Source of the DNA: Candidatus Polarisedimenticolaceae bacterium
GTDB lineage: Bacteria; Acidobacteriota; Polarisedimenticolia; Polarisedimenticolales; DASRJG01
Assembly: GCA_036376135.1 (NCBI GenBank)
Contig: DASVAW010000159.1
Span: 1-64,000, forward strand
Length of the DNA: 64,000 nt
Reading direction: 5' to 3'
Below the pieces are notes generated by a model that searched no databases, was not told the DNA's origin, and was given only the letters and a program-made list of their open reading frames with translations. Every line of letters begins with the position of its first letter. Position 1 is the stretch's first letter. Shown piece by piece: positions 1-64,000 of the stretch. The position numbers and the translations under genes are program-made.

Positions 1-1
1 G

Positions 2-394
2 CTGGACGCGCTGGGCCCGACGATCGATGCGGAGGAGCTCGAGGCCTGGCGCGTGCGCCTGGGCTACCCCGCGCCGGGTCGCGAGCTGACCGAGGACTGG
101 AACCCCCTCGAGGCGGGACTCCGCGACCACGTGAGCTTCACGAAGGGTTGCTACGTCGGCCAGGAGGTCGTCGCCCGCCTCAACACCTACGACAAGGTCT
201 CGCGACGGCTCGTGACCTTCGAGCTCGACCCCGGCGCGCCGGTCCCCTCCGCGGGGACCGTCGTCCTGCATCAGGGGACGCGCGTGGGGACCGTGACGAG
301 CGCCGCGCGCTGCCCGGAGAGCGGGCGACCCGTCGTGATGGGTTACGTGAAGTGGCGGGATCTTCCCGAAGGCGCGGTGCTCGCGGTCGGGTAA
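2..394 (+). CDS. ygfZ: YgfZ/GcvT-type folate-binding protein, C-terminal part
   Basis: The reading frame is open from the left edge, so only the last 130 residues of the protein are present and the true start lies outside the window. The motif KGCYVGQEVVAR near residue 45 of the visible part is the signature of the YgfZ family (K-G-C-Y-x-G-Q-E). Members of this family bind tetrahydrofolate and help assemble or repair certain Fe-S enzymes in the cytoplasm; the Cys of the motif is needed for this in E. coli YgfZ. The remainder matches the small C-terminal beta-barrel that the GcvT fold carries. The gene ends with TAA immediately before a strong inverted repeat at 396-465. GcvT itself lacks this Cys motif, so YgfZ is the better call. 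Confidence 0.85.
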   Translation: MDALGPTIDAEELEAWRVRLGYPAPGRELTEDWNPLEAGLRDHVSFTKGCYVGQEVVARLNTYDKVSRRLVTFELDPGAPVPSAGTVVLHQGTRVGTVTSAARCPESGRPVVMGYVKWRDLPEGAVLAVG

Positions 395-395
395 A

Positions 396-465
396 TGGGG
401 ACAGCAACCATTTTCCCTGCCCCGGGATCCACGCTACGGGGCGGGGAAAATGGTTGCTGTCCCCA
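396..465. repeat. REP-like palindromic hairpin between convergent genes
   Basis: Two 29-base arms (396-424 and 437-465) are inverted copies with a single mismatch, separated by a 12-base loop. The outermost 22 bases of each arm are identical. The core of the left arm reads GGGGACAGCAACCATTTTCC. I recall closely similar hairpins as REP elements scattered beside REP-associated tyrosine transposase (RAYT) genes in various bacteria, but no RAYT gene is in the window, so that link is inference. The element lies between two convergent genes and could also act as a bidirectional terminator. It supplies the last codons and stop of the gene on the minus strand. Confidence 0.75.
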
Positions 466-1396
466 GCAGCTCCTCGACGTGCGCTCCCGCGGCGTCAGCG
501 AGGCCGTGGAGGTCGTACCCCCCCTCGAGGACCGAGACCAGCTTCCCGCCGGCGTGCCGGTCGGCGACGGCGCGCACGATCCGGGTCGCCTCGGCGAAGG
601 CATCGGTCGAAACGTCGAGCCCGCCGAGCGGATCGCGCACGTGGGCGTCGAACCCAGCCGAGACGAGGACGAACTCCGGCCGGAAGGTCTCCATCGCCTC
701 GGTGAGCGGGCCCGACAGGGTCGCGAGGAACCGGTCGTCGCCGTCGCCGGGGCGAAGCGGACAGTTCAGGGTGAACCCCTCCCCCGCCCCCTTCCCGCGC
801 TCGTGCGCGTAGCCGGTCCCCGGGTAGAGGGGCATCTGGTGACAGGAGAAGTAGAAGACGGTCGGGTCGGACTCGAACAGGTGCTGCGTCCCGTTCCCGT
901 GGTGGACGTCCCAGTCGACGATCAGCACGCGTCCCACCCCCGCCTCGCGCAGCGACGTCGCGGCCACGGCGACGTTGTTGAACAGGCAGAACCCCATCGC
1001 AAGATCGTATTCGGCGTGATGCCCCGGAGGGCGCATCGCGAGGAAGGCCGCGTCGAGGCGCCCCCCGTGGACCTCCCTGCAGGCGGCGACGAGCGAGCCC
1101 GCCGCGAGGCGCGCAAGCCCGGCGCTTTCGCGGGAGATCGTCGTGTCCATCGAGTCGAGCAGGCGCGCCCCGGACGCCGACGCGGCGTCCACGCGATCGA
1201 CGTGGGCGGAGTCGTGGACCCGCCGGAGCAGGCCATCGTCGACCGACTCCGTCCCCAGGGGGACGCAGCGCGCGGGAATCCCCCGCTCGTCGAAGCGCTG
1301 GCGGATCGCCCGAAGGCGCTCCGGCCGCTCGGGGTGACCGGGACCGGTCTCGTGGCGCTCGAACCGCGGATCGAGGAGGAGTCCGACGCGGCGCAC
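434..1396 (-). CDS. Histone deacetylase family (AcuC-like) amidohydrolase
   Basis: This 320-aa protein has the full arginase/deacetylase-fold signature. The His dyad is in PGHHAEY (residues 124-130), the zinc ligands are in DWDVHHGNG (161-169) and SAGFDAH (247-252), and EGGYD is near residue 291. Bacterial members remove acetyl groups from lysines, polyamines or similar acetylated amides in the cytoplasm; the substrate here cannot be read from sequence. The start lies 4 bases after the stop of lolA, so the two are probably co-transcribed. The final nine residues (GTATIFPAP) and the TAG stop are encoded by the right arm of the hairpin at 396-465. The native C-terminus was therefore probably replaced when that element inserted; all catalytic residues are upstream of it. 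Confidence 0.9.
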   Translation of the reverse strand: MRRVGLLLDPRFERHETGPGHPERPERLRAIRQRFDERGIPARCVPLGTESVDDGLLRRVHDSAHVDRVDAASASGARLLDSMDTTISRESAGLARLAAGSLVAACREVHGGRLDAAFLAMRPPGHHAEYDLAMGFCLFNNVAVAATSLREAGVGRVLIVDWDVHHGNGTQHLFESDPTVFYFSCHQMPLYPGTGYAHERGKGAGEGFTLNCPLRPGDGDDRFLATLSGPLTEAMETFRPEFVLVSAGFDAHVRDPLGGLDVSTDAFAEATRIVRAVADRHAGGKLVSVLEGGYDLHGLADAAGAHVEELLGTATIFPAP

Positions 1397-1400
1397 GGGA

Positions 1401-2099
1401 TCAGCGCGCCGGCGAGGACTGCGACGCGCCCAGGGCGGTGAATCCGCGCGAGATCTCGAACCCCTCGGGGATGTCCAGGTCGTACAGGCTCGCCGACAGC
1501 TGCGGGTTCAACTGCGCGTTCCGGAAGACGATCGACCGGAGGTTCCCGTCCTTGCCGTGATAGTCGAGGCGGACCGGGAGCATCTTCTCCTGATCGACCC
1601 AGAGCAGGACTTCGTCCACCGATCGCTTCATGCGGCGTTTCTTGGGGGAGAGGACCAGTTGCACGGTCCCCTTCATCGAGGGACCCGGGTCCCCCAGGCG
1701 GATCTCGTAGATCTTTCCGAGCTCGCCCGAACCCTGCCCGAGCCCGAAGTACCGGAACAGCTGCTCGCTCCAGCGCTTCACGTCCCGACGCTCGGCCTTC
1801 TTGCGCTCCGGGAAGACGCCGACGTACTCGTCGCGGGCGATCACGAATTGCATCGGTTCGGGGGCGGAATACTCCCAGCGGACCGAGTCGGGCTTGGTCA
1901 GGAAGACGCGCCCCCGGGAGACGAGGGGCTGCTTGAGCAGAGGGCTCGTGGTCGTCTCGGTGAACTCCGCGCTCAGGGTGACGAGCCGTCCCTGGACCCC
2001 GTCGAACTTGGAAAGCACGGATTCGAGCGCCGTCGGCTGCTGCGCTGCGGCTGCCGCCGCGGCTCCGATCCCCAACGCCCAGGCTGCGATTCGTTTCAT
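1401..2099 (-). CDS. lolA: LolA-type periplasmic lipoprotein carrier
   Basis: This 232-aa protein begins with a Sec signal (MKRIAAWALGIGAAAAAA) and a predicted cleavage before QQP. It then shows the LolA/LppM-like beta-sandwich pattern: the DSVRWEY strand typical of LolA, followed by alternating strands to residue 215. LolA receives outer-membrane lipoproteins from LolCDE and carries them through the periplasm to the outer membrane. A GGGAG ribosome site precedes the ATG with good spacing. It is followed immediately by the deacetylase-like gene. No LolB was recognised in the window, which is usual outside beta- and gammaproteobacteria. Confidence is high for the fold and moderate for strict LolA function. 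Confidence 0.85.
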   Translation of the reverse strand: MKRIAAWALGIGAAAAAAAQQPTALESVLSKFDGVQGRLVTLSAEFTETTTSPLLKQPLVSRGRVFLTKPDSVRWEYSAPEPMQFVIARDEYVGVFPERKKAERRDVKRWSEQLFRYFGLGQGSGELGKIYEIRLGDPGPSMKGTVQLVLSPKKRRMKRSVDEVLLWVDQEKMLPVRLDYHGKDGNLRSIVFRNAQLNPQLSASLYDLDIPEGFEISRGFTALGASQSSPAR

Positions 2100-2204
2100 C
2101 CGCGTCTCCCGTCCACCACCCTCGTCGAACCGTACCAGCGCCCCCCCGGAGCGTCAAGAATCCACAGGGGTTATGATCCCGCGCCCCTCAGGAGCACGCA
2201 CGCG

Positions 2205-4265
2205 ATGATCGGACGCCGCTTCGCCGCCGTGAGTTTCGTCTTCGTCGCCGCGGCGGGGTGCGCCGCACCACGCCCCCCCGAGGCCAGCACCCCCGCCCCC
2301 CCTCCCGATCCGCGTATCCGCGCGCTGGCCGAGATCCTGCGGGCGGAGGATCGCCGCGTCGTGGACGACCCGCTCCTCGCGCGGCTGGGCGACGCCGACC
2401 CGGCGATCCGGGCCAAGGCGGTCCGCGCCGTCGGACGGATCGGCGATCCGACCGTCCGTGCCCGGATCGAGCAGGCTTCGACCGACGGCCAGCCGTCGGT
2501 CCGCGCGGCGGCGGCCCTGGCGCTGGGGCTCCTGGGTGAGCCGGCGGGGGAGGCGACCCTCGTCGCGCTCGCGAACGACGCGGACCCGTCGGTCCGCGCC
2601 CGGGCGGTCGAGGGAATCGGGCGCGTCGGGGCAACGCACGCGACCGTGGTGACGGCGGGGCTGGCCGACCCGATCGCCGCCGTGCGCTTCGAGGCGGCAC
2701 TCGCCGCGTGGAAGCTCCGAGATCCCGCCCCCGCGCTCGACCCGTTGATCGCGCTGCTCCGGGACGGCGACGGCGCGGTCCGGTTCGCCGCGGCCTACGC
2801 CCTCGCGCGGCTCGGTTCCGCGCCGTACGCGGCCCCCTCCTCGGGGGCCGCGGTCGCCCGCCTCGCGGAGGACGACCTTCGCCGGATCCGCGCCGCCGTC
2901 GCCGAGCTCGTGACCGACCCCGAAGCCGAGGTGCGGATGCAGGTCGCACGCGCGCTGACGAAGCCCGACACTCCCGCCGAACGGGCCGCGCTGGGAACCC
3001 TCGCCGGGGACCGCGACGTGCGCGTCCGGATCAACACCCTGCGCGCCCTCTCCTACCCCGGAGCTCCGCTCGAGCCGTATCTCAAGCGCGCGCTCCTCGA
3101 ACGCGATCGAAGGGTGCTGCGCACCGTCGTCGAGGGGCTCGGCCGCGTGGGGGGCGGCGAGGCGGAGAAGGTCCTCCGCGACGGGATCCGCGGCGCGGGA
3201 GTGCGCCATCCCTGGGTCCTCGAAGCCGCCCACGCGTCGCTCGCGCAGGTCGTCCCGGGTCTTCGCGGCGAGGTGGCCGCGATGCTCGCCGCGTCGGACG
3301 ACGACACCCTGCGAGCCGGGGCGGGACCGCTCCTCGCGGGGGTGGAGGATCCGCGGGCGGTCGAGCTCGCCACGCGGCTCGCCCTCGACCCCTCGCCCCG
3401 CGTCGCCGCCGGCGCGATTCCGATCGCGTCGCAGGCGCCCGGTGCGATCGCCGGTGTCCTCACCTCCGCCGCCGCCTCCGCCGACCCGGTCGTCCGCGCG
3501 GCCGTCGCCGAGGCGTGCGGGCGCAGGATCGGCGACGAGGGGGCGATCGCCCTGCTGGAGACGTTGTGGGCGGCGGCGGCGGCCGATCCGATCCCCGATG
3601 CGCGCCTGGAGGTGGTCGCGGCCGCCCTCAAGGCGGAGGACGACCCACGCGCCAAGGCGCTGGTCGAGGCGGCGCGGCACTCTCCCGACTGGCTCGTGCG
3701 GAAACGCGCCGGGGCGGCCGGCCCGGCGAGCGACCGGCCGATCGAGGACTACGAGGCCCTCGTGCGCTGGGCGCAGACACCGCACGCCGTCGCGATCGTC
3801 GTGCAGCGCGGGGACCTTCCCGCGGGCGGCTTCACGGTGCAGCTCGACGCCGACGAGGCGCCCCTGGCCTCCTGGAACTTCTGGCAGCTCGCGTCCAAGG
3901 GGTTCTACGACGGTCTCGTCGTGCACCGCGTCGTGCCGAACTTCGTCGTGCAGGACGGCGACCCTCGGGGCGACGGCTGGGGCGGGCCCGGGTACGCGAT
4001 TCGCGACGAATACGGCGCCGCCCACTTCGACGCGGGAGCGCTGGGGATGGCCTCCGACGGGAAGGACACGGCGGGAAGCCAGTGGTTCGTGACGGTCTCG
4101 GCCCAGCCGCACCTCGACGGTCGCTACACCGTCTTCGGCCGCGTGGGGCTGCACTTCGCGGAGGTGTTGTCACGGATCGAGCCGGGCGACCGCGTGGTCC
4201 GGATGATCCCCTACGAAGGACGCGCGGCGGAGCCGCCGCCCTCGCTGACGAACGCCGCGCCCTGA
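2205..4265 (+). CDS. Lipoprotein with HEAT repeats fused to a cyclophilin domain
   Basis: I chose the ATG at 2205 because it opens a lipoprotein signal peptide (MIGRRFAAVSFVFVAAAGCA) with a lipobox Cys near residue 19; the frame is open further upstream but lies antisense to lolA. The 686-aa product has a proline-rich linker and about ten HEAT/PBS-lyase-like helical repeats (residues 45-510, many with DxDPxVRxxA). A C-terminal cyclophilin peptidyl-prolyl isomerase domain follows (525-672, with NFWQLASKGFYDGLVVHRV, FVVQDGDPRGDG and GSQWFVT). It should be an envelope-anchored foldase whose HEAT solenoid recruits clients or partners. A TATGAT box lies at 2172-2177. The last 55 bases overlap the 3' end of the convergent HD-GYP gene. 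Confidence 0.88.
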   Translation: MIGRRFAAVSFVFVAAAGCAAPRPPEASTPAPPPDPRIRALAEILRAEDRRVVDDPLLARLGDADPAIRAKAVRAVGRIGDPTVRARIEQASTDGQPSVRAAAALALGLLGEPAGEATLVALANDADPSVRARAVEGIGRVGATHATVVTAGLADPIAAVRFEAALAAWKLRDPAPALDPLIALLRDGDGAVRFAAAYALARLGSAPYAAPSSGAAVARLAEDDLRRIRAAVAELVTDPEAEVRMQVARALTKPDTPAERAALGTLAGDRDVRVRINTLRALSYPGAPLEPYLKRALLERDRRVLRTVVEGLGRVGGGEAEKVLRDGIRGAGVRHPWVLEAAHASLAQVVPGLRGEVAAMLAASDDDTLRAGAGPLLAGVEDPRAVELATRLALDPSPRVAAGAIPIASQAPGAIAGVLTSAAASADPVVRAAVAEACGRRIGDEGAIALLETLWAAAAADPIPDARLEVVAAALKAEDDPRAKALVEAARHSPDWLVRKRAGAAGPASDRPIEDYEALVRWAQTPHAVAIVVQRGDLPAGGFTVQLDADEAPLASWNFWQLASKGFYDGLVVHRVVPNFVVQDGDPRGDGWGGPGYAIRDEYGAAHFDAGALGMASDGKDTAGSQWFVTVSAQPHLDGRYTVFGRVGLHFAEVLSRIEPGDRVVRMIPYEGRAAEPPPSLTNAAP

Positions 4266-5371
4266 GCCTCGAGCCCCCGGACCTCCGCGTGCACGCGCTC
4301 GCGGATCGCGGTCCACCGCTCGGCGTCGATCGACAGGAACGCCTCCGCGACCTTCGGGTCGAACTGGGTGCCGGAGAACTTCCGGACTTCCTCGCGCGCG
4401 GCGTCGATCGTGAGGGCCGCCCGATACGGGCGGTCCGAGGTCATCGCGTCGAACGTGTCCACGACCGCGAAGATCCGCGCGCCGAGGGGGATCTCCTCGC
4501 CGCGCAGCCCGCGCGGGTACCCCGTTCCGTCGTAGCGCTCCTGGTGGCAATACACGATGTCGAGCGCCGGCGAGAGGAAGCGGATCTGCTGGAGCATCCG
4601 GTACCCCATCTCGGGGTGTCTCTTCATCTCCTCCCACTCGGCGGCGTCGAGTTTCCCGGGCTTGCGGAGGATCGTGTCCGAGATCCCGATCTTGCCGACG
4701 TCGTGGAGGATCGCACCGCGACGGATCCAGGCGAGGTCGGGCTCGGTGACCCCGAGCCGCTCCGCGAGGAGCACCGCGTATTCGACGACGCGGCGGGAGT
4801 GCCCGTGCGTCTCGTTGTCGCGGAAGTCGAGCGCCGTGATCAGCGCTTCGAGGGTGGACTCGTACGAGTCCTCGAGGTCCACGTACAGCTTCTCGATCTG
4901 GCTCTTCTGCCGGACGATCTCCGCCGTGCGCTCCTCGACCATCTCCTCGAGCCGGTGCTGGTACGCGCGGTTCTCGGTGATGAGACGCCGCTTGTCGAGC
5001 GTCCGCTCGACGACGATCCGGACCTCCTCGAGGTTGAACGGCTTGGTGAGGTAGTCGCTCGCCCCCTGGCGGATCGAGGCGATCGCCGTCTCGACGTCCA
5101 CGACTCCGGTCACCATGACGACGTCGACGTCGGGATCGTGCGCCTTGATCCGCTTGAGGAGCGCGAGGCCGTTTTCGCCCGGCATCTCGATGTCGGAAAG
5201 GACGAGGTCGATCCCGCCGGCCTTCACCGCGGCGAACCCCTCCGACGCATCCCCCGCCGTCCGCACGTCGAAGCCGAACAGGTCGAGGCCGTCGGCGAGC
5301 ACCTCGCGCACCGCCGCTTCGTCGTCGACGACGAGGACGCGCTTGGGGCTGGAGGAGCGGAAGTGGCTCAT
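4211..5371 (-). CDS. Response regulator with HD-GYP c-di-GMP phosphodiesterase output
   Basis: The 386-aa protein begins with a CheY-like receiver: acidic DD pair near 16-17, phospho-acceptor Asp60 in LSDIEMPGENG, and Lys110 in YLTKPF. A coiled-coil linker (about 125-165) leads to an HD-GYP domain with HDVGKIG (223-229) and HQERYDGTGYP (276-286). HD-GYP proteins hydrolyse cyclic di-GMP, here presumably under control of an unlinked histidine kinase. In the second motif the usual HHE is HQE, so one metal ligand may be missing or replaced. The start is 22 bases downstream of the polA stop, with a TACAAT box at 5381-5386. It may be read through from polA or from its own nearly leaderless promoter. 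Confidence 0.93.
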   Translation of the reverse strand: MSHFRSSSPKRVLVVDDEAAVREVLADGLDLFGFDVRTAGDASEGFAAVKAGGIDLVLSDIEMPGENGLALLKRIKAHDPDVDVVMVTGVVDVETAIASIRQGASDYLTKPFNLEEVRIVVERTLDKRRLITENRAYQHRLEEMVEERTAEIVRQKSQIEKLYVDLEDSYESTLEALITALDFRDNETHGHSRRVVEYAVLLAERLGVTEPDLAWIRRGAILHDVGKIGISDTILRKPGKLDAAEWEEMKRHPEMGYRMLQQIRFLSPALDIVYCHQERYDGTGYPRGLRGEEIPLGARIFAVVDTFDAMTSDRPYRAALTIDAAREEVRKFSGTQFDPKVAEAFLSIDAERWTAIRERVHAEVRGLEAQGAAFVSEGGGSAARPS

Positions 5372-5393
5372 GGGGCGCGTATTGTACGCTCCC

Positions 5394-8309
5394 TCAGGTC
5401 ACCTCACGCCAATCCCGGCCGACGGAGGTCTGCGCCAGCAAGGGTACGTTCAGGGGGTGGACCTCCTCCATCGCACGGCGCACGAGCGGCAGGACGACCT
5501 CCACCTCCCCCTCCGGGACCTCGAGCAGCAACTCGTCGTGGACCTGGAGGAGCATCCGGGACTTCGCCCCCGCATCGCTCAGGGCGCGGTCGACCCGGAG
5601 CATGGCGAGCTTCATGAGATCGGCGGCGGTTCCCTGGATCGTCGTGTTCACCGCCGCCCGCAGCGCCTGCTCGACCTCGGCCCGGCCGCCGCGCCGGAGC
5701 GCGGGGAAGTAACGGACGCGTCCGAACAGGGTGCGCACCGCCCCCTCGCGGGTCGCGTCCTCACGGACGCGGTCGATGTACGCCCGGACGTTCCGGAAGC
5801 GGTCGAAATACGCCTTCATGAACTCCCGCGCCTCGCCGCGGCTCATTCCCTGGTCGCGGGCGAGGCGGGACTCGGACATCCCGTAGAGGATGCCGAAGTT
5901 CACCGCCTTCGCGCGACGGCGCATCCCGTCGTCCACCGCCTCCGGGGTCACGCCGAAGACCTTGGAGGCGGTGACGCGGTGAATGTCCTCCCCCGCCCGG
6001 AACGCCTCGATCAACCCCGGGTCCTCGCAGAGGTGGGCGAGAACCCGCAACTCGACCTGGGAGTAATCCGACGCGAGGAAGACCCATCCGGGCTCGGGGA
6101 CGAATGCCGAGCGGATGCGCAGCCCGACGTCCGAGCGGGCCGGGATGTTCTGGAGGTTCGGATCGGACGAGGAGAGCCTCCCGGTCGCCGCTCCCGTCGG
6201 GTGGTAGGAGGTGTGGATCCGACCGGTCTCCGGGTTCACGAGCTCGGGAAGGGCGTCGACGTACGTTCCCTTCAGCTTCGCCAGCTCGCGATACGCGAGC
6301 AGCCTCCGCGCGATCTCGTGCTCCCCCGCGAGGTCCTCCAGCGTCTGCGCGTCGGTGGAGTGCACGCCGCTCTTGGCGGTTTTCCGCCCCGGCGTGAGCC
6401 CCAGCTTCCCGTAGAGGATCTCCCGCAGCTGCTTGGGGGAGTCGACGTTGAACGGTGACCCCGCAAGCTCGTGGATGTCCTTGCGCGCGCGGTCGAGCAA
6501 CACGTCCATTTCGCGCGACATCGCCCGCAGCGATGCGGCGTCGATCCGAATGCCGGTGGCCTCCATGCGCGCGAGCACCGGAAGGAGGGGCCCGTCCATC
6601 GTCCGGTAGAGCTCGGCGACCCCCGCGGTCGCGAGTCGGGGCCCGAGGACCTCGGCGAGGCGGAAGGTGACCTCGGCGTCCTCCGCCGCATAGTCGGTCA
6701 CGCGCTCGACCTCGACCTGGTCGAGGGTGAGCTGCTTCGCCCCCGTCCCCACGAGCGAGGCGTATTTGATCGTCTCGTGACCGAGCAGGTGCGCGGCGAG
6801 CTGGTCGAGGCCGAAGCTCACGCGGTCGGGCTCGAGCAGGAACGCCGCCACCATCGTGTCGAGCGCCCACCCTTCGACCGGCAACCCGTGCCGCCGCAGG
6901 ACGTGGAGGTCGTACTTGAAGTTCTGCCCGACCTTCGCGATCGCCGGGTCGGCGAGCACGGGACCGAGGATCTCCCGCACCACCTCGAGGTCGAGCTGGT
7001 CGGGGACGCCGAGGTAACGGTGGGCGAGCGGGATGTAGAACCCCTCGCCCGCCCTCCACGCGACCGAGATCCCCACGATCGCCGCGCGCATGGGGTCCTG
7101 ATGGTTCGTCTCGGTGTCGACGGCGAAACGCCCCGCGCGCCGGAGCGCCTTCGCGAGGTCGGACAGCGCCGCACGGGTGAGAACCGCGTGGTACGCCGCC
7201 CGCTCCGCCGCCGGCGTCGGCGCGGGCTCCTCGGCGGGCGCCTGCTCGAACTCCGCGGTCAGCGTCCGGAACCCCAGCGACCGGAACAACACCGTCAGCT
7301 TCTCGCGGTCGGGAGGATCGAGCCGCAGCGCACGGGCGTCGAAGGTGACGGGAACGTCGACGTGCACGGTCGCGAGGTCCTTGCTCAGGCGCGCCTGCTC
7401 CTCGTGCTCGGCGACGGCGAACCAGACGCGACGGGAGGATCCCTTGTCGAGGTCCTTGAGGAGCTTCGCGAGCGCGCGGGCCTGCTTCGGATCCGCCGCC
7501 GGAACGGCGATCGCCGCGCGTGCCGCGATGATCCGATCGCGGAACTCGCCCGCGGGCTCGATCTCGAGGAGCGCGTCGAACGCCGTGCTCAGCTCCCGCG
7601 TCGGCGCCCCGGACTCGACGGCGGCGTCCTTCGCGCTCCAGGCGGCGACGAACCGCTTCGCGCGCTCGAGGATCGCGTCCATCCCGCCGTAGGTCGAGAC
7701 CATCTCGATCGCCGTCTTCTCGCCCACCCCCGGGACGCCCGGGATGTTGTCGACGGCGTCGCCCATCAGCCCCAGCACGTCCCGCACGTATTCGGGGAAG
7801 ACCCCGAAGGCCTCCTTCACGCCGGCGGGATCGAGCCGGAGATTCTTGCTCGGATTGAGCACGACGACGCCGTCGCCGACGAGCTGGAGGAGGTCCTTGT
7901 CCGACGCGACCACCACGACGTCGAATCCGTGTTCGCGCGCGAGCCTCGCGTACGTGGCGATCAGATCGTCGGCCTCGAACCCGGCCAGCTCGAGGACCGG
8001 AATGCGGAACCCCTCGCAGACCTCCTTCGCGAAGGGAAACTGCGCGTTGAGGTCCTCGGGGACCGGCGGGCGCTGGGCCTTGTAGTCCGCGTACTTTTCC
8101 TCGCGGAAGGTCGGACCCGGAAGGTCGAAGGCGACCCCGATGTGGCCGGGCTTCTCGTCGTCGAGGAGCTTGCGCAGCATCGAGGTGAATCCGAAGACGG
8201 CGTTGGTGGCGAGCCCGTCGGCGTTGGTGAGGCCTCGGATCGCGAAGTAGGCGCGGAACATCTGGGAGGTGCCGTCGACGAGGTAGAGGACGCGGCGTTC
8301 GGAGCTCAT
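5394..8309 (-). CDS. polA: DNA polymerase I
   Basis: The 971-aa protein is a complete three-domain Pol I. The N-terminal 5'-3' flap exonuclease covers about residues 1-300, with DLPGPTFR, EADDLIAT and the GVPGVGEKTA helix-hairpin-helix. The 3'-5' proofreading exonuclease (about 370-560) retains the catalytic DTE, NFKYD and YAAEDAEV motifs. The family A polymerase domain follows, with DYSQVELRVLAH, RRRAKAVNFGILYG and QVHDELLLEVP. It fills gaps and removes RNA primers during replication and repair. It is longer than the E. coli protein (928 aa), with an extra charged segment near 310-370. Its ATG overlaps the stop of the upstream yfhO-like gene by four bases (ATGA), implying translational coupling. 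Confidence 0.97.
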   Translation of the reverse strand: MSSERRVLYLVDGTSQMFRAYFAIRGLTNADGLATNAVFGFTSMLRKLLDDEKPGHIGVAFDLPGPTFREEKYADYKAQRPPVPEDLNAQFPFAKEVCEGFRIPVLELAGFEADDLIATYARLAREHGFDVVVVASDKDLLQLVGDGVVVLNPSKNLRLDPAGVKEAFGVFPEYVRDVLGLMGDAVDNIPGVPGVGEKTAIEMVSTYGGMDAILERAKRFVAAWSAKDAAVESGAPTRELSTAFDALLEIEPAGEFRDRIIAARAAIAVPAADPKQARALAKLLKDLDKGSSRRVWFAVAEHEEQARLSKDLATVHVDVPVTFDARALRLDPPDREKLTVLFRSLGFRTLTAEFEQAPAEEPAPTPAAERAAYHAVLTRAALSDLAKALRRAGRFAVDTETNHQDPMRAAIVGISVAWRAGEGFYIPLAHRYLGVPDQLDLEVVREILGPVLADPAIAKVGQNFKYDLHVLRRHGLPVEGWALDTMVAAFLLEPDRVSFGLDQLAAHLLGHETIKYASLVGTGAKQLTLDQVEVERVTDYAAEDAEVTFRLAEVLGPRLATAGVAELYRTMDGPLLPVLARMEATGIRIDAASLRAMSREMDVLLDRARKDIHELAGSPFNVDSPKQLREILYGKLGLTPGRKTAKSGVHSTDAQTLEDLAGEHEIARRLLAYRELAKLKGTYVDALPELVNPETGRIHTSYHPTGAATGRLSSSDPNLQNIPARSDVGLRIRSAFVPEPGWVFLASDYSQVELRVLAHLCEDPGLIEAFRAGEDIHRVTASKVFGVTPEAVDDGMRRRAKAVNFGILYGMSESRLARDQGMSRGEAREFMKAYFDRFRNVRAYIDRVREDATREGAVRTLFGRVRYFPALRRGGRAEVEQALRAAVNTTIQGTAADLMKLAMLRVDRALSDAGAKSRMLLQVHDELLLEVPEGEVEVVLPLVRRAMEEVHPLNVPLLAQTSVGRDWREVT

Positions 8310-10429
8310 GGGGCCGAGAGTCTACCCCCCAGCGCGAACGCGAGCGCAACCCCGATCGCCGCCGCGCCCAGCCCGGCCCCCATCCCGGGCGGGCGGTAAC
8401 GCAGCGTCACGCCGTGACGCCCCGCCTCGACGTGGACGACGATCAGTCCCGACGCGCTCCGCCCGACGCGGGTTCGCGTCCCGTCGACCTCCGCCCGCCA
8501 TCCGGGAATCGCCTCACGCTGGACGACGACACGGGCGGGCCCCTCCACGTCGAGGTCGATCGCGTGCGGGGCGAGAACGCGGAACGGCACGGCCCTGCCG
8601 TCCGCCTCGATCCGCGCGAAGGGAAACGGCGGCGTCCGGGGAACCCATGCGCGCAGCGGGTCGAGCACCACGACCGCCCCGATCCCTGCGTCCCGCATTG
8701 CCGCGAGGGAGGTCTCCCCCCCGAAGTCGCGGATCATCGCCTCGCGCCGCGCGGCGCTCGCCCGCGACATCGTGCGCGCCGTGTCCTTCACCGCCCCGTA
8801 GGTCACGCCGAAGCGCAGTCCGTCGTAGGGGTGCAGCGCGTCCCGCATCGACGGAAGCGGCTCGCGCCCTCCGGCGAAATAGGCGTCCGGACGCACCTCG
8901 CCGAGGTGGAGGATCGGGGTCGTCGCGAGTTGCGGCGCCGTCGTCAGGAGCGCGGGAGGGGCATCGTCCACCTCGACGGGGCGCGTCGCGGCGACGCCTT
9001 GCGTCAGCCAGGCGACGTCCGCGACGAGCAGCGCCGGCAACACGAGGAGTCGCACCCATCGCCCGCCGATCGCGGCGAGAAACGCCGCCGCCACCACCGC
9101 GTACGAGGCCTGCGCGATCGCCGCCGTGCGCAGGGCGTCCTGCTCCGGGGTGATCCCCCCCGACGGCACGCCCCACGTCCCCACGGCGATCATCCCGAGC
9201 CACGCGAGCAGGACCAGCGCCGACGCCGACGTGATCCCCCGCGCGACGCGACCACGCCCGGCCTCGTCCACCCCGGCCGCTACGGCGACCGCGAGCCCGA
9301 GGGACGCGAGCATCACGAACTTCTCGGGGTAGCGGGTGACCCAGAAGAACGGAATCACCCGGTGCATCGCCTCGTATCCGGGGAGGTAGTGCCCGAGCGA
9401 CAGCAGCGTGCCCGCGCCGGCCGCGACGAGCGCCGCCCGCCCCCAGCGCGAGCGCAGCGCCAGCGGCGCGACCACGAGCGCGGCGGCGCCGAGGTAGACC
9501 GAGGGCAGGTACGGGAACCCGGCATCCGACAACCCGCTCCCCCAGAAGGCCGCCGCCGTCTCGCCCAACGCGTTCCCCTGGAGTCTCGGCACGAGGAACT
9601 CCGCGAGGCGAAGGGGATGGAGCGACCACCACGCCGCCGACTCGCGGAACGGAAGGCTCGCGCCGCGGTCGGTCTGCGGCATCCACATCAGGGCGGGGAT
9701 CCACTGCGCGCAGGCGAGGAAGGCGCCGATCGCCGCGACGGCGGCCCCCCGCCCGAATCGCACGGCGCGCTCCGGCTGGCGCGCGAGCCCCCACGCCCAG
9801 CCCGCCGCCAGCGCGGCCGTCGTCCAGGCGAAGGTCGTCGGCTCTCCCGCCAGCGCCTGGATCCCGAGCGCGACGCCGCACGCCGAGACCCACCAGCCGC
9901 CCTCGCGCCACGCCCGGAGCGCGAGCCACCCGATCCACGGCGCCCACGACGCGAGGACGAGCACGCTCGACTGGTTGAGCGCCGACTGCACGGGCCCGCC
10001 GAAGGCGAACACCCCGGCGGCGGCGAACGACGCCCCGCGCGACGCGCCGAGCGTGCGCGCGAGCAGGTACGTCCCGCAGGCGGCGAGCAACACGTGCCCC
10101 GCGAGGTACAGCCGCCACGCGAGGTCGAAGGGCAACGCGAGAAAGAGGAGATTCCCCGGGTAGAAGGTGGCGTAGCCCGGATCCGCCAGCATCGGCTGCC
10201 CGAGGTTCAGCCCCGTGTTCAGGTAGGGCGGGTTCCCGGAGGCGATCGTCGCCGCCCACGCCTCGCGCAGGGGGCGGAAGAAGAAGAACAGGTCGCGGAA
10301 GTAGAAGGTCTCGCCGCCGAAGAGCGCGGGGGCGTAGTAGGCGGCCCAGAGGGCGAGCAGCAACGCAGGCGCGAGCCAACGGACCGCGCGGGAAGCCGTG
10401 AGCTCGGGCACGGGCGGAGGATGGCACAC
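8306..10429 (-). CDS. YfhO-like polytopic membrane protein
   Basis: This 707-aa protein has about 12 hydrophobic segments and a soluble C-terminal region rich in beta structure (about 510-680). The first loop carries FFRDLFFFFRPLREAW-type residues and PGNLLFLALPF, features of YfhO-family GT-C-like membrane proteins. Some relatives help glycosylate lipoteichoic acid or other surface polymers in Gram-positives. The function in this diderm is unknown; glycosyl transfer from a lipid carrier in the inner membrane is a reasonable guess. The start is taken as GTG at 10427-10429, one base after the ABC permease stop. A later GTG (residue 7) is possible. Confidence 0.75.
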   Translation of the reverse strand: MCHPPPVPELTASRAVRWLAPALLLALWAAYYAPALFGGETFYFRDLFFFFRPLREAWAATIASGNPPYLNTGLNLGQPMLADPGYATFYPGNLLFLALPFDLAWRLYLAGHVLLAACGTYLLARTLGASRGASFAAAGVFAFGGPVQSALNQSSVLVLASWAPWIGWLALRAWREGGWWVSACGVALGIQALAGEPTTFAWTTAALAAGWAWGLARQPERAVRFGRGAAVAAIGAFLACAQWIPALMWMPQTDRGASLPFRESAAWWSLHPLRLAEFLVPRLQGNALGETAAAFWGSGLSDAGFPYLPSVYLGAAALVVAPLALRSRWGRAALVAAGAGTLLSLGHYLPGYEAMHRVIPFFWVTRYPEKFVMLASLGLAVAVAAGVDEAGRGRVARGITSASALVLLAWLGMIAVGTWGVPSGGITPEQDALRTAAIAQASYAVVAAAFLAAIGGRWVRLLVLPALLVADVAWLTQGVAATRPVEVDDAPPALLTTAPQLATTPILHLGEVRPDAYFAGGREPLPSMRDALHPYDGLRFGVTYGAVKDTARTMSRASAARREAMIRDFGGETSLAAMRDAGIGAVVVLDPLRAWVPRTPPFPFARIEADGRAVPFRVLAPHAIDLDVEGPARVVVQREAIPGWRAEVDGTRTRVGRSASGLIVVHVEAGRHGVTLRYRPPGMGAGLGAAAIGVALAFALGGRLSAP

Positions 10430-10430
10430 C

Positions 10431-12368
10431 TCAGTCCGCGGCGGTCCCCTTCATGAGCGGATCTTCGCCGAAGACGACGCGGCGTTTGTCGAGGGAATCG
10501 AGGTCGGCGAGGACGAGGTAGTCGGGGCCGCGCCAGGCGAGGGTCGTCGGGCCGACCCAGTGAACGGTTTCCGCCGTGGGCTTCGGGAGGAGACGGGGAA
10601 CCGACGTCCACCCGGCCGTATCCGCATCCCAAACCGCGTGCGCCTCGGCTCGGACGAGCAGCCGGCGACGGTCGGGCGACGGCGCGAGGTCGACGTCCTC
10701 GGTGGGCCACGCGCCGATCTCGACCGGCGCCTCGCCGGGCCGCGCGACGAAAAGCCGCGTCCCCTTCCCGGCGGACTCGCTCCAGACCAGGCGATCTCGG
10801 TCCAGCCAGATCGCGGCATCGGTCGCCGCGATCTCGACGACCTCACCGGTCTCGCGGAGGATCACGCGCTTGGGACCGTGCCAGGACGGAGTGGAATCCA
10901 CGCTGACGAATCGCCCCGATGGGGAAAGCGCCGCGCGGACAACCGGAAACCCGAAGGACGCGTGACGACGGTCCGGAACGAGCGTGCCTTGCTCGAGGTC
11001 GACGCGGTACACCTCCCAGGGGCGATCCCGGTCGAAGCGACGACCGTTCGTGTTCGCGTCCCATCCCCAGTTCGCGAGGTTGAGCAGGATCTCTCCCGTC
11101 TCGCTCGGTCCTTCCAACCACGCCACCCGCGAGATCGGCCCCACTTCGATCGGTACGACCCTTCCGGTCGGGAACTCCACGACGAAGAGCTTCCAACCGA
11201 AGCCGTGGGTTGACGCTCGATGGACGTCCGGGCTGAGCGCGACGACCCGGTTCCCCGACCAGGCGAGCTCGGAGTGCCAGGGGATCGGATAGGGGATCTC
11301 CACGGGAGCGGTGGCCTCGGATCCGTCGCTTCGGACGAACAGGAGGCGCGGACGACTCCGGACGGAGCCGAGCGGGCCCGCCTTGGACTCGATGACGGCC
11401 ACCGACCCCTCGGCGTTCCAAGCCGCGCTCGTCGCGGGGGGAACGAACCTGCGCAGCACGGCGCCCGTGCGCGCATCGACGAGGTTCCACCCCGGGGAGC
11501 TCGTCAGGAACGAGGATCCGCGGGAGGGAGCCTCGACCCAGGCGGTCCTCGGCACCGCGGCGGAGTTCCACCGCACCATCCCCCACGCCGTCGTCACGAG
11601 CACCCCCGCAATCGCCGCGGTCGCCACGCCGAGCACCGTGCCCGCACGCGCGGCGCGCGCGCGACCGGCCGGCTCTCCCGCCGTGAAGGCGCGCCACGAC
11701 ACCAGCAGGCACGCGGGGACGAACAACACGGTCGCCCACGCCGCGTTCACGCTCCGTTCCGCGACGGTCAGCGTGGCGAAAGGCAGGAACGTTCCGGTCC
11801 AGAAACCGGCGAAGCCCACGCCGACACCGAACACCACCCCCAGGAGCGCGGCGAAGAGCGTGGACGTGACGAACGAAGCTGCGGCCAGGACGACGGCCAG
11901 GGTGGAGCCGAGCAACAACCAGGACGTCCCTGCCCAACGGATGAGCTCCAGCAGCTTGCTCCAGGGAACGACCGTGTTGGCGAGTCCCGCACCCATCAAC
12001 GTCCCCGCCCCGACGACCGCCCCGCTCGAAAGCACGACGGCGGCGAGCTTCGCGCGCCACAGGACTTCCGGGCGGACCGGTCGCGCCAGGAGAAACGACC
12101 CGGTTCCGTCCTGCCGCTCCGCGCACCATGCGTGGGCGGCCTGCAGCGCCGTGAACAGCGGCCAGACGGCCAGCGCGAGGGTCGCGGGCAGGGCCTCTCC
12201 CCAGAGTGTCTTCGTCGAGTAACTCCTCAACGTCCCGAACGCCCACCCCCGGCTCGCCGCCTCGGCGCCGATCAGGAATGCGATCGGAAGCACCAGGGTC
12301 AGGACGATCCCGCCCCACCGCAGCGTCCGCAGCTGCCTCCACTCCTTGAGGAACAGCGCCCTAAACAT
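10431..12368 (-). CDS. ABC-2 permease with C-terminal propeller-like domain
   Basis: The 645-aa product starts with an ABC-2 type permease of about six membrane helices (residues 15-265), beginning MFRALFLKEWRQLRTLRWGG. It then continues for almost 380 residues as a soluble region of repeated short beta-strand units (for example LSPSGRFVSVDS, LAPSPDRRRLLV, VAWLEGPSE). These resemble WD40/TolB-like propeller blades and are not part of ordinary permeases. It overlaps the ATPase gene by eight bases and is surely its partner. Together they form an exporter or envelope-protection transporter of the type often controlled by a GntR/YtrA regulator. The propeller-like half could sense or bind a ligand on either face of the membrane. 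Confidence 0.82.
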   Translation of the reverse strand: MFRALFLKEWRQLRTLRWGGIVLTLVLPIAFLIGAEAASRGWAFGTLRSYSTKTLWGEALPATLALAVWPLFTALQAAHAWCAERQDGTGSFLLARPVRPEVLWRAKLAAVVLSSGAVVGAGTLMGAGLANTVVPWSKLLELIRWAGTSWLLLGSTLAVVLAAASFVTSTLFAALLGVVFGVGVGFAGFWTGTFLPFATLTVAERSVNAAWATVLFVPACLLVSWRAFTAGEPAGRARAARAGTVLGVATAAIAGVLVTTAWGMVRWNSAAVPRTAWVEAPSRGSSFLTSSPGWNLVDARTGAVLRRFVPPATSAAWNAEGSVAVIESKAGPLGSVRSRPRLLFVRSDGSEATAPVEIPYPIPWHSELAWSGNRVVALSPDVHRASTHGFGWKLFVVEFPTGRVVPIEVGPISRVAWLEGPSETGEILLNLANWGWDANTNGRRFDRDRPWEVYRVDLEQGTLVPDRRHASFGFPVVRAALSPSGRFVSVDSTPSWHGPKRVILRETGEVVEIAATDAAIWLDRDRLVWSESAGKGTRLFVARPGEAPVEIGAWPTEDVDLAPSPDRRRLLVRAEAHAVWDADTAGWTSVPRLLPKPTAETVHWVGPTTLAWRGPDYLVLADLDSLDKRRVVFGEDPLMKGTAAD

Positions 12369-13272
12369 GCTCGGCCTCCTTCGACGGCCGCCCCTCGCGC
12401 AGCAGCGCGATGAGGATTTCCTCGAGCGGGAGCGGGGCGATCTCGACCTCCGACGCCCCGGCGCCGAGAAGGGCCGCGCGGAGCTCGCCGTTCTCGCGCT
12501 CGGCGACGACGGTGAGGACGCGCCCTTCCCGGTCGGCGGTGAGGACTCCCGGGATCTTCGGGATCGCGGCGGTCTCCGTCTCGAAGACCGCCCGCGCGCG
12601 GACGATGCGCGCCTTCATCGCATCCAGGGGGGCGTCGACGCGGACGCGCCCCGCGTCGAGCACCGCGACTCGGTCCGCGATCCGCTCGATGTCGTGGATC
12701 AGGTGCGACGCGTAGACGACGGCCCCCCCCTGCTCCACCACCGCATCCAGCAACGCGTCGAGGACCTCGCGGCGGACGAGTGGGTCGAGCCCCGCGGTCG
12801 GGTCGTCGAGGAGCAGCAGCTCCGGGCGCGGCGCGACCGCCGCCACGAGGGCGACCTTGGCCTTCGTGCCTCGCGAGAGGTCGGCGATCCTGGCCTCCGG
12901 GTCGAGGTCGAGGTTCTTCCGCGTGCGTTCGGCGAGTTCGCGGTCCCACCTCGGGTGGAGCGCCGCCGCGAGGTCGAGGAGCTCCTTCACCGTCATCCAC
13001 GGGTAGAGCGCGGTCTCCTCGGAAAGGAGGCTCGCCCGCTCGCGCACCGCGATCCCCTGTGTGACCGGGTCGAGGCCGAGGACGGCGATGGTCCCGGCGT
13101 CGGGCCACAGGATCCCCATCGCCAGGCGCAGCGCGGTCGTCTTCCCCGCGCCGTTCCGACCGACGAGGCCGAGGACGGTGCCGGGCTCGACGGAGAGGTC
13201 GACGACATCCAGGGCGACCTTCTTCCCGAAGCGTCGGGTCACCCGTTCGAAGGCGAGCGAGGGGGCGCTCAT
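12361..13272 (-). CDS. ABC transporter ATP-binding protein, YtrB/BcrA-like
   Basis: The 303-aa ATPase has Walker A GRNGAGKTTALRL (residues 38-50), signature LSRGTKAKVALV, Walker B LLLLDDPTAGLDP and the switch His in YASHLI. The signature LSRGTK in place of LSGGQ, and the short C-terminal extension, are typical of the YtrB/CcmA-like group that energises ABC-2 permeases under GntR control. Its start codon overlaps the stop of the regulator gene (ATGA at 13269-13272) and its end overlaps the permease gene. The substrate is not known; relatives export antibiotics, peptides or lipids. Confidence 0.92.
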   Translation of the reverse strand: MSAPSLAFERVTRRFGKKVALDVVDLSVEPGTVLGLVGRNGAGKTTALRLAMGILWPDAGTIAVLGLDPVTQGIAVRERASLLSEETALYPWMTVKELLDLAAALHPRWDRELAERTRKNLDLDPEARIADLSRGTKAKVALVAAVAPRPELLLLDDPTAGLDPLVRREVLDALLDAVVEQGGAVVYASHLIHDIERIADRVAVLDAGRVRVDAPLDAMKARIVRARAVFETETAAIPKIPGVLTADREGRVLTVVAERENGELRAALLGAGASEVEIAPLPLEEILIALLREGRPSKEAEHV

Positions 13273-13673
13273 GCTTTCTCCTGCGCGGCGGCGAGCTTCC
13301 GCCGGAACGCCTCGATCCGTTTGGAGAGCCTCCAGCCGAGCTCTTCGAGTGGGAGGCCCGAGGTCCGCGCCTGGACGAGGAGGTGGTCGATCGCCGCGTC
13401 CACGACCGCCTCCCGGTCCGGTGCGGGGGTCGAGCTCCCCTCGGCGACGAACGTCCCCTGCCCCACCCGGGTCCGCACGAGCCCGGCGCGCTCGAGCTCC
13501 TGGATCGCGCGGGCGGCGGTGTTGCGGTTGACCCTCGCCTTCACGGCGAGATCGCGGACGGTCAGGAAGCGATCCCCGGGTCGGAGGCCCCCGAGCGCGA
13601 TCAACCGCCGGACCTGCTCCACGATCTGGAGGTAGAGGGGAACCGGGTTCGCGGGGTCGAGGTTTTCGAGCAC
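13269..13673 (-). CDS. GntR-family regulator, YtrA-type
   Basis: The 134-aa protein has an N-terminal winged helix-turn-helix of the GntR family (PLYLQIVEQVRRLI, RFLTVRDLAVKARVNRNT, ELERAGLVRTRVGQGTFV). A short helical tail of about 50 residues takes the place of a large effector domain, which defines the YtrA subfamily. Such regulators repress the adjacent ABC transporter operon until cell-envelope stress or a drug is sensed. The start is GTG at 13671-13673, chosen because it gives the normal YtrA N-terminus. There is no Shine-Dalgarno, and an inverted repeat starts only five bases upstream. The gene leads the operon that runs through to polA. Confidence 0.92.
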   Translation of the reverse strand: MLENLDPANPVPLYLQIVEQVRRLIALGGLRPGDRFLTVRDLAVKARVNRNTAARAIQELERAGLVRTRVGQGTFVAEGSSTPAPDREAVVDAAIDHLLVQARTSGLPLEELGWRLSKRIEAFRRKLAAAQEKA

Positions 13674-13677
13674 GTGT

Positions 13678-13701
13678 ATTGTCCTAATGTCCTAGGACAA
13701 T
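13678..13701 (-). promoter_or_regulatory. Probable GntR operator overlapping the operon promoter
   Basis: ATTGTCCTA (13678-13686) and TAGGACAAT (13693-13701) form a perfect 9-bp inverted repeat with a 6-base spacer. A second perfect palindrome, GTCCTAGGAC (13689-13698), is nested inside. The site ends five bases before the GTG start of the regulator gene. The promoter must therefore lie inside or just beyond it, and the transcript has almost no leader. Position and symmetry fit autorepression by the encoded YtrA-type protein. Confidence 0.7.
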
Positions 13702-13722
13702 GTACAGGCTGAAAGGTCCGCG

Positions 13723-14382
13723 TCAAGGGTTATTTTTCCACCGCGCGAACCGATACCGGGCGACGACCGTGTTGTTCCTCAGAAAGGCCCGGACGATCCC
13801 TCGTTCCCAGTGCCTCGCCGGGATCGTCACCGGCGCCTCCGCGTCGAGGACCTCCCCCACCTTGCGCAGGCGCAGCGCGAGCTCGAGGTCCTCGAGCCGA
13901 GACTGATCGGGGAACCCGCCGATCGCGTCGAGGACCGACGTCCGGAAGAACTGCCCCTGGTCGCCGTACGGGAGGCGGCGAGACCTCGCCCGGAAGGCGT
14001 TCCCTGCCTCGACGACCCGAAAGCGCCGGCCCGGGTCGGCGATGCGGTGACCGAGAAACCCCGCCGGCGCACGCCGGAGGACGCGCACGATCGCGTCCCT
14101 GGCCGCCGGAGGGACCGTCATGTCGGCATGGAGGATGACGATCCCCTCGCAGGAAGCCCGGACGTCGGCGACCCCGATCGCCACCGCGTGCCCCCGCCCG
14201 GGTTGCCGCGAGGGGACGGTCCGGGCTCCCGCGGCCCCGGCCACCCCGCTCGTCCCGTCCGTGCTGCCGTCGTCGACGACGACCACCTCGTCCCCGGCGT
14301 GGAAGAAAGGTCGCGCCGAAAGGAGACACGCCCCGATCGTCTCTACCTCGTTCCTTGCGGGAATCACGACACCGAGTCGCAC
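13723..14382 (-). CDS. Family 2 glycosyltransferase, TIGR04283-like
   Basis: I place the start at the GTG at 14380-14382 because it gives the normal GT-A opening (VRLGVVIPARNEVETIG) and is preceded by a good ribosome site (GGAGAAAGG); the open frame upstream is antisense to the receiver gene. The 219-aa protein has the nucleotide-sugar motif VVVVDDGSTDGT, HADM (the metal-binding DxD region), GDQGQFFR and a GGFPD...LEDLELALRLR block. This block order matches the TIGR04283 family, which is linked in other genomes to arsenosugar or selenium-associated radical SAM genes. No such partner is nearby, so its acceptor is unknown. Confidence 0.82.
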   Translation of the reverse strand: MRLGVVIPARNEVETIGACLLSARPFFHAGDEVVVVDDGSTDGTSGVAGAAGARTVPSRQPGRGHAVAIGVADVRASCEGIVILHADMTVPPAARDAIVRVLRRAPAGFLGHRIADPGRRFRVVEAGNAFRARSRRLPYGDQGQFFRTSVLDAIGGFPDQSRLEDLELALRLRKVGEVLDAEAPVTIPARHWERGIVRAFLRNNTVVARYRFARWKNNP

Positions 14383-14464
14383 GAAACGACCTTTCTCCCC
14401 GTCCCACGGGTGGCGTGCCGCTCGCAACGGATCACATTCTCCTCCGAACCGACGGGAGGAACGG

Positions 14465-14881
14465 GTGAGCGTCCCGAAGCGGGTCCTGGTCGCCGACGAC
14501 GAGCCGGCCATTCTGGCCGCGATGGCGGAGCTCCTGCGCCTCGAGGGTTTCGAGGTGGCAGCCGCCCACGACGGTCCGACGGCGCTCGAGGCCGCGGGGC
14601 GTTTCCATCCCGACGCGATGATCCTCGACGTCATGATGCCCGGCGAGAACGGTTACCGGGTTTCCCGAGCCGTCAAGAGCGCGACCGGCGACGCCCCGAT
14701 TCCGAAGGTGCTGATCGTCACCGCGAGGCGCCTGGACGACGACCCCGAGCGCGAGGCGCTTTTCCTGCAGTTCTCGATGGCGGACGGGGTCCTCTACAAG
14801 CCGTTCAGGCTCGCCGACCTTCTGGACCGCCTCCATCAGCTGCTGGACGACGCCCCGAAGAAGGCCGCGCAGGCTTCCTGA
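14465..14881 (+). CDS. Single-domain response regulator
   Basis: The 138-aa product is a lone CheY-like receiver with the acidic pair DD (11-12), phospho-acceptor Asp55 in ILDVMMPGENG, the Thr/Ser position in IVTAR and Lys112 in LYKPF. It has no output domain, so it must act on a partner protein or in a phosphorelay. The GTG start at 14465 is chosen because GGGAGGA sits four bases upstream. It is divergent from the glycosyltransferase gene. Its last 46 bases overlap the convergent dinG-like gene. Confidence 0.9.
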   Translation: MSVPKRVLVADDEPAILAAMAELLRLEGFEVAAAHDGPTALEAAGRFHPDAMILDVMMPGENGYRVSRAVKSATGDAPIPKVLIVTARRLDDDPEREALFLQFSMADGVLYKPFRLADLLDRLHQLLDDAPKKAAQAS

Positions 14882-16734
14882 TCGCGCAGGACCGGGTACG
14901 CAGGAAGCGACTTCAGGAAGGTCCGCCCGTACCCCTTCGTCGTGAGGCGCGGGTCGAGAACGGCGACGATCCCCCGGTCGGTCTTCCGCCGCAGCAGGCG
15001 CCCGACCCCCTGCTTGAGCTCGAGCACCGCGAGCGGCAGCTGGTACTCGTCGAAGGGGCTGCCGCCGTCCTCGCGGATGCGGTCGATCCGCGCGGCGACC
15101 AGGGGGTCGTTCGGCACGTCGAAGGGGAGCTTGTCGATGACCACGAGCGAGAGCGCCTCGCCGGGAACGTCGACCCCGTGCCAGAACGACGACGTGCCCA
15201 GGAGCACGGCCTCGGGGGTCTCGCGGAACCGCTCGACGAGGGCCGCCTTGCTCCCTTCCCCCTGGACGAACAACGCCCACCTCCCCTCGCGCTCGAGGGC
15301 GTCCTTCACCTTGTGGAGATTCGCGTAGGAGGTGAAGAGCAGGAACGCGCGCCCCCTGGTGATCTCGAGCAGGCGCCGGATCTCCCCGATCGCGCGCGGG
15401 ACGAAGGAAGGGTCGCGCGGCTCGGGCATCGACTTCGGGAGGTACAGCCGGGCCTGCGTCGCCGGATCGAAAGGCGACTCCACGATCTCCCCGCGCGCGT
15501 CCTCCAGGCCCAGCCGCCTGCGAAAGAAGTCGAACCTCCCCGAGACGGCGAGGGTCGCGGAGCACAACACGCTCGCGTGCAGCGAGTCGAACAGGCGCTC
15601 GCGGAGGGTCTGCGCGACGTCGATCGGCGAGGCGCTCAGGATCACCCCCAGCCGACCGCGCCGCTCGACGCCGTACACGAACCCGGCCTGCTTCCGGTCG
15701 AGGACCGCGACGAACGCCGCCTTGAGCTCCGCCGCGCGCCCCTCGATCCCTTCCCCCGCGGTTCCCGCCGCGCGGACCGCTTCGTCGATCGCCCCCGAGA
15801 GCGTCCCCCACGCCTCGTCGAGGTCGGGGCCGCCGCGCTCCTGGGAGGGGAACGGGCGCCGCCCCGCGCCGTCGGGGAAGTGGCGTCGCACCTCGTCGAA
15901 GAACGCCCGCGACGCCTCGCGAAGCCCCGACGCGGACGACTTCCCCCCCGCGAGCTTCTCGGCGTCGCGGGCGAGCTCGTCGACCTGCGCGGTCGAGACG
16001 GTCGTCCCGAAAAAGGCGGTCGCGGTGTCCTCGAGCAGGTGCGCCTCGTCGAAGACGACCGTGTCGTATTCGGGGAGGACCGCGCCGTACGCCGAGCGCA
16101 CCGCGAGGTCGGCGAAGAAGAGGTGGTGGTTCACGACGACGACCTGCGCGTTCTCGGCGGCGCGCTTGAGCCGCGTGAGCCAGCAGGTCTCGAACTCGGG
16201 GCATTTGCGCCCCGAGCAGGTGTCCGCGCGGGCGTTGACGTCGCGCCAGAGCCGCAGGTCGTCGGGGAGGTCCCCGACCTCGGCGCGGTCGCCGCTTCGC
16301 GTCGCGCGCGACCAGGCGGCGATCGGCCGGATCCACCGCGCCTCCTCGCGCACCTCGAGGAGGGGCTGCTTCTCGAACTCCGCCCACTTCTGCCGGCAGA
16401 GGTAGTTGTCGCGCCCCTTCATCAGGACCGCGTCGAACCGCAGACCCGCCTTGTTCCGCAGGAACGGCAGGTCCTGCTGGAAGATCTGGTCCTGGAGGTT
16501 GCGCGTCCCCGTCGAGACGACCACGCGTCGACCCGAGCGGATCGCGGGGATCAGGTAGGCGAGGGTCTTCCCCGTGCCGGTCCCCGCCTCGACGAGCAGA
16601 CGCCCGCCGTCGCGAAACGTCTCCTCGACCGCGAGGGCCATCGCGAGCTGCCCCGGCCGGGTCTCGTAGTCGGGGTGCGCCCGCTCGAGCCCCCCGCCGG
16701 GGGCGAAGAACCCCGCGATCGACTCCTCGGTCAC
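14836..16734 (-). CDS. dinG: DinG/XPD-type Fe-S DNA helicase
   Basis: This 632-aa superfamily 2 helicase carries Walker [11 protein letters not shown] (about 46-55), a DEAH box in [12 protein letters not shown] (about 228) and the C-terminal motifs [28 protein letters not shown] and QGVGRLLRR. Four cysteines between motifs I and II (YLC near 113, then DTC, RKC and ETC near 173-182) match the 4Fe-4S cluster of DinG/XPD helicases. It unwinds DNA 5' to 3' and helps resolve R-loops and blocked forks. The start is GTG at 16732-16734, overlapping the glyA stop by four bases; the long open frame upstream is a shadow of glyA. It lacks the N-terminal exonuclease found in some Gram-positive DinG proteins. 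Confidence 0.93.
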
Positions 16735-18002
16735 GCGCGCGAGGTCAGAAGCCGCGCCGCGTAGAGCGGGAACCGCGAGGCGAGCCGCTCGACGTCCGCG
16801 GCGATCGCGCGAAGGCCGTCCGGGCTCTCGCGAGCGTCGAGGGCGCGCGCGATCAGCGAGGCGACCTCCTTCATCTCGGCGACGCCCATCCCGCGCGTGG
16901 TGATGGCGGGTGTTCCGACGCGGATGCCGCTCGCGACCATCGGCGGGTTGGGGTCGAACGGGATCGTGTTCTTGTTGACCGTGATCCCGGCGGCCTCGAG
17001 GGCCTTCTCCCCGACCTTCCCGGTGATCCCCTTCGAGAAGACGTCCATCAGGAAGAGGTGGTTGTCGGTCCCGCCGGAGACGATGCGGTACCCCTCGGCG
17101 GCCATCGCGGCGGCGAGCGCCTTCGCGTTCTCCATCACGCGGTCGATGTACCCGCGGTACTCCGGGGTCAACGCCTCGCGGAAGGCGACCGCCTTCGCCG
17201 CGATGATGTGGACGAGCGGCCCGCCCTGCACGCCGGGGAAGAGAACCTTGTCGAGCTCCTTGGCGAACTCCGCCTTGCAGAGGATGAGGCCGCCCCGCGG
17301 GCCGCGCAGGGTCTTGTGCGTGGTCGTCGTCACGAACTCGCAATGCGGTACGGGGCTCGGATGCCGCCCGGTCGCGACGAGTCCCGCGACGTGGGCGATG
17401 TCCGCCATCACCTTCGCGCCGACCGACTTCGCGATCGCCGCGATCCGCTCGAAGTCGATCACCCGGGGGTAGGCCGACGCGCCGCAGACGATGAGCTTGG
17501 GCCTGTGCTCGGCCGCGATCTTCTCGAGGGCGTCGTAGTCGAGGGTCTCGTCCTCCTTGCGGACGCCGTAGGCGTGGAAGCGGTAGAGCTTCCCGGAGAG
17601 GTTGAGAGGGTGGCCGTGGGTCAGGTGTCCGCCGTGCGAGAGGTCCATCCCCAGCACGGTGTCGCCGGGCTGGAGCACGGTCATGTAGACGGCCTGGTTC
17701 GCCTGCGATCCGGAGTGCGGCTGCACGTTGGCGTGCTCGGCGCCGAAGATCTGCTTCGCCCGCTCGATCGCCAGCCGCTCGACGACGTCGGTGTGCTCGC
17801 ACCCGCCGTAATACCGCCGGCCGGGATACCCTTCGGCGTATTTGTTCGTGAAGACCGAGCCCATCGCCTCCAGGACCGCCTCGCTGACGAAGTTCTCGGA
17901 GGCGATCAGCTCGAGCCCCTTCGCCTGCCGCTCGGTTTCGTGGAGGATCGCGTCGGCGACCTCGGGATCGACGGCCCTCAGGCCCTGATTCATCGTCGTC
18001 AT
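16731..18002 (-). CDS. glyA: Serine hydroxymethyltransferase
   Basis: The 423-aa protein is a full-length SHMT. Recognisable blocks include [43 protein letters not shown] and [11 protein letters not shown], with the PLP lysine near residue 228. It interconverts serine and glycine while charging tetrahydrofolate with a one-carbon unit. The ATG at 18000-18002 is chosen because GAGGAG precedes it; a second ATG three codons later is possible, and the open frame further upstream is antisense to or overlaps rpiB. It is the third gene of dgt-rpiB-glyA-dinG, 17 bases after rpiB. Confidence 0.97.
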
Positions 18003-18019
18003 CGTCCACTCCTCGCGGT

Positions 18020-18469
18020 TCAGCAGCCGCAATCGTTCTCGAGCCTGCCGATCTTCTCGACGCGGTTCGCGTGGCGCCCCCCCTCGAACGCGGCGTTCAG
18101 GAACGCCTCGAGGGTGTCCTCCATCAGTCCGAGCCCCGTCACGCGGGCGCCCAGACACAGGACGTTCGCGTCGTTGTGCATGCGGGAGAACCTCGACGAG
18201 AAGGGCTCGGAACAGACCGCCGCGCGGACTCCCTTCACCTTGTTCGCCGCGATCGACATCCCGATGCCGCTCCCGCAGACGAGCAGACCGAGCTTGACCG
18301 TCCCCGAGGCGACCAGCCGTCCGACCTGCCCCGCGTAGTCGGGGTAGTCGACCGAGGCCGTGCCGTGCGTCCCGACGTCCTCGACCTCGTGGCCGCGCTC
18401 GGCGAGCCAGCGCTTGAGGTGCTCTTTCGCCTGGTACCCCGCGTGATCGGAGCCGACGCCGAGCTTCAT
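18020..18469 (-). CDS. rpiB: Ribose-5-phosphate isomerase B
   Basis: The 149-aa protein has the RpiB/LacAB fold signature: DHAGYQAK at the N-terminus, DVGTHG, DYPDYA and the catalytic Cys in [14 protein letters not shown] (about residue 65). RNDANV-type residues ([12 protein letters not shown]) follow. It interconverts ribulose-5-phosphate and ribose-5-phosphate. The ATG overlaps the dgt stop (ATGA at 18466-18469), so translation is coupled. The arrangement rpiB-glyA is common and supplies precursors for nucleotide synthesis together with the dNTP-related neighbour. Confidence 0.96.
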
Positions 18470-19773
18470 CGCCCTTCCTCCCGGAGCAGCTGTTCGACGC
18501 TCGGGATCGGGACCGCGCCGATCTCGAGCAACCTCCCGAACTCGGCCAGGACGTATCCGTCGGTCATCGCCGCGAGGTGATCGGCGAGCAGCCTCGTGAA
18601 GCGCGGATCCTTGCGGTACCGCTGCGAGGCTTCCCGGTCGCGGATCTCGCGGGGGAGGTCGCGGAAGTATGGCACGCCGGCGAGTTCCTTGTAACGGAGC
18701 AGGACGTGGTCGTCGAGGAGCCCCGGGTCGGAGAAGTAGGCCCCGAACAACCCCAGGACGGCGCGCCGTCCGCGCGCCTCGACCTTCTCGGCCTCCGACC
18801 CGCGATGGACGCGGCGCTCGAGGAACCCCTCGAGGTCCGAGAGCAGCCTCGCTCCCGCGGCGCTCGGCGCGATCTCCCGTCCCGTGGGCTCTCCTTCGAA
18901 CCCGTCGAGATTCTCGCGGCTTCCCAGGATCGTCCCCGTCACGAGGAGGTGCGTGAGGCCGCGGTGGATCGCGTTCGCCTTCATGAAGCGCGAGGCCCGC
19001 GCGCGCCATTTCCCGCCGAGCTTGCGCTTCAGCTCCGCGACGGCGCGCAGCCGCTCGACCTCCTCGACTCCGACCGCCCCGGCCTGCAGCGCGTCGTCGA
19101 GGTCGTGCAGGGCCGAGGCGATGCGGTCGGCGAGGGCCACGACCTGCGTCTCGAGGACCGCGGGCTCGCCGTCGCGCACCCCCTCGAGGGTCTCCCCGCG
19201 AGGCCGCCCCGAACGCCCCGACTTGAGGATCCCCTCGCGGACGGGATCGGTGAGGTTCAGTCCCGCGTGCTCGTACCGTTTCTCGAGGCGGTCGACGATG
19301 CGGACCCCCTGCCAGGCTTTCTCGAATCCGCCGAGGTCGCCGAGGCCCGGGCCCCCCTTCCCGTCCCGGCGCCCGGACAACAGATCGTCGAGCGCACGCT
19401 CCCCTGCGGGCCCGAACGGGGGCTGGCCGAGGTCGTGCGCGAGCGCGATCGCCTCGACGGCGTCCTCGTTCAGCCTCAGCGCCCGCGCGATCGTCCTGGC
19501 GACCTGCGCCACCTCGAGGGTGTGCGTCAGCCGGTTGCGCCGGTGGTCCTCGTACGCCGGGAGGATCCCCGCGACCGCCTTCTGCCTTAGCCTCCGGAAG
19601 GCCCGGGAATAGACGATGCGGTCCCGGTCACGCTGGAACGCCGTCCGGTAGTCGAAGGCGCGCCCTTCATCCTCGAGGGGATGGCGCCGGGTCGCGTTCT
19701 TCGAGCGCAGCGCGAACGGCGCCAGCGTTTCCTCCTCGAGACGCTCGAAAACGCGGCGCATCGGCTCGGGCAT
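18466..19773 (-). CDS. dGTPase-like HD-domain dNTP triphosphohydrolase
   Basis: The 435-aa protein matches the Dgt family: [31 protein letters not shown], the HD metal pair in [12 protein letters not shown] and a downstream VALADRIA Asp. Family members cleave dNTPs to deoxynucleosides and triphosphate and so tune the dNTP pool. The segment after the HD pair reads [10 protein letters not shown] where the family normally has FGHxGE. The His proposed to be catalytic in E. coli dGTPase is therefore a Pro here, while the following Glu is kept. Activity may be altered. A CATAAT box at 19782-19787 lies eight bases before the ATG, so this first gene of the operon may be leaderless. Confidence 0.88.
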
Positions 19774-19781
19774 GGAGTCGC

Positions 19782-19787
19782 ATTATG
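19782..19787 (-). promoter_or_regulatory. Probable -10 box of the dgt-rpiB-glyA-dinG operon
   Basis: On the minus strand CATAAT lies eight bases upstream of the dgt-like ATG, and no Shine-Dalgarno fits between them. This is the spacing expected for a leaderless or nearly leaderless transcript. No clear -35 box is visible. Confidence 0.35.
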
Positions 19788-19862
19788 CACGCCGGGCGAC
19801 CCCCCTTGCCCCTCTCCGGCTGCGGCCCTAAGTTCACGGCCGACGGGTGGGAGGGACCGGCG

Positions 19863-20039
19863 ATGACGATCACGATCGACACCGACACCTGCGAGGGCGC
19901 GGGGACCTGCGCTGTGGTCTGCCCCGAGGACGTCCTCGAGTTCAAGGACGGCCGCCCGCTGATCCTCAACAACCGGGCCTGCACCAACTGCTACATCTGC
20001 GTCGAGAACTGCGCCTCCGGGGCGATCGAGGTCGACTGA
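19863..20039 (+). CDS. Small bacterial ferredoxin with a degenerate first cluster motif
   Basis: The 58-aa protein starts at the ATG preceded by GGGAGGG. It has two cysteine groups. The second, CTNCYICVENC, is a full CxxCxxCxxxC. The first, CEGAGTCAVVCP, has Ala where the second Cys of CxxCxxC should be, leaving C, C and C-Pro. This pattern is known from ferredoxins that hold a [3Fe-4S] cluster in that site, so a 3Fe/4Fe or 4Fe-only protein is likely. It should carry electrons in the cytoplasm; no redox partner gene is adjacent. It is divergent from dgt and convergent with the next gene. Confidence 0.88.
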   Translation: MTITIDTDTCEGAGTCAVVCPEDVLEFKDGRPLILNNRACTNCYICVENCASGAIEVD

Positions 20040-20052
20040 TTCCCGGAGCCCC

Positions 20053-21240
20053 TCATTCCGGTCCGACCAGGGGCGCGATCGTCACCGGGATCGAGTCGGG
20101 CGCCGAGACCATCGCGCAGCTGTAGTCGCCGGTCCGCGGGTCGAACTCCCCCGTCCCCTTGTCCCGCACCTGAAGCGTCGCGGTGTACGTCCGCGCCGAG
20201 AGCCCCACGAGATACGTGCACACGGCCTTTGACCCGTCCGGCGGTTGCTTCTGGGGGACGCCGTTGTTCCCACAGCTCCAGACGTAGTCCGCGATGCCGC
20301 GCTGGTCGGGGTCGGACGACAACGTGCCGTCGAGAAGGACGTTGATGAGTTGCCCCGTCGACCCCGAAGCTTGGATCGACTCTCCCGCGATCCGAGCGAC
20401 CGGAGGGACGTTGCCGTCACAGAGGTAGCCGACGATCTCGTACGCGGTGATCGCTGCGGAGGGGTACGGGATGGGTTGGCCCGACGCGAACATCTCGGGC
20501 GCGAGCGGATCGTCGGTGACCTGCAGCTGCACGCTCAACGCCTGCACGTTGGAGAAGATCCTGTCGAACACGGACACGCCCGGGCCCTCGATGACCAAGG
20601 GGTTGGGCGATCCCGAATCGGGATTGTTCGACGTGACGGTCCACCGGTACATCATGATCGGATCCGAGTCCGGGTCCGACGAGGCGTTGGCGTTGAAGAG
20701 CACCGGGAAACCGGCCGCCTGCCGACCCGCCGGAACCATCGCGATCACGGCGACCGGGGGAGCGGCTCCCCGGGGAGGAGCTCCGCCCCCGATCTCGACG
20801 CTCAGCAGCGCCGGCGCGAGCGACGCGCGCCCCTTCACCCCCACGGTGACGAAATAGGTCCCCGACTTCCAGTTCCCCTCGACGGGTGCGAGCCAGAGTG
20901 CGTAGCTCCCCCCCTCCTTCGCATCGAAGCACGCATCGCACGTCGCGGGGGCCAGGGGGCCCGCCTCCCACGGGGAGAACGCGGTGCGAACGTCGAAGTC
21001 GTCGAGCGCCAGTGCTCCGGCGAGGCGCGAGGACTGGATCTGGACGACGACTCGGACGGGACTGGCGTTTCCTTCCCCAGCCGGGATGCCGGGGGAGCTC
21101 TCGCAAGCCGGGAACGCCTGCGCGCACGCCGCGACGTCGACTTCGGCGTCGATCCACCCCGCGGCACTGGAGGTCACCGGGACGGGCGCGCTCGGCGGCC
21201 CCGAGGCCAGCGCCAGGGATGTCAGCACGGTCAGGATCAT
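20053..21240 (-). CDS. Secreted protein with two PKD-like domains
   Basis: The 395-aa product starts at the ATG with GAGGAGGG upstream and has a short signal peptide (MILTVLTSLALASG). Two segments resemble PKD/Ig-like folds: one near residues 170-265 (NASSDPDSDPIMMYRWTV) and one near 285-370 (GTLSSDPDQRGIADYVWSC). The first 150 residues form a beta-rich domain with paired cysteines (VAACAQAFPACES, TCDACFD) likely to make disulfides. No enzyme motif was seen. It is probably an extracytoplasmic adhesion or structural protein; its function is unknown. Confidence 0.75.
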   Translation of the reverse strand: MILTVLTSLALASGPPSAPVPVTSSAAGWIDAEVDVAACAQAFPACESSPGIPAGEGNASPVRVVVQIQSSRLAGALALDDFDVRTAFSPWEAGPLAPATCDACFDAKEGGSYALWLAPVEGNWKSGTYFVTVGVKGRASLAPALLSVEIGGGAPPRGAAPPVAVIAMVPAGRQAAGFPVLFNANASSDPDSDPIMMYRWTVTSNNPDSGSPNPLVIEGPGVSVFDRIFSNVQALSVQLQVTDDPLAPEMFASGQPIPYPSAAITAYEIVGYLCDGNVPPVARIAGESIQASGSTGQLINVLLDGTLSSDPDQRGIADYVWSCGNNGVPQKQPPDGSKAVCTYLVGLSARTYTATLQVRDKGTGEFDPRTGDYSCAMVSAPDSIPVTIAPLVGPE

Positions 21241-21338
21241 GGGAGTCCCTCCTCGCAGCGCATCTAGCTCGGAGATACCGGTCGGCCGCACGTCCGGCCA
21301 TGCAATAAGCGCCGACGGATCGCCGCGATGCCGAGGTT

Positions 21339-22859
21339 GTGCGCCGCTGGGCCTCCGACTACGCTCCCCGCGTGATCGACGAGCTCGACCGACGCACCGA
21401 CCTCGCCTCCGACCTCACCCGCCGCGCCCGCGCTGCGGGCGTCGGCCTGATCTGGCGCGCGCAGGCGCGGCGCACGTCCCGGGTCCTCGTCCAAAGCGGC
21501 CGCGCCGAGGAGACCGGCGTCTCGACCGCCTCCGGTCACGGCGTGCAGGTCGTCACTCCCGAAGGGTATACGGCGCTGGGAAGCCGCGACGACTTCGACC
21601 CCGGCGCGGCGGCGAACCTGCTCGATCGGGTGATCGGGATCGCCGCGCACGGCCCCGACCTCGGGCTCACCCGCGTTCCCGCGGCCTCCTCCGAGGCGCT
21701 GCGCGCGCGCGACGTCCCCGAAGGACTCGAGGCATTCGAGCGGCTCGACCTCGAGGCGGCGCGAAACCGGCTGATCGATCTCGAACGCGAGATCGCCTCG
21801 CGGGTCGAGGGCGTGACCCTGCGCCTGGCCTTCGGGACCGACCTCGACGGCTGGCGGGTCGTCCGCGACGACGGCACCGACGTCACCTTCGCGATGCCCC
21901 GCTGCACGATGCGGATGACCGCGTCCAACGAAGGGAGCGGCGACCGGCACTCGGTCGGCGCGTCGGTGTCGGGCCCCCTTCCGGACCTGCCGTGGAATGA
22001 CGCGACGGTCGCGAAGTTCCTCGAGCGCGCGCTCGCCGCGGCACGGCTCGCCACCCGGCTTCCGGACGCGCCCAATCACCCCTCGGGGAGCTTTCCGATC
22101 CTCATGGACTACGCCCTCGCCAAGGGGCTCGCCCACGAGGCGTTCGGCCACGCCTCCGAGGCCGACGGCTTTCGTTCTTCGATCCTCGCGAAGGACGGGA
22201 AGTTCCGCGCGGGGGATCGCGTCGGTCCCGCGCACGTGTCGGTGATCGACGAGCCGGTGCGGGGTGACCACGCCTTCCAGCCTTTCAGCGCGAACGGCGT
22301 GAGACGGCGGCGCGCGACGATCGTCGACCACGGTCACCTGAAGGACGCGCTGACCGACGCGTGGACCTCGGCTTCCGCGGGGACCTCGCTCACCGGCGCC
22401 GAGCGCGCCGAGTCGTTCCGCAGCGCGCCCCTGCCGCGCATGACCAACATCCGCATCGAGGTGGACGCGCCGATCCCGGCCCCCGGCGCCTTCGAGGACT
22501 ACGGCCCCGAGGAGGTCCGGGAGCTCCTGGCATCGGCCGGGATCTTCCGCCGCCACCCGGAAGTCGTGTTCCTTTCGGGATACTCCGGAGGCCAGGTCAA
22601 CACCGTGACCGGCGACTTCGTCTTCAACTGCAAGTCGATCTACCGCCTCGGCCACTCGGGAGCCACGCTGTACAAGCCGGCGATCTTCTCGGGGTCGATG
22701 TTCGGCGCCCTCGGCGCGATCCGCGAGGCGTTCGGCCCCCTCGCCCTCGACGCGATCGGCACCTGCGGGAAGTGGGGGCAGAGCGTCCCGTCGAGCGGAG
22801 GCTCCCACTGGTTCGTTTTCCTCGAGCCGGAGCCCTCGGTCCGGCTCGGAGGGCGCTGA
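21339..22859 (+). CDS. tldD: TldD-type metalloprotease
   Basis: The 506-aa protein carries the TldD active site HEAFGHASEADG (about 265-276), an HExxxH motif, and the C-terminal NTVTGDFVFNCK and GTCGKWGQSVP blocks of the TldD/PmbA fold. In E. coli, TldD forms a heterodimer with TldE (PmbA) that degrades unfolded peptides and trims certain peptide natural products; only TldD has the metal site. The start is GTG at 21339, with GAGG a few bases upstream. The partner gene begins two bases after its stop. No RiPP precursor gene was recognised nearby. Confidence 0.93.
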   Translation: MRRWASDYAPRVIDELDRRTDLASDLTRRARAAGVGLIWRAQARRTSRVLVQSGRAEETGVSTASGHGVQVVTPEGYTALGSRDDFDPGAAANLLDRVIGIAAHGPDLGLTRVPAASSEALRARDVPEGLEAFERLDLEAARNRLIDLEREIASRVEGVTLRLAFGTDLDGWRVVRDDGTDVTFAMPRCTMRMTASNEGSGDRHSVGASVSGPLPDLPWNDATVAKFLERALAAARLATRLPDAPNHPSGSFPILMDYALAKGLAHEAFGHASEADGFRSSILAKDGKFRAGDRVGPAHVSVIDEPVRGDHAFQPFSANGVRRRRATIVDHGHLKDALTDAWTSASAGTSLTGAERAESFRSAPLPRMTNIRIEVDAPIPAPGAFEDYGPEEVRELLASAGIFRRHPEVVFLSGYSGGQVNTVTGDFVFNCKSIYRLGHSGATLYKPAIFSGSMFGALGAIREAFGPLALDAIGTCGKWGQSVPSSGGSHWFVFLEPEPSVRLGGR

Positions 22860-22860
22860 G

Positions 22861-24135
22861 GTGGCGACCGATCGGTTCGTCGAGGCCCTGGAGGCATCGG
22901 GAGCGAGGGCGTGGTCGATCTACACGACGTCCTTCCGGCGCCTGTCCCTCGGGACCAAGGACCGCGAGTCGGGAAACCCGCACGCCCCGTTCTCGGTCTC
23001 CGAAGGGCTCGCCGCCGCGTACAAGGTCGTCTGGGCCGACGGTCGCGTGAGCCGCGGTTCGCTCGAACGCCGCCAGATCGAGCTCGAGGTGGACGACGCG
23101 CTGCGTCAGGCGCGAAGCGCGGCGATCGACGACCCCGACGGCGCGTTCGTCCCCGAGCCATCGGAGATCCCGGATGTCGCGATCCACGCCCCCGAGACCG
23201 CGGCGATCGCTGCGGGGGAAGTCGAGCCGATCGCCGAGCGCCTCGCGTTCATCCGCAAGGTCGTCGTCGAGCGCGGCCTTCGGACCTGGAGCGGCTCGAT
23301 CAGTGCGTCGGAGGGGTTGGGGCGGATCGTGACGTCGACGGGGATGGACGCCTCGGGGAAGGGCACGACCTTCGGCTGGAGCGCCGTCCTGGATGGGGAG
23401 CTCGGCGCCGGACGCGCGCTCCGCGTTCCGGAGTCGCGCGAGCTGTTCAAGTCGCGCGTGTTTCGGATCGTCGACACCGTCCTGAAGCTGCGCGAGCCCG
23501 CGGCCTCGCTCGCGGGCGGGCTCCAGCGCGTCCTCCTCCACCCCGACGTCGTCGAGGAGTACGTCCTCGGCACGTTGTTCTCGAACCTCGACGGCGCGAC
23601 CGTCGCGCACGCGGAGGGAGCCTTTCGAAAGGAGCAGTTCGGGAGCGGCGATCCGGTCCTGCGCGAGGATCTCGGCCTGACGATCGACCCGTGGAAACCG
23701 CTCGGCCCGGGGTCGTATCGTTTCTCGACCGAAGGGGTCCCGTCGAAACCGACGACCCTGATCGACCGCGGACGCCTCGTGACGCCGATCCTCGACCTCA
23801 AGTACGGGCGTCGCCTCGGGATGGCTCCGACGGCGCACGCGTTGTCGATGGAGGCGGTCGCCTTCACCGCGGCGTCGGAGGTGCCGTACGAGGAGGCCGA
23901 GCGGGAGGCGGTCGCGCTGATCCTGAGCGTTCTCGGCGTGCACACCCAGGACACCGCCAGCGGCGATTTCTCGCTGTCGGCTCCGCAGGCATGGTCACGG
24001 AAGGGCGGGCGCGTGAAGGCCACGATCTCCGGGAACCTGTTCGCGCTCCTGCGTGATCCGGGGACGACGCTCGTCCGGTTCGAGGACGAGACGACGCCGG
24101 GGCTTCTCGTGACCTGCCGGATCGATCCGAGGTAG
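22861..24135 (+). CDS. tldE: TldE/PmbA-type protease partner subunit
   Basis: The 424-aa protein is a TldD/PmbA-family member without the HExxxH motif, as expected for the TldE (PmbA) subunit that completes the cavity of the TldD heterodimer. Family features include SASEGLGRIVTSTGMDASGK, DVVEEYVLGTLFSNLDG and SGDFSLSAPQAWSRKG near the C-terminus. It begins with GTG directly after the tldD stop, so the two subunits are made in step. Confidence 0.92.
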   Translation: MATDRFVEALEASGARAWSIYTTSFRRLSLGTKDRESGNPHAPFSVSEGLAAAYKVVWADGRVSRGSLERRQIELEVDDALRQARSAAIDDPDGAFVPEPSEIPDVAIHAPETAAIAAGEVEPIAERLAFIRKVVVERGLRTWSGSISASEGLGRIVTSTGMDASGKGTTFGWSAVLDGELGAGRALRVPESRELFKSRVFRIVDTVLKLREPAASLAGGLQRVLLHPDVVEEYVLGTLFSNLDGATVAHAEGAFRKEQFGSGDPVLREDLGLTIDPWKPLGPGSYRFSTEGVPSKPTTLIDRGRLVTPILDLKYGRRLGMAPTAHALSMEAVAFTAASEVPYEEAEREAVALILSVLGVHTQDTASGDFSLSAPQAWSRKGGRVKATISGNLFALLRDPGTTLVRFEDETTPGLLVTCRIDPR

Positions 24136-24143
24136 GCGCGTCC

Positions 24144-24626
24144 CTATCCCCCGGGACGTCCGCTTTCGATCGCCGCGGCGAGCTCCTCCGGCCGTTGCGA
24201 GCCGATCAGCAGGAGCGTGCCGTCCCGCAGCTCCAGCTCGACGCCCCGATCCCCGCTGACGTTGTAGGCCCAGCCCTTCGCCCCGATCCGGATCCCCCAC
24301 CCTCCGTAGTCCCGGATCGGCCGGTACGTCACCGCACGCGCCGCGCGGACATCCCGGAGATCGACGATCCGCGGCTTCCCGTGGAACGGGAAGAACCGGT
24401 AGGTCAGCGTCGCGCCCTGGACTTCCACCCGCAGCCATGGGACGAGAAAGCTCACCGCGACGGTGACGCTCACCACGATGAGACTCCCTCCTGTGACCCT
24501 CGAGGGAGCGCTCCGCGCGGCAATCAACATCACCACGCCGATCAGGCCGGGGATGGCACCGAGGAGCATCCCCACACGACCCAGCGAGGACGAGCGGAAG
24601 GTCTGCGTCTCGACGAACGGCGCCAT
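24144..24626 (-). CDS. Small membrane protein with PH-like C-terminal domain
   Basis: The 160-aa protein has two membrane helices (about 18-36 and 45-63). A beta-rich soluble part follows with GGWGIRIGAKGWAYN and GVELELRDGTLLLIGSQRP ending in a helix. This layout resembles bacterial PH-like/DUF6141-type membrane proteins of unknown role. It stands alone, convergent with tldE and divergent from the zinc-ribbon gene. No function is assigned. Confidence 0.65.
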   Translation of the reverse strand: MAPFVETQTFRSSSLGRVGMLLGAIPGLIGVVMLIAARSAPSRVTGGSLIVVSVTVAVSFLVPWLRVEVQGATLTYRFFPFHGKPRIVDLRDVRAARAVTYRPIRDYGGWGIRIGAKGWAYNVSGDRGVELELRDGTLLLIGSQRPEELAAAIESGRPGG

Positions 24627-24643
24627 CGGGATCCTCCGACTCC

Positions 24644-24671
24644 TTGCCGGCGATCCTAGCTCCGGTATCCT
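24644..24671 (+). promoter_or_regulatory. Promoter for the small zinc-ribbon gene
   Basis: TTGCCG (24644-24649) and TATCCT (24666-24671) are separated by 16 bases. Transcription would start close to 24678, right at the GTG start at 24679. This implies a leaderless mRNA and agrees with the absence of a Shine-Dalgarno. Confidence 0.5.
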
Positions 24672-24678
24672 CCCCTCC

Positions 24679-24837
24679 GTGCTTGACGATCGTCAGCCCG
24701 CCCGCCGCTCCGACCCCGTCGAACGGGCCGTGCGGACCTGCCCGAACTGCGGGAAGGAGCTCGCCGAGCGGAAGTGCAAGCTCTACTGCCCGGATCCCGC
24801 CTGCGGGTACTACCTGAGCTGCGCGGACTACTACTGA
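24679..24837 (+). CDS. 52-aa zinc-ribbon miniprotein
   Basis: This short gene encodes a protein with [19 protein letters not shown] followed by [11 protein letters not shown] at the very end. It has CxxC, CxxxC and CGYYLSC groups, enough for one or two zinc sites, and an acidic-aromatic tail. The zinc-ribbon half resembles topoisomerase and Zn-ribbon domains that bind nucleic acid or protein. The start is taken as the GTG at 24679 because a promoter ends just before it and the upstream open frame is antisense to the preceding gene. It lies 81 bases before clpB. Function is unknown, but the cysteine pattern argues that it is real. Confidence 0.65.
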
Positions 24838-24842
24838 CCCTC

Positions 24843-24865
24843 GCTTGACAGGTCCCCCGGGCCAT
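24843..24865 (+). promoter_or_regulatory. Possible heat-shock-type promoter for clpB operon
   Basis: GCTTGAC (24843-24849) is followed after about ten bases by GGCCAT at 24860-24865. This loosely resembles the sigma-32 pattern CTTGAA with a CCCCAT-type -10. The position, 54 bases ahead of clpB, fits. The -10 is imperfect and no CIRCE repeat was seen, so this is tentative. Confidence 0.3.
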
Positions 24866-24918
24866 CCCACAAGACCCCTCGTCGCGGCGCGGTTTTCCGC
24901 GAGACGGGAGGTGTGCGG

Positions 24919-27513
24919 ATGCGAGCCGATCGGTTCACCCTGAAAGCCCAGGAAGCCCTGCAGGAGGCGCAGGCTTCCGCGGCCGGCTCCGGCCACGCCG
25001 AAGTCCGCCCGCTCCATCTCCTCGTCGCCGTCGCCCGCCAGAAGGAAGGAATCGTCGGCCCGATCCTGGAGAAGCTCGGGGCCGACCCGCGAGCCGTCGC
25101 CTCGGCGGCGGAGGAACGGCTCGAGTCCCTCCCCCGCGTGCAGGGACAGCCCGACACGCACGTCTCCCGGGCGCTCGCGGAGGTCCTGACGACCGCCGAG
25201 GCCGCCGCCAAGGAGTTCGGCGACGAGTACCTCTCGACCGAGCACCTCCTCCTCGCCATGGTCCGCGGAACCGGCGAGGCGGCCGAGATCCTGAAGAAGC
25301 TCGGGGCGACCCCCGACAACGTGCTGCACGCCCTGCGCGCCGTGCGCGGGTCGAGCCGCGTCACCGACCAGAACCCCGAGGACAAGTACCAGGCGCTTCG
25401 GAAGTACGCGCGCAACCTGACCGATCTGGCGAGGCGCGGGAAGATCGACCCCGTGATCGGCCGCGACGACGAGATCCGCCGCACGCTGCAGATCCTCGGC
25501 CGGCGAACGAAGAACAATCCGGTGCTCGTGGGCGACCCGGGCGTCGGGAAAACCGCGATCGTCGAGGGGATCGCCAAGCGCATCGCCGACGGCGACGTCG
25601 CGGAGTCGTTGCGCGACAAGGACGTCGTCGCCCTCGACCTCGGGGCCCTGATCGCGGGCTCGAAGTACCGCGGCGAGTTCGAGGACCGGCTCAAGGCCGT
25701 GCTCAAGGAAATCCAGGACGCCGACGGGCGCGTGATCCTCTTCATCGACGAGCTGCACACCCTCGTCGGGGCCGGCGCCGCCGAAGGGGCGGTCGACGCG
25801 GCGAACCTCCTGAAGCCCGCGCTCGCGCGCGGCGAGCTGCGCTGCATCGGCGCGACGACCCTCAACGAATACCGCAAGCACATCGAGAAGGACGCGGCGC
25901 TCGAGCGACGGTTCCAGCCGGTGATGGTGGGCGAGCCCTCCGTCGAGGACACGATCTCCATCCTCCGGGGACTGCGCGAGCGGTACGAGACCCACCACTC
26001 CGTGAAGATCCAGGACGCGGCGCTCGTCGCGGCGGCGACCCTGTCGCACCGCTACATCGCCGACCGGTTCCTCCCCGACAAGGCCATCGACCTCGTGGAC
26101 GAGGCGGCGGCGCGCCTGAAGATGGAGATCGAGTCGGTCCCGACCGAGGTGGACGAGGTCCAGCGCCAGGTCACCCGCCTCGAGATCGAGCGGCAGGCGT
26201 TGAAGCGAGAGACCGACGCCCCTTCGGCGGAGCGCCGCGACAGGCTCGAGGGCGAGCTCGCCGACCTCCAGGAGCGGCTGAAGGGGCTGAAGGCCCGCTG
26301 GTCGTCCGAGAAGGAGGCGATCGGCCGGATCGGCGCGCTGAAGAAGAAGATCGAGGAGACGCGGATCGAGGCCGAACGCGCGGAGAAGGAGTCCGTACTC
26401 GACCGCGCGGCGGAGCTGCGTTACGGGATCGTCCCGAAACTCGAGCACGAGCTCGCGGACGAGAATGCGAAGCTCGCCGACCTCCAGCGGGACGGCGCGA
26501 TGCTCAAGGAAGAGGTCGGGGAGGAAGACATCGCCGCGGTCGTGTCGAAATGGACCGGGATTCCGGTGGCGAGGATGCTCGAGGGGGAGGCGACGAAACT
26601 CGTCCACCTCGAGGACGAGCTGCACCGCCGGGTCGTCGGCCAGGACGAGGCGGTCGCCGCGGTCTCAACCGCCGTCCGCCGGGCGCGGGCGGGCCTCAAG
26701 GACCCCGATCGGCCGATCGGCTCGTTCCTGTTCCTCGGACCGACGGGGGTCGGAAAGACCGAGCTGGCCCGGGCGCTCGCGGCGAACCTGTTCGACGACG
26801 AGAAGGCGATGATCCGCCTGGACATGAGCGAGTACCAGGAGCGCCACACGGTCGCTCGGATGATCGGGGCCCCTCCCGGGTACGTCGGCCACGACGAAGG
26901 GGGCCAGCTCACCGAGGCGGTCCGGCGCAGGCCGTACACGGTGGTCCTGCTCGACGAGATCGAGAAGGCGCACGCCGAGGTCTTCAACGTGCTGCTGCAG
27001 GTCCTCGACGACGGGCGGCTCACCGACGGGAAGGGGCGCACGGTCGACTTCCGCAACACGATCGTGATCATGACCTCGAACCTCGGGTCGGACCTGATCC
27101 TCGAGCGCACCGGGGAGCGGCCGAACCTGCTCAAGGCCGAGCTCGAGGGGATGCTGCGCCGTTCCTTCCGGCCCGAGTTCCTGAACCGGATCGACGACGT
27201 GATCGTCTTCGGGTCGCTGACCCCGGACGACCTCCTGAAGATCGTCGACCTGCAGCTCGAGCGGCTGCGGGCGATCCTCGCCCCGCGCCGGATCGAGCTG
27301 GAGGTGACTCCGCAGGCCAAGCAGCGCCTGGCGGAGGCCGGTTACGACCCCGCCTACGGGGCGCGGCCGCTAAAGCGGACGATCCAGAAAATGATCCAGG
27401 ACCCCCTGGCCCTGAAGCTCCTCGAAGGGTCGATCGCGCAGGGAAACGTCGTCGTCGCGGAGTCGAACGGCCAAGGGATCACCCTGACGGCTGGCGGCGT
27501 GACCGTACAATAA
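24919..27513 (+). CDS. clpB: ClpB disaggregase
   Basis: The 864-aa protein has a Clp N-domain (residues 1-150), a first AAA+ module with Walker A GDPGVGKT (about 204) and a coiled-coil middle domain (about 410-525). A second AAA+ module has GPTGVGKT (about 607) and the [10 protein letters not shown] block. It threads aggregated proteins in an ATP-dependent way together with DnaK/DnaJ/GrpE. The ATG at 24919 has GGGAGG seven bases upstream; an in-frame GTG lies two codons earlier. It leads an operon with hsp20 and grpE, a natural disaggregation set. Confidence 0.96.
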
Positions 27514-27552
27514 GCGGTCGGGTCGTCCGTTTCGCGACCCGGGGAGCGCGCG

Positions 27553-28008
27553 ATGGCGATCCAGCGCTGGGATCCGGTCCGGGATCTGGTTCAGCTCCAG
27601 GAGCGGTTCAACCGCCTGTTCGACGACGTGCTCGCGCGTTCGGGAGCGGTGCGCGAGGCGGAGTCGGCGGCGCGCACCGGCTGGAGGCCGTCGACCGACG
27701 TGTTCGAGGAGCCCGCGCGGTACGTCGTGCGCGTCGACCTCCCGGGCGTCCCTCCGTCGGACGTCGAGATCGAGGTCGAGGAGACCGCACTGCACGTCCG
27801 CGGGGAGCGCCGGATGGACCTCGGGGTCCCGCGCGACGCGTACCTGCGCTCCGAACGGCCGCAGGGAGGGTTCGGCGTCAGCCTGCAGATCCCGGCGTCG
27901 GTCGATCGTGCGAGGATCGAGGCGGCCCACCGGGACGGGGTCCTGGAGATCGTCCTTCCCAAGCGGAAGGACGAGGGGCCGGCGCGGGTGAAGGTCGACG
28001 TCAAGTGA
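27553..28008 (+). CDS. Hsp20-family small heat-shock protein
   Basis: The 151-aa protein opens with MAIQRWDPVRDLVQLQERFNRLFDD, typical of class A bacterial sHsps. An alpha-crystallin domain follows (about 50-140) with YVVRVDLPGV, ALHVRGERR and VLEIVLPKR; the IxI-like tail is weak. It holds unfolding proteins for later rescue by ClpB and DnaK. It sits 39 bases after clpB and just before grpE. Confidence 0.95.
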   Translation: MAIQRWDPVRDLVQLQERFNRLFDDVLARSGAVREAESAARTGWRPSTDVFEEPARYVVRVDLPGVPPSDVEIEVEETALHVRGERRMDLGVPRDAYLRSERPQGGFGVSLQIPASVDRARIEAAHRDGVLEIVLPKRKDEGPARVKVDVK

Positions 28009-28024
28009 TGCGGTGAAGGAAGGC

Positions 28025-28603
28025 ATGAACGACACCAACGAGAAGGACGAGCCGACGATCAAGGTCGAGGACCGGCGTTTCTGGGCCCGGGGCGAGACCG
28101 ACGAGCCCGAAACGCCTCCCGCGGCGAACCCCGAGCTCGAGGCCGCCCTCGCCCGCGCGGAGGCCGCCGAGAAGCGCCTGTACGACCTGAGCGCGGCGGT
28201 CACGCAGATGCGTCAGGAGCAGGAGGCGATGCGCCAGCGTGTCGAGCGCGACCTCGACCGGCGCGTCGCCGGCAAGTTCGGCGACGTCGTCGAGGGGGTC
28301 CTTCAGGCGCTCGACGACCTCGACCTCGCGATCGAGCACGCGAAGGGGAACCCCGCCGCGGAGGCCTTCGCGCACGGCGCCGCCATCGCGCGGGACCGGT
28401 TCGTCGCCGCCCTGCAGCGCGGCGGCGTCGAGCGTATGGACCTGGACGGCACGGAGTTCGACCCGAACGTCGCCGAGGCGCTCGCCGCCGAGCCGGTGGA
28501 GGACCCGTCGAAGCATCACACGGTCCTCCGGACGATGCGACCCGGGTACCGGCTCGGCGATCGGGTCCTGCGCGCGGCCCGCGTGATCGTGGGTCGCGCG
28601 TGA
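28025..28603 (+). CDS. grpE: GrpE nucleotide exchange factor
   Basis: The 192-aa protein has an acidic N-terminal tail, a long coiled-coil (about 40-90) and the C-terminal beta-domain with FDPNVAEALA, HTVLRTMRPGYRLGDRVLRAARV. GrpE releases ADP from DnaK. The ATG at 28025 has AAGGAAGG upstream. No dnaK or dnaJ is in the window, so grpE here travels with clpB and hsp20. Its stop overlaps the start of the UbiA gene (GTGA at 28600-28603). Confidence 0.93.
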   Translation: MNDTNEKDEPTIKVEDRRFWARGETDEPETPPAANPELEAALARAEAAEKRLYDLSAAVTQMRQEQEAMRQRVERDLDRRVAGKFGDVVEGVLQALDDLDLAIEHAKGNPAAEAFAHGAAIARDRFVAALQRGGVERMDLDGTEFDPNVAEALAAEPVEDPSKHHTVLRTMRPGYRLGDRVLRAARVIVGRA

Positions 28604-29598
28604 GTCGCTTCGGGCTTTACGTCCGCTTCACACGCCCGTTCACCCTGATGCCTCCGCTTCTGGGGGTGGTCTCCGGCGCGATCACCGCATGGGGATCGGC
28701 GTCGAACCCCCACGTCCTCGCGGGTCTCCCCCGCCAGTGGACCTGGAGCATCGTCTCGACGATCGTCCTCGGCTCGTTGTGCGCCGCGCTCCTCAACGCC
28801 GCCTCGAACGTCATCAACCAGGTCTACGACCTCGAGAACGACCGAATCAACAAGCCCGAGCGGCCGCTTTGCACCGGGGAGATCTCCGTGCGCGCGGCGT
28901 GGTGGTACTCGGTCGCGCTCTACGTCGTCGCCGTGCTCCCGACGTGGCTCGTCGTGATCTGGCCCGCGCGGACGCTCGCCGAGAAGGCGGCCGCCGAGCT
29001 CCATCTGCACCAGTGTTTCTTCATCTACATCGCCGGGATGATCTTCACGTTCATCTACAGCGCGCCGGCGTGGGGTCGGACGAAGGCGAACGCGTTCCTC
29101 GCGAACCTCACGATCGCGATCCCGCGCGGTTGCCTGCTGAAGGTCGCCGGCTGGTCGATGGTCGCGTCGGTCTTCCACGTCGAGCCGTGGTTCATCGGGA
29201 CGATCTTCTTCCTCTTCCTGATCGGCGCCGCGACGACCAAGGACTTCTCGGACATGAAGGGGGACGAGGCGGCCGGCTGCCGGACCCTTCCCATCCGCTA
29301 CGGCGTGCGGAACGCGGCCCGGATGATCGCGCCGTTCTTCGTCTTCCCGTGGCTGCTGATCCCGATCGGGGCGTTCGTGCCCGATCCGTTCTGGCCCGAC
29401 CACACGATCCTGACGGGAAACAAGGGGATGCTCGTGGCCCTGGGCGCGCTCCTGTCGGTCTGGGGGGCCTACACCGTCTACCTGATCCTGAAGAACCCGG
29501 ACGACCTGGCCACGACCGAGAACCACCCGTCGTGGACGCACATGTACCTGATGATGATGGCGGCGCAGGTCGGGTTCGCCCTGGCGTACCTCGTCTAA
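28600..29598 (+). CDS. UbiA-family prenyltransferase
   Basis: The 332-aa membrane protein has about eight helices and the two Asp-rich motifs of the UbiA superfamily: NQVYDLENDRINKPERPL (about 70-87) and DFSDMKGDEAAGC (about 214-226). These bind Mg-diphosphate, and the enzyme moves an isoprenyl group onto an acceptor ring or lipid in the membrane. The spacing and KPERPL text resemble the chlorophyll/bacteriochlorophyll synthase and DGGGP synthase branches more than UbiA or CyoE, so the acceptor is open. It is coupled to grpE by a four-base overlap and convergent with a fused isoprenol kinase. Confidence 0.85.
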   Translation: MSRFGLYVRFTRPFTLMPPLLGVVSGAITAWGSASNPHVLAGLPRQWTWSIVSTIVLGSLCAALLNAASNVINQVYDLENDRINKPERPLCTGEISVRAAWWYSVALYVVAVLPTWLVVIWPARTLAEKAAAELHLHQCFFIYIAGMIFTFIYSAPAWGRTKANAFLANLTIAIPRGCLLKVAGWSMVASVFHVEPWFIGTIFFLFLIGAATTKDFSDMKGDEAAGCRTLPIRYGVRNAARMIAPFFVFPWLLIPIGAFVPDPFWPDHTILTGNKGMLVALGALLSVWGAYTVYLILKNPDDLATTENHPSWTHMYLMMMAAQVGFALAYLV

Positions 29599-31001
29599 CC
29601 GGCCAGCCCCGCCAGCGCCAGCGCCACGAGACCGCCGACCACGGTGTTGGTGAAGTTGACGATCTCGTTGTCGATCAACTTGACCTTCTCGAAGGTGGCG
29701 CCGAGGAACGACTCGAGCGTCGTGCCCACGAACGCCGCCACCGCGACGATCCCGACCCCGGGCCCGTCGATGAGCCCGGTCGCCCACGCGACCGCTCCCA
29801 CGACGAGCGAGCCGGCGATGCCGGCGAGCGTCCCCTCGAGCGAGACGGCGCCGTCGGTCCCCGCCTTCACCCGCTCGAGGGTCGTCACGAGGAAATGCCG
29901 CTTCCCGTACGCCTGCCCGATCTCGGAGGCGACGGTGTCCGAGGCCTTCGTCGCGAAGGCGGCGACGAGGGCGAGGAGGAATCCCTCGGGCCGGCCCGTC
30001 GCGACGGCGAGGAACGCGAACGCGAGACCCGCCGTCGTGTTCGCGAGGGCGTGTTTGGCGCTGCGCCGGCCGCCTTTCTCCTGGGCAATCCCGAGCGCCG
30101 CTTTCCTGGCGTAGCCGAGCTTCGTGCAGGCGGTCCCGAGCACGAAGAACGTGAAGAGCATCAGGAAGCCGCGCCAGCCCGAGAAGCCGTAGAGGAGCGT
30201 GCCGAGCATCCACCCCACGATCGCTCCGGAGGTGCCGACCCCGCGCGCGGCGAAAGCCGCGACCGCGAGGACGGCGTTGACGCCGGCGCCGACGAGCAGG
30301 TCGCGCGACATCGTGGGCCACGCGTCGACGAGGGCCTGCGGCTCGACGAAGGTCGCGGCCAGAAGCGTCGCCCCGCCCACGACGGGGACCAGGATGTTGT
30401 CGTCGATCCCGGTGCGCAGCGACTCCGCGACCCCCGCCGCGAGCGCCGCGGCGAAACACCCGCCCAGCAGCAGGATCGGATCCCAGTGCGGCTGCGCCGC
30501 GTCGAGGAACGACGCGCCGATCCACGTGACGGGCCGGCCGGCGGCGCCGTCGAGGGCGCCGTGCTGGACCCATCGCAGAAGCCACGCCGAGGTCGCGCCG
30601 CCCCAGAGAACGAAGGCGACGAACCCCGCCCAGGACTTGCCGGGGTTCCAGGGCAGTTTCGGCCCTCGCAGGATCGTCCCGGCGACCGCCGCCATCCCGT
30701 CGCCGAAGGCGATGAGCGCCCAGACGGCGGCGGCGAGCTCGAGCCTGTCGCGGAACACGACGAGCAACGCGAGCACGGCGGCGGGGTACAGGGCGATGCC
30801 GAGGGAGTACCCGCGGTCGCGCTCTCCCTCGCGCAGGAGCGCGCGTTTCGTCAGGCGATGGAGCAGGAACAGGTTGAACGTCAGCGCGACGAGCGCGCAG
30901 AGCATCGCCTGACCGGGCGTGAGCCAGCGCAGCAGCAGGGCGAAGCCGCCCATCGCGACGTGAACGGCCTTGCGGACGAGCTCCGTCCTCGATCCCGACA
31001 C
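29595..31001 (-). CDS. Fused isoprenol kinase / isoprenyl-phosphate kinase (VTE5-VTE6-like)
   Basis: The 468-aa membrane protein has two parts. The N-terminal half (1-200) is a CDP-diacylglycerol/dolichol/phytol-kinase-like membrane domain with RKAVHVAMGG at the start, FGDGMAAVAG (about 98) and PWNPGKSWAG (about 117-126). The C-terminal half (about 225-468) is a DUF92 domain with GVGTSGAIVGWMLG, ATKASDTVASEIGQAYGK and the SLEGTLAG block. In plants, separate proteins of these families (VTE5 and VTE6) phosphorylate phytol twice to phytyl diphosphate. The fusion predicts a two-step salvage enzyme. The start is GTG at 30999-31001. It ends four bases into the convergent UbiA gene and follows the epimerase gene by 21 bases. 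Confidence 0.8.
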   Translation of the reverse strand: MSGSRTELVRKAVHVAMGGFALLLRWLTPGQAMLCALVALTFNLFLLHRLTKRALLREGERDRGYSLGIALYPAAVLALLVVFRDRLELAAAVWALIAFGDGMAAVAGTILRGPKLPWNPGKSWAGFVAFVLWGGATSAWLLRWVQHGALDGAAGRPVTWIGASFLDAAQPHWDPILLLGGCFAAALAAGVAESLRTGIDDNILVPVVGGATLLAATFVEPQALVDAWPTMSRDLLVGAGVNAVLAVAAFAARGVGTSGAIVGWMLGTLLYGFSGWRGFLMLFTFFVLGTACTKLGYARKAALGIAQEKGGRRSAKHALANTTAGLAFAFLAVATGRPEGFLLALVAAFATKASDTVASEIGQAYGKRHFLVTTLERVKAGTDGAVSLEGTLAGIAGSLVVGAVAWATGLIDGPGVGIVAVAAFVGTTLESFLGATFEKVKLIDNEIVNFTNTVVGGLVALALAGLAG

Positions 31002-31022
31002 CGCATCCCCCCGTCCGGCGCG

Positions 31023-32018
31023 TCAGCTCCGCGGAAGCGCCCCGGTCTCGCGCAGCCACGCCACCGTGCGCGCCACGCCGTCCTCGAGCGGGCGCGCAAC
31101 ATACCCCAGCTCCCGGATCGCGCGCTCCGAACGGTACGCCCATTCGTGGCGGTAGATCTCGACTTCGCGCTCGGTGAGCTGCGGCTGGATTCCGAACCAC
31201 GTCGCGCCGAGGCGCTGGAGCCTTCCGATCCCCGACGCCACGCCGTAGGGAATCTTGACCCTGGGGGGAGCGATCCCCGTCTCCCGGGCGAAGAGCGCGA
31301 ACAGGTCGTTGAGCGTCCGGTTGTCGCCGCCCAGGACGTACGCCGACCCGGCGGCGGCTCGCTCGGTCGCCGCGACCACCCCGTGGGCGACGTCCTCGAC
31401 GAACGCGAAGCACCAGCGACGATCGCCGGGGCCGAGCATCCCCGGGAGCTTCCCGCGCGCGTGCTGCAGGAGCGTGGCGACGACGTGGTTCCCCTCGGTC
31501 AGCGCCCCGGGGCCGTAGATCACGCCGGGATAGAGCCGGACGACGGGAAGCCCCGCCCCCGCCGCTTCGCGGGCGAGCCGGTCCGCGGCGAGCTTGGTGC
31601 GCTCGTAGTCGTTGAAAGGGCCGAGCGCGGGGCGGGGCGTGTCCTCGTCGAACTCGGTCCCGTCCGTGGGCCCGAGGGCGAAGAACGACGACACGTAGAC
31701 GAGCTTCGCCCCGGTGGCCCGCGACGCGTCGAGGGCGCTCGAGAACCCTCCGACGTTCACGCGATCGAACTGCGACGCATCCCGCACCCAGACCTTGACC
31801 AGCGCCGCGGCGTGCACGATCGCGTCGCACCCGTCCGCGGCCTTCCGGAACGCGGCGGCATCGGTCGCGTCGCCGACGGCGGTCTCCGCCTCCGACGGTC
31901 GCGACGTCCAGCGCGACGGCTCGCGCACGAATCCACGCACCCGGTGCCCGGACGCCGCGAGCGCGGTCGCGACGCGCCCTCCCAGAAAGCCGGTGACCCC
32001 CGAAACCAGGATTCTCAC
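31023..32018 (-). CDS. NAD-dependent epimerase/dehydratase, HpnA-like
   Basis: The 331-aa protein is an extended short-chain dehydrogenase: nucleotide-binding SGVTGFLGGRVA at residues 6-17, the YxxxK pair in NDYERTKLAADRLA (about 146-159) and VRLYPGVIYGPG. It most resembles dihydroflavonol reductase-like and hopanoid-associated (HpnA) sugar epimerases, but the substrate is not fixed by sequence. The GTG start overlaps the lptD stop by four bases, so it is part of the lptD operon. The long frame upstream is a shadow. Confidence 0.88.
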   Translation of the reverse strand: MRILVSGVTGFLGGRVATALAASGHRVRGFVREPSRWTSRPSEAETAVGDATDAAAFRKAADGCDAIVHAAALVKVWVRDASQFDRVNVGGFSSALDASRATGAKLVYVSSFFALGPTDGTEFDEDTPRPALGPFNDYERTKLAADRLAREAAGAGLPVVRLYPGVIYGPGALTEGNHVVATLLQHARGKLPGMLGPGDRRWCFAFVEDVAHGVVAATERAAAGSAYVLGGDNRTLNDLFALFARETGIAPPRVKIPYGVASGIGRLQRLGATWFGIQPQLTEREVEIYRHEWAYRSERAIRELGYVARPLEDGVARTVAWLRETGALPRS

Positions 32019-34393
32019 TGTTGCGTCCCCCGCCAGTCGATCAGCTTGCCGATGCCGCGCAGGTCGATCGTGAAACGGAAATCGCGTCGCTCCGCACCCG
32101 TGAAGTCGCGCTTCAGGTACTCGGCCAGGAAGCCGCAGCACTGCAGGTAGTACTCGAGGCGCCACACCTGCTCGGGGATCTTCGTCTCCCCGGCTGGAGC
32201 GTCCGGGTTGAAGGTCCCCTCCACGTCGAATCGCACGCGGCCGTCCCAGAGCGTCGCCCCGGTCGCCAGGCGCATCTGCGTCGAATCGGCGGCACCCACC
32301 GCGAGGCCGGGGGTGCTCGTCAGCGTGAACGAACCCCGGAACGCGTCGCTCCGGTACGCGCCGGACAAGGAGAGGCTCCGGAGGCGGTCGTAGAGGATGT
32401 CGTACGAGGTGCGAAGGTCGAGACTCACGTTGGGGAGCGGGTTCAGCCGGCCGCTGAGCGCAACCGGCGAGCGACGCGACACCGACTCGTTGGAGCCGTC
32501 GCGATCGAGGTCGGCGAAGCTCAGGTCGTTGAGGAACGACCGGGTTTGCGAGATCTCCACGCTGGCGATCTCGACCGGCTCCTGCGGCGGCGGAGGCTCG
32601 GTCGCCGGCTGGAGCGCCTGCGCGGATTCGGAGGGGGGCGCGGCGGTATCGCTGGCCTCCCGCACGGGGCCCCCGGAGACGTCCGGAACGAGGATGCGCT
32701 CGCCTTCGTCCACCGGGGCCGGCGGACGGGAGCGGGGGCGCTGCGCGAACAGGCGCGAGCGCACGCCGTAGCTCACCTGGTCCAACGCCCCGATGAGACG
32801 ATCGACCTCGTCGTAGACGAGGATCTCGGCGGAGCGATCGAAGGTCTCCTGGTGCGCGTACGTGACCCGCGGCTCGATGGTGTGTTTGTAGCGTTTGGAG
32901 AACTTCCCGCCCGGCTTTTCGATGATGCGGAACAGCTTCGGCCCGACGAGCTCGATGCCGCCCCCCGCGACGAATCGCGACAGGCCGGTGTCGAGGACCT
33001 CGATCGGATCGTCGGCGTCGGTCGGCGGCGTCTGGCTCTGCGTCCAGTGCGTCATGCGGATGTTGACGCTCGGGTTGATGTCGAGCCAGGGAAAAGGCGA
33101 GAAAGGGGCCGAGAGGGTCGGGAACAGGTCGCCGCGACGGTAGTCGGCGTCGATCCGGTCCGATCGCTGCTGGATGCTCGCGACCGAGGCCTCGTAGGTG
33201 AAATAGAGCGGCGTCCGCCCGAGCCTTCGGCTCCTGCCGCGCCATTCGATCTCCGGGAACGTCTGCTGGACCTTGCTCGTCTCGACGCAGACGACCCCGT
33301 CGCACTCCTGGAACAGCTGCTCGCGGCGCAGCTCGCGCACGTTGATGCTGGTCCACGCGCCGTTGCGGGAGAACTCCAGGCGCCCCAGGATCGTCGGCGA
33401 CGACACGAGGTTGATCGAGCTCTCGTAGTCGTTGTAGAAGTCGAAGTCGCTGATCTGGTTGACGTCCGCGACCATGCGGAAGCCGTTGAGGAAGGTCTGC
33501 GTCTGCTGGTAGCTCCACTTCCACCGCGCCTCGCCGGAGACCTGGTCGTCGATGTAGAACCCGGCGACGTCGAGGTCCCCGGAGGGGTTCGGCTTCGCGC
33601 GGAACCTCCCGCCCCCTCCGAACCCGGCCCGGGTGTAGTACTCGCCCGTGAGCGTCAGGTCGGCGCTGTCGCCCAACGGGATGAACAGCGACTGGCGGTA
33701 GACGTTTCCCCGATTGAGCGTCGATCCGAAGTCCGGGAACAGCAACCCCGCGGCGCGATCGCTCTTCACGGGCCAGAGGAAATACGGGAGGTAGACGAGC
33801 GGGAGTTGCTTGGCGCGGAACCGGACGTTGCGCATCCGCGCGTAGCGCTCGAGCCGGACGTCGGCGTGGGAGATCGCGATCGACCAGTAGGGGGTCGGCT
33901 GCGTGCAGGTCGAGATCACCGCCGTCTCGAGCAGGACGCGGTCTTCCCCTTTCTTGGTCACCCGGCGCGCGGTGAAGAAGAACTCGGCGCGCCCGGCGTT
34001 CGACTCGGGAACGAACTGGCCGCTCGCGTCGTCGATCGTGCCGTCTCCGGACTCGAGGTCGTAGTCGAGGCGGGCGCCGGCGATCCGGTTGCGCTGCCAC
34101 ACCACGAGGACGTTCCCCTCGCCGACCGCGTTCTTCCCCGCGACGCGGATGCGATCGGCCTGGACCCGCGTTCCGTTCTCCTTCACGGTGATCGTGACGT
34201 CCCCTTCGGCCTCGTAGCTCCGGTCGGCGCTTTCCCGGATCGAGCGCGCGCAGAGGTCGACCCCTCCTTCGAGGGTGACCCGGGCGAACGCCGCGGGACA
34301 CGCAGGTTCGAGCGCCGTGGCCTGCGCCCGCACGACGTCGGCCGCGGCGAGGACCGCGCCGAGCGCCAGGACCAGCCGGAGCGCCCGGGCCAT
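32015..34393 (-). CDS. lptD: LptD outer-membrane LPS assembly protein
   Basis: The 792-aa protein has a signal peptide (MARALRLVLALGAVLAAADVVRA), then an OstA/jellyroll domain (about 55-130) with YEAEGDVTITV, ADRIRVAGKNAVGEGNV and LDYDLESGDGTI. A long beta-barrel follows that includes LPYFLWPVKSDRAAGLLFPDFG, the LptD hallmark. It inserts lipopolysaccharide into the outer leaflet with LptE. A proline-rich low-complexity insert (about 547-608) interrupts the barrel, probably as a long loop. It ends with WRGTQQ rather than an aromatic residue. The start and the GNAT stop overlap as TGATG. Confidence 0.93.
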   Translation of the reverse strand: MARALRLVLALGAVLAAADVVRAQATALEPACPAAFARVTLEGGVDLCARSIRESADRSYEAEGDVTITVKENGTRVQADRIRVAGKNAVGEGNVLVVWQRNRIAGARLDYDLESGDGTIDDASGQFVPESNAGRAEFFFTARRVTKKGEDRVLLETAVISTCTQPTPYWSIAISHADVRLERYARMRNVRFRAKQLPLVYLPYFLWPVKSDRAAGLLFPDFGSTLNRGNVYRQSLFIPLGDSADLTLTGEYYTRAGFGGGGRFRAKPNPSGDLDVAGFYIDDQVSGEARWKWSYQQTQTFLNGFRMVADVNQISDFDFYNDYESSINLVSSPTILGRLEFSRNGAWTSINVRELRREQLFQECDGVVCVETSKVQQTFPEIEWRGRSRRLGRTPLYFTYEASVASIQQRSDRIDADYRRGDLFPTLSAPFSPFPWLDINPSVNIRMTHWTQSQTPPTDADDPIEVLDTGLSRFVAGGGIELVGPKLFRIIEKPGGKFSKRYKHTIEPRVTYAHQETFDRSAEILVYDEVDRLIGALDQVSYGVRSRLFAQRPRSRPPAPVDEGERILVPDVSGGPVREASDTAAPPSESAQALQPATEPPPPQEPVEIASVEISQTRSFLNDLSFADLDRDGSNESVSRRSPVALSGRLNPLPNVSLDLRTSYDILYDRLRSLSLSGAYRSDAFRGSFTLTSTPGLAVGAADSTQMRLATGATLWDGRVRFDVEGTFNPDAPAGETKIPEQVWRLEYYLQCCGFLAEYLKRDFTGAERRDFRFTIDLRGIGKLIDWRGTQQ

Positions 34394-35370
34394 CAGAACT
34401 GGTCCAGATACGGGAGGAACGCGGCCTCGGCATCGAGCAGGTCCGCGGTCGGGGAGGTCGCGTCCAGCGCCCGGAGCATCGGGACGGCGCGCATCCTCGC
34501 GACCTGGCGCAGCCCCCATTCGGGAACGAGGGCCGCCTGGGAGCGGGGGATCCAGCCGAAGACCCTGCGCAGCCCGCGCGCGCGCGCTTCGGCCGCGGCA
34601 ACGCGCAGCAGCTGGGCGAGGGTGTCCGGATCCGCGTCCACCGCACCCGCCTCCCGGAGTTCCCACTCCCCCTCGCCCTCGACGGCCACGACGTACCCCG
34701 CGAAACGTCCGTCCCGTGTCGCCACGCGGTACCGGCGGCTGAGGTCCGAACCGTCGAACCGCGCGAAGTACGAGCGCGCGCGTTCCAGCAGGAACCGCCA
34801 GTGCGCGAGATCGCGCAGGACCGCGATCGGCCGCGTGGCGCACCACGCGTCGTGCGCCTCCGCCACTGCGGGAAGGTCCTCCGGCAGCATGGGCCTGAGC
34901 GACCAGCCGACCAGTCCCCTCGGGGCGCGGGCGAGGGTGCCGTGCGCCTCCTCGGCGGGGAGCTCCCGGAAACCGAGCGAGGCGTAATAGCCGGTTCCGA
35001 TGTCCGAGAAGAGCATCGCCGGTCCGTCGCCCGCGGCGGCGGCCTCCTCGAGGACACGCATCAGCATCGCGGCCGCGTGCCCCCGGCGGCGACGCGCCCG
35101 GGGGGTGAAGACGGCACCGATCGCACAGGCCCGACGGGTCCGCCCCCGCAGGCGCACGCGCGGGCGGTACAACTTCATGCTCGACAGGATGGGACCGTCC
35201 CCTTCCGTCCAGACGAGGAACCGGAGGTGGTCCCGGCCCCAAGCGGTGCGCCGCAGGTCCTCCCAAAGGCCGTGATAACCGGTGAAGTCGAGACCCGCGC
35301 CCCACAGCGCGTGCGACTCTTCATAGACGGCTTCGATCTGGTCGGAGCGGGCGACGTTGAGGGTCGGCAC
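34393..35370 (-). CDS. Tandem GNAT acetyltransferase
   Basis: The 325-aa protein holds two GNAT-like halves. The first (about 1-140) has the acetyl-CoA loop AIGAVFTPRARRRRGHAAAM and GYYASLGF. The second (about 155-320) begins LRPMLPEDLPAVAEAH and has a weaker A-motif. This arrangement resembles Eis-type or other duplicated GNAT enzymes, but the acceptor is unknown. It lies between a CxxC miniprotein and lptD, overlapping the latter by one base. Confidence 0.82.
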   Translation of the reverse strand: MPTLNVARSDQIEAVYEESHALWGAGLDFTGYHGLWEDLRRTAWGRDHLRFLVWTEGDGPILSSMKLYRPRVRLRGRTRRACAIGAVFTPRARRRRGHAAAMLMRVLEEAAAAGDGPAMLFSDIGTGYYASLGFRELPAEEAHGTLARAPRGLVGWSLRPMLPEDLPAVAEAHDAWCATRPIAVLRDLAHWRFLLERARSYFARFDGSDLSRRYRVATRDGRFAGYVVAVEGEGEWELREAGAVDADPDTLAQLLRVAAAEARARGLRRVFGWIPRSQAALVPEWGLRQVARMRAVPMLRALDATSPTADLLDAEAAFLPYLDQF

Positions 35371-35379
35371 CCGCCTAGT

Positions 35380-35619
35380 TTACTCGGCGCCCTCGCGGGG
35401 GCACCGGCAACGGGAAAGTCGCCGATTGCACGCGAAGCAGTAGCCGTGACGCTCGAAGTACTCGACCATCTCCTGCTGCCACGCGTCGAGGATCGACAGC
35501 CGGTCCAGGACGGTCAATTGTCCGGACACGCTGGTGTCGCCCAGCCAGCCGCGCATGTTCGACAGGGAATCGTGGTACGCCTGCCGGAGCCGGAAGATCT
35601 CGGGATCGAGTTCGATCAC
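35380..35619 (-). CDS. Small protein with C-terminal CxxC...CxC cluster
   Basis: A 79-aa product is given by the GTG at 35617-35619. It opens VIELDPEIFRLRQAYHDSLS, is helical throughout, and ends with HGYCFACNRRLSRCRCPREG, a CxxC-x5-CxC group likely to bind zinc or a similar metal. The frame stays open upstream to an ATG at 35694, so a 104-aa form is possible; no good ribosome site separates the two. It leads the run GNAT-lptD-epimerase-isoprenol kinase. Function unknown. Confidence 0.6.
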   Translation of the reverse strand: MIELDPEIFRLRQAYHDSLSNMRGWLGDTSVSGQLTVLDRLSILDAWQQEMVEYFERHGYCFACNRRLSRCRCPREGAE

Positions 35620-35700
35620 GGCGTCAATGTACCGAGAGGCGCGCCGCGGCTCCAGACATTTCGCGGACCCGTGCGGCCCCGGTGCAGCGGCCACGCCGAC

Positions 35701-35764
35701 TGTGGATTACCTGTGGAAACCGGCGCGAAACGGAAGATCCCCCCTGTGGACGGCCTGTGGATAC
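35701..35764 (+). repeat. Four TGTGGA boxes in helical phase (DnaA-box-like)
   Basis: TGTGGATTA (35701), TGTGGAAAC (35712), TGTGGACGG (35745) and TGTGGATAC (35756) are direct repeats whose starts differ by 11, 33 and 11 bases, all whole helical turns. They resemble DnaA boxes (TGTGGATAA in this orientation). A reverse copy TTTTCCACA is at 35868-35876. The 312-base gap 35620-35931 also holds a 12-base palindrome and the sigma-factor terminator but no gene. A compact AT-rich unwinding element is not evident, so a protein-binding array in the promoter of the 35619 operon is as likely as an origin. Confidence 0.6.
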
Positions 35765-35828
35765 GAAACCACGGCGAAGGCATCAACCCCTTATCTAGCA
35801 AGGGCTTGGAGGGGTGCTTGCGTTATGC

Positions 35829-35840
35829 ACATGCGCATGT
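35829..35840. promoter_or_regulatory. 12-bp perfect palindrome
   Basis: ACATGCGCATGT is a perfect palindrome between the TGTGGA array and the sigma-factor terminator. It could be an operator. No protein is assigned. Confidence 0.35.
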
Positions 35841-35875
35841 CGCGGCCGCCGAACGGGGCCCAGGACGTTTTCCAC

Positions 35876-35907
35876 AACAAAAAGGCCGGGGCGTGAGCCC
35901 CGGCCTT
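35876..35907 (-). terminator. Rho-independent terminator of the sigma-factor gene
   Basis: On the minus strand AAGGCCGGGG (paired positions 35898-35907 and 35882-35891) forms a 10-bp GC-rich stem with a small loop. The stem is followed by TTTTTGTTGT. It lies 24 bases past the sigma-factor stop. Confidence 0.85.
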
Positions 35908-35931
35908 CGTTGCAGTCGATGGGTCGTGGGG

Positions 35932-37113
35932 TTACCCCAGGAACTCGCGCAGGTCCTTGCACTCCTGAGCCTGCTGGATCTTCTTCAGCGCCGTGGCTTC
36001 GATCTGCCGCACCCGCTCGCGGCTGAGGCCCATCACGCGGCCGATCTCCTCGAGCGTGAACGGCATGTCGCGTCCGATGCCGAAGCGAAGGCGGATGATC
36101 TCGATCTCCCGCGGGTTCAGCACGCGCAGCGTCGCCTCGATCTTCTCGCGGAGCTCCCGATCGACCGTCTTCTCGAGGGGAGACGGGGCGTTCGGGTCGG
36201 CGACGAAGCGAAGCAGGCTCGGCGCGTCGTCGTCCGCGGAGAGCTCGTCGAGCGCCTGCGGCTCCTGGACGACGCCGAGGATCTCCTCGACCTTCGCGAC
36301 CGGCATCCGGAGCTTCTTCGCGATCTCCGGCGGGGTCGGCTTGCGGCCGAGAGTCTCGCCGAGCTCCCGGCTGACGCGGGCGATCTTCTTGATCTTCTCG
36401 TTGACGTGCACCGGAATGCGGATGATCCGCGCCTTGTCCGCGATCGCCCGCTCGATGGCCTGCTTGATCCACCAGTACGCGTACGTCGAGAACTTGTTGC
36501 CGCGCTCGTATTCGAACTTCTCGACGGCCTTCATCAGGCCGATGTTCCCCTCCTGGATCAGGTCCATGAAGGAGATCCCGTGGTTCAGGTACTTCTTGGC
36601 GATGTGGACCACGAGGCGGAGGTTCGCCAGGATCAGCGCGTCACGGGCATGGTCGACGTGGCGCTTGTGCTCGCGCCCCTCGCGCAGGACCAGCGAGACC
36701 TTGGGCTCGCGGTGCTCCCGCTCGTACCGGACGAGCCGGCCCCAGAAGGTCTCGAGGTCGTCGAGCGGCCACTCGCGCCCGCGCTTGGGACCGTCCTGGT
36801 CCCCTTCGAGCACGTAGTCCCGGACGTGTACGGGGAGCTTCACCGCGAGCTTCGCGAGCCCCTCACGCCCCTCCTGAAGCTCACGCGCCAGGGCGACTTC
36901 CTTGTGCTCGTCGATGAGCGGGGTCGCACCCATCTCCCGCAGGTAGATCGGGAGGATCGCCGCCGTCGGACGATCGGTTTCGGTCGCCGGAGCGTTCTTC
37001 CGCCGGCGGGCGGCCCTCTGCGCGGCCTCGATCTCGGCCTGCGCCTCGGCCACCGCGTCCGCGGCGTTCGGGTCGAACTCGACCATCTCGTCCAGTGTCA
37101 TCTTGCGCGCCAT
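35932..37113 (-). CDS. Sigma-70 family RNA polymerase sigma factor (RpoD/RpoS-like)
   Basis: The 393-aa protein has region 1.2 (LPIYLREMGATPLIDEHKE) and a 70-residue insert. Region 2 follows (ANLRLVVHIAKKYLNHGISFMDLIQEGNIGLM, FSTYAYWWIKQAIERAI), then region 3 and region 4 (RLRFGIG, TLEEIGRVMGLSRERVRQIE). Regions 2.3-2.4 and 4.2 are near consensus, so it should recognise TTGACA/TATAAT promoters. It lacks region 1.1, which separates it from a typical primary RpoD and suggests a group 2 (RpoS-like) factor. The ATG at 37113 with GGAGAG upstream is chosen over upstream in-frame codons in the noncoding gap. Confidence 0.9.
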   Translation of the reverse strand: MARKMTLDEMVEFDPNAADAVAEAQAEIEAAQRAARRRKNAPATETDRPTAAILPIYLREMGATPLIDEHKEVALARELQEGREGLAKLAVKLPVHVRDYVLEGDQDGPKRGREWPLDDLETFWGRLVRYEREHREPKVSLVLREGREHKRHVDHARDALILANLRLVVHIAKKYLNHGISFMDLIQEGNIGLMKAVEKFEYERGNKFSTYAYWWIKQAIERAIADKARIIRIPVHVNEKIKKIARVSRELGETLGRKPTPPEIAKKLRMPVAKVEEILGVVQEPQALDELSADDDAPSLLRFVADPNAPSPLEKTVDRELREKIEATLRVLNPREIEIIRLRFGIGRDMPFTLEEIGRVMGLSRERVRQIEATALKKIQQAQECKDLREFLG

Positions 37114-37395
37114 GAACTCTCCGAAAGAAAAATACCGATTCGGGACTCCAAACCAATGAAAGATCCGCGCCAGCCCGGTCCACGGGCGAACCACGTCCAA
37201 CGGTGTCGGAAAAACGGCGCGAACGTGATGGAATTCCCGAACTCCCCCGTGCCGCGTCGATGTCGCTGTCACCGCATCGCGCGCAATTAACCACTCCAAG
37301 TTGGCCGAGTTACAGCGCTCGCGCGAAAAGTGCGCCGTTGTGACGTGTCCCGTTCCCTCCACGTGTGCTACGGTGCGCCGTTTCCCGAGGAACGG

Positions 37396-38310
37396 ATGCG
37401 TACCGTCCGCGTGGCCTTGGCCCAGATCGCCCCGAAACTCGGGGACCTTCCAGCGAATCTCGCCCTCCATCTCGACTTCGTGCGCAGGGCCCGCCGTGAA
37501 CGGGCGCAACTCGTGGTGTTTCCGGAGCTTTCCCTCACGGGGTACCTCCTCCGGGACCAGGTTCCGGAGGTGGCGGTGCGGCTCGACGACCGTCGCCTCA
37601 CCCCGCTCCTCAAGGCCTCGAACGGAGTCGACATCCTCTTCGGCGGCGTGGAGGAGGCAGATGGGCACCGGTTCCACAACGCCGCCGTGTACCTCTCGAA
37701 GGGACGGGTCGTCCACGTCCACCGCAAGGTCTACCTCCCCACGTACGGGATGTTCGACGAGGGTCGCGACTTCGCGGCCGGGGACCGCATCCGGTCGTTC
37801 GACGCTCCGTTCGGACGCGCGGGCTCTTTGATCTGCGAGGATGCCTGGCACCCCTCGACGGCCTGGCTTCTCGCCCTCGAGGGTGCGGAGATCCTGTTCG
37901 TCCAATCGGCGGGCCCCACCCGCGGGGCGCGCAAAGGGCGCGGGGTCACGAGCGTCGGGGTCTGGAACGACCTCGTCCGCGTGACGGCGCAGTTCCAGAC
38001 CGCGTTCGTCGTGTACGTCAATCGCGTCGGGTATGAAGACGGTCTGAACTTCGGGGGCGGATCGATCGCCGTCGACCCGTTCGGCCGCACGGTGACCTCG
38101 CTCGACGCCCTCGATCCCGGACTCGCGGTCGCGGAGCTCGACGCCGAAGTCCTCCGGCGGGCGCGCACCGCTTACCCCCTGCTTCGCGACGAGAACCTCG
38201 ACCTCGCGTGGCGGGAACTGGACCGCATCCGAACCGAGCGATACGCCCTGCCCGATCGCGAGGCACCGGCCGAACCGTCCCCGCTCCGACGGCGATCGCT
38301 TCGCCGATGA
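37396..38310 (+). CDS. Nitrilase-fold amidohydrolase, probable glutaminase partner of NadE
   Basis: The 304-aa carbon-nitrogen hydrolase has the catalytic triad in PELSLTGY (Glu42), HRKVYLPTYG (Lys near 109) and LICEDAWHPS (Cys near 145). The EGRDF and GGGS blocks match the glutaminase domain of glutamine-dependent NAD synthetases. Its stop overlaps the start of an NAD synthetase gene, so the two probably make a split two-subunit enzyme. The ATG at 37396 has GAGGAA upstream. The 282-base divergent gap before it holds no gene. Confidence 0.9.
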   Translation: MRTVRVALAQIAPKLGDLPANLALHLDFVRRARRERAQLVVFPELSLTGYLLRDQVPEVAVRLDDRRLTPLLKASNGVDILFGGVEEADGHRFHNAAVYLSKGRVVHVHRKVYLPTYGMFDEGRDFAAGDRIRSFDAPFGRAGSLICEDAWHPSTAWLLALEGAEILFVQSAGPTRGARKGRGVTSVGVWNDLVRVTAQFQTAFVVYVNRVGYEDGLNFGGGSIAVDPFGRTVTSLDALDPGLAVAELDAEVLRRARTAYPLLRDENLDLAWRELDRIRTERYALPDREAPAEPSPLRRRSLRR

Positions 38311-39143
38311 ACGTCGCTCCCGAGCCCGACCTCACGATCGACCCCGAGGCGAGCTGCCGGATCCTCGAGGGATTCCTGGCGTCGGAGATCCGGCGGACGG
38401 GGGCTCGCCGCGCGGTGTTCGGCCTCTCGGGGGGGCTCGACTCCGCCGTGGTGGCGCACCTCGCCGTGCGGGCGCTCGGCCCCGCCGCGGTCACCCCGGT
38501 GCTCCTCCCCTACCGGAGCAGCAGCGCCGCATCCGTCCACGACGCCGAGAAGATCGTCGCGCAGCTCGGCGTGGTCGCGGAACGCGTGGACATCTCGCCG
38601 ATCGTCGACGGATTCCTCGCGACCACCCCCTCCCCCGGAAGGCTGAGGCTCGGAAACGCGATGGCGCGCGCGCGCATGATCGTGCTCTACGACCGGTCGG
38701 CGGAGCTCGGCGCGCTCGTCGTGGGGACGAGCAACAAGACGGAGCTCCTCCTCGGATACGGGACGCTGCACGGGGACCTCGCGAGCGCCCTCAATCCGCT
38801 AGGGGACCTCTACAAGACGCAGGTCCGACAGCTCGCCGCCTGGCTCGACGTGCCCGCGTCCATCCGTCGGAAGCCCCCTTCCGCCGACCTCTGGCCCGAC
38901 CAGTCGGACGAGGACGAGCTGGGGTTCTCCTACGGGGACGTCGATCAGGTGCTCGCGCTCCTCGTGGACGGGCGTCTCGGCCGCGACGCGATCGTGAAGC
39001 GCGGCTGGGACCGGAAGTTCGTGGACCGTGTCGAGCGTCTGCTGGTCCGGATGCAGTTCAAACGCCGCCCGCCGGTCATCGCGAAGGTGTCGACCCGCTC
39101 CCTGGGGTGGGACTTCCGCTACCCGAGGGACTGGCGAACGTGA
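38307..39143 (+). CDS. nadE: NAD+ synthetase, ammonia-lyase subunit
   Basis: The 278-aa protein has the PP-loop ATP site SGGLDSAV (about 40-47), VGTSNKTELLLGYGT and KPPSADLWPDQSDEDELGFSY, all NadE signatures. It amidates deamido-NAD using ammonia, here likely channelled from the nitrilase-like partner. It overlaps that gene by four bases (ATGA). The last 68 bases overlap the convergent heme-protein gene. Confidence 0.95.
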   Translation: MNVAPEPDLTIDPEASCRILEGFLASEIRRTGARRAVFGLSGGLDSAVVAHLAVRALGPAAVTPVLLPYRSSSAASVHDAEKIVAQLGVVAERVDISPIVDGFLATTPSPGRLRLGNAMARARMIVLYDRSAELGALVVGTSNKTELLLGYGTLHGDLASALNPLGDLYKTQVRQLAAWLDVPASIRRKPPSADLWPDQSDEDELGFSYGDVDQVLALLVDGRLGRDAIVKRGWDRKFVDRVERLLVRMQFKRRPPVIAKVSTRSLGWDFRYPRDWRT

Positions 39144-39522
39144 TCCCGGCGGCCTCGAGGTGGCATCCCCTGCACCCCTTGATCACCCCGTAGAAGTGCG
39201 GTCCGAACGCTTCGAGGTCGCCTCGCGCCGCGAGCTCGCGGGCGAGATCGAGCTGTCGGTGGAAGGCGAGATCGAACGTCACCGTCTTCTCGCCGAAGTC
39301 GGCCTTCGCGTCCTGGTCGATGCGACGGCAGGCGGCCTCGATGCGATCGAGCGCCGCTCGGGTCCCGTTCGCGTCGTTCCGGAGCAGCGCGTCGAGGGCC
39401 GCTCCCATCGCGCGCTGCATCGCTTCGGCGTCCTCATGGAGCCGGCGGGGCGCGGGCGGATCCCCGGCGAAGGACGCGAGAACGCCCAGGAGCAACGCGG
39501 CGGCGACGGCGGTCTTGCGCAT
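39076..39522 (-). CDS. Periplasmic c-type heme protein (cytochrome c-prime-like)
   Basis: The 148-aa protein has a signal peptide (MRKTAVAAALLLGVLASFAG), about four amphipathic helices, and CRGCH near residues 115-119. A single heme motif at the end of a helical bundle is the plan of class II cytochromes c. A 28-residue Ser/Pro/Gly-rich tail follows the heme motif and is encoded antisense to nadE, so the tail may be recent. No electron-transfer partner is adjacent. Confidence 0.7.
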   Translation of the reverse strand: MRKTAVAAALLLGVLASFAGDPPAPRRLHEDAEAMQRAMGAALDALLRNDANGTRAALDRIEAACRRIDQDAKADFGEKTVTFDLAFHRQLDLARELAARGDLEAFGPHFYGVIKGCRGCHLEAAGITFASPSGSGSPTPGSGSTPSR

Positions 39523-39593
39523 GGACGGGGCCTCCGGAACGAGCGTCGAAGATACGCTAGGCTGCATCTTGGCGCATCCGGTCCGGAGGTTTC

Positions 39594-40442
39594 TTGAGCG
39601 GCACGTTGCACGTGGTGGCCACCCCGATCGGGAATCTGGACGATCTGTCCCCCAGGGCCGTCGAGACCCTGCGGCGGTGCGCGAAGGTCGCCTGCGAGGA
39701 CACGCGCCGCACCGGCGGCCTCCTGGCGCGGTTCGGCGTGGAGACGCCGATGCTCTCCCTGCACAAGTTCAACGAGGCGGAGCGCATCGAAGCGATCCTC
39801 GGGCTGCTCGCGGAAGGGCGGGAGGTGGCGCTGGTCTCCGACGGCGGCACGCCGGGAATCTCGGATCCCGGTGCGTGGCTCGTGCGCGCCGCGATCGAAG
39901 CCGGACACCGCGTCTCGCCGGTCCCCGGCCCCTCCGCCGTCGCCGCGCTCCTCTCCGCGGCGGGCCTTCCCGCCGACCGCTACGTCTTCGACGGGTTCCT
40001 CCCCCCCCGGGAAGGGGAGCGCCGGCGCCGGCTCCGCGAGTTGCGAGCGGAAACGCGAACGGTCGTGGTGTTCGAAGCGCCCCACCGCCTCCGCGACGCG
40101 CTTCGCGACGTCGCGGAGGTCTTCGGTGGACGAACGATCGTCCTCGGGCGGGAGCTGACGAAGATCCACGAGACGATCCTGCGGGCGAGCGCGTCCGAGC
40201 TTCTGGCGAGGCTGGGGGACGGCGACATCCTCGGGGAGGTCGTCCTCGCGATCGCGGGCCACGAGGTGCTCGGCGACGGCCCTTCGGGCGAGGACGAATC
40301 GGCCGCCCGGATCCGTGCCGTCTGGTCCGCCGCGTGCGCCGCGACGGCCGACCGTCGTGCGTCGCTGAAGGCGGCCGCGAAGGAACTCGGGCTCAAGCGC
40401 GCCGAACTGCAGCGCCGGCTCGCCGAGCTCGGCGAGCGCTGA
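39594..40442 (+). CDS. rsmI: 16S rRNA 2'-O-ribose C1402 methyltransferase
   Basis: The 282-aa protein is a tetrapyrrole-methylase-fold enzyme with VATPIGNLDDLSPRA, ACEDTRRTGGLL, VSDGGTPGISDPG, PVPGPSAVAALLSAAG and FDGFLPPREGERRRRL, all RsmI signatures. A C-terminal helical domain (about 235-282) is present. It methylates the ribose of C1402 in 16S rRNA. The start codon is TTG at 39594, supported by GGAGG seven bases upstream. Confidence 0.96.
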   Translation: MSGTLHVVATPIGNLDDLSPRAVETLRRCAKVACEDTRRTGGLLARFGVETPMLSLHKFNEAERIEAILGLLAEGREVALVSDGGTPGISDPGAWLVRAAIEAGHRVSPVPGPSAVAALLSAAGLPADRYVFDGFLPPREGERRRRLRELRAETRTVVVFEAPHRLRDALRDVAEVFGGRTIVLGRELTKIHETILRASASELLARLGDGDILGEVVLAIAGHEVLGDGPSGEDESAARIRAVWSAACAATADRRASLKAAAKELGLKRAELQRRLAELGER

Positions 40443-40450
40443 CCGCGCGG

Positions 40451-41185
40451 TCAGGACACGACGGGGAGCCCGTCGGGAGGTCCGCCCTCGGGGGTGGGGC
40501 CGTTTTTGATCGAACACCCGGAGCAGCCGCTTCCCTTCTTGGCGGGGCGGGCGTCCGGGTCGTACTCGTACTTCAGACAACACATCAGGCGCCCGCACAT
40601 CCCGGAGATCTTGGACGGATTGAGCGAGAGGCCCTGCGACTTCGCCATCTTGATCGAGATGGGGTCGAACTTCTTGAGGAACGAGGAGCAGCACAGGGAG
40701 TGGCCGCAGGGACCCATCCCGCCGCGCATCCCGGCGTCCTCGCGGTCGCCGATCTGCCGCAGCTCGACCCGGGTGTGGAATCTCGCGGCAAGGTCGCGGA
40801 CGAGATCGCGGAAGTCCACGCGCCCCTCGGCGGTGAAATGGAACGTGAGCTTGCGCCCGTCGAGCTGCTGCTCGACCTTTCCCAGCTTCATGGCGAGGCG
40901 GCGCTCGGCGATCCGCTCGCGGCAATACGCCGTCGCATCGCGCTCGGCGATCGATTTGCGTGAGAAGGCCTCTTCGTCCTCGACGGTCGCGCGCCGCAGC
41001 AGGCGCGGAAGGCGGGCGCCCGGCGCATAGTGGGGATTGGCGAGCACGGGGGCGACGACCGTCCCGAATTCGACCGTCCCCTCGTGGTCGACGAGGCAGG
41101 ACTCCCCCACCTCGAGCTCGTGACCGGCGGGATCGCACGGCCGCGGCCGGACCGACGAAGCGAGGCGGACCGTGATGACATCCAT
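40451..41185 (-). CDS. PSP1 / RicT (YaaT)-like protein
   Basis: The 244-aa protein carries the PSP1 C-terminal domain with the cysteine-rich core GPCGHSLCCSSFLKKFDPIS and ISGMCGRLMCCLKYE (about 155-205). A second Cys pair (GCSGCS) is near the end. In B. subtilis the relative RicT belongs to a Fe-S complex affecting RNA processing; the function here is unknown. I chose the internal ATG at 41185 over the upstream open frame because the family starts there. Confidence 0.85.
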   Translation of the reverse strand: MDVITVRLASSVRPRPCDPAGHELEVGESCLVDHEGTVEFGTVVAPVLANPHYAPGARLPRLLRRATVEDEEAFSRKSIAERDATAYCRERIAERRLAMKLGKVEQQLDGRKLTFHFTAEGRVDFRDLVRDLAARFHTRVELRQIGDREDAGMRGGMGPCGHSLCCSSFLKKFDPISIKMAKSQGLSLNPSKISGMCGRLMCCLKYEYDPDARPAKKGSGCSGCSIKNGPTPEGGPPDGLPVVS

Positions 41186-41256
41186 CGGGTGTGGCTCCGC
41201 GCGGACTATACCGCGTAGACTCCGCGATCCCGCAGCAATCACGACTCGGAGGACCG

Positions 41257-41745
41257 ATGACCGCCGCCCGGGACCGCTCGAAGGAGAAGGAGGAGCCCAC
41301 CCTCGCCCGGAACCGTTCGGCCTCCCACGAGTACCACCTGCTCGACCGCTGGGAGGCCGGGATCGTGCTGAGCGGCCCGGAGGTGAAGTCGGCGCGGGCG
41401 GGACAGGTCAATCTCAAGGGGGCCTACGCCCGGGTGCGCGACGGCGAGATCTTCCTCCTGGATGCGCATTTCAGCCCCTACGAGCAGGCCCCCGCCTCGA
41501 CGCTCGACCCCACGCGGGACCGCAAGCTCCTCCTGCATGCGCACGAGATCCGCAAGATCGAGAAGGCCGTCGCCGACGAGGGCACGACCCTCGTGCCCCT
41601 GCGCCTCTACGCCAGAGGCGGGCGCATCAAGGTCGAGCTCGCGCTCGGGAGAGGGAAGAAGGGACCGGACAAGAGGGACGCGATCCGGGAGCGCGACGTC
41701 AAGCGGGAGATGGATCGGGAGCGGGGCGCCCGTCGCGTGAAGTGA
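41257..41745 (+). CDS. smpB: SsrA-binding protein SmpB
   Basis: The 162-aa protein shows the SmpB core: NRSASHEYHLLDRWEAGIVL, GPEVKSARAGQVNLKGAYA, DAHFSPYE and LLLHAHEI. A basic C-terminal tail is present. It carries tmRNA to stalled ribosomes for trans-translation. A perfect ribosome site (CGGAGG) precedes the ATG. No ssrA gene was recognised in the window. Confidence 0.97.
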   Translation: MTAARDRSKEKEEPTLARNRSASHEYHLLDRWEAGIVLSGPEVKSARAGQVNLKGAYARVRDGEIFLLDAHFSPYEQAPASTLDPTRDRKLLLHAHEIRKIEKAVADEGTTLVPLRLYARGGRIKVELALGRGKKGPDKRDAIRERDVKREMDRERGARRVK

Positions 41746-41754
41746 CGGGCACGC

Positions 41755-42411
41755 TCAGGGCGCGACGCCCGGCTTGAGCACCAGCTGCTTCAGCTCGGCG
41801 CTGTTCCCGGCGGCGTCGGCCTGGACCAGGACCGCCGCGTTCGCGCCCTGGGTCGCGGGGATCTCGATCGACGCCTCGACCGTCCCGTCGGCGCCCGTGG
41901 CCCCGGAGAACAGCTCCTTCGGTTTCTCGCGGGTCGTCAGCAGCTTCACGACGATCTTCGCGCCCGCGACCGGCCGATCGGAGGCCTCCGCGATGACGCG
42001 GAACCGGAGGGTGGGCTTCGTGCCCTCCTCGAGCGCGGGTTGCCCCTCGATCTCGAGGCGGATCTGCTCGAGTCCGACCTCGCGCGAGAGGAAGTCGAGC
42101 ACGACGTCGTCGAGGCTTCGGTTGGTGATGATGTTGTAGCCGAACGGCTTCGGCCCCTCCGGATCGAACCGGCCCGAGACGATCTCCCGGATGAGCGCCT
42201 GGTGTTGCGCCTCCATCCGCTTCTGGACCTCCGCCTCGGGAACGGTGCCGCCCCGGACCAGCTCCGCGTAGGAGTCGCGCCGCGTCGTCACGATCTCGCC
42301 GCCGGTGTACACGAGGCTCTCGATCGTCGGGTTGGACGCGCCCTTGTCCTCGGTCTGGACGTGGAAGACGCGGCCGTCGTACTGGACGTCGGTGTTGTAG
42401 CCCGTGATCAT
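41755..42411 (-). CDS. Conserved hypothetical protein
   Basis: The 218-aa protein has no signal peptide. It opens MITGYNTDVQYDGRVFHVQTEDKG, which I associate with a family of unknown function in Acidobacteria and relatives. The N-terminal 110 residues are mixed alpha/beta. The rest (about 115-215) looks like an Ig-like beta-sandwich (ALEEGTKPTLRFRV, ASIEIPATQGANAAV). It is divergent from the ABC exporter and convergent with smpB. Function unknown. Confidence 0.7.
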   Translation of the reverse strand: MITGYNTDVQYDGRVFHVQTEDKGASNPTIESLVYTGGEIVTTRRDSYAELVRGGTVPEAEVQKRMEAQHQALIREIVSGRFDPEGPKPFGYNIITNRSLDDVVLDFLSREVGLEQIRLEIEGQPALEEGTKPTLRFRVIAEASDRPVAGAKIVVKLLTTREKPKELFSGATGADGTVEASIEIPATQGANAAVLVQADAAGNSAELKQLVLKPGVAP

Positions 42412-42525
42412 CGCGGCGAAAGGTATCGGCGCGGCGGAAGAGGTGTCAAGCGCGCGTTGGGGCCGGGAACTTCCCCGGCCGGCGGCCGTATACACTGCGC
42501 ATTCGCTGCAGGAGGAGGGACTCCC

Positions 42526-43458
42526 ATGGACCACGCCGTCGCCATCCGCGACGTCGTCAAGACGTTCGGTGAGCACCGCGCCGTCGACGGGGTGTCGTTC
42601 GACATCCCCCGGGGCTCGACGTTCGGCCTGATCGGGCCCAACGGCGCCGGAAAGACGACGACGATCCGCATGATCCTGGACATCATCCGCCCCGACTCGG
42701 GGGAGGTTCGCGTACTCGGCAAGAGCCACGGCGACGGCGTCCGCCGTCATGTGGGTTACCTCCCCGAGGAGCGCGGGCTCTACCGCAAGATGAAGGTCCT
42801 CGACATGCTCGAGTTCGCGGGGACCCTTCGCGGCGCCCGGCCCCCGGCCGCCCGGAAGGAAGCCTCCGAGTGGCTCGAGAAGCTCGAGCTCCAGGGGTGG
42901 GCGCAGAAGAAGGTCGAGGAGCTCTCGAAGGGGATGCAGCAGAAGGTGCAGTTCATCGGCGCCGTGCTCGGAAAGCCGGAGCTGCTCATCCTCGACGAGC
43001 CGTTCTCGGGGATGGACCCGGTGAACCAGAACACCTTCAAGAACGCGATCCTCGAGCTTCGGCGGTCGGGCGCGACCGTCCTGTTCTCCACCCACCAGAT
43101 GGAGACCGCGGAGCGACTCTGCGACTCCATCGCGTTGATCGACAAGGGAGCGCTCGTCCTCTACGGGCCGCTCGCGGAGGTCAAGGCGGGTTTCGGCAAG
43201 AACTCGGTGCTCCTGGAGTTCGAGGGAGACGCCACCTTCCTCGGCAGGACCCCTGGAGTCTCGAGCATCGACGATTACGGCCGCTGGGTCGAGATCCGCC
43301 TCGAGACGGGGGCCGATCCCCAGGCGATCCTGCGCGCCGCCGCGGAGCGCCTGCGCATCCTGAAGTTCGAGATCGTCGCGCCGACGCTGCACAACATCTT
43401 CATCGAGAAGGTCGGCGCGCAGAAGGACACGGTCCTCGAGAGGGTCGGCGATGCATAA
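42526..43458 (+). CDS. ABC exporter ATP-binding protein, NatA-like
   Basis: The 310-aa ATPase has Walker A GPNGAGKTTTIRM (about 38-50), signature LSKGMQQKVQF, Walker B LLILDEPFSGMDP, and the switch His in STHQMETAE. A C-terminal beta-rich domain is present (about 225-310). It is the partner of the following ABC-2 permease; relatives extrude Na+ or drugs. The ATG has GGAGGAGGG upstream. It overlaps the permease gene by eight bases. Confidence 0.94.
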   Translation: MDHAVAIRDVVKTFGEHRAVDGVSFDIPRGSTFGLIGPNGAGKTTTIRMILDIIRPDSGEVRVLGKSHGDGVRRHVGYLPEERGLYRKMKVLDMLEFAGTLRGARPPAARKEASEWLEKLELQGWAQKKVEELSKGMQQKVQFIGAVLGKPELLILDEPFSGMDPVNQNTFKNAILELRRSGATVLFSTHQMETAERLCDSIALIDKGALVLYGPLAEVKAGFGKNSVLLEFEGDATFLGRTPGVSSIDDYGRWVEIRLETGADPQAILRAAAERLRILKFEIVAPTLHNIFIEKVGAQKDTVLERVGDA

Positions 43459-44725
43459 CATCCTGATGATCGTCCGCCGCGAGTACCGCGAGCGGGTCCG
43501 CAAGCCCTCATTCTGGATCGGCACCCTCCTCTTCCCGACCCTGATGATCGGGATGATCTTCGCCCAGCTCGGGTTCGCGATGCTCGAGTCGCAGGAGACG
43601 CTGCGCATCGCCCTCGTGGACCAGACGGGCCGCCTTCACGCCGCGGCGGACCTCGCTCTGGCCGACAACAAGCTGAAGAACGGCGAGCGTCAGTACGAGC
43701 TTCTGCAGGAGTCGGTGGAGGGCGGCGCGGAAGCCGCGTTCCAGCGCTTGCGCCCCAAGGTCCTCAGCGGCGAGCTGTTCGGCGTCCTGACGGTCGGCGA
43801 GAACATCGACGCCGACGACAACGTGCACTACTACACCAAGAACGTCGGCAACGCCGACGCGACGAGGGACCTCGAACGGGCGCTGTCCCGGGCGTTGCTG
43901 GAGCTGCGCATCGAGCGAGCCTCGTTGAGCGTGACCCCGGACCAGATCGCCAAGCTCACCAAACGCGTCGAGGCCCAGACCGTGCAGGTCTCCGAGGAGG
44001 GGGAATCCAGACGAGGCTTCTTCTCGGCCTATTTTTCCACCTTCATTTTCGTTCTGCTCCTCTACATGTCGCTCCTGATCTACGGGATCATGATGCTGCA
44101 GGGCGTCCTCGAGGAGAAGTCGAGCCGCATCATGGAGGTCCTGCTCGGATCGGTTTCCCCGACCGAGCTGATGACCGGGAAGATCCTCGGGATCGGCGCC
44201 GTCGGGCTCACGCAGGTCCTCCTTTACGCGCTGACGGCGGGTGCCGCCCGCGCATGGATCCTGGCGCGCGGAGCCGGCGGCGACATGCAGGGCTTCGTGG
44301 AGGGTTTCAGCCCCCTCAAGCTCGTCTTCTTCGTGTTGTTCTTCGTCCTGGGCTACTTCCTCTACGTCTCGCTGTTCGCGGCCATCGGTTCCGTCTGCAA
44401 CTCGATGGAGGAGGCGCAGAACCTCCAGACTCCCGTCGTGATGTGCCTCGTGATTCCGATGATCGCCACGTTCCTGCTGCTCAAGCAGCCGGACTCGACG
44501 GCGTCGATCGTGTTCTCCCTGATCCCGATGTTCACCCCGATGGTCATGTTCATGCGGATCATGGTCCTGACCCCGCCGTGGTGGCAGATCGCGCTCTCGC
44601 TCGTGCTCATGGTGGGAACGATCTGGCTGGTCTTCCGCGGCGTCGCGAAGGTCTTCCGCATCGGCGTGCTGATGTACGGGAAGCGCCCGACGATCCCGGA
44701 GATCTTCCGCTGGGCGCGAAGCTGA
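43451..44725 (+). CDS. ABC-2 type permease, NatB/YhaP-like
   Basis: The 424-aa protein has one N-terminal helix (about 22-42), a large periplasmic domain (about 45-190) and five or six C-terminal helices. MLQGVLEEKSSRIMEVLLGSVSPTELMTGKI marks the NatB-like family. Together with the upstream ATPase it forms a complete exporter of unknown substrate. It ends before a strong hairpin. Confidence 0.92.
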   Translation: MHNILMIVRREYRERVRKPSFWIGTLLFPTLMIGMIFAQLGFAMLESQETLRIALVDQTGRLHAAADLALADNKLKNGERQYELLQESVEGGAEAAFQRLRPKVLSGELFGVLTVGENIDADDNVHYYTKNVGNADATRDLERALSRALLELRIERASLSVTPDQIAKLTKRVEAQTVQVSEEGESRRGFFSAYFSTFIFVLLLYMSLLIYGIMMLQGVLEEKSSRIMEVLLGSVSPTELMTGKILGIGAVGLTQVLLYALTAGAARAWILARGAGGDMQGFVEGFSPLKLVFFVLFFVLGYFLYVSLFAAIGSVCNSMEEAQNLQTPVVMCLVIPMIATFLLLKQPDSTASIVFSLIPMFTPMVMFMRIMVLTPPWWQIALSLVLMVGTIWLVFRGVAKVFRIGVLMYGKRPTIPEIFRWARS

Positions 44726-44740
44726 TCGACAACGTCGGGC

Positions 44741-44798
44741 GCGGGCCGGAGCCGCCTCCTCGAAGTCTCCGGCCCGCGTCCGGCGGCTTCAGCCGCCG
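44741..44798 (+). terminator. Tandem hairpins after the ABC exporter genes
   Basis: An 11-bp perfect stem (44741-44751 with 44767-44777) is followed by a second stem (GGCGGCT/AGCCGCC, about 44782-44797). No T run follows, so termination may be weak or Rho-assisted. The rest of the 260-base gap to top6B is GC-rich and holds no gene I can see. Confidence 0.45.
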
Positions 44799-44966
44799 GC
44801 GCCGAGGGTCCCGTTCCCGCACCGGTCGGCCGGAAGCACCATGCTCCGCGCCGCGCGCCCCGGACAAGCGCAAGGGTCCGGCCAGATCGGAAGGCGCGCC
44901 GCCGCGCTCCCGGCGCCCGAGGAGCGTCCGCCGACGGACGTGAACGGCGTCCGCGCGTACCCGCGT

Positions 44967-44975
44967 TGCTAGAAT
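44967..44975 (+). promoter_or_regulatory. Extended -10 promoter of top6B
   Basis: TGCTAGAAT matches the extended -10 form TGnTAnAAT. Transcription should start near 44982, only a few bases before the ATG at 44986. No convincing -35 box is needed or seen. Confidence 0.45.
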
Positions 44976-44985
44976 GCGCGACCGC

Positions 44986-46656
44986 ATGTCGACCAAAACA
45001 CGCACCGTCCGCGCGCGCTCCCCGCAGGCCGCCCTTTTCGGCGGCGGCGCCGTCGCCGAGGCCCCCCTCGCGCCCGCTCCCCCTCGCCCGTCCCGAACCG
45101 CGCGCACCGCCGAGAACGCAGACTCGATGGCGGCCCGGCAGCGGGACATCTCGATCGCCGAGTTCTTCACGAAGAACCGCCACCTCCTCGGGTTCGACAA
45201 CCCGCAGAAGGCGCTCCTCACGGCGGTGAAGGAGGCCGTGGACAACTCGCTCGACGCCTGCGAGGAGGCGGGGATCCTCCCCGACCTCGACGTCGAGATC
45301 CACGAGATCAGCGAGAGCCGATACCGCATCGCGATCGAGGACAACGGCCCGGGAATCGTGCGCCAGCAGATCCCGAAGATCTTCGGCAAGCTCCTCTACG
45401 GCTCGAAGTTCCATCGCCTCAAGCAGCAGCGCGGCCAGCAGGGGATCGGGATCTCGGCCGCGGGCATGTACGGGGTGCTCACGACCGGGAAACCCGTGCG
45501 GGTGATCTCGCGCGTCGGGAGGAACAAGCCCGCCCATCTCTTCGAGATCGCGATCGACACGCAGAAGAACGCTCCCGTTGTCCACAAGGACGTCGAGATC
45601 GACTGGCTGAGGGAGCACGGCACGCGCGTGGAGATCGAGATCGAAGCGGTCTACAAGAAAGGCCGCCGCTCGGTCGACGACTACGTCGAGCAGACCGCGC
45701 TCGCGAACCCGCACGTGCGCCTGAAATACGTCGCCCCGAAGGAGGAGCCGCGGATCTACGACCGGGTCACGCAGGAGCTGCCGGTCGAATCGAAGGAGAT
45801 CAAGCCGCATCCCTACGGGATCGAGCTCGGGATTCTCCTCAAGATGCTCAAGGAGACCGAAGGCAGGACGGTCCGCGCCGCGCTCCAGAGCGATTTCTCG
45901 CGCGTGAGCCTCTCGGTCGCCGACGAGATCTGCTCGGTTGCCGGAGTCTCCCCGGACACGAAGCCCGCGAAGCTCTCCCCCGCGCAGGTGGAGGCGGTAT
46001 TCCGCTCGATCCCCAAGGTCAAGATCATGGCGCCGCCGACGGCGTGCCTCTCCCCCATCGGCGAGGACCTCCTGGAAAAGGGCCTCGCGACGCGCGTGCA
46101 GGCCGACTTCGTCACCGCGGTCACGCGGCCTCCCGCCGTCTACCGCGGGAACCCGTTCCAGGTGGAGGTCGGGCTGGCCTACGGCGGGGGGCTCCCCGGC
46201 GACGAGCTGATCGAGGTCTTCCGCTTCGCGAACCGCGTCCCGCTCCAGTACCAGCAGTCCGCCTGCGCGATCTTCAAGTCGGGCCTCGCCGTCGACTGGA
46301 AGAACTACGGCCTGCAGCAGTCGAAGGGAGCGCTCCCGACCGGCCCGATGATCCTCTTCGTGCACATCGCGTCGGTGTGGGTGCCGTTCACGTCGGAATC
46401 GAAGGAGGCGGTCGCCTCGTACCCCGAGATCGTCAAGGAGTTGCGGCTGGCGCTGATGGAGGCCGGCCGGCGCCTGGGCTCGTTCGTTCGCCATCGCCGC
46501 CGGGTCGCCGACGAGGAAAAGAAGCGCTCCTACATCGAGAAGTACATCCCGCACATCGGGGACGCGCTCCAGCAGATCCTCGGCTTCAACGACGCGCACA
46601 AGAAGCGCACGATCGAGGACCTGAAGACGATCCTCGAGCGCACGCGGAAGCTGTAG
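44986..46656 (+). CDS. top6B: DNA topoisomerase VI subunit B
   Basis: The 556-aa protein is a GHKL ATPase of the type IIB topoisomerase family. After about 50 low-complexity residues come [18 protein letters not shown], the N box [14 protein letters not shown] (83-96), DNGPGI (119-124) and the lid GQQGIGIS (150-157). An H2TH-like region (about 255-325) and the transducer domain follow, with [23 protein letters not shown] and [26 protein letters not shown]. TopoVIB clamps one duplex and hydrolyses ATP while TopoVIA (Spo11-like) cuts it. No top6A is adjacent: upstream is an ABC exporter and downstream a convergent ABC-F gene. The start could also be the ATG at 45127, which would remove the tail. 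Confidence 0.93.
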
Positions 46657-46657
46657 C

Positions 46658-46682
46658 GAACGGAACGGGGGGCGTTCCGTTC
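46658..46682. terminator. Bidirectional terminator hairpin
   Basis: GAACGGAACG and CGTTCCGTTC form a perfect 10-bp stem with a GGGGG loop between the convergent top6B and ABC-F genes. The right arm overlaps the ABC-F stop codon. Confidence 0.6.
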
Positions 46683-48603
46683 ACAAGAGCCCTCCCGCCA
46701 CGCGCTCCCATTCGTCGTAGAGGCGGGAGAGCTTGGACTCGACCTCGGCCTTCTCGCGCCCCACGGCCTTCGCCTTCTCCGGGCTCTCGTAGACCGCGGG
46801 ATCCGTCTGGGACGCCTCGAGCTCCTTCAGGCGCGCCTCCAGCTTCGCGATCTCCCCTTCGACCGGGGCGAGCTTCGCCTCGGCGGCCTTCTTCTCGCGG
46901 TAGCGCCGGTTGCGCTCCTCCGCCTCGAGCCGCTTCGCGTCGCGCTCCGCGTCGCGGTCGCGCTTCGCGCCCCCCGCGCCGTCTTCCGCGCCCTCCGGTG
47001 CGGCCGTCGGACGTTCCAGGAAGGTGTCGTAGTCCCCGGGGTAGAGATCGATCGTCCCGTTCCCGCAGGCGGCGATCGACGTCGCGATTCGGTTGATGAA
47101 GTAGCGGTCGTGAGAGACGACCACGAGCGTGCCGCCGAACTCGTCGAGCGCCTCCTCGAGGACCTCGCGGCTGCGCAGATCGAGATGGTTGGTCGGCTCG
47201 TCGAGGAGGAGAAGGTTCGACGGGCGGATCAGCATCTTCGCGAGCGCGACCCGCGCCTTCTCCCCCCCCGACAACACGCCGACGAGCTTGTCCACGTCGT
47301 CGCCCGAGAAGAGGAAGCGGCCGAGGATCGAGCGCAACCGGGTCCGCGTGTCCTCGGAGGCGGCCTTCTCGATCTCCTCGAGCACCGTGGCCTTCGGGTC
47401 GAGCGCGTCGAGCTGGTGCTGCGCGTAGTACTGGGGGATGACGTTGTGACCGAGGTCCGCGATGCCGGCGTCGGGCTGCAGGCGCCCCGCGAGCAGCTTG
47501 AGGAGCGTGGACTTCCCCGCCCCGTTCGGCCCGACGAGCGCCACGCGGTCACCCCGGCGGAGCAGCAGGTTCGCGTCGCGGTAGACCACGCGGTCGCCGA
47601 ACGCCTTGGCCACCCCCTCGACGCGGACGGCGATGTCCCCCGAGCGAGGCGCGGGCGGGAATCCGAACCGGATCTGCGAGACCCCGCTCGGCGCCGCGAT
47701 GCGCTCGACTTTCTCGAGCGCCTTGATCCGGGACTGCACCTGCTTGGCCTTCGAGGCCTTGTATCGGAAACGCTCGATGAAGCGCTCGACGCGTGCGATC
47801 TCCTTCGCCTGCCGCTTGGCCCCTTCCTCGAGGCGCTCCTCGCGCGCGGCGCGCTCCTCGAGATAGGCGTCGTAGTTCCCGGGCCAGTGCGTGAGCTTCC
47901 CCCGCTCGAGCTCCACGATCCCCGAGACCATCCGGTTGAGGAAGTAGCGGTCGTGGGAAACGACGACGAACGCCCCCTCGTACGTCTCGAGGAACCCCTC
48001 GAGCCAGGCGATCGCCTCGAGATCGAGGTGGTTCGTCGGCTCGTCGAGGAGGAGGAGATCGGGGCGGCCGAGCAGCAATCGGGCGAGCACGACGCGCATC
48101 CGCCACCCGCCGGACAGGCGCGCGAGCGGCTCGTGGAAGCGATCCGGAGGGACACCGAGCCCGGTGAGGATCGCCCGCGCCTTCGCTTCGACCTCGTCGC
48201 CTCCCATCGCCTCGAATCGGTGGCGCGCGTCGCCGTAGGACGCCGTCGCGCGCGCGAGATCGGGATCCCCCGGCCCGAGAGAGGCCATCCGTCGCTCGAG
48301 CGATTCGAGCTCCTCCTCGATGCGACGCAGCTCTCCGAATCCGTCGAGCACCGTGGCGAGCACGCTGCCGTCCGCGAAAGTCTCGACCTCCTGTGGGAGA
48401 TAACCGACGGTGACGGTGCCGGCCCGGTGGACCTCCCCCGCGTCGGGGGTCTCCTGACCCGCGAGGATCCGCAGCAGGGTGGTCTTTCCGGCGCCGTTGG
48501 GGCCGACGAATCCCAGGCGCGCGGCGCGCGGGATCAGCCACGTCAACCCGTCGAAGAGGACGCGGGGCCCGTGCCGTCGCTGGATGCCGGCGAGCTGGAT
48601 CAC
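46681..48603 (-). CDS. ABC-F family ATPase
   Basis: The 640-aa protein has two nucleotide-binding domains without membrane helices. The first has GPNGAGKTTLLRI, LSGGWRMRV and LLLLDEPTNHLDLEA. The second has GPNGAGKSTLLKL, LSGGEKARV and LLLLDEPTNHLD. An interdomain linker rich in charged helices lies at about 235-310 and a coiled C-terminal tail at 545-640. The layout matches Uup/EttA-like ABC-F proteins that act on ribosomes. The GTG start overlaps the stop of the phospholipase-D gene by four bases. Confidence 0.93.
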   Translation of the reverse strand: MIQLAGIQRRHGPRVLFDGLTWLIPRAARLGFVGPNGAGKTTLLRILAGQETPDAGEVHRAGTVTVGYLPQEVETFADGSVLATVLDGFGELRRIEEELESLERRMASLGPGDPDLARATASYGDARHRFEAMGGDEVEAKARAILTGLGVPPDRFHEPLARLSGGWRMRVVLARLLLGRPDLLLLDEPTNHLDLEAIAWLEGFLETYEGAFVVVSHDRYFLNRMVSGIVELERGKLTHWPGNYDAYLEERAAREERLEEGAKRQAKEIARVERFIERFRYKASKAKQVQSRIKALEKVERIAAPSGVSQIRFGFPPAPRSGDIAVRVEGVAKAFGDRVVYRDANLLLRRGDRVALVGPNGAGKSTLLKLLAGRLQPDAGIADLGHNVIPQYYAQHQLDALDPKATVLEEIEKAASEDTRTRLRSILGRFLFSGDDVDKLVGVLSGGEKARVALAKMLIRPSNLLLLDEPTNHLDLRSREVLEEALDEFGGTLVVVSHDRYFINRIATSIAACGNGTIDLYPGDYDTFLERPTAAPEGAEDGAGGAKRDRDAERDAKRLEAEERNRRYREKKAAEAKLAPVEGEIAKLEARLKELEASQTDPAVYESPEKAKAVGREKAEVESKLSRLYDEWERVAGGLL

Positions 48604-49802
48604 AGCCAGTACCGTAGCAGCGTCGCCACGCGCTCCCGGAGCCGCTCCGCGGTGCCCCGCGCGCGCCACACCGCGAGCTCGATCGACTCCGCCGCGTCGA
48701 AATCCCGCTCGAGCCCCTCACTCGCGACGCGCGCCGCCTCCCGGTCGAAGACGCTGACCGAGACCTCGAGGTTGTGCCGGTAGGAGCGGTAGTCGAGGTT
48801 CGCCGAGCCGGTCACGACGATCTCGTCGTCGAACACCGCGGCCTTCGCGTGGAGGACCGGCCCTCGGTGCTCGCGAATGCGGATCCCGGCCTCGAGCAGC
48901 GCCCCGTACGTCGCGCGACTCGCCCACCGCACGAGCGGGACGTCGGTGGCCCCCGGGAGGAGCAGATCCACGCGAACCCCCGCTCGAGCCGCCCGCACCA
49001 GTTGGCGGCGCAGCGGCGCCTCGGGAACGAAGTACGCGTTGGCCACGAGCACGCGTCGCCGGGCCTGGGCGAGGGTGGCGAGGTGGCTGTGCCGGAGCTT
49101 CCGGCGTCCGAGAAGTCCGCGCCCTCCCACGAACTGCACGCCCGCTCGGCCGCGATCCGGGGAGGCCACCGCGAGCCCCGCGGGCCCCTGCAGGTCCCCT
49201 CCCGCGCGAGCCCAGGTGCCCAGGAACAGCCTCAGGGCATCGCGAACCGCAGGGCCCTCGACGCGCACGGAGAGGTCCCGCCAGGCGGAAGCCCCCGCGA
49301 ACTCGTCGGAGTAGGGCTCCGCGACGTTCATCCCGCCGGCGAAGACGACCTCGCCGTCGACGAGCACGAGCTTGCGATGATCGCGGCGATTGGGAAACCA
49401 CCGCTGCGTCCAGGGGAGGAGCGGGTGGTACCAGACCACTTCGGCGCCCGCAGCGGTCAGAATCCGCTCGATGCCCGTGCTCCCGAGACTGCCGAAGGCG
49501 TCGAGGATCACGAACGCAGGCACTCCGGCGCGAACGCGTTCGGCGACGGCCTCCGCGACCCGTCGCCCGAGTCGGTCGTCGGCCCACGTGTACATCTCGA
49601 TGGCGATCCCGCGATGCGCCGCCGCGATCGCGCGCTCGATGGAGTCGAAGGCGTCACGACCCCGGTGGAAGACCTCCACGCGATTGCCGTACGCGATGCG
49701 CGCGCCCGTCCAGTCCTCGAGGGCCCTCAGGCGCCGGAGGCGCCAGAGGACCCCGGGGCGGGCGAGCAGCGCTCGGACGCGCCGGAAGGGGGAATCGGGC
49801 AT
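48600..49802 (-). CDS. Phospholipase D family protein, cardiolipin-synthase-like
   Basis: The 400-aa protein has two HKD motifs: HRKLVLVDGEVVFAGGMN and LHAKAAVFDDEIVVTGSANLD. IEMYTWADD and DLSVRVEGPAV also match bacterial cardiolipin synthases (ClsB-like). It has no N-terminal membrane helices, as in ClsB. It probably transfers phosphatidyl groups at the membrane. The ATG at 49802 has AAGAGG upstream. It is translationally coupled to the ABC-F gene. Confidence 0.9.
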   Translation of the reverse strand: MPDSPFRRVRALLARPGVLWRLRRLRALEDWTGARIAYGNRVEVFHRGRDAFDSIERAIAAAHRGIAIEMYTWADDRLGRRVAEAVAERVRAGVPAFVILDAFGSLGSTGIERILTAAGAEVVWYHPLLPWTQRWFPNRRDHRKLVLVDGEVVFAGGMNVAEPYSDEFAGASAWRDLSVRVEGPAVRDALRLFLGTWARAGGDLQGPAGLAVASPDRGRAGVQFVGGRGLLGRRKLRHSHLATLAQARRRVLVANAYFVPEAPLRRQLVRAARAGVRVDLLLPGATDVPLVRWASRATYGALLEAGIRIREHRGPVLHAKAAVFDDEIVVTGSANLDYRSYRHNLEVSVSVFDREAARVASEGLERDFDAAESIELAVWRARGTAERLRERVATLLRYWL

Positions 49803-49826
49803 CGGGACGCCTCTTCGGGGCGGCGA

Positions 49827-49855
49827 TTGGCCGCCGGGGAAGCGGGAATTATATT
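49827..49855 (+). promoter_or_regulatory. Sigma-70 promoter, near-leaderless
   Basis: TTGGCC (49827-49832) and TATATT (49850-49855) are separated by exactly 17 bases. The expected start is about 49862, two bases before the ATG at 49864. Confidence 0.6.
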
Positions 49856-49863
49856 CGGCCCCC

Positions 49864-50901
49864 ATGCGACGCTGGGCCCCGACCACTGCGCTGCTCCTGC
49901 TCGGGTTCGCCGCGCGCGCGGAGACCTTCGAGTACGCGATCGAAGTGCGTGCCGACGAGCCGGCCGCCTTCGAGATCCCCTTCGAATCCGTGTTCGCGGG
50001 TTCGGTGGCGGTCACGGCGGACTGGAAGGGGCCCCGGATCCTCTCGCTCCGCCTGGAAGGGCCGGGCGAGGGGGCGATCTGGCGGCGGTCCGGTCCATCC
50101 CCCCAGCGGATCGACGTCGACGTCGACGGCGAGCGGCTGGCCGCCGGGCGTCAGTGGAAGATCACGCTGCGGGCGCTCGCCGCGCGCGGCGAAGCCCGCG
50201 GGACCGTGAGGATCGACGTCCCCGATGCGCCGGAGGTGGTCGCCGCGCGGGAACGGGCGGCGGCGCCCCCCCCGCCACCGCCGCCGATCCCCGATCCCTG
50301 GGCGGTCGCCGCTCGACCACCCGAAGGGGCGGAGCCGCGGCTCGTCGCGCTCTACCGGAATGTCGAAGGACTGCGGGCCGCGATCTACGGCGACGATCCA
50401 TTCCACGTCCTGGATGCCTGCGACTGGCAGAACGACCTGGCGCGGTGGCTGACGGCGCGACGCGACGCCCTCGCCGGCGGGGGGTCCCCTCCGGCTCCCG
50501 AGACGCTCCGGTTCCTGAAGGATCTCGCGGCGGCGATCGACGACGTGGAGTCGCTGCGCACCACGCGAGACCCGATTCTCGGCGGCCCGGCACCCGAGGA
50601 TCCGCTCCGTCGGCGCGCCTGGCTCGCGGCGCGCAGGGAGGCCCTCGCCCCCTACGAGCGCGACCTCGACCGGCTCGCGGAGGCGACGCGCGGCAACTTC
50701 CTCCCGGAGCTCGAGCCCGAGAGCTGGCCCGGGCGCCTCGTGGCATGCCTGACCGGGTGCCAGCGCCACTTCGAGGCGCGCTCACGCGAGGGGAACGACG
50801 CTGCGGGAGGAGAGCAGACCGACGCGCAATGGCCTCGCATCCTGCGCTCGGGCGAGGCGCTGAGAAGCCTGGCGAGGTGGCTCCCGCCTCCGGCTCCTTG
50901 A
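49864..50901 (+). CDS. Secreted hypothetical protein
   Basis: The 345-aa product begins with a signal peptide (MRRWAPTTALLLLGFAARA). A small beta-sandwich region (about 20-120) follows, then a proline run (PPPPPPPIPDP, about 138), then a helical domain (about 150-340) without known motifs. It is probably periplasmic or surface-exposed. It lies between the divergent phospholipase-D gene and the DUF362 gene. Function unknown. Confidence 0.7.
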   Translation: MRRWAPTTALLLLGFAARAETFEYAIEVRADEPAAFEIPFESVFAGSVAVTADWKGPRILSLRLEGPGEGAIWRRSGPSPQRIDVDVDGERLAAGRQWKITLRALAARGEARGTVRIDVPDAPEVVAARERAAAPPPPPPPIPDPWAVAARPPEGAEPRLVALYRNVEGLRAAIYGDDPFHVLDACDWQNDLARWLTARRDALAGGGSPPAPETLRFLKDLAAAIDDVESLRTTRDPILGGPAPEDPLRRRAWLAARREALAPYERDLDRLAEATRGNFLPELEPESWPGRLVACLTGCQRHFEARSREGNDAAGGEQTDAQWPRILRSGEALRSLARWLPPPAP

Positions 50902-50948
50902 CGGCGCTCCCGCCTCCCGTACACTCCCCTTCCCGTTGGAGGCCCGCC

Positions 50949-52091
50949 ATGAAGAGCCAAGTCGCGGCGCTGCGCGTCGCCCCGGAGACGATCCTCGAGC
51001 AGATCGATCGCCTGTGCGGCCTCGCCGGCATGGAACGGACGCTCGCGCGCGGGGCCACGACGATCCTCAAGGACAACATCTCGTGGCACTTCCCTTTCCC
51101 GGGCGCGAACACGACGCCCTGGCAACTCGAGGGAACGATCCGTGCGTTGCGCGCTCGCGGGCTTCGTGACCTGACGTGCGTGCAGAACCAGACGGTCGTC
51201 ACCGACGCGTTCAAGGGGGAGGACCTCAACCGTTACGTCCCGATCCTCGAGCGGTACGGCGTCCCGATCCTCTACAACTTCCGCGAGTCGGACATGAAGT
51301 GGATGGAGTTCCGGCCGAAGCGGAAGCTGCACGTCCTCGACTCGATCTTCCCCGAGGGAATCCGGATCCCGGAGTACTTTCCCGGCAAGAACATCGTCCA
51401 TCTCCCGACGGTGAAGTGTCACATCTACACGACGACGACGGGCGCGATGAAGAACGCCTTCGGCGGCCTGCTCCACAATCATCGCCACTACACGCACTCG
51501 TGGATCCACCGGACGCTCGTCGACCTGCTGGCCATCCAGCAGGAGATCCACCCGGGGATCTTCGCGGTGATGGACGGGACGACCGCGGGGAACGGCCCGG
51601 GGCCGCGCACGATGTTCCCCGAGATCAAGAACGTCATGCTCGCCTCGTCCGACCAGACGGCGATCGACGCGGTGGCGGCGAAGATGATGGGCTTCGACCC
51701 GATGTCCATCGAGTACATCCGGGTCGCGCACGAGGACGGCCTGGGCGTCGGCGATCCGAGAGACATCGAGATCGTCGGCGACGCGGACCTCGGGAACGAG
51801 TCCTGGGGTTTCCGCGTCGGCGACAACGGGGCGAGCCTCGTCGGCGACCTGCTCTGGTTCTCCCCGCTCAAGCGATTCCAGAAGCTGTTCTTCCGGACCC
51901 CGCTCGTGCACGCGTTCATCTTCGGCTCCGAGGCGTACCACGATTACTACCGGTGGCCGTTGAAGGACCGGAAGACCTTCGAGTCGTGGCGGGACTCGAC
52001 GGCTTGGGGCGGCTTGTTCCAGAAGTACGAGCGGGGTCCCCTCGGCGACCCCGAAGGCCCGCGCCCCACCGCGACGGCTTCCGGAGCCTGA
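50949..52091 (+). CDS. DUF362 domain protein
   Basis: The 380-aa protein matches DUF362: ILKDNISWHFPFPGANTTPWQ at the start, HLPTVKCHIYTTTTGAMKNAFG, FAVMDGTTAGNGPGPRTM and ASSDQTAIDAVAAKMMG. DUF362 proteins are often linked to Fe-S clusters or ferredoxin domains, but no CxxCxxC group is present here. The function of the family is not known. GGAGG precedes the ATG. The gene ends ahead of an AT-rich stretch. Confidence 0.88.
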   Translation: MKSQVAALRVAPETILEQIDRLCGLAGMERTLARGATTILKDNISWHFPFPGANTTPWQLEGTIRALRARGLRDLTCVQNQTVVTDAFKGEDLNRYVPILERYGVPILYNFRESDMKWMEFRPKRKLHVLDSIFPEGIRIPEYFPGKNIVHLPTVKCHIYTTTTGAMKNAFGGLLHNHRHYTHSWIHRTLVDLLAIQQEIHPGIFAVMDGTTAGNGPGPRTMFPEIKNVMLASSDQTAIDAVAAKMMGFDPMSIEYIRVAHEDGLGVGDPRDIEIVGDADLGNESWGFRVGDNGASLVGDLLWFSPLKRFQKLFFRTPLVHAFIFGSEAYHDYYRWPLKDRKTFESWRDSTAWGGLFQKYERGPLGDPEGPRPTATASGA

Positions 52092-52195
52092 TCGCGGCAG
52101 AACGGCCCCACACCTTCAGAGTTGGATTCGAGACGAGTTCAAGTTGGTTTTCTGAAGGTTGTCGGCGGGTCTTTGGGCGAGTACCCCGGAGGAAT

Positions 52196-52224
52196 TTGGC
52201 TAATTATCGACCAAACGCTATACA
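52196..52224 (+). promoter_or_regulatory. Promoter of the DUF11 locus in an AT-rich stretch
   Basis: TTGGCT (52196-52201) and TATACA (52219-52224) have a 17-base spacer. The surrounding 52190-52285 is far more AT-rich than anything else in the window and includes TATAAA and TATATAGAAT boxes that could be further -10 elements. An inverted repeat CCTTCAGA/TCTGAAGG lies upstream at 52113-52158. Confidence 0.55.
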
Positions 52225-52282
52225 TATAAATACTCTGTATCGTGACTATATAGAATTTGCCTAGTAAATAGTTGTCCATAGA

Positions 52283-53686
52283 TTGCGAAACCGTGTGGGA
52301 GGCAACCCGACGGTTTTCGCACTCGGGGCGGCGGCGATTCTCGCCGTCGCCACCCTTGCGCCCTGCGAGGCCGCCGTGCTGAGGACGATCGCCGTCGACG
52401 GCGATCTCTCGGACTGGTCGGAGGTCCGCTCCGACCCTTACCAACGTTCGCTGGACGGTCCCGCGGGGGCGCTCGTCGACCGCGACGCACCCGTTCCCAC
52501 CACCGGAAGAGACCTCACCGAGTTCGCGTGGACGTGGGACGCGACCCACCTGTTCCTGTACACCGCGCGAGCCGGAAGCGACAACAACCAGCAACGCTTC
52601 TGGTACTACATCGACATCGACGAGGACGGGCGCCAGGAAGCGGCGGAGCCCGTCGTGCTCGTGCAGTGGTTCGGCTCCTCCCGCCGCACCGACGTCTCGC
52701 TCTACCGCTACCTCCCCGCCTCCGCGGGAGGCGATCCTCTCGGCAGCCCCGCCGGATTCGCCGACGGCTGGGACATGCCCGGTGGCGTCCAACTCGTGCG
52801 ATTCGTCGAGAGCGGCTACGGCGGCGAATCGACCGGCCGGCGCATGGAGTCGCGCGTGGCGTGGAGCGAGCTCGGCGTGCCGCCCGGCACGCCGCTCCGC
52901 TTTCACGTCGCCACCTCCGCGAGCACGAACCTCCCCTCGCAGATCCACGACAACATGGGCGGCCCCGGGGGTCTCGTCGGCTGGACCCGCGTCGCGGGCG
53001 TGACGCTCGAACCCGACCGCACGGGGACCGTGTCGGTCGGGGGACGGGTGGCGTACGCCCACACCCTCACGAATACGAGCCTCGCGAGCGATACGTTCAC
53101 GCTCACCTGGGCCGGCACCGGCACGCTCGTCCCGACGTCCGTCGCGTGGCATCGCGACACCGACGCGGACGGCGTCCTCGACGCCGGCGAGCCGGCGGTC
53201 GTCTCCTCGGGACCGGTCGCCGCGGGCGCGTCGATCGCGCTGCTGCTCGTGGTCGACACGCCCGCGGCAGCGACGGACGGCCAGGCCGCGACGTTCACCG
53301 GGCGGTCGACCTCCGCGGCCTCGCCCACGACCTTCGACGTCGTCGTCGACACCGTCACGGTGGCCACGCCGCTCGTGACGCTCGTGAAGTCGGTGGACCG
53401 CGCGGTCGCAGCCCCGGGCGAGACCGTCGCCTATACGCTCACCTACACCGGCGGCGGATCGGCCGCCGCGTACTCCGTCACCGTGACCGACCCGGTCCCC
53501 GCCGGCACCGCCTACGTGCCGGGATCCGCGACGGGCCCGGGCGCTTCGGTGACCTTCAGCCGCGACGGCGGCGCCTCGTACGGCGCCTCCGACGCCCCCC
53601 CGGTGACCCACGTCCGCTTCACGCTCGCCGCCCCCCTGGCGCCGGGCGCGACGGGCTCCGTGTCGTTCCGCGTGACCGTGCAATGA
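52283..53686 (+). CDS. Secreted DUF11 surface protein 1
   Basis: About 467 aa from a TTG at 52283; a GTG at 52295 would also serve, and neither has a Shine-Dalgarno. A signal peptide (FALGAAAILAVATLAPCEA) is followed by a carbohydrate-binding-like beta-domain (about 35-235, LRTIAVDGDLSDW...). A TSP3/dockerin-like Ca loop in DTDADGVLDAGEP (about 292) comes next, and a C-terminal DUF11 domain (about 370-467). The protein stops on the final DUF11 strand (VSFRVTVQ). It should be exported across the inner membrane and assembled at the surface; it has no enzyme motif. It is first of four DUF11 genes. Confidence 0.78.
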   Translation: MRNRVGGNPTVFALGAAAILAVATLAPCEAAVLRTIAVDGDLSDWSEVRSDPYQRSLDGPAGALVDRDAPVPTTGRDLTEFAWTWDATHLFLYTARAGSDNNQQRFWYYIDIDEDGRQEAAEPVVLVQWFGSSRRTDVSLYRYLPASAGGDPLGSPAGFADGWDMPGGVQLVRFVESGYGGESTGRRMESRVAWSELGVPPGTPLRFHVATSASTNLPSQIHDNMGGPGGLVGWTRVAGVTLEPDRTGTVSVGGRVAYAHTLTNTSLASDTFTLTWAGTGTLVPTSVAWHRDTDADGVLDAGEPAVVSSGPVAAGASIALLLVVDTPAAATDGQAATFTGRSTSAASPTTFDVVVDTVTVATPLVTLVKSVDRAVAAPGETVAYTLTYTGGGSAAAYSVTVTDPVPAGTAYVPGSATGPGASVTFSRDGGASYGASDAPPVTHVRFTLAAPLAPGATGSVSFRVTVQ

Positions 53687-53709
53687 CGAAATCGCAGAGG
53701 AGGGACCCG

Positions 53710-54210
53710 ATGAAGATCCGGTATGCGTTCCTGGCCGCGGCGCTCGGGGCCGCCGCCACCGTCGCCCTCGCGACCGCGGGCTCCCCGCGGCTCGAGGTGC
53801 ACGTGCGCGTCGAGCGCGAGGTCGTGAAGGACGACCCGTCGGGGCGCCGCATCGTGCACCGCGAGCCCGTGGGGGTCGCGACGCCGGGGGATACGCTCGT
53901 CTACACGCTCGAGGCCCGCAATGCCGGCGACGCAAACGCCGTGGGGGCGAATCTCGACGACCCCATCCCGGAGGGAACCACGCTCGTGGTCGACTCGGTC
54001 GACCGCGCGGGCGCCTCGCTCTCCGCGAGCCTCGACGGCGCGAAGACCTGGGTCGCCTTCCCCGCCACCCTCGAGCGCCGCGCCGACGACGGGACCGTCA
54101 CCCGCGTCCCCGCGCCCGCCGAGGCCTACACCCACCTTCGCTGGTCCCTGCCGGGCGCGATCGCGCCTGGGGAGAGCCGAAACGTCTCGTTCAAGGTCCG
54201 GATCCGCTAG
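53710..54210 (+). CDS. Secreted DUF11 surface protein 2
   Basis: The 166-aa protein has a signal peptide (MKIRYAFLAAALGAAATVALATAG), a short linker with VHVRVEREVVKDDPSGRR, and one DUF11 domain (about 55-166, TPGDTLVYTLEARNAGDA). It ends NVSFKVRIR, the same terminal strand as its neighbours. AGAGGAGGG precedes the ATG. It is the smallest unit of the locus and may be a subunit that pairs with or caps the others. Confidence 0.78.
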   Translation: MKIRYAFLAAALGAAATVALATAGSPRLEVHVRVEREVVKDDPSGRRIVHREPVGVATPGDTLVYTLEARNAGDANAVGANLDDPIPEGTTLVVDSVDRAGASLSASLDGAKTWVAFPATLERRADDGTVTRVPAPAEAYTHLRWSLPGAIAPGESRNVSFKVRIR

Positions 54211-54247
54211 GCAGCGAGAGTCCGAGAGGAGAGGAGAAGAGAATCCC

Positions 54248-55156
54248 ATGAAACGAACGCGACTCGTCCTTTGGCTCGGGTCCGCGGCGCTCGTCCTGCT
54301 GGCGGCCGCCGCGATCACCCCCGCCTACGCGCTCGGAACGCGCGCGGGCACCACGATCACGAACCAAGCAACGGTGAATTTCACCGACGCCAACGGGAAC
54401 CCCGGAACGGCGCTGTCGAACGTCGTCTCGACGACGGTCAGCCAGGTCGCGGGTGTCACCGTCGACCCGGACAACAACCAGAACGGCACGCCGGGCTCGA
54501 CCCTGTACTTCCCGCACCTCGTCACCAACACCGGGAACTTCGACGATACGGTGAACCTCGCCGCGTCGAGCGCCGCAGGGTGGACCGTCACCCTCTATCG
54601 CGACGTGAACGGCAACCAGGCGTACGATGCGGGCACCGACTTGCTCCTCGCCGACACCAACGGCGATACGATCCCCGACTCGGGGCTGCTCGCCGACGAC
54701 GGCTCCATGCGCATCCTCGTCGCCGTCTCGATCCCGGTCGGAACCGCCAACGGAACACCCGACACGGTCACGGTCACCGGCACGACGGTGTTCGCTCCGA
54801 CCGCGACCGACTCCGCGCTCGACACGATCAACGTGCAGGCTCCGGTCCTCTCCGTGGTGAAGAGCGTCGCCCCGCTCGGCGCGCAGCCCCCCGGGACGGT
54901 CCTCACCTACACGATCGTCGTCACGAACAACGGCGCGGGCGCGGCGAACGCCGTCGTGCTCACCGACCCGGCCCCGACGGACACGACCTACGTCCCGGGC
55001 TCGATCACGGTGGGCGGCAACCCGCGCACCGACGCCGCGGACCCCGACGACTCCGACTTCGGCTTCACCAACGCGGGCCAGGTCACCGTCAACGTGGGAA
55101 CGCTCGCCGCGGGAGGCGGCTCGGTGACCGTCACGTTCCAGGTGACCATCAACTGA
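54248..55156 (+). CDS. Secreted DUF11 surface protein 3
   Basis: The 302-aa protein has a signal peptide ending AYA, an N-terminal ATVNFTDANGNPG unit, and a Ca-binding dockerin-like double loop (DVNGNQAYDAGTD and DTNGDTIPDSG, about 118-147). A C-terminal DUF11 domain (about 198-302) with PPGTVLTYTIVVTNNGAG ends VTFQVTIN. It shares the module order with protein 1. A GAGGAG site precedes the ATG. Hairpins follow before the large barrel gene. Confidence 0.78.
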   Translation: MKRTRLVLWLGSAALVLLAAAAITPAYALGTRAGTTITNQATVNFTDANGNPGTALSNVVSTTVSQVAGVTVDPDNNQNGTPGSTLYFPHLVTNTGNFDDTVNLAASSAAGWTVTLYRDVNGNQAYDAGTDLLLADTNGDTIPDSGLLADDGSMRILVAVSIPVGTANGTPDTVTVTGTTVFAPTATDSALDTINVQAPVLSVVKSVAPLGAQPPGTVLTYTIVVTNNGAGAANAVVLTDPAPTDTTYVPGSITVGGNPRTDAADPDDSDFGFTNAGQVTVNVGTLAAGGGSVTVTFQVTIN

Positions 55157-55164
55157 CACTCGGC

Positions 55165-55219
55165 CGGAACGCAAACGTTCCGTGATCGGCGGGCGGGGCG
55201 TCCTTCGGGGCGCCCCGCC
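55165..55219 (+). terminator. Two hairpins between DUF11 protein 3 and the barrel gene
   Basis: CGGAACG/CGTTCCG (55165-55171, 55176-55182) and GGCGGGGCG/CGCCCCGCC (55192-55200, 55211-55219) are perfect stems without T runs. They may attenuate transcription so that the barrel protein is made in lower amount than the three small proteins. Confidence 0.5.
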
Positions 55220-55256
55220 GCTTCTCACCCTCCGGGCGAAAGGCAGCGTCCTCGAG

Positions 55257-58200
55257 ATGAGCGACGTCCGGCGTGAGCCGTCTTTTCTTTTCGCGCGCGC
55301 GCGCGCGACAAGGAATGCGTGCGTCGCCGCCCTGCTCGCCTGGTCCCCCGCCTTCGCCCAGACGCCCCCCGGCACGACGATCGTCAACATCGCCACGGCG
55401 TCGGTGGGCGCACAGCGCTTCGCGTCGAACGCCGCGTCGACGCGGGTGGCGCCGACGTTCTCGCTCCAGGCGGTCCGGCTCCAGGTCGGACCCTCGGGCA
55501 CGGTGCTTCCCGGCCAGCGCCTGACCTACACGCTCGCGGCGACCAATGCTTCGAACGCCCCGCTCACCGCGGTCCGGCTCGAGCTCCCGCTCGACGACGA
55601 TCTCCGGATCGCGAGCCCCGCCGTCGGGCCGCAGCGCGCCTACGACGCGGCGACCCGCTCGGCTTGGTGGGTGGTGGACGCGCTCGCCCCGGGGGCGAGC
55701 GTGAGCTTCACGGTCGACGCCGTCGTCCGCGAAGACGCGCCGCCGGAGACGCGCGTGGAGCTCGTGGGCCGGGCGCTCGCGGCGGAGGTCGCGGAGCCGG
55801 TGCTCTCGAACCCCGTGCTGAGCATCGTGCTCCCGCCCCTGGTCGCGGTCGAAAAGCGCGTCGATCGCGCGACCGCGATTCCCGGCGAAGCGGTCGGCTA
55901 CACGATCCTCGCGCGCCACACCGGAACGTCCCCCGATCTCCCCGAGGCGACGCTCCTCGATACCCTCCCCGAGCAGCTCCGCTACGTGCCGGGCTCCCTT
56001 CGCGTGGACGGCGCGGCCGTCGGCGAGCCCGCGATCGACGCGGCGGGGCACGAGTTGCGCGTCCCGGTCGGGCCGCTCCCCCCAGGGGGGGTGCGCGTGG
56101 TGCGGCTGGCGGCGCGCGTCGCCGCCACCGCCCGCGCGGGCGAGGCCCTGAACCGGGCCCAGGTGCTCGCCCGCACCGCCGGCGGCTTCGACACCGCCTC
56201 GAACGTCGCGAGCGCGGCGATCGCGGTCGTGCCGGGGCCGTTCCGTCAGGAGGCGCACCTGGTCGGCAGGGTCTTCGTCGACGACGACGACGACGGCGAG
56301 CCGGATCCGGGTGAGCCCGGCGTGCCGGGAGTGCTCGTCGTCGCGGAGGACGGCCGGGGCGCGGTGACGGACATCACCGGCCAGTGGCATCTCGAGGGCG
56401 TCCGCGCCGGAACCCACGTGGTGCGGCTGGACCGATCGACGCTGCCGGAGACGCTGCTCCCCGTCGACGGCGGCGCCGACTGGGGCTCCGACCGCGGCTC
56501 GCGGATCGTCGTCGCCCGCACCGCGTCGCTCGCGATCGCGGACCTTCCCGTCGGGCCGCCGGGGTCGGCACGATGCCGCGTCGCCTCGGGAGACGCGGTT
56601 CTGACCCTCCCGGCGGCGAGCCTGCTCGACGCCCAGGGCGGTGCGTCCCGCACGGTCGACGTGCACCTCGAACAGGCGGCGCAGTACCTCCTCGATACCG
56701 GCGGGCGATCGCCGGACGCGATCGTGGTCGGTTGCCCGGGGTTCGAGCGGAGCGCGCCGGGAATCCGTTCGCGGCTGCGTGAGCTCGTGGCCCGGCGCGC
56801 CGGCGTCGCGGCTCCGGCGCCGGAGCCGTCCGCGCCGTCTCCGTCGCCGGAACCCGCGAAGGACCCGCTCGAACGCGTCGTTCGGGAGTCGCCGCCGGTC
56901 GTGGCGATCGTGTCCCCCGCCGACGGCCACCGTGCCGGTGGCTCGCAGCTCGCGGTCGAGGTCGCCTATCCCGTGGGGAGCCGACCGGTCCTCGAGGTGA
57001 ACGGCGTCGAGGTCCCGACGAGCCGCATCGGCGCCACCTCGACGCTCCCCTCCCGAGGACTCGCCGCCTCGCGATACGTCGGCGTGTCGTTGGTTCCCGG
57101 GCCGAACCTCCTCCGCTTCCATGCCGACGGTGCGGAGGGATCCGTCGAGCGCACGGTTCACGTCCCCGGTCCCGTCGCGGCGCTGAGACTCTCTCCGCCG
57201 GAGACGCGGTGGCTCGCCGACGGCGTGACCCCGGGAAGGGTCCGCGTCGAAGCCGTCGACGCCGGGGGGATGCGCGTCGCCGAGTCCCCCGTCGTGACCG
57301 TGGAGATCGACGGCGCTCGCCCGCTCGCGCCGGACGCCGACCCCGGGGCCGACGGCTGGCAGATCGCGCTCGAGCAGGGTGCGGCCGCCCTCGATCTCGC
57401 GCCACGGACCTTTCCGGGACGGGTCGACCTTCGCGCCCGTCGCGACGAGTTGGAGGCGGAGATCCTCGTCGAGGTCCTCCCCGCCGGCGGCGCCTGGCGC
57501 CTCGTCGGCCTCGCCGAGGCGCGGGTCGCCGGCGACGGCGGCGTCGAGGGAGAAGGGGGAGTTCCCCCGGGCCCCGACGCGGAGGCGCTCGGAAGCGACG
57601 CTCGCCTCGCCGTCCTCGCGCGGGGGCCGATCGGGCGGGACGCCCGTCTCACGGTGTCCCTCGACACCGCCCGCCGGCGCGACACGACGCGCCTGTTCGG
57701 CGGGTTCGAGCCCGACCGGTTCTTCCCGGTCTACGGCGACTCCTCGATCGAGAGCCGCGAGACCGAACGCCAGGGACCGTTGTTCGTCCGCGTCGACGCA
57801 CCGAGCGGATTCGCGCAGCTGGGCGACTTCGAGACCGGCTTCGAGAGGACCGAGCTCGCCCGCTACGACCGTCGACTCAGCGGCGCTTCGGGGCGCGGAC
57901 GGTTCGGACGATTCGAGATCGAGGGGTTCGCGGCGCCGACCGAGCAGACCGTCGTGCGCGATCTCTTCGCCCCGGACGGCACCTCGGGGCCATACCTTCT
58001 GTCCCAGCGTCCGGTGATCGCCCGCTCGGAGCGGATCGTGATCGAGACCCGCGACCGTTACCGGGAGGACGTCGTGCTCGCGCGCCGCCAGCTCGTCGTC
58101 GACCTCGACTACGACCTCGACCCGGAGGCGGGGACGATCCTGTTCCGCGGGCCCGTCGCACCCTTCGACGGCGATCTGAACCCGATTCGGGTCGTGGTGC

Positions 58201-59966
58201 TCTACGAGCTCGACGGGGCGTCGCCCTCGAAGCTCGTGGCAGGCGGTCGCGTCACCTTCCGCCCCGACGATCGCCTGGATGCCGGCGTCTCGCTCGTGCA
58301 CGAGGACCGTCTGGGCGGCGCACTCGACCTCTGGGGGCTCGATCTCGCTTGGCGCCCCCTCCCCGGGACGAGCGTGCGCGCGGAAGTCGCCGGCACGGAT
58401 GACGCCGGATCCACCGCCACCGCGACACGGCTCGAGGCGCGTGGGCGGACGCCGAACCACCTGACGTGGGAGGTCGCCTGGCGCGATCTCCCCGCCGGAT
58501 ACGCGAACCCGACGCTCCTGGCGGCGCCGGAGGTCGGCTCGCGCCGCCTGGGGGGGAGCCTCCTGTGGGACCCCGGGCGGGCCTGGCGCGTCAAGGCGGA
58601 GGCGTTCTCGCAGCAGGACCTCGAGACCGACCGCTCGCGATCCGTGGCGTTCGTGCAGACCGAACGTCGCTTCGACCGGATGACGCTCCTCGGAGGCCTC
58701 CACGCCGTCGACTCCGAGGAGGGAGGGACCTCGTCCCGGGCGACGCTCGCGGAAGCCGGCATCCGCGGCCGCCTCGGGCGTCGGCTCACCGCGGAGATCT
58801 CGCGGCGCGAGGCGCTGGGCGGAGAAACGACCGAGGGTTACGGCCCCCGCACGCTCGCCGGACTCGCTTACGACCTCGCCGAAGGACGGCGCCTGTTCCT
58901 GCGTCATGAGGCGGAGTCGGGGGACGGCCAGACCCGCGACCGCACCGCGCTCGGGGTCGAGACGCGCATCGGTGCGAACACGAAGGCGACGGCACGCTAC
59001 GAGATGCAGGGCGGGGCGTCCGGCACGGCGCTCCGTTCGGCGACGGGGATCGAGACCGTCCTCCCGCTGCGCCCGGGCCTGTCCCTCCAGCTCGCCGCCT
59101 CACGCGTCGATACGACGCGCGGCGACGATGCGTCGGACTTCACGACGCTCGCCGCGGGCATCGAGCGTCGGGCGGGAGATTCGCTGCTCTCGGCGCGATG
59201 GGAGACGAGCCTGCAGTCGTTGGAGACGCGCCACGTCGCGACCGTCTCCGGGGCGTTCCGCGCGGGCCCGTCGTGGATGGTGTTCGCGCGCGAGCGGCTC
59301 TTCGCCTCCTCGCCGGAGCGCGGGGATCGCGCGGCGCGAGCGGAGGGACTCTGGGGCGCCGCGTACCGCCCGTTCGCGGGGCGGTGGCAGGCGCTCTTGC
59401 GACTCGATCACATCACCTCGGGCGGCACTCCCACGACCGCGGGGGCCATCCTCGGGTCGCCGCCGCCGGCGGCGACCCCGCCGGGACTCGGCACCGATCC
59501 TTCGAGGTCGTCGCTCGGGCCGGATCTCCAGACGATCGTCGCGGCCCTGGGCGTCCGGGCGTCGTCGCGCCAACGCCTGGCCGGGACGGTGGCGCTCCGG
59601 CGGGTGGACGCGGAGCCTTCGATCCACGTCGGCTCGAGCCTGACGACATTGCTGGGCCTCCACTACACCGCGGAGGTGCATCCTCGGTGGACGCTCGGCG
59701 CCTCCGCGCGGCACTTCGCGCAACGCGACACGCGGACTTCCTCGTTCGGCGCGGGGGTGGAGGCGGGATATCTCGTCGTCCGGAACCTCTGGGTGCTCGG
59801 CGGATGGAACGTGCTCGGATTCCGGGACGACGGATTCTCCGACCTGGACCGGACCGATCGCGGACCGTTCGTCGCGCTGCGGTTCAAGTTCGACGAACGG
59901 ACGATCGAGGCGCTACAGGACTGGCGATTGGATCGACCCCACGGCGGGGTTACGGCGCGACGCTGA
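55257..59966 (+). CDS. Large DUF11/SdrD-type/outer-membrane barrel protein
   Basis: The 1569-aa protein begins with a signal peptide after a positively charged stretch that contains a (CG)7 tract. Residues 60-330 hold DUF11 repeats (AVEKRVDRATAIPGEAVGYT). About 334-400 is an SdrD_B/CnaB-like domain with acidic Ca loop VFVDDDDDGEPDPGEPG. About 540-770 has Ig-like units (PPVVAIVSPADGHRAGG, VTPGRVRVEAVDAGG). From about 778 to the end it shows long amphipathic strands including FFPVYGDSS, GPLFVRVDAP and FAQLGDFETGF, ending FVALRFKFD plus a tail. This is an outer-membrane beta-barrel with a large surface or periplasmic array. I infer that it anchors or assembles the three small DUF11 proteins. The ATG lacks a strong ribosome site. 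Confidence 0.85.
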   Translation: MSDVRREPSFLFARARATRNACVAALLAWSPAFAQTPPGTTIVNIATASVGAQRFASNAASTRVAPTFSLQAVRLQVGPSGTVLPGQRLTYTLAATNASNAPLTAVRLELPLDDDLRIASPAVGPQRAYDAATRSAWWVVDALAPGASVSFTVDAVVREDAPPETRVELVGRALAAEVAEPVLSNPVLSIVLPPLVAVEKRVDRATAIPGEAVGYTILARHTGTSPDLPEATLLDTLPEQLRYVPGSLRVDGAAVGEPAIDAAGHELRVPVGPLPPGGVRVVRLAARVAATARAGEALNRAQVLARTAGGFDTASNVASAAIAVVPGPFRQEAHLVGRVFVDDDDDGEPDPGEPGVPGVLVVAEDGRGAVTDITGQWHLEGVRAGTHVVRLDRSTLPETLLPVDGGADWGSDRGSRIVVARTASLAIADLPVGPPGSARCRVASGDAVLTLPAASLLDAQGGASRTVDVHLEQAAQYLLDTGGRSPDAIVVGCPGFERSAPGIRSRLRELVARRAGVAAPAPEPSAPSPSPEPAKDPLERVVRESPPVVAIVSPADGHRAGGSQLAVEVAYPVGSRPVLEVNGVEVPTSRIGATSTLPSRGLAASRYVGVSLVPGPNLLRFHADGAEGSVERTVHVPGPVAALRLSPPETRWLADGVTPGRVRVEAVDAGGMRVAESPVVTVEIDGARPLAPDADPGADGWQIALEQGAAALDLAPRTFPGRVDLRARRDELEAEILVEVLPAGGAWRLVGLAEARVAGDGGVEGEGGVPPGPDAEALGSDARLAVLARGPIGRDARLTVSLDTARRRDTTRLFGGFEPDRFFPVYGDSSIESRETERQGPLFVRVDAPSGFAQLGDFETGFERTELARYDRRLSGASGRGRFGRFEIEGFAAPTEQTVVRDLFAPDGTSGPYLLSQRPVIARSERIVIETRDRYREDVVLARRQLVVDLDYDLDPEAGTILFRGPVAPFDGDLNPIRVVVLYELDGASPSKLVAGGRVTFRPDDRLDAGVSLVHEDRLGGALDLWGLDLAWRPLPGTSVRAEVAGTDDAGSTATATRLEARGRTPNHLTWEVAWRDLPAGYANPTLLAAPEVGSRRLGGSLLWDPGRAWRVKAEAFSQQDLETDRSRSVAFVQTERRFDRMTLLGGLHAVDSEEGGTSSRATLAEAGIRGRLGRRLTAEISRREALGGETTEGYGPRTLAGLAYDLAEGRRLFLRHEAESGDGQTRDRTALGVETRIGANTKATARYEMQGGASGTALRSATGIETVLPLRPGLSLQLAASRVDTTRGDDASDFTTLAAGIERRAGDSLLSARWETSLQSLETRHVATVSGAFRAGPSWMVFARERLFASSPERGDRAARAEGLWGAAYRPFAGRWQALLRLDHITSGGTPTTAGAILGSPPPAATPPGLGTDPSRSSLGPDLQTIVAALGVRASSRQRLAGTVALRRVDAEPSIHVGSSLTTLLGLHYTAEVHPRWTLGASARHFAQRDTRTSSFGAGVEAGYLVVRNLWVLGGWNVLGFRDDGFSDLDRTDRGPFVALRFKFDERTIEALQDWRLDRPHGGVTARR

Positions 59967-61212
59967 GTCTGCCGTCCTCCGGCCGAATCGAACGGCTCTC
60001 GTTCTCGTAGAGGAAGCTCTCGATCGCCCGCCGGTCCTCCGCACCGAACCGCTCGAACTCGACCCCCATCCCGGGCACCTGGAGGTCGCGTCCGGAGGCG
60101 GCGTCCTGGAGCGGCACCGCGCGGACCACCCGCCCGATGACGTGGACGTTGCCGACGGCATTCGGGAGCGGAAACGAGATCGCGCAGCGCATGCCGATCT
60201 CGATGGGCGCGGGGGTCGAAACGAACAGGCCGCTGGGCGAGAGGTCCTTCGTGTACCCGAGCAGCAGCGGCTCCGAGCCGTCGAGGTAGACCGGCGTGCG
60301 AAGCGGCACGCGCGGCCGGCGCGTGTAACACCAGACGCGGTTGCGGCCGAGCTCGCGCGCTTCCCGCAGCGCGTCCTCGGCTCGGGCCAGCAGATCCGAG
60401 GGGCCGTCCGCGTCGGCGGGGAACGTCGCGGCCCCGAGGCTGAGGGTGAGCCGAAGGCCTCCCTCGGACGCACCCGGGTGAAGGAACCGGAATCGTTCGA
60501 CGGTCGAGCGGAGACGCGCAGCGATCTGCCGGGCGCTGCCGCGGCCGATCCCGGACAGGATCAATCCGAAGTCGTCGCCGCCCAGCCGCGCGATCAGATC
60601 CTCGTCGCGCACGGTCGCCCGGAGGATCCCGGCGATCTTGCAGAGGACGGCGTTCTCCGCTTCACGACCGAAACGATCCCCCACCTTCCGGAGATGATCG
60701 ACGTCGGCGAGGATCACCGCGAGCGGGCGCGCGTTCCTCGCGGCGACGCGAAGGTCCGCGTCGAGCCGCTCCAGGAAGCTCTCGCGCGTCGCGAGCCCCG
60801 TGAGCGCGTCGGTCGGCTCGGCCGGATCGGCGGGGCCCTCGGTGGCGGCGAGCACGCGGTGGATGACGACGGTGACGCGGTCCCCGGCGCCGGGGGTCCG
60901 GAACGCGGAGGCCTCCACGTCGAGAAGCCGACCGTCGGCGCATCGCACGCGAAGCTCGAGAGGGAGGATCCCGGAGCGCCGGCGCAGGGACTCGATGTCG
61001 AAGGTCAACGGCGTGCGGCGCCCCCCCTCCTCGACGATGCACAGCGAACGGCCTTCGACGCGATCGCGGCCCACCACCTCGGCCGCCGACCAGCCGGTCA
61101 CGCGCTCGAGCCGCTCGTCGAACCCGAGGATCGTCCCGTGAGCATCGACGATCAGGGACCCGGAATCCGAGGTCCGTGCCCTGTAGCCGTCCGCAACGCT
61201 TCGCTCCCCCAT
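59950..61212 (-). CDS. PAS-GGDEF-PilZ diguanylate cyclase
   Basis: The 420-aa protein has a PAS domain (about 20-120, LIVDAHGTILGFDERL), a GGDEF domain (about 135-290) with signature ARLGGDDFGLIL (about 210) and a C-terminal PilZ domain (about 295-400) with RRPRVPLR and DLSPSGLF. GGDDF is a permitted active-site variant, and the PilZ would bind the c-di-GMP made. The ATG at 61212 has GAGGAGGGG upstream. The 3' end overlaps the barrel gene by 17 bases. Confidence 0.92.
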   Translation of the reverse strand: MGERSVADGYRARTSDSGSLIVDAHGTILGFDERLERVTGWSAAEVVGRDRVEGRSLCIVEEGGRRTPLTFDIESLRRRSGILPLELRVRCADGRLLDVEASAFRTPGAGDRVTVVIHRVLAATEGPADPAEPTDALTGLATRESFLERLDADLRVAARNARPLAVILADVDHLRKVGDRFGREAENAVLCKIAGILRATVRDEDLIARLGGDDFGLILSGIGRGSARQIAARLRSTVERFRFLHPGASEGGLRLTLSLGAATFPADADGPSDLLARAEDALREARELGRNRVWCYTRRPRVPLRTPVYLDGSEPLLLGYTKDLSPSGLFVSTPAPIEIGMRCAISFPLPNAVGNVHVIGRVVRAVPLQDAASGRDLQVPGMGVEFERFGAEDRRAIESFLYENESRSIRPEDGRLSVAP

Positions 61213-61227
61213 CGTCCCCTCCTCAAC

Positions 61228-61253
61228 CACCCCATTAGATACCTACTGGGGTG
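61228..61253 (-). promoter_or_regulatory. Inverted repeat ahead of the GGDEF gene
   Basis: CACCCCA (61228-61234) and TGGGGTG (61247-61253) form a perfect 7-bp inverted repeat with a 12-base spacer, 16 bases upstream of the GGDEF start. It may be an operator. The divergent gap 61213-61397 is AT-rich and should hold promoters for both sides. Confidence 0.4.
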
Positions 61254-61397
61254 CTCGCGTTTTGCAATCTAGTTTTCATTTATGTCATAGGCAACTCCAT
61301 GGAGAACGAATTTGTAAATCCATCCATGCAGGGGTGGGTGGACAAAGTGGGCGGTTTTCGATATCCCGCCTCCTCCACGGAGCCGTCAGGAGGAACC

Positions 61398-62597
61398 ATG
61401 GCGTCCACCGACCCCGTTTTCCTCGAGAAGCTGGCCCAAGTTCCGCAAATTCTCGCCGAGCTGAACCTCGACGCCTGGCTGATCTTCGTTCGCGAGACCT
61501 CCGCCGTCCACGACCCTTCGCTCGACGTGGTGGTCGGGACCCAGGTGACGTGGCCGTCGGCGTTCCTGCTGACCCGGACGGGTGAGCGGTACGCGATCGT
61601 CGGGAGCCTCGACCGCGCCAATCTCGAAAGCCTCGGCCTGTGGCCGGAGATCACCGGCTACGTCGGCGGCATCACGGACGATCTGCGGCGGCTGCTGTCC
61701 CGCCTCGATCCGCGAACGATCGCGATCAACGTCTCCGAGGACGACCCCACGGCGGACGGGCTCACCGTCGGCATGCACCGCATCCTCCTGAAGGCCCTCG
61801 ACGGAACCCCGTATGGCGATCGTCTGACCTCGTCGGGAGCCCTCATCGCCTCGCTGCGGGGACGCAAGACCGCGCTCGAGCGCGAACGGATCCGCCGGGC
61901 GTGCCGGACGACGACGGACATCTTCGCCGCGGTCACGCCCAAACTGAGGCCCGGGATGACCGAGCGGGAGTTCGCCGCCACGATCGTCGAGGCGATGCAC
62001 CGGGCGGGAGCCACCGAGACCGCGTGGGATCCCGAACAATGTCCTGCCGTATTCACCGGTCCCGACTCGGCGGGCGCCCACGCCGGGCCCACGGATCGCC
62101 GCATCGAGCGAGGCCACATCGTCAACGTCGACTTCGGCGTCCGCCAGGACGGATACTGCTCCGACCTGCAACGGACCTGGTACGTACTGCGCGACGGGGA
62201 GGAGCATGCCCCCGACGCCGTCCAGCGAGGCTTCGACACCATCCTGGAATCGATCCGCGCCGGGGCCCGCGCCATGCGACCCGGGAAGACCGGTGCGGAG
62301 ATCGACGACGTCGTCCGCGGTTACGTCACCGCCCGCGGCTACGACGAATACCCGCACGGCACCGGTCATCCCATCGGCCGCGTCGCGCACGACGGCGGCG
62401 GGGGGCTGCTTCCCCGCTGGGAGCGTTACGGCGCGACGCCTTTCGTGCCCCTCGAGGTGGGCCAGTGCTACACGATCGAGCCCCGCCTGACGGTGCCGGG
62501 GCACGGCATCGCCACGTGCGAGGACATCGTCGTCGTCGAGGAGGACGGCGCTCGGTTCCTGTCCGAGTCGCAGGAAAGGTTGTGGCTCGTGCGATGA
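61398..62597 (+). CDS. M24 family metallopeptidase (Xaa-Pro aminopeptidase-like)
   Basis: The 399-aa protein has a creatinase-like N-domain (about 1-165) and an M24 catalytic domain with metal ligands in VNVDFGVRQDGYCSDLQRTW, PHGTGHPIG, YTIEPRL and CEDIVVVEED. It should cleave N-terminal residues before proline or act on a related amide in the cytoplasm. AGGAGGA precedes the ATG. It overlaps the next gene by four bases (ATGA). Confidence 0.93.
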   Translation: MASTDPVFLEKLAQVPQILAELNLDAWLIFVRETSAVHDPSLDVVVGTQVTWPSAFLLTRTGERYAIVGSLDRANLESLGLWPEITGYVGGITDDLRRLLSRLDPRTIAINVSEDDPTADGLTVGMHRILLKALDGTPYGDRLTSSGALIASLRGRKTALERERIRRACRTTTDIFAAVTPKLRPGMTEREFAATIVEAMHRAGATETAWDPEQCPAVFTGPDSAGAHAGPTDRRIERGHIVNVDFGVRQDGYCSDLQRTWYVLRDGEEHAPDAVQRGFDTILESIRAGARAMRPGKTGAEIDDVVRGYVTARGYDEYPHGTGHPIGRVAHDGGGGLLPRWERYGATPFVPLEVGQCYTIEPRLTVPGHGIATCEDIVVVEEDGARFLSESQERLWLVR

Positions 62598-63427
62598 CGC
62601 CCGCTGCGGTCGAGGCCCTGGAGGGCGCGTTGCGCCTGCGCAACCGGTTCGCGGGCGTCGGCGAGTACCCCGATCCCGCGCGGTATTTCGACGAGGGTGG
62701 CTTCGCCTCGGCCGCCGCCGCGTGCGCGGAGGCGAACCGCGACCTGTTGCGGTTCCTCCTTCCGGACGACGACGTTCGCCCCGCGGACGTCCGACTCGAT
62801 TCCACGAGCCGGGACGTCGAGACCTGGTCGTTCCGCTCGCCGCAGCCTCCCGGAGGCTCCGAGGACCGCGTGGTGGTTCGCGTGCATCGGGGCCCGGGGG
62901 GGAAGGTCCCGGCGCCCGCGATCCTCTTCCACCATCCGCTCTACCAGAAGCGGTGGGAGGCGTGGGACTGGTTCCTCGCCCCGCTGCGCGAGCGTGCACC
63001 CGTCGCGATGATGGCGGCGCCCTTCCATTTCCGCCGCACGCCCCGCGGCGAGTTCTCCGGCGAGGGGTACGTCAATCCGAACCCGTGGCGGCTGTACTCC
63101 GCGGTCCGGCAGTGGACCCGCGACCACGCGGCGACACGCGTCTTCCTCGAGCAGACCCTGGGCTTGCGCACCGGCGGGGTGGTCGGCTTCAGCCTCGGAG
63201 CCTTCCAGTCGCTCCTGCTCGGCGCGGCGGGGGGGCTCGAGCTTCCGATCGTGTCGATCGCCTGCACGAACCGTTACGGCTACGGCGTCTTCAACAGCCC
63301 GATCGCGCGCGGCCTGCGGGACGCGTTGACGCGGCTGGGAATCGATCGCGAGAGCTTCGAGCGGTCGGTCGACGCGATGCAGCTGGAACGATGGGCCCCG
63401 AGGTTGCGGGACCGGCCGGTCCTCTGA
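62594..63427 (+). CDS. Alpha/beta hydrolase, cut short by a frameshift
   Basis: This frame encodes 277 aa with the alpha/beta-hydrolase core: LFHHPLY near the oxyanion region and the nucleophile elbow GFSLGAF. It stops at TGA (63425-63427) directly after RPVL, where family members continue with the acid strand. The missing text lies in the next frame from 63424. The visible product has the Ser nucleophile but neither the acid nor the His of the triad, so by itself it should be inactive. It overlaps the M24 gene. Confidence 0.8.
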   Translation: MTPAAVEALEGALRLRNRFAGVGEYPDPARYFDEGGFASAAAACAEANRDLLRFLLPDDDVRPADVRLDSTSRDVETWSFRSPQPPGGSEDRVVVRVHRGPGGKVPAPAILFHHPLYQKRWEAWDWFLAPLRERAPVAMMAAPFHFRRTPRGEFSGEGYVNPNPWRLYSAVRQWTRDHAATRVFLEQTLGLRTGGVVGFSLGAFQSLLLGAAGGLELPIVSIACTNRYGYGVFNSPIARGLRDALTRLGIDRESFERSVDAMQLERWAPRLRDRPVL

Positions 63428-63642
63428 TCGCCGGCCGGCACGATCGCGTCGACCCGCCGCCCTCGAGCGAGCGTCTCGAGGCGGCGCTCCGCCCCGCACG
63501 CTCGCTTCACGTCGACGCGGGTCACGCCACCCTGGTGCTCTACCGCGCGGTGGTGGGCGAGGCGATGGTCTCGTTCTTCGAGTCGGTCGGCGTCATCTCC
63601 CCGAGGGGAACACGACCACCGCGACGCCGCGGTGCACGGTGA
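63424..63642 (+). pseudogene. Out-of-frame C-terminal part of the alpha/beta hydrolase
   Basis: Starting at 63424 in the adjacent frame the translation reads LIAGRHDRVDPP..., then VDAGHATLV, which supply the acid (GRHD) and His of a hydrolase triad and end at 63642. A one-base deletion in CCTC near 63422-63424 would explain the break. It may be a real mutation, a programmed event, or an assembly indel; I cannot tell which. Confidence 0.65.
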
Positions 63643-64000
63643 GCCGGATGAGCTGACCGGTCACGTTGCTCAGGCCCACGGAGCCGGGCTTGAGGCGCCG
63701 CCGGGTGAGCGCCCAGCGTGGCCCGACGAGGCTGACGACCGCGGCCGCGCCGACCGGGAACAGCGAGAGGGAGCGTCCACGCACCGTCCGCGCGCGGAAC
63801 CCGCGCGCGGTCACGATCACCACGCCGCGCCGGCTCGGCGCGATCACCCCCGCGAATCCGGAGGCGTGGGCGCCGAGCTCCTGCACGTTCGCCCACTCGT
63901 GGTCGAGCCGCCCGCCGAGAAGCCCCGCAACGACGAGAACCTGCACGCGGCGGCGGCGCATCTCGCGAAGCGCTCCCGCCAGGTCGCTGAAGTCCTTGTC
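63593..64000 (-). CDS. Thiamine pyrophosphokinase, C-terminal part
   Basis: The frame is open to the right edge, so the N-terminus is missing. DKDFSDLAGALREM and AGLLGGRLDHEWANV match thiamine diphosphokinase, where the GGRxDH segment binds thiamine. The SNVTG and LIRLTVHRGVAVVV strands form the C-terminal beta-domain. The enzyme converts thiamine to thiamine diphosphate with ATP. Its end overlaps the shifted hydrolase frame by 50 bases. Confidence 0.85.
   Translation of the reverse strand, partial: DKDFSDLAGALREMRRRRVQVLVVAGLLGGRLDHEWANVQELGAHASGFAGVIAPSRRGVVIVTARGFRARTVRGRSLSLFPVGAAAVVSLVGPRWALTRRRLKPGSVGLSNVTGQLIRLTVHRGVAVVVFPSGR

Follow-up and report, generated by a model that had tools for sequence, protein, structure and literature searches.

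Gene content of the DUF11 locus

The window, meaning the whole stretch of 64,000 nt that was analysed (contig C159), is part of genome G000, which comprises 4.38 Mb in 179 contigs. Gene calling and ORF reading place four tandem ORFs, A to D, on the forward strand, and DUF11 scores above the Pfam cut-off in every product (A, 1.2e-7; B, 4e-6; C, 8.7e-9; D, 1.2e-16, in two copies). The NCBIfam DUF11 repeat also passes in 4 of 4 proteins. An earlier note that had described a four-gene DUF11 locus was right in substance, apart from a start at 52113, as gene calling places no gene in 52092–52282. The features are as follows (open bodies and donor segments are described in later sections).

Gene A: 52283–53686, forward strand; 467 aa, TTG start, or GTG at 52295; signal sequence, N-domain (~32–236), NEW3/Ig-like domain, C-terminal open DUF11
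Open DUF11 body of A: 53378–53686, forward strand; residues 366–467, DUF11 profile 3–85 of 114; C-terminal end ...GSVSFRVTVQ, followed by the stop codon
Gene B: 53710–54210, forward strand; 166 aa; signal sequence and a single open DUF11 body, conserved lysine absent
Gene C: 54248–55156, forward strand; 302 aa; signal sequence, donor segment, Ig-like domain, open DUF11 body
Donor segment of C: 54335–54448, forward strand; residues 30–67, GTRAGTTITNQATVNFTD...SNVVSTTVSQV
Invariant Asn39 of the C donor: 54362–54364, forward strand
Open DUF11 body of C: 54848–55156, forward strand; residues 201–302
Invariant residues of the C body: Lys205, 54860–54862, and Asp240, 54965–54967, forward strand
Gene D: 55257–59966, forward strand; 1569 aa; signal sequence, donor segment, two complete DUF11 domains, SdrD-like and Ig-like units, C-terminal barrel
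Donor segment of D: 55362–55448, forward strand; residues ~36–64, TPPGTTIVNIATASV...SNAASTRV
Asn44 of the D donor: 55386–55388, forward strand
Second DUF11 of D: 55842–56222, forward strand; complete, profile 2–114 of 114; a single chain contains the Lys, Asp and Asn
Barrel region of D: 57597–59894, forward strand; residues ~781–1546, conserved in the family, with the FFPVYGDSS motif inside

Sec-type signal sequences on the module proteins were judged by inspection. For the calcium-binding loops proposed earlier, DxNGN- and DxDGD-type stretches can be seen by eye, and no EF-hand family scores above its cut-off. Rfam gave no match anywhere in the window. Just upstream of A lies an AT-rich stretch (52190–52282) within GC-rich surroundings, with TTTGG...CCAAA half-sites, which is perhaps a promoter region. 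The genes flanking the module encode DUF362, PLD-like, GGDEF-PilZ and M24 proteins, and one protein without a match. D and a reverse-strand gene (59950–61230) are convergent and share 17 bases at the end of D; this gene encodes PAS-like, GGDEF (1.2e-32) and PilZ (4.5e-15) domains, and control of the module by c-di-GMP is conceivable.

Conservation of the B-C-D genes

Genes of related contigs were called with a codon-model caller trained on the window, and the sample consisted of 396 genomes of the phylum, the class included. Lack of co-conservation had been named beforehand as the refuting outcome, and the test did not refute the unit. Profiles of full-length B (at least 112 bits) and of the D barrel (at least 667 bits) mark the same 14 of the 396 genomes, the D-like barrels ranking next in this sample scoring 336 bits or less, and wherever contigs permit the gene order is B-C-D on one strand. 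Close homologues in this order and orientation are present in eight genomes of the class, while a longer C (666–678 aa) accompanies B and D in G019, G024 and G030, which belong to another family of this class, and in G063, G109 and G382, which are placed elsewhere in the phylum. The G024 contig with B and C stops directly after C, D being on a different contig, and in G020 the contig stops inside D. Intergenic gaps within the loci are 1–191 bp when G109 is set aside; the 3311-bp gap in the latter is a caller artefact, only the late part of the 1926-codon D frame having been called. Co-conservation also reaches beyond the phylum, since the gammaproteobacterial contig QJXZ01000267.1 carries an A-like gene followed by B (162 aa), C (422 aa) and D (2286 aa). 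B, C and D together constitute a conserved module. As the 14 genomes share ancestry, their number reflects consistent linkage and, read as 14 independent events, would overstate independence.

Response-regulator-like genes, recognised by eye, lie near several B-C-D loci (L005 945–1655, L033 2662–3303, L098 5994–7379, L099 11241–12659). A DUF11/barrel locus of the same kind is found on plasmid p4 of Acinetobacter haemolyticus (CP085288.1; L132 2247–15243), where an OmpA-family gene and an additional DUF11 gene are located downstream of D, and where the C-like part is split over several frames, by sequencing error or by decay.

Gene A had been counted as part of the unit, and in this respect the earlier description has to be corrected. 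It lies within the operon only in G000 and G001, its homologues being unlinked to the operon in G003, G016, G017 and G020, and in G002 its place is taken by a beta-helix protein with a terminal DUF11. Since A falls outside the conserved core, the gradation of sizes (467, 166 and 302 aa), correct as a set of numbers, means little.

DUF11 bodies that end early

The Pfam model of DUF11 has 114 positions. In C, positions 2–84 match residues 201–301 of 302, in the A protein of G017 positions 1–84 match residues 349–451 of 452, and in that of G016 the match covers 3–85; the C-terminal DUF11 of B also stops near position 84. As controls, three DUF11 proteins of G016 encoded outside the operon match up to position 112 or 113, and most strong DUF11 matches elsewhere in four such genomes extend to positions 97–114. 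Within the module, the second DUF11 of D is complete in one chain, whereas in A, B and C the match or the chain ends at about position 84. When the bodies of eight C and seven A-type proteins are aligned, 15 of 15 end in one column. Because DUF11 stops at a common column, the final ~30 positions, equivalent to two strands, are absent from the C-terminus, and we conclude from profile and alignment that the DUF11 body at the C-terminus of A, B and C lacks its last two strands.

The AlphaFold model of C, based on 15 sequences (mean pLDDT 85.9), has seven strands in the body (201–301), the last reaching residue 301 of 302, two strands in the donor segment (36–43 and 56–63), and an Ig-like domain between donor and body. 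The DUF11 crystal structure 9IFR has nine strands, in sheets of four and five (PMC12617251), so the seven body strands and two donor strands of C add up to the number counted there. Foldseek comparison of the model with the PDB returned generic Ig stacks only, and a search of the PDB with the C profile found no chain at an E-value of 1.

The missing strands at the N-termini of C and D

The mature N-termini of C and D correspond to the two strands that are absent from the bodies (GTTITNQATVNF; GTTIVNIATASV), mature C starting with GTRAGTTITNQATVNFTDANGNPGTALSNVVSTTVSQV and mature D with TPPGTTIVNIATASV. A profile built from eight C N-termini alone (residues 30–67) was searched against 312 proteins. 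It finds the N-termini of divergent C proteins (best 7e-9) and those of D proteins, among them G005 (2.6e-3), G003 (4e-3) and others. The D proteins of G063 and G382 match it at 1.7e-7 and 2.9e-7. The D N-terminus of the window itself matches weakly (E-value 1.6), and the donor link between C and D thus rests on the D homologues. Internal matches of the profile after a DUF11 body reach 7e-7. Among the nine internal matches at an E-value of 1 or less, six start immediately behind a called DUF11 body, a position that accounts for 1.6% of residues; by eye, two of the others follow a DUF11 body and one does not. The reverse profile, made from the DUF11 tails of 107 repeats of giant proteins, missed the N-termini of C and D, near-identical repeats having dominated it. 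Taken as sequence evidence, these matches show that mature C and D begin with what are the two final strands of DUF11, and that their donors are homologous.

The same parts are found fused in cis. Two giant proteins (5422 and 5429 aa) with a related barrel at the C-terminus contain a unit matching C 26–253 and 26–257 (1.3e-39 and 5.9e-38), which starts where the preceding DUF11 body ends (...SRQFTVTVNA/GVTAGTVIGNSGTISF, the stroke marking the border). By its position, the donor in these proteins completes the preceding body within the same chain. Both giants are secreted proteins with long runs of DUF11 repeats fused to the D-like barrel (5429 aa, L086 2525–18814; 5422 aa, L087 2332–18600).

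From the distribution of these complementary parts, B-C-D, together with A or other adhesin-like partners, probably forms an outer-membrane-anchored fibre built by donor-strand complementation of a split DUF11 domain. It could instead be that C closes upon itself, or that the bodies are stable without their last strands, with A, B and C remaining separate proteins of a surface coat or of the periplasm. For C, sequence alone cannot tell closure in cis from closure in trans, and the AlphaFold donor strands are of moderate confidence (pLDDT ~76–85), the model giving no partner for them. Self-closure is nevertheless distinctly unlikely: A and B lack a donor for their open bodies, and D possesses a donor but no open body, so that these three, at the least, depend on a partner, and in C itself the Ig-like domain sits between the two halves.

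Other proteins with a terminal open DUF11

From about position 66 onward, the C profile matches A and five of its homologues at 5e-38 to 4e-54 (for the A protein of the window, the C-terminal half against positions 66–301, 4.7e-38). As the match covers A only from that point, A can be described as a C protein in which the donor has been exchanged for another domain. This N-domain (~32–236) has no match in Pfam or the PDB, and a resemblance to CBM9/DOMON-type modules noticed by eye is for that reason not claimed. A further protein, E, is encoded 3' of D in G019, G024 and G030 and has a DUF11 at the C-terminal end in 3 of 3 cases. In G019, E carries a CBM96 carbohydrate-binding module, and its first DUF11 is complete (5–111 of 114), unlike the terminal one, which stops at the body end. 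An unlinked protein of 177 aa in G002 (contig C101; L084 6515–7048) has an open DUF11 body that is 54% identical to that of C, with the Lys and the Asp substituted.

Several proteins with unrelated N-domains therefore share the same C-terminal open DUF11, as would be expected of a sorting tail, and D bears a donor. This would also suit a simpler arrangement, in which the donor of D binds a single A, B or C molecule by its open DUF11, and D displays that molecule or helps in its export, the open DUF11 acting as a docking or sorting tail and a long fibre being absent. Docking without polymerisation appears fairly unlikely, as C combines donor and open body in 15 loci, a conserved arrangement that invites chain growth, and as several units follow one another in the cis fusions. 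The fibre accommodates the same proteins as end pieces: A and E, with an open body and no donor, would correspond to two-domain tip adhesins.

Protein D and its barrel

The description of the 1569-aa protein as a combination of DUF11, SdrD-like and Ig-like units with a barrel is borne out by profile matches and by the AlphaFold model. The SdrD-like domain is below the Pfam cut-off (E-value 9.9e-5), the D-family profile matching a solved SdrD structure at 1.7e-9, and the Ig-like region at residues 643–735 resembles the C-terminal Ig domains of GH2 (Pfam 0.011, sub-threshold; PDB 0.0018). Residues 541–1569 are modelled as a barrel of ~31–37 long strands with an insertion after about six of them (pLDDT 74.7, pTM 0.52). 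Against the PDB, Foldseek found large barrels only and no close match, with TM-scores of 0.28 or less, at which no fold can be assigned.

The large barrel with its insertion, and the presence of FimD, LptD and SprA among these generic fold matches, could be taken to mean that D is a translocation pore of usher-like or secretion type that exports A, B and C, strand pairing being only a part of substrate recognition. With the fold unassignable at such scores, and with no usher, autotransporter or secretion family matched by D in Pfam or NCBIfam, a pore of this kind seems very improbable. That the barrel protein anchors or assembles the small proteins, as had been suggested before, gains support from the donor-like segment at the D N-terminus, which matches the start of C; the suggestion as first made included A, a part that is not upheld, and named no mechanism of assembly.

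A second DUF11/SdrD protein (1698 aa) is encoded in the same genome (contig C165; L042 4281–17845), where it adjoins an OmpA-domain protein (1689 aa) of which one region is related to the D barrel. The pair is located downstream of ExbB/ExbD/ExbD-like genes and a gene of 505 aa, all named by eye, and this locus is possibly an energised relative of the module.

Residues of a possible isopeptide bond

In DUF11, which has been renamed CLIPPER, Lys715 and Asn806 form an isopeptide bond, with Asp748 as the presumed catalyst (PMC12617251). Aligning the D-family profile to 9IFR puts the Lys in the first strand, the Asp in the D-x-LP turn (with the count shifted by one residue from the published position) and the Asn in the last strand pair. 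Two of these residues, Lys205 and Asp240, do not vary among the C proteins and belong to the body. The third, Asn39, is equally constant and belongs to the donor, and a donor Asn is found in every C protein (15 of 15) and every D protein (15 of 15). The A bodies keep the Lys and an acid, as do, read by eye, the bodies of the long C proteins and of E. A conserved Lys is absent from B, as is the Asp in some lineages.

With Lys and Asp in the acceptor and Asn in the donor, pairing in trans would bond one subunit to another, and isopeptide bonds between subunits, in the manner of a natural tag and catcher, are possible. The fuller proposition, that a split autocatalytic DUF11/CLIPPER domain covalently joins a pilus without sortase, chaperone or usher, the D N-terminus being the tag of a covalent base, is put forward tentatively, the balance leaning somewhat against it.

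A model for assembly

We infer export, strand exchange in trans, growth and polarity of the polymer, and any covalent bond from the arrangement of the parts. After export by the Sec pathway, the N-terminal donor of D would fill the open DUF11 of one C, and the donor of that C would fill the next C, and so onward, generating the shaft. D, with a donor and no open body, would be the base, with its barrel fixing it in the outer membrane, and C, having both halves of the joint, the repeating subunit. A, a C-like body with a different N-domain in place of the donor, would close the far end as a tip. B, an acceptor without the bond-forming Lys, might be a reversible cap, an initiator or a placeholder, its role being a guess. 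The joints D-C, C-C and C-A could be covalent without a sortase, which is less certain than the pairing of strands. A fibre is more likely than the sheath or layer that had also been considered.

Comparison with known systems

By analogy, the module would be likened above all to an archaeal thread and also to chaperone-usher pili and TasA fibres. Chaperone-usher pili (type 1, P) consist of incomplete Ig-like subunits with an N-terminal donor extension, and have a two-domain tip adhesin and an outer-membrane barrel at the base. C, by its sequence, has a comparable incomplete Ig-like domain and N-terminal donor extension. The module differs in that the barrel protein bears its own donor, two strands are missing instead of one, and the joints are possibly covalent, and no gene for a PapD-like periplasmic chaperone was found around the module of the window or within the B-C-D loci that were read. 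Type V pili are made from a lipoprotein precursor with a lipobox cysteine, and their donor is freed by a protease. On inspection of 15 loci no lipobox cysteine was seen, the donors of C and D following directly after a Sec-type signal, and there is no LPXTG-type C-terminal sorting signal in A, B and C, which stop at the last body strand. Three absences among the tested features (chaperone gene, lipobox cysteine and LPXTG) led us to reject membership in the chaperone-usher, type V and sortase pili.

The archaeal thread formed by Saci_0406 (PMC9715654) is assembled by head-to-tail donor-strand complementation with a proposed isopeptide link, and the likeness of the module to it is drawn from sequence and single-chain models. 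Neither a chaperone nor an usher is known for the thread, and its putative cap is a co-expressed protein that contains half of a joint. Unlike the module, the thread has no reported DUF11 and no outer membrane or barrel. Its link runs from Asn57 to the N-terminal Asp24 of the subunit two positions further along, whereas the Lys-Asn pair of the module would lie inside the joint. A sequence relation to the solved thread subunit did not emerge from the PDB search with the C profile. TasA/camelysin fibres and archaeal bundling pili are likewise chaperone-free fibres formed by donor-strand exchange (PMC9674648; references in PMC11952670); their folds and hosts are different, and barrel anchor and DUF11 are absent there. 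In SpyTag/SpyCatcher-type pairs, a split isopeptide domain re-forms across two chains and can lock covalently (PMC5487036, PMC6539128). Those domains were split in the laboratory, whereas the split in the module would be natural and would concern a CnaA-like DUF11.

With the DUF11/CLIPPER stalks of fibrillar adhesins (PF01345, TIGR01451; 9IFR, PMC12617251), the module proteins share the family, secretion and the Lys, Asp and Asn residues, and by sequence the module belongs to DUF11/CLIPPER. In the known CLIPPER examples, the nine strands and the bond are in one chain, whereas in the module the last two strands and the Asn would be on another subunit and A, B and C are small and separate proteins; a split domain is not described in the passages of PMC12617251 that were consulted. 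A literature search, covering few subscription journals, returned no account of this system, and the single paper with both DUF11 and a donor strand handles them separately.

Implications

If the proposed fibre is real, it would represent an undescribed family of Gram-negative surface fibres, occurring in several deep lineages and built from DUF11, a domain that is very common yet poorly understood. It would explain the small secreted proteins with a shortened terminal DUF11 that are encoded beside large DUF11-barrel proteins. The split domain would also be a natural counterpart of engineered tag/catcher chemistry, and a source of new tag/catcher pairs.
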